This document shows positions 1 to 23,253 of a stretch of DNA of 23,253 nt, one piece after another. Both the position numbers and the translations under genes were made by a program. The stretch is from a virus. The stretch is from the IMG/VR virus record IMGVR_UViG_3300021131_000049, positions 1-23,253 of that record; one strand, written 5' to 3'. Every line of letters starts with the position of its first letter. Positions within the stretch are counted from its first letter, which is position 1. The notes below the pieces were generated by a model, which saw nothing but the letters and a program-made list of their open reading frames with translations, searched no databases and was not told where the DNA came from.

Positions 1-32
1 GGATCAATTCCAAGGATGCCCCATGTGAGTTT

Positions 33-42
33 ATAAATATAC
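33..42 (-). promoter_or_regulatory. Candidate promoter box GTATATTTAT (left edge)
   Basis: On the minus strand this reads GTATATTTAT, identical to boxes at 9375-9384 and 20303-20312 and one base from 570-579. It lies just beyond the stop of the leftmost gene, where a promoter for the next gene outside the window would sit. It resembles the Bacteroidota -7 element TAnnTTTG with one mismatch. No convincing -33 TTG is seen, and no transcription start is known. Confidence 0.4.
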
Positions 43-45
43 GAA

Positions 46-279
46 TTATGAGAAAATTCGATCTAGTTCTTCTTGATCAAATTCGAATAGGGATGGTAAC
101 TCGTCCCAAATTTCTAATATTTGAAATCTGTTTTTATCAAAGCAATTAAAACCTTGAGGTGGAGCCACTTCTAATAAAAGATAATTGCCTTTCGTGGTTA
201 CTGCGTCTACTGTGTACAACGCGTCTTCTACTAAAATATTAGTATCGTCTGCTTTGATACACTTTACTCTCATATACAT
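46..279 (-). CDS. Small SH3-like phage protein, hypothetical
   Basis: A 77-residue acidic protein. Its pattern, an initial (M)RVKCI strand, then LVEDALYTVDAV, then GNYLLLEV and KNRFQILE, resembles the small all-beta proteins common in phages that start MKVKCI and end in a K-x-RF motif. I know no biochemical function. The open frame extends to a GTG at 303, but ATG at 279 (or 273) is preferred because the conserved block starts there and GTTATG is the start context of several genes in the window. The acidic tail (about residues 58-77, rich in E and D) follows the domain. It is the last gene of the window in the direction of transcription. Confidence 0.65.
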   Translation of the reverse strand: MYMRVKCIKADDTNILVEDALYTVDAVTTKGNYLLLEVAPPQGFNCFDKNRFQILEIWDELPSLFEFDQEELDRIFS

Positions 280-352
280 AACTAATAATTTAAAATTAAA
301 CACGTTTTGGTTTCCGTAGTGTTACAGGCCTTTTCCTGACGCGATCTCTTAA

Positions 353-535
353 TTACTTTACTTGAGCTTCTGTTTTAGCTCCGCTTTCTGTAGCTTTAGC
401 AGTTGTATCCGCAGTTGCTTTTGTTGAATCTACTGTAGTCTTTGTTGAATCTGCAGTTGTAGCAGCAGGAGTGCTAGTACCTCCACAAGCAGCCAATAAT
501 AAAGCTGTTGAGAAAGCGATCATGATTTTTTTCAT
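353..535 (-). CDS. Small Thr/Ala-rich lipoprotein
   Basis: A 60-residue protein with a lipoprotein signal peptide: MKK start, hydrophobic core, lipobox LLAAC with Cys17, then GGTST. The mature part is only about 43 residues and consists almost entirely of Thr, Ala, Ser, Asp and Lys with repeated DSTK/ADTT units, so it is probably a disordered chain tethered to a membrane. The gene has its own candidate promoter box at 570-579 and an 86-base upstream gap, so it may be expressed separately from the genes upstream of it. Small lipoproteins in phages include outer-membrane spanins and superinfection-exclusion proteins; nothing here decides between them. Confidence 0.75.
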   Translation of the reverse strand: MKKIMIAFSTALLLAACGGTSTPAATTADSTKTTVDSTKATADTTAKATESGAKTEAQVK

Positions 536-569
536 GGTTTTCTTGTTTTTGATTATTAAATGATAGGAT

Positions 570-579
570 ACAAATATAC
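570..579 (-). promoter_or_regulatory. Candidate promoter box GTATATTTGT
   Basis: Reads GTATATTTGT on the minus strand and contains TATATTTG, an exact match to the Bacteroidota -7 consensus TAnnTTTG. It lies in the gap between the 464-residue secreted protein gene and the small lipoprotein, about 35 bases before the lipoprotein start. It shares nine of ten bases with the boxes at 33, 9375 and 20303. The downstream leader is A-rich. Confidence 0.5.
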
Positions 580-621
580 CCTAACCTGGTAAAATAGAGA
601 AATAAAAGTTTTTAGTGAGGC

Positions 622-2016
622 TTATAAATTTAACCTGCTACCGATCATGAAAGATCTCATTGATGTTGAACCAGTTGTGCTCATCATTGTCTTAAAACTG
701 AAGTTCACTTTAAACTTTCTAGTGATCTTAAAGTCCGTACTAAAGCCTGTCAAGAACGTTAGGTCCCTGTTTCTAGTCTGTTGACCCGTATTAGGTGCGT
801 AGGACCATGGAGCCGATATCATGAATATGTCCGGGGTTATTATCTTCCTGCCGAACTGTAAGGGATACATGGCGAAGCTGATTATAGAAGGCGATAGATT
901 AAACGATCCGCCTTGAACGAACGAGCTGTTAGCGCTCAGGTTGTACCCAGTGATAAGTTTGTCTATTGGCTGAATGTACGTATAGGCAGGGAATACCATG
1001 TGATTTTTGAAGTCGGTGAAGTACGTAAGACCGAAATTGTGTAGTGCTTCTAACTGTCCTCTCGAGTTCATTTGATTTTGAGTGTAACTACCTCCTATGG
1101 CCACTTTGCTTAAGTCCAAGAATATCGAAGAGTTAACGCCTATGCTGGACATTCCGGTCATCGAGGACTTGGATATTCCTATGTTCATTGTAGGAACTAT
1201 CTTTCTATTAGGAGCTGTTTCCGCTGCACTCAGATCCGCAGAGAATATCATCGGATTTGTATTCTCCGATTTTTTCTTCTCTTCCTTCTTTTTCTCCTCT
1301 TTCTTTTCTTCTTTCTTTTCTTCTGATTTTGACTCGGATTTTTTCTCTTCTGATTTGGTTTCTGACTTGGATTCGCTCTTTGTTTCAGAAGAGGAACTAC
1401 TGCTCTTGTTGTCAGAAGATCCACTCGTAGAAGAGGACGATGAAGACGAAGATGAATTAGAAGAAGATTCTCCGCCTCCACTCGTAGTAGTAGAACTACT
1501 AGAAGAAGAACTTTGATCGCCACCTCCACTCGCTTGGGTCGTAGTGCTAGAACTGCCAGTGGACGGAGCCGCGGTTGGCGCTGCGCTTACGCTTGACGTT
1601 GCTGCACCGGCGGAACTACTAGCTGCAGAACTTGCAGCAGAAGACGCTGCGGTACTTGCTGCGCTAGATGCAGCCGAAGCCGCGGCAGTTGATGCTGCAG
1701 AAGTTGCCGCTGCAGCAGCTTGTTGTGCTATTACTGTTGTTGCTTGTTGTGATACTGGACACGCTAAAGTAGAATACGATAAGTAAACGCTCTGTAACCA
1801 TGCTTGTAACAAACCCAACTGAACTTGTTGTGGAGTAAAGGTTCTAACTTGATCGTAGAAGGATACTACCGCATTTCCGCTTACGTAGGTAGTAGTGGCC
1901 ACTTTGGTTTGGCCTGTGCATTTGTCTATGAATGTCTGGGTATAGGTTTGGCCCTTTGCTTTTTCAGCAAACAGGAACGCAACCAATATTAATAGAACTC
2001 CCAGCCATTTTTTCAT
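622..2016 (-). CDS. Secreted protein with long low-complexity linker and beta-rich C-terminus
   Basis: A 464-residue protein with signal peptide 1-23 (cleavage near KGQ). Residues 24-87 form a small domain with Cys33 and Cys86, possibly a disulfide. Residues about 92-150 are Ala/Ser repeats, 150-205 Ser/Gly/Thr, and 205-252 Lys/Glu/Ser (KSEEKK-type units). Residues about 255-464 are strand-rich with alternating polar and hydrophobic positions (YTYIQPI, MYPLQFG, VNFSFKT, ending SRLNL), which would fit an outer-membrane beta-barrel or surface beta domain. I do not recognise the family. The start is fixed by a TAATG overlap with the upstream 35-residue gene. The Lys/Glu part is encoded by an extreme purine-rich strand. 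A virion role would not need a signal peptide, so a place in the host envelope is inferred. Confidence 0.75.
   Translation of the reverse strand: MKKWLGVLLILVAFLFAEKAKGQTYTQTFIDKCTGQTKVATTTYVSGNAVVSFYDQVRTFTPQQVQLGLLQAWLQSVYLSYSTLACPVSQQATTVIAQQAAAAATSAASTAAASAASSAASTAASSAASSAASSSAGAATSSVSAAPTAAPSTGSSSTTTQASGGGDQSSSSSSSTTTSGGGESSSNSSSSSSSSSTSGSSDNKSSSSSSETKSESKSETKSEEKKSESKSEEKKEEKKEEKKKEEKKKSENTNPMIFSADLSAAETAPNRKIVPTMNIGISKSSMTGMSSIGVNSSIFLDLSKVAIGGSYTQNQMNSRGQLEALHNFGLTYFTDFKNHMVFPAYTYIQPIDKLITGYNLSANSSFVQGGSFNLSPSIISFAMYPLQFGRKIITPDIFMISAPWSYAPNTGQQTRNRDLTFLTGFSTDFKITRKFKVNFSFKTMMSTTGSTSMRSFMIGSRLNL
1270..1324. repeat. 55-base pure polypyrimidine/polypurine tract inside a coding region
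   Basis: Positions 1270-1324 on the plus strand contain only C and T, so the coding (minus) strand is purine only. The tract encodes the Lys/Glu-rich part of the 464-residue secreted protein. Such tracts can form triplex structures and vary in length by slippage. No exact long repeat unit is seen; the pattern is a loose mix of TTCTTT and CTTCTT. Confidence 0.85.
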
Positions 2017-2123
2017 TATTTGTATTTAGCCAATATAGCTAAGTTGTTATTAACTCTCTTTAAAGTCTTAAGTCCCGCTTTGTGACTTCTCATCGGTCTT
2101 TTCTTAGGTGCTGCGTTTGCCAT
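2016..2123 (-). CDS. 35-residue basic protein
   Basis: A small gene of 36 codons: ATG at 2123, TAA at 2016-2018. The product starts MANAAPKKRPMRSHKAG and ends LAILAKYK; about a third of it is Lys or Arg. It has no signal peptide or membrane segment. The evidence that it is real is its fit: it starts 3 bases after the stop of the CsgG-like gene, and its stop overlaps the next ATG as TAATG, the junction used elsewhere in this window. Function unknown; a small nucleic-acid-binding or regulatory peptide is possible. Confidence 0.65.
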   Translation of the reverse strand: MANAAPKKRPMRSHKAGLKTLKRVNNNLAILAKYK

Positions 2124-2126
2124 ATA

Positions 2127-2849
2127 CTAACTTTTGAATATTCCCTTTTTAACCATTCTTAATAAGATTCGAGAACATGCGATGTCTAACGCTTTCTTTG
2201 TAGATGTACCTATAGTAGATTGATTGAACTTAACTTCGTTTACCGTAGCATCGCTAATCAAACTTAACTCTCTTGTTGTAGTTGCTTCGCCCAAACCAGA
2301 AGCCGCGAATATTTCTCCGGTCTCTGCGTCAGTGAATCTAACTTGTAAACCCAATCTTGTTACAACCTTGTCTTTCACTCCGTCCTTTAAATTAACTTGC
2401 TCATCGTCGGATACAGAGAAGTCGTACACTTCGATCTCAACAAAGTAGTGAGCCAATCTGATCTTGCCCCTACCGTCCAATTTATCTTGACTGATTCCAG
2501 CTTGACTGGCTTGGAATTGTTTTACCATTCTATTTTTTATCTCCGTCTTGTCTTCGGTAAAAGTGAATCTATTCAAGTTCTCAAGGTATTCCATTGTAAT
2601 GTTTGCAACACCCAGGCCGACTTTCTTTTCTTTCAACTCAGGATACTGCTCGTATACTTCGTCACCGATACCGCATTTCAATATCTGAATAGGAATCGTA
2701 GGACCAGAATAGTCCATGAATTGACTGATGTCCACCTTTGTTTCGAAAGACGCTTTATAGTTTTCGGTCTTAGTTGACCCAATAGTTTGAGAAAAGCTAA
2801 ATACCGGTAATAATATTACTAATATTGAGAAAAAAATAAACTGCTTCAT
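2127..2849 (-). CDS. CsgG-like exported protein
   Basis: A 240-residue protein with a Sec signal peptide (about 1-20, cleavage near FSQ). CsgG proteins form the outer-membrane curli secretion pore; the family pattern is a helix, strands, a G-x-x-x-x-A-x-Y-x-V strand, a variable loop, then a strand followed by D-x-x-T-G-E-I and a final helix. Here residues 80-115 form the first helix region, 128-145 read GKIRLAHYFVEIEVYDF, 163-182 read VVTRLGLQVRFTDAETGEIF, and 215-235 form the final helix, with an S/T-rich stretch (184-200) after TGE. It has no lipobox, unlike E. coli CsgG. CsgG homologues occur in some marine T4-like phages. Neighbours are lipoproteins and secreted proteins. Family assignment is by pattern, not a search. 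Confidence 0.6.
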   Translation of the reverse strand: MKQFIFFSILVILLPVFSFSQTIGSTKTENYKASFETKVDISQFMDYSGPTIPIQILKCGIGDEVYEQYPELKEKKVGLGVANITMEYLENLNRFTFTEDKTEIKNRMVKQFQASQAGISQDKLDGRGKIRLAHYFVEIEVYDFSVSDDEQVNLKDGVKDKVVTRLGLQVRFTDAETGEIFAASGLGEATTTRELSLISDATVNEVKFNQSTIGTSTKKALDIACSRILLRMVKKGIFKS

Positions 2850-2850
2850 A

Positions 2851-3153
2851 TTAGTGTCTTCTATAAGATGGTCTGTAATAAACTCTAGGTCCTACAGGAA
2901 CAATGATTCTTGGAGCAATGAATGGGTAGTACAAACCCCCGTAAATTACAGGAGTTGTTACTACGTTAACGCTTGCTTGAGGTACACTGTAACCTTCGCT
3001 TTGTTGATAGTACTTTGTCTTGATTTTGATTTGCTTTCCTGTACTGTCGGTAGTAGTTGTTTCTATCACTCTAACTGGAGTACAGCTGCTCATAGACATA
3101 ACTAACCATAAAAATAAAATAAAGGACGCACAAATTGTAATGATCTTTTTCAT
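2851..3153 (-). CDS. Lipoprotein, 100 residues
   Basis: Start chosen at ATG 3153 rather than the longer frame from 3276, because the signal peptide MKKIITICASFILFLWLV with lipobox MSSC (Cys24) begins there and the upstream gene stop lies one base before it (TAA-T-ATG). The mature part has a Thr-rich strand (VIETTTTDSTGK), then Tyr/Pro/Val-rich sequence (YGGLYYPFIAPR, VYYRPSYRRH). The Pro/Tyr/Arg-rich C-terminus resembles that of various small Bacteroidota lipoproteins; I cannot name the family. The next gene begins one base after its stop, again TAA-T-ATG, so it is probably translationally coupled to the CsgG-like gene and could be a partner. Confidence 0.7.
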   Translation of the reverse strand: MKKIITICASFILFLWLVMSMSSCTPVRVIETTTTDSTGKQIKIKTKYYQQSEGYSVPQASVNVVTTPVIYGGLYYPFIAPRIIVPVGPRVYYRPSYRRH

Positions 3154-3154
3154 A

Positions 3155-3370
3155 TTATTTAGTTTTTGGTGATTTGTACCATATATTTCCTGGCGAATTG
3201 CTGTAGGTTCCGTCGAACTTCCATGCGAACTCTGTCGCCATTCTTTGTTCTTTTTCTTCGTCTGTAAAATGGACATAGATCATAAACACTTCAAAAGAAA
3301 ATGCGAATGCTACCCAAGCACAAACGAATATTAAAAATGTTTTACCTAATATATCGATAATTTTTTTCAT
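3155..3370 (-). CDS. Single-pass membrane protein, 71 residues
   Basis: Starts MKKIIDILGK, then a membrane segment at about residues 9-33 (FLIFVCAWVAFAFSFEVFMI), followed by a charged region (TDEEKEQR) and a polar tail with GTYSNSPGNIWYKSP. The segment is too long and aromatic for a typical cleaved signal, so an N-terminal anchor is likely. The start is an ATG 28 bases after the holin-like gene. Function unknown; it belongs to a run of small membrane proteins (3155-4870). Confidence 0.65.
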   Translation of the reverse strand: MKKIIDILGKTFLIFVCAWVAFAFSFEVFMIYVHFTDEEKEQRMATEFAWKFDGTYSNSPGNIWYKSPKTK

Positions 3371-3398
3371 AGTCTATTTTAAATTTATAGTGGAATAT

Positions 3399-3662
3399 TT
3401 ATTCCGCTGTTGGAGATGCTGGTGTATCTGTTGGTGCTTTCTTGGTGAATTTGTCCAAAGTATCCGCGCCCATTCCTACTGCTGTAATCACCATAACGGC
3501 GTTTACTAATTCTGCAGAAGGTTTGAATCTTTCTTCGGAAAAACTGTTAGCTAACATAGTACCGCATAAAAATAATGCACCAATAAAACCAATTACTGGT
3601 TTGATTGAAGTTGATCCTCTTTCGTCTTTGAAAAGATCAATAAGCCATTCTTTGAAAGTCAT
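3399..3662 (-). CDS. Holin-like two-helix membrane protein
   Basis: An 87-residue protein. A charged N-terminus (FKEWLIDLFKDERGSTS) is followed by two hydrophobic segments at about 22-38 and 51-70 (VMVITAVGMGADTLDKF), then KFTKKAPTDTP. This layout, with the D/K-rich start before the first helix and the L-E/D-KF motif after the second, recalls small phage membrane proteins in Bacteroidota phages that are often called holins. Holin function is an inference; a candidate endolysin lies some 7.5 kb upstream in the same direction. Confidence 0.65.
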   Translation of the reverse strand: MTFKEWLIDLFKDERGSTSIKPVIGFIGALFLCGTMLANSFSEERFKPSAELVNAVMVITAVGMGADTLDKFTKKAPTDTPASPTAE

Positions 3663-3667
3663 AGTCT

Positions 3668-3880
3668 TTAATTTTTAGTTTGTTTGTTTAAATAATTCTT
3701 TAACGAAAAGTAACATATAAAGAAAAATGCCGAAATAGAATAAAAAACGATATCTGCGATCCAATACGAACCAGTTATATCCATAATGAATTTGAACAAT
3801 GCATCGTAACCAAATGGCAAGAAGAACATTGCCAACATTAGAGATATTTCTTTTATCGTTGTTAAGTACTTTACTGGCAT
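3668..3880 (-). CDS. Small two-helix membrane protein, possible holin
   Basis: A 70-residue protein with two strongly hydrophobic segments (about 12-33 and 40-60, including WIADIVFYSISAFFFICYF) separated by ITGSYW, ending in a Lys/Asn-rich tail. A second open frame on the same strand (3675-3890) overlaps it almost entirely; this frame is preferred because its hydrophobicity and charge are organised as a membrane hairpin, while the other lacks any pattern. It stops 5 bases before the holin-like gene at 3399-3662. Two tandem small membrane proteins suggest a holin/antiholin-like arrangement, which is not proven. Confidence 0.65.
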   Translation of the reverse strand: MPVKYLTTIKEISLMLAMFFLPFGYDALFKFIMDITGSYWIADIVFYSISAFFFICYFSLKNYLNKQTKN

Positions 3881-3916
3881 CAGCGTCCATACAGGGTTTG
3901 TTTCGTTAATAATATT

Positions 3917-4501
3917 TTAGTGAGAATCGTCCCAAGATTCTTTTAATAATCCACAAGTTTGACACTCTAAATGACCGTCGTGATCGCTATCACCCCAAAC
4001 GTGTTGACACTGTCTGTGTTCGTGGTGTTCGAACTCTAATTTTTCCATTTCGTGTTCGTGCTTTTGTTGAGCCACAGCCAATTCGTGTTCTTGTTTATTT
4101 TCAACTACGGCCAAATCCCTTGCTGCTGAAGCTCCTGCGATAAACGCATCTGGAATTAATGGAGTTGGAGGAGTGTTGGTCACCTTCATATCGTTTGTGT
4201 TAGAAAGTGTAACGCCGTCTTCTTCGTCCATCTTTTGAACCAACATTTTGTCTTTGTCCTGATCGCTGAACCAGTAGTCGATGATCTTACCGTAGCTACC
4301 GATGAAGGCTCCTAACAATAACATTAGTAACTCTTTCCATCCAGCGGCCATTGCCGTATTCATCATGATAGCGGCAAATATACCTGCTATGATTAAAATA
4401 AATCCACCCAAAACCATAGCGGTAATGTACCATCTACGTTTCATTACTGAATTTAATAGGTCTCTAAAACCCGTGTTAGGTTGTTTAACTTCTTCTGCCA
4501 T
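3917..4501 (-). CDS. Membrane protein with coiled coil and C-terminal zinc-ribbon-like motif
   Basis: A 194-residue protein. Two membrane segments lie at about 24-49 and 55-77, ending GSYGKIIDYWFSDQDKDK, which resembles the end of the 3TM-type phage holin family (Y-W/F-F-G-S...K). A Pro/Ala linker follows, then a heptad-like Glu/His/Gln-rich helix (about 128-163, rich in HEHEMEK) and a terminal Cys/His cluster: Cys165, His167, His174/His177, Cys180, Cys183 in LECQTCG. That cluster would suit a metal ribbon. The combination of holin-like hairpin, histidine-rich coiled coil and zinc ribbon is unusual. The upstream membrane protein gene ends 3 bases before its ATG. Confidence 0.65.
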   Translation of the reverse strand: MAEEVKQPNTGFRDLLNSVMKRRWYITAMVLGGFILIIAGIFAAIMMNTAMAAGWKELLMLLLGAFIGSYGKIIDYWFSDQDKDKMLVQKMDEEDGVTLSNTNDMKVTNTPPTPLIPDAFIAGASAARDLAVVENKQEHELAVAQQKHEHEMEKLEFEHHEHRQCQHVWGDSDHDGHLECQTCGLLKESWDDSH

Positions 4502-4504
4502 AAA

Positions 4505-4870
4505 TTACCATTGAGCTGGTTTTTCTTTAAATTCGTCCCCTTCTTTCTTAGGCTTTGGTTGTTCAGATCTTTCTGCCTTCTTTAAGTCTTTGTCAGCTGG
4601 AGCTTTTTCTTTTATAATTACTGTTTTGCTACCCGCAGCTTGCTGTTGTTGAGCTGGGATATTAATGTTGATAGCCGGTTGATTTCCGTTTGCCTTTTCG
4701 CTTTCCTTTGGTTTTTGTAAGTAGGTCATTAAAAATGCACCACCAGCGGTAACTAAAGTACCGACAGTTCCAATGATTGTTTTCTTCAAACCAGACATTG
4801 AGCCATCGTTGTGCTTTTCGTTCTTAGCCATTGCTTCGTCAGGCGTTTGTTCTTTTTTTGCTTTTGCCAT
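4505..4870 (-). CDS. Single-pass membrane protein with Lys/Glu-rich tail
   Basis: A 121-residue protein. A charged cytoplasmic start (AKAKKEQTPDEAMAKNEKH) leads to one membrane segment at about 31-51 (IIGTVGTLVTAGGAFLMTYL), then a polar tail with a strand-like block (PAININIPA), a Gln run (QQQQ) and repeated Lys/Glu/Pro sequence ending EKPAQW. Orientation and function are unknown. Its ATG lies one base after the stop of the upstream lipoprotein (TAA-T-ATG), so it is translated within this envelope gene run. Confidence 0.65.
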   Translation of the reverse strand: MAKAKKEQTPDEAMAKNEKHNDGSMSGLKKTIIGTVGTLVTAGGAFLMTYLQKPKESEKANGNQPAININIPAQQQQAAGSKTVIIKEKAPADKDLKKAERSEQPKPKKEGDEFKEKPAQW

Positions 4871-4871
4871 A

Positions 4872-5237
4872 TTATAATTTATTAAAATCTGTTATTGCTA
4901 ATAATGCACCTTTAGCATCGTATACCGCAATTCTATAAGCAGAAGATGGGAAAGCAGAAGTGTACAACTTAAGGATATTGTCTCCTTCTTTAACATCGGC
5001 TGTAGATTTGGATACTACGCTATTAGTGATATTCAATATTTTGATAGTCACAGTTTGAGCTGTGCTAGTCTTAACGTTCATTGATACTTCGCTGGTTACG
5101 AACACAGTCTGTAATTTAATACCAACTGAGCTACCGATAACCAAATTAGTAGGAGTTTGCACAGAAGCCGTAGACACATCTTTAGTACATCCAGCAAGCA
5201 GGATAAACGCAACCGCTATTGTACATAATTTATTCAT
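4872..5237 (-). CDS. Lipoprotein A of a paralogous pair
   Basis: A 121-residue lipoprotein: signal peptide MNKLCTIAVAFILLAGC with lipobox Cys17, then about 40 residues of Ser/Thr/Val-rich linker and a compact strand-rich domain. The C-terminal 60 residues align with the next upstream gene product (5249-5602): TVTIKILN with TYTLTMMD, G-D/T-N-x-L-x-(L/I)-YT-x-A, S-x-Y and a final strand. The pattern, two strands then a loop and A-YRIAVYDAKG, recalls the Ig-like fold of T9SS sorting domains, but the Lys/Arg signature of a true sorting signal is not obvious. Function unknown; the gene follows the large secreted dockerin-like proteins. Confidence 0.7.
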   Translation of the reverse strand: MNKLCTIAVAFILLAGCTKDVSTASVQTPTNLVIGSSVGIKLQTVFVTSEVSMNVKTSTAQTVTIKILNITNSVVSKSTADVKEGDNILKLYTSAFPSSAYRIAVYDAKGALLAITDFNKL

Positions 5238-5248
5238 TTTCTATTAGT

Positions 5249-5602
5249 TTAGTTGACAATTAAAGTCGTTTTGGCTATTTGGTTCTTTGTGCTGTCCTCT
5301 AGCAATAAATATAGGTACTTGCTTTGGAGAGCTCTGGTATAAATATTTAGCTTATTGGTTCCAATGACGCCCTTGATTATTTCTCTGGTAACCACCTGAT
5401 TTTCTATGGAGTCCATCATGGTCAACGTGTAGGTCCCTGCGGATTTTAACGTAAATTGTATCTCTTGTCCGTTGGAAACAGTATTTTGCGCAGCATCAAA
5501 TACGTTCTTATCTGGCGTTACTTTTTGTACGGGCGCAACAGTCTTTGTGCACGATATTATAAAAAGCATACAACACAATATTATAGTTTTCATACATTTC
5601 AT
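5249..5602 (-). CDS. Lipoprotein B of a paralogous pair
   Basis: A 117-residue lipoprotein with signal peptide MKCMKTIILCCMLFIIS and lipobox Cys18; ATG at 5593 (MKTIILCC) is an alternative start. The first ATG overlaps the stop of the upstream gene as TAATG and is preferred. The C-terminal domain (AGTYTLTMMD to the end) aligns with lipoprotein A through G-T-N-K-L-N-IYT-x-A and S-K-Y. The pair is therefore a tandem duplication that has diverged strongly. Direct coupling to the PA14/dockerin-like secreted protein suggests that they work at the same envelope site; this is inference. Confidence 0.7.
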   Translation of the reverse strand: MKCMKTIILCCMLFIISCTKTVAPVQKVTPDKNVFDAAQNTVSNGQEIQFTLKSAGTYTLTMMDSIENQVVTREIIKGVIGTNKLNIYTRALQSKYLYLLLEDSTKNQIAKTTLIVN

Positions 5603-7212
5603 TAATTTACCGTTATTTTTAATTGGGTCCCAGATTGATTAACTGCATCTATGGGTGTTATTGTTATTAGACCCAGTACGTTGGTTAATTTTACTAAAGG
5701 TTTAAACGATATAACGTATTTGGTCGTGTTGTCGAGCACCCCAGTGCCGTTTGTGATTAAAGATCCAAAGTTTATGTACTGTCCCTTGTTCGTAGAAAAA
5801 TTATTAGAGTTATTGACAGTGGTGAAAGTCGTGCTTTGATACTGCAATATCGAACTATCGTAATTCAAGTGATATTGAGTTCCTACCACTGCCTGCTGTA
5901 AAGGATCTAGGGTTATGGTAGCGTAAACACTGTCGCCTATCAACTGGGTCACTATCGAAGATTGAATCTTATTCGATACCGGTGACTCAAGGGAAAACGT
6001 TGCTACTCCTGCAGTTTGTTTGGTAGAGTAACTAAGTTTAGCGTCCCCTAACCATATAGTGGCCACGTAGAAAGTATCGTTAAGTTTTCCACTCGGTAAA
6101 GTGAAAGGTACTAACGATCTTGTTCCACTGTAAGCGCTCCAATTGGTGTGATTGATACTATCGTAAGTAGATTGATTGTACAGCTTTAGCATGTTGGGTA
6201 AAGTAGACACTAAGGATTTTTTGCCGGTCAAATGTTGTAAAAGTAAGTAGCAATCGGTTTCGTCAAATTGCCCATCGTTGTTTACGTCAGCGGCTATGTA
6301 TTGAGCAGCAGAGGTAAAGTAATTACCAGCAGTGTTTCCTAGTAACCCTTTGTTCGAATATTCCTGAAACGCTAAATACACATTCGACACGGTTATGATA
6401 CCATTGTATAAGGAAGTTAAATTGGTTGTGGTCGTTAGTCCCAAAGCTTCGGCCTTATTTTTGGTAGTATCCACGCTAGTACTTACGTCCACAGTATCGC
6501 TAGTGCTAATCACAGTTGCAGTATTGTTTGGAGTTAAAGTGTAAGCGTTATTAGCGTAAGTGTAGATATTAGTGCTAAAATTGGTCGGTGTTATTAATGT
6601 GTTAAAATTGAAATTAAACTGGACTTTCAATTGTTGTGTTACTGTAGGTTGCGTAGAATAGAGTTCGTCTGCTTGTACTGCGTAAGAAGATTGAGAAGGT
6701 CTTTTCCAAGTTAAATACATTCCCCATCCTCCACCGGTTTGTTGCATTCTGGTCATAAAAGTGTACGATTGACCAGCGACTAAATTAATAGATCCATAAC
6801 GATATCCTGAAAATCCGTGAGGACCGTACTCTGAAGTAACCACAGCTCCGTTCAAAGAGAAGTCGACTCCATCGTCTCCGTCTATTGCGAAGGAATAAGT
6901 TCCGGTCTCTTTTGGAATAAAGTAACCATAGGATTTGATTCCGAAATAAGCGCCACCGTTAGGGACTCCAGTAAAAAAAGTTTGACTAAAGTATATTGCG
7001 TTGCTTGCAGTCGTAACTCCGGATTTGTATATTGTAGTACCATTTGCGGTATTAAACATATTGTTAAAATCCGTAGCGCTGTTAGCGTAAACGTTCGCAC
7101 CACCATTGTAAGTTGCAATGTTGTATATCGTATAATTCAAATAGCCTACTCCCGATTGAGAGTAAGCTATTGAAGAAATTAATAATAAGAATGCAACTAT
7201 TAAGGATTTCAT
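5602..7212 (-). CDS. Secreted PA14 / dockerin-like / cohesin-like protein
   Basis: A 536-residue protein. The signal peptide is about 1-18 (cleavage near AYSQ). Residues about 45-175 resemble a PA14 domain, a carbohydrate-binding fold in adhesins and glycosidases: GYFIPKETGTYSFAIDGDDG, then LNGAVV and GGWGMYLTWKRP. Residues 309-330 form a canonical dockerin-type calcium loop, DVNNDGQFDETD, with ligands Asp309, Asn311, Asp313, Asp317 and Asp320, followed by the helix CYLLLQHLTG. Residues about 425-536 resemble a cohesin-type jellyroll (TITLDPL, LNYDSSILQY, FKPLVKLT, ending LKITVN). The second half is paralogous to the upstream 7212-8843 product. It overlaps both neighbours by one base (TAATG). 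Dockerin and cohesin modules pair between proteins in cellulosomes; whether these bind each other is unknown. Confidence 0.75.
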   Translation of the reverse strand: MKSLIVAFLLLISSIAYSQSGVGYLNYTIYNIATYNGGANVYANSATDFNNMFNTANGTTIYKSGVTTASNAIYFSQTFFTGVPNGGAYFGIKSYGYFIPKETGTYSFAIDGDDGVDFSLNGAVVTSEYGPHGFSGYRYGSINLVAGQSYTFMTRMQQTGGGWGMYLTWKRPSQSSYAVQADELYSTQPTVTQQLKVQFNFNFNTLITPTNFSTNIYTYANNAYTLTPNNTATVISTSDTVDVSTSVDTTKNKAEALGLTTTTNLTSLYNGIITVSNVYLAFQEYSNKGLLGNTAGNYFTSAAQYIAADVNNDGQFDETDCYLLLQHLTGKKSLVSTLPNMLKLYNQSTYDSINHTNWSAYSGTRSLVPFTLPSGKLNDTFYVATIWLGDAKLSYSTKQTAGVATFSLESPVSNKIQSSIVTQLIGDSVYATITLDPLQQAVVGTQYHLNYDSSILQYQSTTFTTVNNSNNFSTNKGQYINFGSLITNGTGVLDNTTKYVISFKPLVKLTNVLGLITITPIDAVNQSGTQLKITVN

Positions 7213-8843
7213 TATTCTACTGTTAGCTTAACTTTGTTACCGCTACCGTCTACCGCATCGGCCAACACTGTAAAGAACAATCCAGTTGCGTCAGTCAATG
7301 GAACAGTAGGTGTAAAAATTAATGTGTAAGGAACTCCAACTTTAATTCTAGCAGTTTTAATTTGATCTATAGAACCAAAAGTCAATCTACCGTTATTGTG
7401 CGTAGAGAAGTTAGTGATATCGTTTCCTGCGTCGAATACTACGTTCGATAAGCTTAACTTAGTGCTATCGTATTGTAATATAACTTGCAATCCTGCCAAA
7501 CCAGCTTGAGTTAAAGTTCCAGTCAAAATAACTTTACCGTTAGTTATAGTAGAAGATAAATTCAACGAAGCATCAGTTATAGTTGGAGCCGCTGTGTTTA
7601 CGGAGAAAGAAGATATTTTATCAGCGCTATTAACTGACATGCCTGCAACCGATCCTGGTATTAAAGAAGGATCCGTTGAGTGAGAGAAGTTTAAGTCTCC
7701 ACCGTAAGCGTAAGCTAAAGTATCGATTTGATTAATTGAGTTGATGGTGAATGTGTGATCTGACAAAGATCCTGCTGCCCAATTATTATACTTTCCTGAC
7801 ATGAAACTCATTGCAGTAGCCGTTGACGATGGGATTCTTGCTTTTGAACTTACGTCTATGCCCATTACGTAAGCAAATAAATAATACGCATCGTTGCTGT
7901 CAAACGTAGAATCTTGAATACCAACGTGACCGATTATCTTCTGTAAAGTAGGGTAAGTAAAATAGTTGTTAGTTCCGGTCAACCCAACTTCAGAAACGCC
8001 CAAGAAAGCTTTGTAAGCGTTGGATACTGTTACGATATTGTCCAAGTAAGGTTTACCAAAAGACGGAGTAACGTAGACTGCAAATTTTTGACCCACTTTT
8101 AAAGTCGTAAACGTAGCAATACCTTGAGCGTTAAACTTAGTTTGCGCAATTGGAGGATTGCTCCAATCGGTAGTTCCATCGGTTTTAAGACCCATTATCT
8201 GGGCGTTCAAGTTTGTGATAGTTGTGTCCCCTTGTGGAAACGCTATAGCAACTTTATAAGACGACGTGTTTCCTATTACGTTAGAAGTAGGAATAGTAAA
8301 ATCCAACACTTGAGATCCTATGTTTGCGATTGCTTTACCTGTAGAATCGGTAGCATTTGATAGATCAAGCTTGTGAATATATGTGTAGTCTTTCTGATCT
8401 AATAAAATGTATTTTTGAGAAGCTATCAACCCTGAAATTGGTGCGTCGGTTCTTTGTACAGTTAACTGACCAATATTCCAGCTATTGTTTGCTGCGTAAT
8501 TCCATGGAGTGTGTTGGAACTGTCCGTACAAATCTCCTACGCCTATAGTTGGGTAAGAACTAAATTGATAGTTGTTCCAGCTCGTATAGTAAGTTTGAGA
8601 AGAAGTACCTTGAGAAAATACTGTACTATTAGGAACGTACTGTAACGCACCGTTATTGTATTGGTATCTCAACCAAAAATAACGAGGTGTTGTCCCAGAG
8701 TTAGTAACCGTATAGCTGATGGTCAAAGTATCTCCTACGTGATAAGGAGGCTGTTGAACTATCGCCTGGTTAATAGTTATGTTTTGAGAAAAAGAACAAA
8801 GGGATATCAAAAGTATCCCTAAAAATAATACAATTTTTTTCAT
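7212..8843 (-). CDS. Secreted dockerin-like / cohesin-like protein, paralogue
   Basis: A 543-residue protein with signal peptide 1-19 (MKKIVLFLGILLISLCSFS). Residues about 22-130 form a strand-rich CARDB/Ig-like domain (GDTLTISYTVTNSG) in place of the PA14 domain of its neighbour. Residues 271-330 match the neighbour's dockerin region (TVSNAYKAF versus TVSNVYLAF), but its calcium loop is degenerate: position 1 is Val307 and position 3 Ile309, while Asp311, Asp315 and Asp318 remain. Residues about 430-543 are cohesin-like and align closely with the neighbour: NFSTxxxG, FGS, F-x-P-x-V-x-LT, DAV and a final LTVE/ITVN. Gene duplication with N-terminal domain exchange is likely. It is probably exported to the periplasm or surface. 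Confidence 0.75.
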   Translation of the reverse strand: MKKIVLFLGILLISLCSFSQNITINQAIVQQPPYHVGDTLTISYTVTNSGTTPRYFWLRYQYNNGALQYVPNSTVFSQGTSSQTYYTSWNNYQFSSYPTIGVGDLYGQFQHTPWNYAANNSWNIGQLTVQRTDAPISGLIASQKYILLDQKDYTYIHKLDLSNATDSTGKAIANIGSQVLDFTIPTSNVIGNTSSYKVAIAFPQGDTTITNLNAQIMGLKTDGTTDWSNPPIAQTKFNAQGIATFTTLKVGQKFAVYVTPSFGKPYLDNIVTVSNAYKAFLGVSEVGLTGTNNYFTYPTLQKIIGHVGIQDSTFDSNDAYYLFAYVMGIDVSSKARIPSSTATAMSFMSGKYNNWAAGSLSDHTFTINSINQIDTLAYAYGGDLNFSHSTDPSLIPGSVAGMSVNSADKISSFSVNTAAPTITDASLNLSSTITNGKVILTGTLTQAGLAGLQVILQYDSTKLSLSNVVFDAGNDITNFSTHNNGRLTFGSIDQIKTARIKVGVPYTLIFTPTVPLTDATGLFFTVLADAVDGSGNKVKLTVE

Positions 8844-8846
8844 AGT

Positions 8847-9332
8847 TTAAAGTAGTTTAGACACAACCTGAACGCATGTTTTTTTAATTGCGTTTCTCAT
8901 AACGGTTGAGTTAAACTCTCCAGACTCTGAAATCAATAACGTAGATGTGGATATTTCAGAAGACTCGTCGGTCACCAACTCCTTTTTAACAACCTTTCCT
9001 TGCTTGTCGATTAATTTACCAAGCATTCTAATAACCACCGCGTTTTCGTCCTTGTGGAATATGGCTACATTGGAAGCAGTCTTTTGCTGGTCCATGTATA
9101 CGATCTCCACGTCGACAAAAAGATCCGCGTCTTGTTTGTTAACTAGTGTGTAACCTTTGTCCTGTAAAACCTCTTGAATAATATTTTTGACCCCGAATGT
9201 CAGGTTTAAATTCCCGGTCATTGGGCCCATTTTAACGCTGTTTCTAACAGTGTTTACCGAAATCTTAGACTTTGCCTCTTGGGATAAAACAAAAAGAGGA
9301 CATATCAATAGTAATAACGTTAATAACTTCAT
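8847..9332 (-). CDS. Exported 161-residue protein, CsgG/TolB-N-like half fold
   Basis: Signal peptide 1-17 (MKLLTLLLLICPLFVLS, cleavage before QEAK). The mature protein has a helix (FGVKNIIQEVLQDKGY), the phrase ADLFVDVEIVYMD, a strand pair (VVIRMLGKLID, GKVVKKELVTDESSE), and a C-terminal helix (MRNAIKKTCVQVVSKLL). The order helix, A-D-x-x-V-x-V strand, D-x-x-G-K-V-V strand, helix is the pattern of the periplasmic part of CsgG and related TolB-N/DUF4136-type domains. I cannot assign a family with certainty. It is the first gene of the left envelope block, 39 bases downstream of a candidate promoter box, so its product may be made together with the CsgG-like protein. Confidence 0.6.
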   Translation of the reverse strand: MKLLTLLLLICPLFVLSQEAKSKISVNTVRNSVKMGPMTGNLNLTFGVKNIIQEVLQDKGYTLVNKQDADLFVDVEIVYMDQQKTASNVAIFHKDENAVVIRMLGKLIDKQGKVVKKELVTDESSEISTSTLLISESGEFNSTVMRNAIKKTCVQVVSKLL

Positions 9333-9374
9333 ACAAAAAGATTTTAAACATAACTACGAATAAAACCTTTAGGT

Positions 9375-9384
9375 ATAAATATAC
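9375..9384 (-). promoter_or_regulatory. Candidate promoter box GTATATTTAT before the envelope block
   Basis: Identical on the minus strand to the boxes at 33-42 and 20303-20312. It lies in the 53-base gap after the thioredoxin gene, about 40 bases before the ATG of the first exported protein of the left block. The match to the Bacteroidota -7 element is TATATTTA versus TAnnTTTG. This would allow the 9 kb envelope block to be transcribed as one unit. Confidence 0.5.
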
Positions 9385-9385
9385 G

Positions 9386-9646
9386 TTATCTAGCCGAAGA
9401 TAAGAACTGGGTCAATGCTGGCTTACTCATTGCGCCCGATTGGCGCTTCACTACTTGACTTGTAACTGGGTTCACTATCAATAAAGTTGGAACACTATTG
9501 ATGCCGTACTGTTGGGCCATGGGTCCGTTTGAATCCACGTCTATATAACTTACTGGGATTCCCAATTCTGATGAAGTTTGTTGTAATACTGGTTTGAAAA
9601 CCTTACAAGGACCGCACCAAGCGGCAGAAAAATATAATACTTGCAT
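9386..9646 (-). CDS. Short thioredoxin
   Basis: An 86-residue thioredoxin-fold protein. The redox motif WCGPC is at 10-14 and the cis-proline is in NSVPTLLIV. It lacks the first strand and helix of the usual 105-110 residue thioredoxin, a form common in phages. It starts directly at the strand before the active site (MQVLYFSAAW) and has no signal peptide, so it acts in the cytoplasm. The likely partner is the phage ribonucleotide reductase, whose C-terminus with a CxxC is seen at the right edge. Its ATG lies 5 bases after the stop of the phosphoesterase gene. Confidence 0.9.
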   Translation of the reverse strand: MQVLYFSAAWCGPCKVFKPVLQQTSSELGIPVSYIDVDSNGPMAQQYGINSVPTLLIVNPVTSQVVKRQSGAMSKPALTQFLSSAR

Positions 9647-9651
9647 GTTTG

Positions 9652-10404
9652 TTAATTTTTAAATTCGAATAAAGTAAATTTATTATCGTTGTCCATTAAA
9701 ATCGCTGTTCTATTTTCCACCCAATCTCCTGAGTTTATGTATCTATTGTTGTTGATCGTCAAATCTGCAGGTTGGTGAATGTGACCGCAAATTGCACCGT
9801 AACAGCCTCTCTTTTTGGCCATCTGTATTGCCGCGGTCTCGAAGTCGTTTATATAATTGGTGGCAGCTTTTACGCCTGCTTTTATGTCCTTTGATATGGA
9901 TTGGTAAGGTAACTTTCTCCAAGCTCTGTATCGGTTGTACCACCTGTTGCACCAGAGCGCTAGGTCGTAACCAATCGATCCTATCTTTGCAATCCATTTG
10001 TACTTTGTAATGAACACGTCTATAACGTCCCCATGAAATACAAAATAGTTTCGTCTATTGTAACTGTCGTTTTCGGTCCATTCAATGGATTCTATAACGT
10101 AGTCCTCTCTTATCTCTATGTTACCAAAATGCGTACCGATAAATTCTGTCAAGAACTCATCGTGATTACCTCTGATCCAAATTATTTTGGTCTTGTTCGA
10201 TATCTTTAATAATTTAGATATGACTTTGGTGTGTTGCTTCTTCCATTTGGATCCTCTATTTAAGGCCCAGCCGTCTACGATGTCGCCGTTCAATATTAAA
10301 AGATCGGTTGGATGTTTGTCCAAAAATTCCATAAAATCCTTCGCCTTGCTGTCTTTTGTGCCAAGATGTAGATCCGATACGATGATCGCTTTGTATTTAA
10401 TCAT
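9652..10404 (-). CDS. LpxH-like metallophosphoesterase
   Basis: A 250-residue calcineurin-like phosphoesterase. The metal motifs are DLHLG (Asp11, His13), GDIVDGW (Asp41), GNHDEF (Asn80, His81), FHGD (His124) and GHIH (His208, His210). With the final YINSGDWVEN this matches the UDP-2,3-diacylglucosamine diphosphatase-like group (LpxH and relatives), which in bacteria cleaves a lipid A precursor. Substrate specificity cannot be read here; other members act on different phosphoesters. ATG 10404 is chosen over an upstream TTG at 10410 because it gives an ATGA overlap with the glycosyltransferase stop. Confidence 0.8.
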   Translation of the reverse strand: MIKYKAIIVSDLHLGTKDSKAKDFMEFLDKHPTDLLILNGDIVDGWALNRGSKWKKQHTKVISKLLKISNKTKIIWIRGNHDEFLTEFIGTHFGNIEIREDYVIESIEWTENDSYNRRNYFVFHGDVIDVFITKYKWIAKIGSIGYDLALWCNRWYNRYRAWRKLPYQSISKDIKAGVKAATNYINDFETAAIQMAKKRGCYGAICGHIHQPADLTINNNRYINSGDWVENRTAILMDNDNKFTLFEFKN

Positions 10405-11096
10405 GTCCAATAATTGTGGTCTTTTTTAAACCATTCATCGTTGTTTCTGTTCAACCAAGATTGCCAAGCCAGTTTGATCATATACCATACACCTTTCTTA
10501 TCAAATCTTCTGCTCGTAGTATGTGCATAACAATTAACGATTCTAAATTTTTTGGGCGAAACTTTCGAACTGAGATGATAGTCCTCAGCAACTTTGTCTT
10601 CTTCATTGAATCCTCCTAATTTATTAAAAGTATCTGTTTTAAATATCATGAATCCACCTATGGCAAAGGGCCTAGTCTTTGAACTTAACAATTGGATAAC
10701 ATCGAATACCCTGTACACCCAATTGAATTTACCACCCAAAGTTTTAAACTTACAAGTAACCAAATCGTAATCTCCTTTTTTGGCTACTTCCAAACATTTT
10801 TTGACAAGGTTTTTGTCCTTTAGATACATGTCAGCATCAAGGAATAAAACGTAAGGCGTGGTTACCAATTTTGCGCCCTTGTTTCTGGCCACCGAAGGCA
10901 ATCCACCTTCTATTATTCTTATTACTTGAGGAGATCTGGATCTATAGTTGTGCATCAAGGTGAAAGTATTGTCCTTGGAAGAATCAGCTATGATAATTTG
11001 ACAATCCAGTCCTTGTCTTACGATTAACTTTAGGACCTCTATAATACCTTGGCCTTCATTTTTACATGGAATAACTATCGTAATATCTTTATTCAT
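10401..11096 (-). CDS. Family 2 glycosyltransferase
   Basis: A 231-residue GT-A fold enzyme. It starts with the GT2 strand ITIVIPCKNEG, with IIIADSSKDNT (Asp38) for nucleotide-sugar binding, a metal-binding DAD at 87-89 (FLDADMYL), then AIGGFMIFK and the acidic VAEDYHLS (Glu171, Asp172), the catalytic-base region of the family. No membrane helix follows, so the enzyme is soluble or peripheral. The open frame reaches ATG 11120, but ATG 11096 is preferred: it starts at the conserved strand and avoids overlap with the upstream lipoprotein gene. The acceptor could be an envelope glycan, lipid carrier or modified DNA base; neighbours favour the envelope. Confidence 0.85.
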   Translation of the reverse strand: MNKDITIVIPCKNEGQGIIEVLKLIVRQGLDCQIIIADSSKDNTFTLMHNYRSRSPQVIRIIEGGLPSVARNKGAKLVTTPYVLFLDADMYLKDKNLVKKCLEVAKKGDYDLVTCKFKTLGGKFNWVYRVFDVIQLLSSKTRPFAIGGFMIFKTDTFNKLGGFNEEDKVAEDYHLSSKVSPKKFRIVNCYAHTTSRRFDKKGVWYMIKLAWQSWLNRNNDEWFKKDHNYWT

Positions 11097-11107
11097 GTAT
11101 ATAAATA

Positions 11108-11671
11108 TCACCGGTTCCATTTCATGCGCCTCGACCTTTTCTTGGGAGTTTTATTTTTCGGTATAAACTTCTTAGAGTGATAAACCACTTTAGTATCGTT
11201 GTCGAAATCGTCCAATTTAAGACGAACTATAATGTCTTTTAACTGGGACGAGTAGCTACGTCCTATCTCGCTGTATATGTAATCCAAGTAATTGTAATAG
11301 GCCTGCTCTGTGTTTATGCTCTTGATGTCGTTTCTAACAGAAAGCATTAGGTAGTAGTCTATCACGCTTTCTTCCCATTTTTTGTAGTGAGCGTATCCAT
11401 TGATGGAAGTATCGGCCGTGGTCATTCTGTTGTAAGGGACTCTCATGCCGTAAAGGTTATTGTTCACTTTAAAGTTCTTAGAAGTAAACCAACCAGTTTC
11501 TAATACAGCTTGCGCGACCACTATTCTTTTAAACTTAAAAGGCAAAGAGTAAACGGCCAGCTCTACGTCCTTTACGGTAAGACTATCGTTAGGGATTGTC
11601 ATTACAGTGGGTTGAGAAGTGCAGCTCATTAGCGTACACAATAAAAAGATCGTCAAAACTATTTTTTTCAT
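11108..11671 (-). CDS. Lipoprotein glucosaminidase (Bax-like), candidate endolysin
   Basis: A 187-residue protein. The lipoprotein signal is MKKIVLTIFLLCTLMSC, with the lipid-modified Cys17. Residues about 45-150 match the glucosaminidase/Bax family: IVVAQAVLETGW with Glu59 as the expected catalytic acid, NNLYGMR, then YAHYKKWEESVIDYYLML. The C-terminus (163-187) is very basic. The family cleaves the glycan strands of peptidoglycan. Export by Sec and membrane anchoring mean that it would reach the wall without a holin pore, as in signal-anchored endolysins. ATG 11671 gives an ATGA overlap with the upstream stop; a TTG at 11677 is less likely. Confidence 0.8.
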   Translation of the reverse strand: MKKIVLTIFLLCTLMSCTSQPTVMTIPNDSLTVKDVELAVYSLPFKFKRIVVAQAVLETGWFTSKNFKVNNNLYGMRVPYNRMTTADTSINGYAHYKKWEESVIDYYLMLSVRNDIKSINTEQAYYNYLDYIYSEIGRSYSSQLKDIIVRLKLDDFDNDTKVVYHSKKFIPKNKTPKKRSRRMKWNR

Positions 11672-12006
11672 TTCCAAAATATTTGAATTCCAACTATACT
11701 GAAAGCAAGTAGTATGCTCAGTAAAGTCTTCAGGTTAAAAGGCTCTCTAAATAGAATAATGCTCATGGTCGTAAATACGATTATTCCTACAGCAAAGCCT
11801 ATCAATCTACTCGGCCAAATTTCTCCGGCGAATCCATGAACAAAGTACCGAACCGACTTGATGTAGCACCAACTCAAAGGCACACTCATCAAGAGTATCA
11901 GCCACATGTACTTTTCGTACCATCCGTATTTGATAGCTCCTTGTAATTGTAAAAAAGATCCCATTTGGCCCAATACGCCGAATAGAATTCCGTATATTAT
12001 ATCCAT
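11668..12006 (-). CDS. Four-helix SMR/DMT-like membrane protein
   Basis: A 112-residue protein with four hydrophobic segments at about 3-22, 32-50, 63-85 and 90-110. Length, topology and the third and fourth segments (IVFTTMSIILFREPFNLK, then LLSILLAFSIVGIQIF) match the small multidrug resistance/DMT superfamily, where F-x-E-x-(L/F) follows the third helix. The proton-coupling glutamate of helix 1 in EmrE is absent (helix 1 reads IIYGILFGVLGQMGSFL), so drug/proton antiport is unlikely. SMR-fold lipid-carrier flippases such as ArnE/ArnF also differ there. The gene is one step from a glycosyltransferase. It overlaps the upstream stop as TAATG. Confidence 0.65.
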   Translation of the reverse strand: MDIIYGILFGVLGQMGSFLQLQGAIKYGWYEKYMWLILLMSVPLSWCYIKSVRYFVHGFAGEIWPSRLIGFAVGIIVFTTMSIILFREPFNLKTLLSILLAFSIVGIQIFWK

Positions 12007-12257
12007 TACTCTGTTTGTGTTGTTAAAACGTTTTCGAACGTTTGTGCGGCTTTTTTGTCTTCGCCGTCCTTAAGTATTTCTAGGGTCATTTCGTATCTAC
12101 CCAATTCTGCTTGAGTGTTAAATAACTCTTGTCTTAACGAATCTGTTATAACTTCGTTTTGTTTGTACTTGGCGATTTGTCTTTGTTGTCCTTCTATGGT
12201 GATTAACAATAGAGCAACAGTGGCCAAACCCAAAATACCTTTAACGTACTTTTTCAT
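12006..12257 (-). CDS. Membrane-anchored coiled-coil protein, possible i-spanin
   Basis: An 83-residue protein with an N-terminal anchor at about 4-21 (YVKGILGLATVALLLITI), then a helical region with heptad-like spacing (about 24-62, QQRQIAKYKQNEVITDSLRQ and on). This is the layout of inner-membrane spanins (Rz-like), which pair with an outer-membrane lipoprotein during lysis of Gram-negative hosts. The candidate endolysin is two genes downstream. No partner o-spanin is certain; small lipoproteins at 353 or 2851 are options. Start ATG 12257 is chosen because the 41-residue gene ends one base before it; the longer frame to 12281 adds only a Lys-rich leader. Confidence 0.6.
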   Translation of the reverse strand: MKKYVKGILGLATVALLLITIEGQQRQIAKYKQNEVITDSLRQELFNTQAELGRYEMTLEILKDGEDKKAAQTFENVLTTQTE

Positions 12258-12258
12258 T

Positions 12259-12384
12259 TTAATCTTTTTTGTTTTCTTCAATAATATTACCGTCGTCGTC
12301 CATTAATGGAGCTCTTTTAAATTCGTAAATAATCCAACCTGCTGTAATAGCAGCGATCAATACTAATAATACTTTTCCTAACAT
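12259..12384 (-). CDS. 41-residue membrane peptide
   Basis: A small gene of 42 codons with ATG at 12384 and TAA at 12259-12261. The product has one membrane segment (about 2-20, LGKVLLVLIAAITAGWIIY), then EFKRAPLMDDDGNIIEENKKD. The short positive stretch after the helix and acidic tail suggest N-out orientation. It sits one base before the possible i-spanin gene and starts after the GTT/ATG context typical of this window. Function unknown; position next to lysis genes is suggestive. Confidence 0.6.
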   Translation of the reverse strand: MLGKVLLVLIAAITAGWIIYEFKRAPLMDDDGNIIEENKKD

Positions 12385-12418
12385 AACTCTATTTTTTGAT
12401 TTTTAATAATTTATTTGT

Positions 12419-12937
12419 TTAGTCCCACCACTCGAATATATGATTTTCTAATATATCGAATAAAATTCTTGTAGCTCTTAAGTGATTTATGTGACCAATA
12501 TTAATAGCTATACCCAATTTTGTATCAGTTGAAAATGGAGGTTTTTCCATGTTTTCAACGATAACGTACATACGAGGATATTTTACAAAATACTCGTCCA
12601 ATCTTTCCGATACTAATTTTGAGTCCCATTCGAAACAATCTTCGCACTCTTCACTTGGAGTGAATATTGATTCTGATTCGTGATATTCTGTGTACTCGTG
12701 TTCGTAATACCCAATTTGAAGTTTTTCTATTAATCTTACGCAAGTCATCATTCTCTGCGCGTCCCTTTCGTTATCTACGTGATGTCCGTTTGTTTTGATG
12801 TACTCTGCCTGATTCTTTAGCTTGAACTTCAGCACTTCCCAAATGTAATGATCGTCCCAGTCTTGGTCCTTCCAAATAACGGGTAACCATCTGTACAGAT
12901 TGTAGATGCGTCTAAAAAATTGTTTTACTTTATACAT
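12419..12937 (-). CDS. Conserved phage-type protein of unknown function
   Basis: A 172-residue soluble protein rich in aromatic and charged residues. The N-terminus (FFRRIYNLYRWLPVIWKDQDWD) and the following IWEVLKFKLKNQAEYI and NGHHVDNERDAQRM resemble an uncharacterised protein family common in tailed phages, where W-x-D-R/Q-D-W-D and G-H-x-x are conserved. Here a C-terminal part with ECEDCFEWD (two Cys) and INIGHINHLRATRI is added. There are no membrane segments. Function unknown. A 35-base gap separates it from the small membrane genes. Confidence 0.65.
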   Translation of the reverse strand: MYKVKQFFRRIYNLYRWLPVIWKDQDWDDHYIWEVLKFKLKNQAEYIKTNGHHVDNERDAQRMMTCVRLIEKLQIGYYEHEYTEYHESESIFTPSEECEDCFEWDSKLVSERLDEYFVKYPRMYVIVENMEKPPFSTDTKLGIAINIGHINHLRATRILFDILENHIFEWWD

Positions 12938-12939
12938 GG

Positions 12940-13410
12940 TTATAAGTTTTGTTCCCTGCGCTCTCTGGTCAGTTGTTTTACATGAGTGTATAATTCTAAG
13001 GTAGTACCGTCGAAGTCTTCCATAATGAGCTCCAATTCGTCTGGATGTATGTTGAAAGTGGCTTTGAAGTCCTTCTTCATCTTTCTTAGGATTTCTTTTT
13101 CTTCTTTTTGGTAATCGTCAATTAATCGCTTCCATCTAGCACCGAATAGACTTCTGTGTTCTAGCTGATCTTCGTAGAATCTAATGCCGTTGATCTTGTC
13201 GGCCAATAGATAGTTTTCCATCTGTGCTTGATAGTAATAATCCGAGTGTTCGTAATCTCCGTTAATTATCTTGTCGTACAGAGGAGCTTTATCGGGCAAC
13301 GTCTGTCTAACTTCGTAACGTCTCCACCAAACAAATTGATTGTATCGTTTGGGCGTTAAGTTGGACAGTTGGTCTTGTAAAAATTCGCGTGATAGTTTGG
13401 TTGCGATCAT
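12940..13410 (-). CDS. Hypothetical charged protein
   Basis: A 156-residue, predominantly helical and highly charged protein. It contains PKRYNQFVWWRRYE near residue 20, several Tyr/Asp-rich segments (EHSDYYYQAQ), and a Lys/Glu helix (about 96-117) that may form a coiled coil. No catalytic motif or signal peptide is recognised. It ends 2 bases before the next gene. Its start follows AATAAAAGTT, an A-rich leader seen before other starts in this window. The 47-base gap upstream separates it from the thymidylate synthase homologue. Confidence 0.6.
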   Translation of the reverse strand: MIATKLSREFLQDQLSNLTPKRYNQFVWWRRYEVRQTLPDKAPLYDKIINGDYEHSDYYYQAQMENYLLADKINGIRFYEDQLEHRSLFGARWKRLIDDYQKEEKEILRKMKKDFKATFNIHPDELELIMEDFDGTTLELYTHVKQLTRERREQNL

Positions 13411-13450
13411 AACTTTTATTTAGGTAAATGTACTCAATACAGGTAGACGG

Positions 13451-13466
13451 GAGAAATTTATTTCTC
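13451..13466 (-). other. Perfect inverted repeat GAGAAA-N4-TTTCTC at a gene end
   Basis: A six-base stem with a four-base loop spans the stop codon of the thymidylate synthase homologue. On the minus strand it reads GAGAAATAAATTTCTC, followed by CCCGTC rather than a T run, so it is not a standard intrinsic terminator. It could stabilise an mRNA end or be chance in an AT-rich region. Confidence 0.35.
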
Positions 13467-14099
13467 TAGCATATCGTAATGTCTTGGGTACACGTGTAAG
13501 TTGGTGATCATCCAGTGCATTTCGCCTACCGGTAAATCTAATTGAAAGGCAACCATTTCCATAAGCTTAGCGAAGGTATATTGATCGTTACAGAAACCAT
13601 AAACTAAGTCGATGGATCTTGCGAATACGCTTAAGTGCAGCTTATCGTCTTTGATGTAAAAATTAAGTACGTCGTTACACGGAGTATCGTAAGCGTAACG
13701 GTCCAATTCATTGATATCGTAGTGAACAACTATCGCTCTTCTACTTTGAGGATTGTTCTTTAGTTCTGCGATTGCTCTGGCTAACTGACAGTTTTTGTTC
13801 CAAAAGTAACCGTAGTTGGAATTTACTTCAGTCGTATTGGGTACCATCATGTTTTTCCATATCTTGGCGCGTTCTGATATTTCAGTGGCGTCTCTATCTC
13901 CTTTAAGGTACCAGTTCCACTCGTACTCTGCGTACTCTGTGTTGAACTTACGTTGAGGTGTGGTAACAATTTTGTTACCTACTTCTACTAACGTGAATAC
14001 TTCGTTGAATACTGCTTTAGTACCAGCGAAATCTTCGCCTAAATTCATAATATCTTGAAACAATACTTCGAATGCGTGCGTTGCGTCTTTATATCTCAT
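13458..14099 (-). CDS. Thymidylate synthase family; possible dCMP hydroxymethylase
   Basis: A 213-residue enzyme of the thymidylate synthase family. Phosphate-binding Arg120/Arg121 are in QSRRAIV, the nucleophile Cys141 is in YDTPCNDVLNF, the RSxD motif is 161-164, and HVY (202-204) is the conserved sugar-contact motif. In thymidylate synthases G-x-P-F-N follows RSxD and the Asn reads uracil. Here the sequence is GFCND, and counting from the Gly places Asp172 at that site, as in T4 dCMP hydroxymethylase, where Asp selects cytosine. The protein is short (E. coli ThyA 264, T4 gp42 about 246). Product could be dTMP or 5-hydroxymethyl-dCMP. It overlaps the dCMP deaminase gene by 11 bases. Confidence 0.85.
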   Translation of the reverse strand: MRYKDATHAFEVLFQDIMNLGEDFAGTKAVFNEVFTLVEVGNKIVTTPQRKFNTEYAEYEWNWYLKGDRDATEISERAKIWKNMMVPNTTEVNSNYGYFWNKNCQLARAIAELKNNPQSRRAIVVHYDINELDRYAYDTPCNDVLNFYIKDDKLHLSVFARSIDLVYGFCNDQYTFAKLMEMVAFQLDLPVGEMHWMITNLHVYPRHYDMLEK

Positions 14100-14499
14100 A
14101 CTTTTCTACTTTTACGAATTGTGATAAAAATTCTACAGGGCTCAAATCTCTGTAATCTTCTAGGTAAACTACGCGTTTGATTCCCGATTGGATAATCAAT
14201 TTACAACAATCCTTGCACGGGGATAAACTTAAGTATAGGGTGCTACCGTCCACCGAATTTCCCGATTTCGCTGCTTTCAATACTGCATTGGACTCTGCGT
14301 GCAATACTTCGTCTTTGGTGACATTATTTTCTTCGCAAGAATTGTCCATTCCTGCCGGGGTGCCATTGTACCCAAAAGATATCACGTTACCGTCCTTCAC
14401 CAACACTGCGCCCACTTTTGATCTGGTGCAGTACGATAATAGGCCTATTTCCTTTGCGATGTTGATAAATGTTTTATCTAACTTCTGTTGTTTGTTCAT
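14089..14499 (-). CDS. dCMP deaminase
   Basis: A 136-residue zinc-dependent deaminase. The zinc and catalytic motif HAES is at 67-70 (Glu69 proton shuttle), and PCKDC has Cys95 and Cys98. SKVGAVLVKDGNVIS and GYNGTPAGMDNSCE form the substrate side. The enzyme converts dCMP to dUMP, feeding thymidylate synthesis. Adjacent dUTPase and the thymidylate synthase homologue make a compact pathway dUTP/dCMP to dUMP to dTMP. It is slightly shorter than cellular enzymes. Its start overlaps the dUTPase stop as TAATG. Confidence 0.93.
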   Translation of the reverse strand: MNKQQKLDKTFINIAKEIGLLSYCTRSKVGAVLVKDGNVISFGYNGTPAGMDNSCEENNVTKDEVLHAESNAVLKAAKSGNSVDGSTLYLSLSPCKDCCKLIIQSGIKRVVYLEDYRDLSPVEFLSQFVKVEKYEI

Positions 14500-14927
14500 T
14501 ATATACCTGTTGATCCGAATCCACCTGCTCCTCTCTCTGTATTTCTTTGCGGTAATTCTGGTAGTACGTGTACGTCCATATAACTTACTGGAACTAACAC
14601 GAATTGGGTTAATTTTTGACCAGCTTTGATTTCTGTTGCAGCGTTAGACGTGTTGATTAAGTGTAAGTGAATTTCTCCTTCGTAATCTTCGTCCACTACG
14701 CATGCTCCAACAGAAAGTCCTTGCTTAACTGCAACGCCCGATTTGTTGAATGCGATTAAAGCGTAACCCGAAGGTACGTGAGCCTTGATGCCCGATGGGA
14801 TTAATACCGACTCGTTTGGTTTTAATACGATTCCTGGATAATCCTCTGGTACGTAGAAGTCCAAACCTGCTGATTGGCTCGTGCCTCTACTTGGTGTTTT
14901 TACGTTTCTTACTTTCTGAATGTTCAT
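14499..14927 (-). CDS. dut: dUTPase (trimeric type)
   Basis: A 142-residue dUTP pyrophosphatase. The five family motifs are in order: AGLDFY (about 20-25), PSGYALIAFNKSG (52-64, with NKSG where many have RSG), GACVVDEDYEGEI (74-86), AGQKLTQFVLVPV (102-114) and ERGAGGFGSTG (131-141, the C-terminal P-loop-like arm). It removes dUTP and supplies dUMP. The frame runs to ATG 14951, with further ATGs at 14936 and 14927; 14927 is chosen because it starts at the first strand and reduces the overlap with the upstream gene, which is 41 bases even then. Arg/Lys residues before the AGLD strand are typical. Confidence 0.93.
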   Translation of the reverse strand: MNIQKVRNVKTPSRGTSQSAGLDFYVPEDYPGIVLKPNESVLIPSGIKAHVPSGYALIAFNKSGVAVKQGLSVGACVVDEDYEGEIHLHLINTSNAATEIKAGQKLTQFVLVPVSYMDVHVLPELPQRNTERGAGGFGSTGI

Positions 14928-15192
14928 TCTGTACATTGTTTTGATAGTCATTTAGTGATGCAATATACGCAACACAATCTAATAAGTTGTCTTCTTTGTG
15001 ATTATAAGATTGTCTTGATAACTTTAAGGCGATCATACAATTGTACATGTCAACTGCAGTGATGTCCTTTCTTGATAATAAAGACGCAATCTTGGCAGCT
15101 TCTTGCATGCCTTCTTGAAATGGACCGTACTGGCGCTCCTTTTCTTCGTTTCTTTCGAATACGATTTCGTTTGCTTTGAGTAATATATTCAT
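14887..15192 (-). CDS. Small helical MazG-like / DUF6378-type protein
   Basis: A 101-residue protein, all helical, with RQYGPFQEGMQEAAKIAS, DMYNCMIALKLSRQ and YNHKEDNLLDCVAYIASL. This three-part signature, RQYG, then a M-x-x-(L/A)LKxxR helix, then H-x-E-D-(N/S)-x-x-D-x-x-x-Y, is shared by a widespread phage family related to MazG-like NTP pyrophosphatases, where the last E and D bind metal. Nucleotide pyrophosphatase activity is plausible given the dUTPase next door but unproven. The C-terminal tail (NVQNEHSESKKRKNTK) lies in the part of the gene that overlaps the dUTPase start region in another frame. Confidence 0.7.
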   Translation of the reverse strand: MNILLKANEIVFERNEEKERQYGPFQEGMQEAAKIASLLSRKDITAVDMYNCMIALKLSRQSYNHKEDNLLDCVAYIASLNDYQNNVQNEHSESKKRKNTK

Positions 15193-15197
15193 GACTT

Positions 15198-15761
15198 TTA
15201 TTTGTGCTTTTTAAATAGTACCAACGTAGGTATGTTCAATAATTTAAACTGACCGTAATTCCAATCTTGACCCAATTTGTTTAGGTTTTTTATAAGAATG
15301 GCCTTATAAAGATTGTGCTTTTGTGGGTCGGAATAAGAGCCGTTAATGGGTTGCCCGGTTTTTGACATGGCCAAAAATAAAAGAGCTTCAACTTGTTTGT
15401 GCGATTTAACGAACTGTATCGTTATTTCGGATACTGTCTTTAGCACTTTTATTAGGGTAGAATAGTCCAGCTTTTTTGCTTGGGTGTCCGTACCGTTAAT
15501 TATGTATCCAACGTTGTAGGTATTATTTGCAGATGGGTTGCCAGGAATTTTAAGGCCGTTCAATAAATTCTGATCGATATCTCCTGTGCTAAATTTGACA
15601 ACTGCGCTTAGGTCTTGGTTTATGTCAAAAGAGTACTGCAAGTCGTTGATCTTTTTTACTGGGTAAGAAAGCATCTTATCGAGATCACCGACTTCGGACA
15701 TTATTTCTTCCAGTAGAATTACTAGCTTTAATGGACTCATGTAGTCTGATTCTGTTTTCAT
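15198..15761 (-). CDS. Hypothetical protein
   Basis: A 187-residue protein with no recognised motif. The N-terminal half (LKLVILLEEIMSEVGDLDKM) is helical. The middle has strands (YNVGYIING) and the end has a hydrophobic strand (LLNIPTLVLFKKHK). Mixed alpha/beta, no signal peptide. ATG at 15761 is the first start; ATG 15740 (MSPLKLV) is possible, and a promoter-like box lies only 3 bases before the first ATG, which would favour the later start or leaderless translation. The spacing to the downstream gene is 5 bases. Confidence 0.6.
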   Translation of the reverse strand: MKTESDYMSPLKLVILLEEIMSEVGDLDKMLSYPVKKINDLQYSFDINQDLSAVVKFSTGDIDQNLLNGLKIPGNPSANNTYNVGYIINGTDTQAKKLDYSTLIKVLKTVSEITIQFVKSHKQVEALLFLAMSKTGQPINGSYSDPQKHNLYKAILIKNLNKLGQDWNYGQFKLLNIPTLVLFKKHK

Positions 15762-15764
15762 GGA

Positions 15765-15774
15765 ATAAATATAA
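15765..15774 (-). promoter_or_regulatory. Weak promoter-like box TTATATTTAT
   Basis: Reads TTATATTTAT on the minus strand, nine of ten bases of the box at 9375 and 20303, in the 36-base gap between two genes. It is very close to the downstream ATG (15761), so a transcript from it would be nearly leaderless unless ATG 15740 is used. AT-richness makes chance plausible. Confidence 0.25.
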
Positions 15775-15797
15775 AAAATAATGGGATCCCGGTAAAA

Positions 15798-16685
15798 TTA
15801 ATCTTTGTAGTAGGCCTTGAAGTCTCTAAAATCTCCCCACTCGCGACTTGAATCGATGTCCTTGGGTTTAATCGTTGGTTTGGGCATATTACCGGCCACG
15901 TTCCAGAACCAATCCCCCTGCTGTCCATGGCTCTTTAGGAGCTCCCAACCTTTGGCATCGTATGTTTGTATAGAATCGAAAGGAGTCTGCACCCTTGAAG
16001 CTTTTAAGAACGGTCTATCGTGAGTGTAGAATTTAGCTCTACCGAGTTCTCCGTCCTGTACGTTTCTTGCAACAGCAACCGCATTAAATTTGGTGTTCGG
16101 TAAAGCTATCTGTAAAGTACGAGATAAAACTCCAGTAGAAAATACTGTCCACATTGTTTCGATATCGGTGTTTTTAAAATTATCGTGGAATATTCTAACT
16201 CCACCGGCAACCACCATCTCGTGCTTTAGACCGAAAGGTAAATATTTTGCGCCGATTCTTTCTGCGAATTGTTTCGCCCATATGTTTGCGGTAGGCATCG
16301 CAGGAATCTTTACGAACAGTGGAATTCCACCGTTTTCTATTGCGGTTAGTTGGTGCTCCGAAGCCTCTTTTGACGCTGGCATAACTAAATACAATTTTTT
16401 GTTGTACTTCTTTGCCAAGTGACAAAGCGAATAAGGCGCGTAACCTGTTCTTGGCGCTACGTAAACCATTGCGTCCTCTTTTACTTGAGAGATCATGAAA
16501 TCTCCCATCTTTGCTTTGGTACCGAATTGGAATTCTCCATCGTCGACTACGTTGAATCCATCGTACTGTTTTACTTTGAACGTAAAATCGTGTTTGTAAT
16601 CTTTTGTCATGTTCAAGTAGTAGTTTAAATCTCTACCGTTGGACATGTCCAAGTTGGATTGATCTGTTGTTTTATTTAGAAACAT
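15798..16685 (-). CDS. PLP-dependent fold-type-II-like protein
   Basis: A 295-residue protein. The order of segments resembles the tryptophan-synthase-beta/ACC-deaminase family: FGTKAKMGDF (55-63, Lys57 where the family has the PLP lysine in GGNK), VYVAPRTGYAPYSLCHLAKKY (75-94, like the S/T-G-N-H helix), LYLVMPASKEASEHQLTAIENGG (98-120, like IVMP...K...GA), and VFSTGVLSRTLQIALP (181-196, like GGGGxxAG). The last segment lacks the Gly-rich PLP phosphate loop (STGVLS instead of GGGG), so the cofactor may be absent or bound differently. I do not know a phage function. It overlaps the upstream SGNH-like gene by 14 bases, which implies a joint role. Confidence 0.55.
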   Translation of the reverse strand: MFLNKTTDQSNLDMSNGRDLNYYLNMTKDYKHDFTFKVKQYDGFNVVDDGEFQFGTKAKMGDFMISQVKEDAMVYVAPRTGYAPYSLCHLAKKYNKKLYLVMPASKEASEHQLTAIENGGIPLFVKIPAMPTANIWAKQFAERIGAKYLPFGLKHEMVVAGGVRIFHDNFKNTDIETMWTVFSTGVLSRTLQIALPNTKFNAVAVARNVQDGELGRAKFYTHDRPFLKASRVQTPFDSIQTYDAKGWELLKSHGQQGDWFWNVAGNMPKPTIKPKDIDSSREWGDFRDFKAYYKD

Positions 16686-17625
16686 TTAGTATTTCGTTTA
16701 AGTATGCATAGTGTTTTGGGCGTAAGTGTACGGATTGCTTCATCTCTAAAATGTCTAGCATCTTGGTTCCGTCTTCGTCTATCCACTCTGTAGGCCATTT
16801 AATTACTTTCAAGCCCGATTCGTTGATGATGTTGTTTGCGATCTGTCTTAATTTCATTCTTTGTACTCGAGTACCGAAGAAAGGTTGTTTCTTGTACAAA
16901 CCGGTGCCAGGAATTTTTCTTGATTCGTGTTCTACTGGTAACAACTCTACTAAAGTACAATCGTTCAATTGTTTAGCGAACTCTACGTATCTTGTGAATA
17001 GATCTATAGTCGCTTGCTTTGGATCTTCTTGTCTCATTAAGTGAAATCTTAAGTCAATATTACCGAAGTACAAAGTAGTCTCGTCGAACAATTCGTTGAG
17101 AGAACCAATTTCAGCAGAATTTCTTTTTAAGAATCCGTGCAAAGTTCTACCGGCAGTAAACTCCAAAGAATATCCTGGTCTCCATACTGATAAAGCATGG
17201 GAATCTCCGATAACCGATTTTCTATTTACTAGACCATGAGCCATAAAAGTGTTGTACCAAGGCAATTCACCGACTTCTGGATACGTTACTCCTTCGATCT
17301 TTAATCTTTGATTGAACTTGTTGAAGTCGAAAGACGTATTAGAATATCTTATCTCGCCTTTGAACTCTGCGATCGCTTTCATCTTCTCTGTGTGAATTGG
17401 CTGTGGACCGCCAGGAACATTAAACGATCCTTCAACGAAATTAACTCCTTCGCAAACGTACAACATATCGTAAGAACCCCAATCACTAGGATCGGGGTTT
17501 ACGTCTACTGTATCGTCAGGATGGTTATCTTTCAACATTCTTGTTTGGATTATGCCGTACCCTCCTCCCTGTGAGTTAAGAGTTGAACCGACATTTCCCA
17601 TGATTGATATTAATCCTATTTTCAT
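16672..17625 (-). CDS. SGNH-hydrolase-like protein
   Basis: A 317-residue protein. The first 130 residues are of unknown fold: MKIGLISIMGNVGST, SYDMLYVCEGVNF. From about 138 the sequence matches the SGNH/GDSL hydrolase pattern: VIGDSHALSVW (Ser142 as nucleophile), YFGNIDLRF (188-191, like block III GxND) and a late His in SVHLRPKHY. The family covers esterases and deacetylases of sugars, lipids and other substrates. The D of the final DxxH is not in its usual position, so activity is uncertain. No signal peptide; acts in the cytoplasm. It starts after GroEL with a 21-base gap that is A-rich. Confidence 0.6.
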   Translation of the reverse strand: MKIGLISIMGNVGSTLNSQGGGYGIIQTRMLKDNHPDDTVDVNPDPSDWGSYDMLYVCEGVNFVEGSFNVPGGPQPIHTEKMKAIAEFKGEIRYSNTSFDFNKFNQRLKIEGVTYPEVGELPWYNTFMAHGLVNRKSVIGDSHALSVWRPGYSLEFTAGRTLHGFLKRNSAEIGSLNELFDETTLYFGNIDLRFHLMRQEDPKQATIDLFTRYVEFAKQLNDCTLVELLPVEHESRKIPGTGLYKKQPFFGTRVQRMKLRQIANNIINESGLKVIKWPTEWIDEDGTKMLDILEMKQSVHLRPKHYAYLNEILNVSK

Positions 17626-17646
17626 AACATTTTATTTATATCTAAA

Positions 17647-19266
17647 TTACATCATTCCCGCTAAAGGGTTCATTTCATCTTTCTCGTCAGCGCCTTTTTT
17701 CTCGAATACAACCGACTCGGTAGTTAAAATTGTACCGGCTACAGAAGATGCGTTTTTAAGTGCGGTGATAACTACCTTCGCTGGATCGATGATACCTGCC
17801 TCGATAGCGTTTACCATAACGTGATTCTTGGCGTCGTATATTTGACCGTCCTTAGGAACGAATGTGTACCAGTCTTCGATTCCTGCATTGTCCAAAATTT
17901 TCTTGAACGGAGCTTGAATGGCTTTTTGAACGATAGATCGACCGATTGCATCGTTAGTTGATTCTTCTGCGTATTGCTCTAAAGAAGCTTGGAATAAAGC
18001 AGATCCACCGCCTGGTACGATACCGTCCGCTAACGCAGCTTTGGTTGCGTACAACGCGTCCTCTACTCTATCTTTCTTTTCTTTGATCTCGATATCGGAA
18101 TTTCCTCCAACATTGATAATAGCAACACCGCCGACCAATTTACCCAATCTCTCTTGTAACTTCTCTTTCTCGTAGAATGAAGTAGCCTTTTCGATTTGCT
18201 CTTTGATCTCTTCTGCTCTTGCTTCGATTTTAGCTTCGTCGCCTTTACCGTCCACAATTGTAGTTTCTTCTTTAGATATAGTCGCTAAACGAGCAATACC
18301 AAGGAATTCGCTTAATTGTTGAGGAGTTAATTTGTCCAATTTGTGTCCTTTGTCTTTTGAAATAACTTGACCACCGGTTAAGATAGCGATGTCTTCCAAG
18401 ATCAACGTTTTTCTTTCGCCAAAATCAGGAGCTTTAACCGCACACACTTGTACTATACCTCTCATTTTGTTTACGATCAATGTAGCCAATGCTTCGTCTC
18501 CGATATCTTCTGAAATGATCAATAAAGCTCTGTTCTCTGCGTTTGCTTTTGTTAATGCTTGTAACAACTCTTGCGCAGAAGAAATTCTACCGTCGTACAA
18601 TAACACTAAAGGATTTTCCAATCCAGCTTGCATCGTTGTATTGTTAGTAACGAAGTAAGGAGATTTGTAACCTCTATCGAATTGCATACCTTCTACAATC
18701 TCTAAGCTAGTTTCACCTGTCTTAGACTCTTCGATGGTTACAACACCTTCGCGACCAACTTTTCCGATTGCAGTAGCGATTAAGTTACCAACTTCTGGAT
18801 CGTTGTTACCTGAGATCGTTGCAACTTGTTTTATTTGCTCTTCAGATCCGACTTCGATCGCCAACTTCTTAATGTTGTTAACTACTTCTTTTACCGTTTT
18901 GTCGATAGCATTTTTAATTTCTACCGCGTTAGAACCTTGACGAATTACTTTCAATCCTTCTCTTACGATTTCAGTGGCCAATAAAGTAGAAGTAGTCGTA
19001 CCGTCTCCAGCCTCGTTAGCTGATTTGATACTTACTTGCTTTACTAACTGAGCTCCTAAGTCTTCTACGTCGTCTTCCAATTTGTGGAAAGCTTTAGCGA
19101 CAGTAACACCGTCCTTAGTAACTTTTACTTCACCGCTTTGTTCTTTTATCAAAACAGTTCTACCACCAGGTCCTAAAGTTGAAGACACTGATTGGTTTAA
19201 TTTGTTGATACCGGCCAATAACTTTTCTTTAAGTTCCGTACCGCTTATGTTTGTTGTTGTACTCAT
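17647..19266 (-). CDS. groEL: GroEL chaperonin (phage-encoded)
   Basis: A full-length 539-residue group I chaperonin (E. coli 548). Equatorial ATP site: LGPGGR (31-36), TKDG with Asp52, and GDGTTT (87-92); the late hydrolysis Asp is in DRVEDAL. Apical substrate-binding residues RGYKSPYF, ELLQAL and ALATLIV match those of GroEL. The C-terminus is a short NPLAGMM instead of a GGM repeat tail. LGPGGR replaces the usual LGPKGR, a change at a highly conserved lysine. It is complete and in frame, so it is likely active in folding phage proteins. GroES lies 4 bases upstream. Phage-encoded GroEL is known from a few large phages. Confidence 0.97.
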   Translation of the reverse strand: MSTTTNISGTELKEKLLAGINKLNQSVSSTLGPGGRTVLIKEQSGEVKVTKDGVTVAKAFHKLEDDVEDLGAQLVKQVSIKSANEAGDGTTTSTLLATEIVREGLKVIRQGSNAVEIKNAIDKTVKEVVNNIKKLAIEVGSEEQIKQVATISGNNDPEVGNLIATAIGKVGREGVVTIEESKTGETSLEIVEGMQFDRGYKSPYFVTNNTTMQAGLENPLVLLYDGRISSAQELLQALTKANAENRALLIISEDIGDEALATLIVNKMRGIVQVCAVKAPDFGERKTLILEDIAILTGGQVISKDKGHKLDKLTPQQLSEFLGIARLATISKEETTIVDGKGDEAKIEARAEEIKEQIEKATSFYEKEKLQERLGKLVGGVAIINVGGNSDIEIKEKKDRVEDALYATKAALADGIVPGGGSALFQASLEQYAEESTNDAIGRSIVQKAIQAPFKKILDNAGIEDWYTFVPKDGQIYDAKNHVMVNAIEAGIIDPAKVVITALKNASSVAGTILTTESVVFEKKGADEKDEMNPLAGMM

Positions 19267-19270
19267 AATA

Positions 19271-19564
19271 TTAATCTTCTATCACAGATAGAATCTCTGT
19301 GTCTTTGGTTAAAAAATAATCTTCGCCGCCTACTGAGATCTTCATAGTTCCCATCTTTGGAATCAGAACTTTCTGTCCAACCTGGAATTGAGAATCTACG
19401 TACTCTCCGCGATGCCAGTTGTAGGTTTGGCTTACTGCAATAACTTCGCCCATTTCAGGACGTTCCTTTCCAAGATCAGGTATTACGATATTACCGTAGG
19501 TCTGCTCTTGTTCTTCTACTGGTTTCAATACTGCGAAACCGTTTTTTGGGTTTAATTTACTCAT
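19271..19564 (-). CDS. groES: GroES co-chaperonin (phage-encoded)
   Basis: A 97-residue protein, same length as E. coli GroES. N-terminal strand NGFAVLKPVEE, the mobile loop QTYGNIVIPD with the hydrophobic tripeptide IVI that contacts GroEL (IVL in E. coli), then PEMGEVIAV and a core ending VGQKVLIPKMG, FLTKDTEILSVIE. The loop is followed by an unusual LGKERPEMGE. The order GroES then GroEL and a 4-base gap (TAA-TATT-ATG) matches the cellular groESL operon. T4 uses a GroES-like gp31 only; here both partners are present, so a self-contained chamber is likely. Confidence 0.93.
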   Translation of the reverse strand: MSKLNPKNGFAVLKPVEEQEQTYGNIVIPDLGKERPEMGEVIAVSQTYNWHRGEYVDSQFQVGQKVLIPKMGTMKISVGGEDYFLTKDTEILSVIED

Positions 19565-19569
19565 ATATT

Positions 19570-19761
19570 TTATTCTGTGATTATTTGTAATTCTTCTATC
19601 TCTTCCGTAAAATAGAACATATCGTTATTCTTGAAGACGTGCGGCGTATTGAATAGCTCTTTAGCGAGATCTAAATTCAATATGCGCTCTTCTGCGTAAA
19701 TTTTCTTTACTAAGAAAAGACGATCGTTTACTTTAATGAAGTTTTTGCAAATTGAGAACAT
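19570..19761 (-). CDS. Hypothetical 63-residue protein
   Basis: A small protein between Hsp20 and GroES. It is mixed strand and helix (FIKVNDRLFLVKKIYAEER, AKELFNTPHVFKN) with an acidic end (TEEIEELQIITE). No motif is recognised. Support is positional: it fills the gap between two chaperone genes with 5 bases to the GroES start, and the start has the local CAGTTATG context. A chaperone accessory role would be speculation. Confidence 0.55.
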   Translation of the reverse strand: MFSICKNFIKVNDRLFLVKKIYAEERILNLDLAKELFNTPHVFKNNDMFYFTEEIEELQIITE

Positions 19762-19785
19762 AACTGGTTACTTGGTAGGACTTGC

Positions 19786-20217
19786 TTATCCTTTTAATAA
19801 TTGTTTTGGCGTAGTAATTTTAATTTGTTTTACCGCCTTGCCTTCTGCGACGGGAATTGTTAATATCAATAATCCCTTGTCTAAAGAAGCTTTTAATTGA
19901 TTAAGATCGAATTTAGTTGAAATTTTCCAACTTAAGTCAAAGCCCGATCTCTTGATACCTCGATAAATAGATGTTTCTTGATCAAAAGGACGTACTTTTT
20001 CGTACTTAATACGTAATAAGTCCCCTTCTACTAAGATTTCAATATCGTCTTGTTCAAGGCCAACTGCAGCAACTTCAAATCGAATGCCGTCTTGTGTTTC
20101 AAAAATGTCTACTGGGTGTGATACTTTCTGCGTGATTGCAGAGAAATGCGATTGTGTGTCTGATAAATCTCGCCATAATAGGTCAAAGATATCTAGCTCG
20201 AATGGTCTAAATGTCAT
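19786..20217 (-). CDS. Small heat shock protein (Hsp20, alpha-crystallin domain)
   Basis: A 143-residue Hsp20. N-terminal arm FELDIFDLLWRDL; alpha-crystallin domain from about residue 34 (HPVDIFETQDGIRFEVAAVG) through DIEILVEGDLLRI and FDLSWKISTKFDLNQLKASL to GLLILTIPVAE. The C-terminal VKQIKITTPKQ carries an I-x-I motif that docks neighbouring dimers. It binds unfolding proteins without ATP. Hsp20 genes are known in T4-like cyanophages. Position just before GroES/GroEL in the same direction makes a chaperone operon, which may be driven by the box at 20303. Confidence 0.93.
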   Translation of the reverse strand: MTFRPFELDIFDLLWRDLSDTQSHFSAITQKVSHPVDIFETQDGIRFEVAAVGLEQDDIEILVEGDLLRIKYEKVRPFDQETSIYRGIKRSGFDLSWKISTKFDLNQLKASLDKGLLILTIPVAEGKAVKQIKITTPKQLLKG

Positions 20218-20231
20218 AATTTTAGTTTTGT

Positions 20232-20248
20232 GTTCCCTTTCGGTGAAC
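20232..20248 (-). promoter_or_regulatory. GNRA-capped hairpin in the Hsp20 leader
   Basis: The minus strand reads GTTCACCGAAAGGGAAC: GTTC pairs with GAAC, then an A bulge, CC with GG and a GAAA tetraloop. It lies 15 bases before the Hsp20 start in the longest intergenic gap of the window (20218-20344). It could affect translation, for example as a temperature-sensitive or protein-bound leader, but the stem is only six pairs. No T run follows, so it is not a terminator. Confidence 0.35.
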
Positions 20249-20302
20249 GATTAAATAATTGTTTTATAACTGAAGGCCTACCAAGTACCTTGTTTATTTC
20301 TA

Positions 20303-20312
20303 ATAAATATAC
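20303..20312 (-). promoter_or_regulatory. Candidate promoter box GTATATTTAT before the chaperone operon
   Basis: Minus-strand GTATATTTAT, identical to the boxes at 33-42 and 9375-9384. It lies in the gap between the DNA polymerase and Hsp20 genes, about 86 bases before the Hsp20 ATG. TATATTTA differs by one base from the Bacteroidota -7 element. It would start a transcript with a long leader containing the 20232-20248 hairpin. Confidence 0.5.
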
Positions 20313-20344
20313 GCACATTTTAATTTATAATGAAATTTATGTCT

Positions 20345-22648
20345 CTAGTGACCGTCTCGCCAATTTGGTGCCAATGCAGGGACAGCCTTTAACTTAAGAC
20401 TTAATTTGGTGGTATTCTCCATACAATCTTGTACAATTTCGGCAGCTTCCTTTGCTCTATCGTGATCCACTTCGCAAATCAACTGGTCATGAATCTGAGC
20501 GCACACCCAGCCTTTTATTCCGGCTTGCTTGAATCTTCTATTGATTGCCAATGCGGCTCTGTTTACGATAGACGCAGATAGTCCTTGAATCTGTACGTTT
20601 TTGGCGTTGTTTAGTCCGTTTACGAAGTCCCTTGAAATGCTTTTGACTTTGTCTTCTCCGTGACTGTAGGCTAACTCCTTTTTGGTATTGTAGTCCAACA
20701 TTGCGTCGCCTAGCTGTTCGTATATCGCTTTTACTTTCGGTAAGTGTCTTATACGACCAACTTGTGTTTTAACGTATCCTAAAGTTCTTGCGTCGTTCTC
20801 AGACTTTCTCATCCACTTCTCTAGTTCTGGGAATCCACTTAGATAACCGTCGACCAATTTCTTTGCTTCCTTTGTCGATACTTCGATGTTCTTACCCAGA
20901 GCGTAAGCTCCCATGCCGTAAGGAATACCTAGAGCGTAAGCTTTTGCCTTGTTTCTCAACTTAGGTGCAAGCTTTCTTAAATAGTTGTCGGCCTTTTTAT
21001 CAGGGGAATATTGATCTAATTTTTCTGTTTTGATTGCGATCGTTGAATAGAAGTCCCAACCGTTTCTAAAGATATCCTTTAGTCCTTCGTCGCCCGATAC
21101 GTGAGCGAATACGTGTGGCTCTAACGATTCGTAGTCGTCGTCGATGAATATGTTGTGTTCGTCAGGAACGAAAAATGCTCTTACTCTATTGTTGTATTCG
21201 ATTACGATTGGATCGTCGTCACCTTCTTCCTTTGGTCGTGGTAATTGTTGAGCGTCGGAACCGTAACGGCCCGATACTGTACCGTGTTGTTTGTAACTAA
21301 AGTAATATCTACCATCCTCTTGACCGTCCAAGAATCTTTCTACGTAAGTGGACTTGATCTTTAATAACTTGTTGTATATTCTTAGATTCTTCGCCCATTC
21401 TTCTGTATCTCCAATGGCTTGAATCATATCGTCGTCGAACTGTGGTTTACCGGTTTTTGTGGTAGATTTTGCCTTGATACCCAAAGCACCGAAAGCAATT
21501 TCACCTAACTGATCTTTGGATTGTATGTTGAACCAGTTACCGTCGTTGGATTCTTTCCAAAGCTTTAACTGTATTTTGGTGATTTGATCTGGCTCTAGGA
21601 TTTGTGTGTCTCCGTGTAGTAAGAATTGTTTAACTGGACCGTCTGGAATTCTTAGTATGTTTGCGTTGGCGATGTTGTACTTGCCGGTCTTTTCCGACCT
21701 TGGGAATTCTATACCGCTCTGATCTATAAGTTCTATGGCAAATGTACCTCTGTTGTTCGCAGGGAACGCATTCGCAGCTTTTATCAAGATCCAATGTTTT
21801 ACTTCTGCATAACTTAACAACTCTTCAACGACCTTCTTCTTGTGATCCTCTAGAGCTTGGGTAACTTCGTCCTTAGTTCTATTGATTAGGTCCATATCTA
21901 GCTTAACTCCGGTTTCTTCCATTGGGATAGTAACTTCTTTGTACAATGGCATTACTTCGTCCTCGAAGAAAAATGCTTCTAGACCTTGATCGTATAGATC
22001 CTTAATAAAATGATTGTAAACTCTTAGCGTTAGATCGGTATCGGCCGCAGCGTACTCGGATAGAATATTGATATCGGCTTTCCATATTTCGTAATTGTCT
22101 CGTGTAACAGAGCCGCCGTTTTCTTTGATAGAATTCTTTAGAGCTATCTGTTCTTCGTTGGCCGCTTTTTCTACGTCCAATCCAAGTTCTTTTTGAATCA
22201 TCTTGGCGATACTCTTCAAACCAAATGGAGAACTGGATCCGAACCCAGCGCCTTCTTCGTTAACAGTGTGTACTAACAACATTGTATCTGCGCGCAAAGA
22301 GGACAACAGATCGATCTTAAAATAGTTCTTAACGAATCTACAGTCGAAGCTTGCGTTGTGCATGATCAGCTTTTTGCCGACCAACATGTTAATCACTTTG
22401 ATCGATACATCGTGAGCTTTAACGTCCTCGATATACGCATCGACCAATTCGCCGTTTTTGAATAATTTTGTAGGGAGATAGTAACCTTTACCAGGTTCTG
22501 CTGAAACTGACCAACCTATAATCGAACCTTTTCGTGGGTTTAACGATGTGGTCTCTGTATCGAACGCAATAATGTCGTTCTCTAATATGTGTCGTGCCAT
22601 TTCTTGCACGAGCTCTTTGGTATTAACCAGAACATAACTCTTTTCCAT
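20345..22648 (-). CDS. Family A DNA polymerase with 3'-5' exonuclease
   Basis: A 767-residue replicative polymerase. Exonuclease motifs: DTETTS (Asp30, Glu32), HNASFD (Asp102) and YAAAD (Asp203), all intact. Polymerase motif A is DDDYESLE (Asp505), motif B RNKAKAYALGIPYG (Arg565, Lys569, Tyr577) and motif C IHDQLICEV (His720, Asp721). There is no 5' nuclease domain, as in phage polymerases. Two variants stand out: Leu573 at the place of E. coli Phe762, which influences nucleotide discrimination, and Gln722 where Glu883 is usual. An unusual insert at about 285-345 separates the exonuclease from the thumb. The start is an ATG 9 bases after the 58-residue gene. Confidence 0.96.
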   Translation of the reverse strand: MEKSYVLVNTKELVQEMARHILENDIIAFDTETTSLNPRKGSIIGWSVSAEPGKGYYLPTKLFKNGELVDAYIEDVKAHDVSIKVINMLVGKKLIMHNASFDCRFVKNYFKIDLLSSLRADTMLLVHTVNEEGAGFGSSSPFGLKSIAKMIQKELGLDVEKAANEEQIALKNSIKENGGSVTRDNYEIWKADINILSEYAAADTDLTLRVYNHFIKDLYDQGLEAFFFEDEVMPLYKEVTIPMEETGVKLDMDLINRTKDEVTQALEDHKKKVVEELLSYAEVKHWILIKAANAFPANNRGTFAIELIDQSGIEFPRSEKTGKYNIANANILRIPDGPVKQFLLHGDTQILEPDQITKIQLKLWKESNDGNWFNIQSKDQLGEIAFGALGIKAKSTTKTGKPQFDDDMIQAIGDTEEWAKNLRIYNKLLKIKSTYVERFLDGQEDGRYYFSYKQHGTVSGRYGSDAQQLPRPKEEGDDDPIVIEYNNRVRAFFVPDEHNIFIDDDYESLEPHVFAHVSGDEGLKDIFRNGWDFYSTIAIKTEKLDQYSPDKKADNYLRKLAPKLRNKAKAYALGIPYGMGAYALGKNIEVSTKEAKKLVDGYLSGFPELEKWMRKSENDARTLGYVKTQVGRIRHLPKVKAIYEQLGDAMLDYNTKKELAYSHGEDKVKSISRDFVNGLNNAKNVQIQGLSASIVNRAALAINRRFKQAGIKGWVCAQIHDQLICEVDHDRAKEAAEIVQDCMENTTKLSLKLKAVPALAPNWRDGH

Positions 22649-22657
22649 AACTGTAAT

Positions 22658-22834
22658 TTAATCCTTATTCTTATAAGGAACGATTTTATTTAATTTGTCT
22701 TTACGTCTTTCGCAACCACAATCTTCGTGACCGAACAATTTTGCCACTTTCTCGGCAAGAATGTCCAATTTCGTTAATTTGGTAAATTTAGCGATTGTGT
22801 CGCCAAGACCTTTAGACTTTTGATTTGCTTTCAT
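22658..22834 (-). CDS. 58-residue conserved small phage protein
   Basis: ATG 22834 to TAA 22658. The product, MKANQKSKGLGDTIAKFTKL through HEDCGCERRKDKLNKIVPY, matches a very common small phage protein signature (GLGDTI-x-K-x-T-K, D-CGC-x-x-R-x-x-x-LNK-x-x-PY). Two close cysteines in DCGC could bind a metal. Function is unknown; in related phages it often lies next to replication or structural genes. It overlaps the upstream membrane protein by 23 bases in another frame and is read in frame to 9 bases before the polymerase. Confidence 0.75.
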   Translation of the reverse strand: MKANQKSKGLGDTIAKFTKLTKLDILAEKVAKLFGHEDCGCERRKDKLNKIVPYKNKD

Positions 22835-23018
22835 CTACTTGTTCTTTTTTCTTTAATACCATATCGGTTAATTTTGCCGCTGTCATTGCAGTCAAAATTG
22901 CCATTTGATCCCAAAGTTGATTGATATCACCTTTAAGTTTGCTCATTACGCTAAGTTGATATATTTGTAAAACAAATAAAACTACGATAATGCCTAAGTA
23001 AAAATTTTCTGTTGTCAT
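22812..23018 (-). CDS. Small single-pass membrane protein with coiled coil
   Basis: A 68-residue protein. An N-terminal membrane segment (about 6-25, FYLGIIVVLFVLQIYQLSV) is followed by a helical stretch (KLKGDINQLWDQMAILTAM) and a Lys/Glu tail. Start ATG 23018 is chosen; the frame extends to GTG 23033, but CAGTTATG is the start context shared with the polymerase and others. The function is not recognised. Just upstream a TATATTG box (about 23025) could be part of a promoter. Confidence 0.55.
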   Translation of the reverse strand: MTTENFYLGIIVVLFVLQIYQLSVMSKLKGDINQLWDQMAILTAMTAAKLTDMVLKKKEQVDESKSKV

Positions 23019-23070
23019 AACTGCAATATACACAAAACCTGGTTAATAATACTATTTTAATTACCGGTGA

Positions 23071-23253
23071 CTATTCGCAAGCCACGCAGTAATTAAAGTT
23101 TTTGGCGAAATCAGAAGCCGCACTTACGTTGTGTTGGTAGTACAACGATTTGATTCCCATTTCGTGTGCTAATAACATTAACTCGTTTACTTCCTTTGCT
23201 TTCGTGTCTGATGTAATGAATAAATTTAAAGATTGACCTTGATCGATGTATTT
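23071..23253 (-). CDS. Ribonucleotide reductase large subunit, C-terminal fragment
   Basis: The last 60 codons of a gene that continues past the right edge; TAG stop at 23071-23073. GQSLNLFITSDTKAKEVNEL, then HEMGIKSLYYQH, match the C-terminal part of class I NrdA proteins (QSLN-(L/I)-F, KG-x-K-(S/T)-LYY). It ends YCVACE, with the CxxC redox pair that transfers electrons from thioredoxin. The complete enzyme reduces ribonucleotides to deoxyribonucleotides. Partial because of the window edge, not truncated in nature as far as can be seen. Confidence 0.85.
   Translation of the reverse strand, partial: KYIDQGQSLNLFITSDTKAKEVNELMLLAHEMGIKSLYYQHNVSAASDFAKNFNYCVACE

Follow-up and report, generated by a model that had tools for sequence, protein, structure and literature searches.

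An intact Hsp20-u63-GroES-GroEL operon with a changed GroEL ring interface, conserved in a lineage of phages related to Flavobacterium phage immuto

The virus contig analyzed in this work (IMG/VR record IMGVR_UViG_3300021131_000049; all 23,253 bases of it, hereafter the window) carries on its minus strand, at 17647-20217, a complete and intact operon for the small heat-shock protein Hsp20, a 63-residue protein without known function (u63), the co-chaperonin GroES and the chaperonin GroEL, as an earlier note made from the sequence alone had proposed. Within the literature and databases searched, the fixed four-gene operon, u63, the leader ahead of Hsp20 and the aromatic ring interface of this GroEL were new. 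We read the operon, with a probability of about 0.6, as a self-contained group I chaperonin system of a T4-like myovirus that would fold phage proteins, with the gp23 capsid protein as the likeliest main client.

Genes on the minus strand were ordered as family A DNA polymerase (PolA, 20345-22648; Pfam PF00476, E=3.6e-67), Hsp20 (19786-20217), u63 (19570-19761), GroES (19271-19564) and GroEL (17647-19266), with intergenic gaps of 127, 24, 5 and 4 nt, respectively. GroEL (539 aa) was identified as a group I chaperonin by Pfam PF00118 (Cpn60_TCP1, E=7e-59) and the PHROG groEL family (E=7e-143), and its Cpn60 domain spans residues 23-523, i.e. full length. GroES (97 aa; PF00166, Cpn10, E=5.7e-17) is of cellular length, as had been claimed, and contains the IVI tripeptide, since its mobile loop reads GNIVIPD. 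Hsp20 (143 aa; PF00011, HSP20, E=4.5e-11) consists of an alpha-crystallin domain protein with a C-terminal I-X-I motif, IKI, of which I132 and I134 were invariant in 8 aligned relatives. Inactivating changes were looked for and none was found in the four genes (17647-20217). In four long relatives Hsp20 was always present (4/4) and the cassette GroES was the sole Cpn10 gene of each; whole-genome searches recovered no Hsp20 from any of 11 GroEL phages, cultured or reference.

Conservation of the cassette was assessed in IMG/VR, where 283 stretches encode relatives of this GroEL subfamily and the best 80 of the 283 were read. All four genes were recovered by tblastn in 67 of these 80 loci and in 58 of the 59 loci that reach 1300 nt or more upstream of GroEL; in the exception (L072) u63 was found by HMM, bringing the (PolA)-Hsp20-u63-GroES-GroEL cassette to 59/59 loci with room for it. 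Because the same four genes recur in the same order in all of these related loci, chance is ruled out as an explanation for the arrangement. Median gaps across relatives were 27 nt (Hsp20-u63), 4 nt (u63-GroES) and 7 nt (GroES-GroEL), and PolA, full length in relatives, lay upstream of the cassette in all contigs extending that far, often separated from Hsp20 by insertions (many relatives, e.g. L006, L012 and L032). Insertions of 155-790 nt were also seen between GroES and GroEL in four loci (L051, L052, L066 and L065), and in L051, L066 and L065 these held ORFs that by eye resembled GIY-YIG/NUMOD homing endonucleases or a remnant of one. All four cassette genes are under purifying selection, with dN/dS, where measurable, of 0.04-0.07 (GroEL), 0.03-0.12 (GroES), 0.05-0.10 (u63) and 0.09-0.19 (Hsp20).

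The ATP-site and substrate-binding segments reported in the earlier note were confirmed residue by residue. Conserved positions of the nucleotide pocket include T30, D52, D87-T91, D398, G414-415 and D495, and the ATPase residues D52, D87 and D398 together with the nucleotide loop were identical in 62/62 GroELs of the clade. Apical substrate and GroES contacts were likewise conserved (Y199, Y203, F204, L234, L237, L259, V264 and N265, with Ile at V263), and across the 62 sequences the ATP and apical sites were invariant save for conservative swaps, e.g. V263I and N479D. The GGM-repeat C-terminal tail, which is common in group I chaperonins and does not define them, is missing, and the protein ends in EKDEMNPLAGMM.

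The contacts between rings are changed. In E. coli numbering, position 463 is Trp in 62/62 clade GroELs vs Ser, Ala or Gly in 79 bacterial GroELs, and position 464 is Trp, Tyr or Phe in 62/62 vs Val, Ile or Leu in the same 79. Two further ring-ring contact positions, 108 and 109, are Arg in 62/62 and Gln in 59/62 clade sequences, respectively, and cavity residue 359, usually Asp in bacteria, is Phe in 62/62. The aromatic pair was not present in the GroEL of Flavobacterium phage vB_FspM_immuto (immuto) or of the other phages compared. Mutations at 452, 461, 463 and 464 produce SR1, the single-ring variant of E. coli GroEL, so 463/464 belong to the surface on which ring pairing depends. From sequence, the changed contacts would alter what is expected of the pairing of heptameric rings; aromatics at 463-464 could instead weaken pairing and favor single rings. 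As a natural and invariant change of a ring-ring contact, this interface should be useful for studies of ring communication.

A GroEL phylogeny against bacteria and phages, as the earlier note had proposed, was built from 62 sequences, 43 of them bacterial, with long-branch phages left out. The clade and the immuto GroEL were sisters (100/100), with all 43 bacterial sequences placed elsewhere; given also the stem of the clade, of 1.0 changes per site, its GroEL is not a recent host gene. Recent capture of a host GroEL was rejected both on this placement and on the nearest bacterial GroEL among the matches listed, which was ~52% identical. Two Vibrio phage GroELs grouped with E. coli and that of Bacteroides phage DAC19 nested in Bacteroidales, which suggests that phages captured GroEL several separate times. 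One sequence labelled Candidatus Rokubacteria (L102) fell inside Flavobacteriaceae and is probably misbinned.

The operon is preceded by a conserved 5' leader of ~96 nt (20218-20313, minus strand). A covariance model (R1) gave one strong match in the window, at 20215-20313 (E=1.1e-13; next best 0.81). At its upstream end, ~90-100 nt before Hsp20, lies a box, TATATTTATT (consensus TATATTTATA; 20302-20311, minus strand), whose columns ATATTTAT (8) are identical in 41/41 aligned relatives while the sequence further upstream differs; the box is promoter-like and a putative promoter of the operon. Two hairpins follow on the same strand. P1 (AAGGUAC UUG GUAGGCCUU; 20273-20291) covaries at its outer pair (A-U, U-A, G-C or C-G), the next pair (G-C or A-U) and the closing pair (U-G, C-G or U-A). 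P2 (GUUC A CC GAAA GG GAAC; 20232-20248), with a loop that is usually GNAA, shows U-A to C-G double changes in 8/41 sequences and others at two more pairs. Over the 41 leaders, 91.1% of cells pair in a standard way vs 27-52% with the partner slid, 21 cells in 5 of 12 pairs are changed on both sides, and shuffles matched the observed values in 0/500 cases for double-changed cells and 32/500 for the number of pairs; since the 41 sequences scored had also served to draw the structure and kinship of sequences inflates such scores, this covariation is good but not final evidence. The case for the hairpins rests on it, as folding of a single sequence did not reach significance (z=-0.58) and no pairs emerged from the first consensus fold. 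In a subclade (L012, L022 and L025) and in L073, P2 is absent and a strong Shine-Dalgarno sequence stands instead.

Of nine long relatives, seven have a single leader, at the Hsp20 operon, an eighth has two tandem copies, and the ninth gave no match over threshold; no convincing copy was seen elsewhere in these relatives. The tandem copies of L079 (G009:17104-17201 and 17840-17938) are ~640 nt apart, the second being at Hsp20. With essentially one copy per genome, a generic phage element was rejected, and so was a known riboswitch or other known element, as the leader had no Rfam match. An RNA thermometer found no support: the RNA around the start codon is predicted to be mostly accessible from 5 to 37°C (unpaired probability 0.59 and 0.68, respectively), and no Rfam family was matched.

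u63 (19570-19761, minus strand) belongs to no Pfam or PHROG family, in line with its description as an unknown in the earlier note, and had no match in the phage collection. A profile scan placed it between Hsp20 and GroES in 77/80 loci. Strict confinement to the cassette was rejected, because in 3/80 loci, of a single lineage, it lies elsewhere. In L280-L282 a u63-like ORF outside any chaperone cassette overlaps, by eye, a thioesterase-like ORF, and one contig with such an ORF (G020) has its GroEL elsewhere. The fold predicted for u63 is beta-beta-alpha-beta-beta (pLDDT 82), without a PDB match (best E=0.3) and with only uncharacterized viral proteins as look-alikes in BFVD. A tentative extension of the main reading, to which we give clearly less weight, is a regulated module in which u63 would act with Hsp20 or GroES, e.g. 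as a client adaptor or by reading the leader hairpins, and in which the Trp463/aromatic 464 interface would make the GroEL orthogonal, so that it forms no mixed rings with that of the host.

The window is a fragment in which structural genes are absent and no tRNA was found in the 23,253 bases, and the identity of the virus was approached through its relatives. Among 10 long cassette-bearing contigs, tail sheath was present in 8 and a gp23-type capsid gene in 4, these being the four longest (136-183 kb); three of the four have the sheath, and the remaining one (G003) gave no sheath match. The virus is very probably a T4-like myovirus, on the strength of gp23 in the longest relatives and the tail sheath in 3/4 of them, genes seen in long relatives and not in the window. 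gp23 of the long relatives grouped with Microcystis phage Mel-JY01 and Rhodothermus phage RM378, and in the one relative compared it was 58% identical to the gp23-type capsid protein of immuto. The host is probably a member of the Bacteroidota, given the kinship with immuto and the lack of a Shine-Dalgarno-like sequence ahead of the Hsp20 start in the window.

Neighbors in the window include dUTPase, dCMP deaminase, thymidylate synthase, an endolysin-like glucosaminidase and thioredoxin. Just downstream of GroEL lie two conserved genes, g317 (16672-17625), with a predicted SGNH/GDSL-hydrolase-like fold (best PDB E=1e-4), and g295 (15798-16685), which matches a PHROG threonine dehydratase; near thymidylate synthase, they are possibly a nucleotide or DNA-modification pair. 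Two secreted-looking proteins (5602-7212 and 7212-8843) have segments that weakly resemble dockerin (E=0.003) and cohesin (E=0.005), and one of them has a PA14 domain, a combination unusual for a phage. A 464-aa secreted-looking protein (622-2016) with long Ser/Ala-rich and Lys/Glu/Ser repeats belongs to no Pfam or PHROGs family.

In the mechanism proposed here, the cassette would be expressed from a start at the conserved box, just downstream of 20302-20311, and the transcript would then run through the two-hairpin leader. Hsp20 would act as a holdase for aggregation-prone new phage proteins, and phage GroEL rings capped by phage GroES would fold the held proteins in the usual ATP cycle, the rebuilt ring-ring contacts (Trp463 and aromatic 464) favoring phage-only rings over mixing with host GroEL. 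Phage proteins beyond the folding capacity of the host, the reason for the operon offered in the earlier note, remain a plausible one. The likeliest main client, by analogy, would be the gp23-type capsid protein, since T4 gp23 needs GroEL with gp31 (PMC9611531) and small heat-shock proteins have been proposed to take part in capsid maturation in T4-like cyanophages (PMC3827213). gp23 as an obligate client was not supported. Two gp23-related phages, Mel-JY01 and RM378, have no GroEL and no GroES, and a third (LR756508) has GroES only, so the gp23 capsid family does not need a phage chaperonin in every case.

The same machine might serve other clients, namely replication or nucleotide-metabolism proteins or other phage enzymes, in place of the capsid, which we hold possible and well below the gp23 reading. 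The conserved neighbors of the cassette are DNA polymerase A, dUTPase, dCMP deaminase and thymidylate synthase, and in the window the operon is not within a structural module. Gene neighborhood alone is no proof of client use, however, PolA and the cassette are often split by insertions, and many phages have such enzymes and no chaperonin. Chaperonins also occur in phages without gp23 (no gp23 match was obtained in the GroEL phages elemo, Calle, EL, DAC19, crAss and Panino), some gp23 phages have no chaperonin, and the chaperonin of phage EL was found associated with endolysin (PMC7185714). A role as general host-protection cargo, keeping the infected cell alive or replacing host GroEL under stress without a special phage client, appears unlikely. 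Heat-shock proteins are general and a similar host-survival role has been suggested for phage HSP20 (PMC7674155), but the long separation of this phage lineage, its invariant ring interface, its own GroES, the conserved operon order and the lack of recent exchange with bacterial GroEL favor a dedicated phage role, and temperature sensing by the leader was not supported.

That the chaperonin is a holdase only, preventing aggregation without a GroES lid as in phages EL and OBP (PMC7185714, PMC5934643), is very improbable: the adjacent GroES is equally conserved and has an IVI mobile loop, apical GroES-binding residues are intact, and with GroES adjacent and only ~25% identity to EL-type chaperonins this GroEL falls outside the GroES-independent class. 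Bacterial contamination or a chromosomal fragment, the placement that the earlier note had named as fatal to its claim, can be given next to no weight. Public phage sets do include chromosomal groSL contaminants; here the source is a virus record, the nearest listed bacterial GroEL is only ~52% identical, and phage synteny, which by itself refutes contamination, extends over dozens of contigs with capsid and sheath genes, the longest of 183 kb.

The rarity of phage GroEL, and of the full GroEL and GroES pair, asserted in the earlier note did not hold. In addition to the 283 IMG/VR stretches, GroEL relatives occurred in 269 records of the phage collection, a count inflated by chromosomal-looking records such as CAKLQH020000021.1 (L377; groSL among bmrU and dgkA genes) and the Salmonella contigs AFYI01000007.1 and AGRM01000005.1 (~500 kb), and both genes are carried by Elemovirus, Callevirus and Immutovirus. 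The assertion was out of date, since phages with both genes had been described (Marine et al. 2017, as cited in PMC7185714 and PMC9611531); soil is reported to contain viral chaperonin peptides as well (PMC8390657). For the question of why some phages bring a whole chaperonin, others a lid only (T4) and others nothing, the clade is a useful case: its system is compact and deeply conserved, has candidate clients and an unstudied partner protein, and is preceded by a structured, putative control region. Among relatives, G011 has GroES-GroEL with Hsp20 not nearby, and G013 has Hsp20 with GroES-GroEL and no detected u63; the aromatic 463/464 pair is absent in both. Judged from these two gene sets, the sequences suggest that the operon grew stepwise, which can be tested because close relatives (immuto, G011, G013 and Mel-JY01) hold fewer parts.

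Among known systems, the nearest cultured case is immuto (Immutovirus), which has adjacent PolA-GroES-GroEL genes in the same order, a GroEL that is 56% identical and forms the sister branch of this clade, and a gp23-type capsid; unlike in the present phages, Hsp20 is missing from the whole genome, no ORF separates PolA from GroES, the leader has no match near GroES and the ring interface is without the aromatic pair. The virioplankton phages of Marine et al. 2017, as relayed in PMC7185714, PMC9611531 and PMC8390657, similarly have group I pairs in large dsDNA genomes. Elemovirus and Callevirus, phages of Bacteroidota hosts, also encode both GroEL and GroES, but with a GroEL of ~38-40% identity, a different gene order or spacing, no gp23 match and no Hsp20. 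The EL/OBP chaperonin is likewise a phage GroEL homologue with altered ring contacts, although it is only ~25% identical and works without GroES, and EL has no adjacent GroES gene (PMC7185714). Cyanophage small heat-shock proteins are a further case of Hsp20 in T4-like phages with a proposed capsid role, at ~25% identity to this Hsp20 and in a report that does not place GroEL alongside (PMC3827213). T4 gp31 is a phage GroES-type lid with which, together with host GroEL, gp23 is folded (PMC9611531); whereas T4 supplies the lid only, the operon described here encodes the ring, a lid of GroES length and Hsp20.
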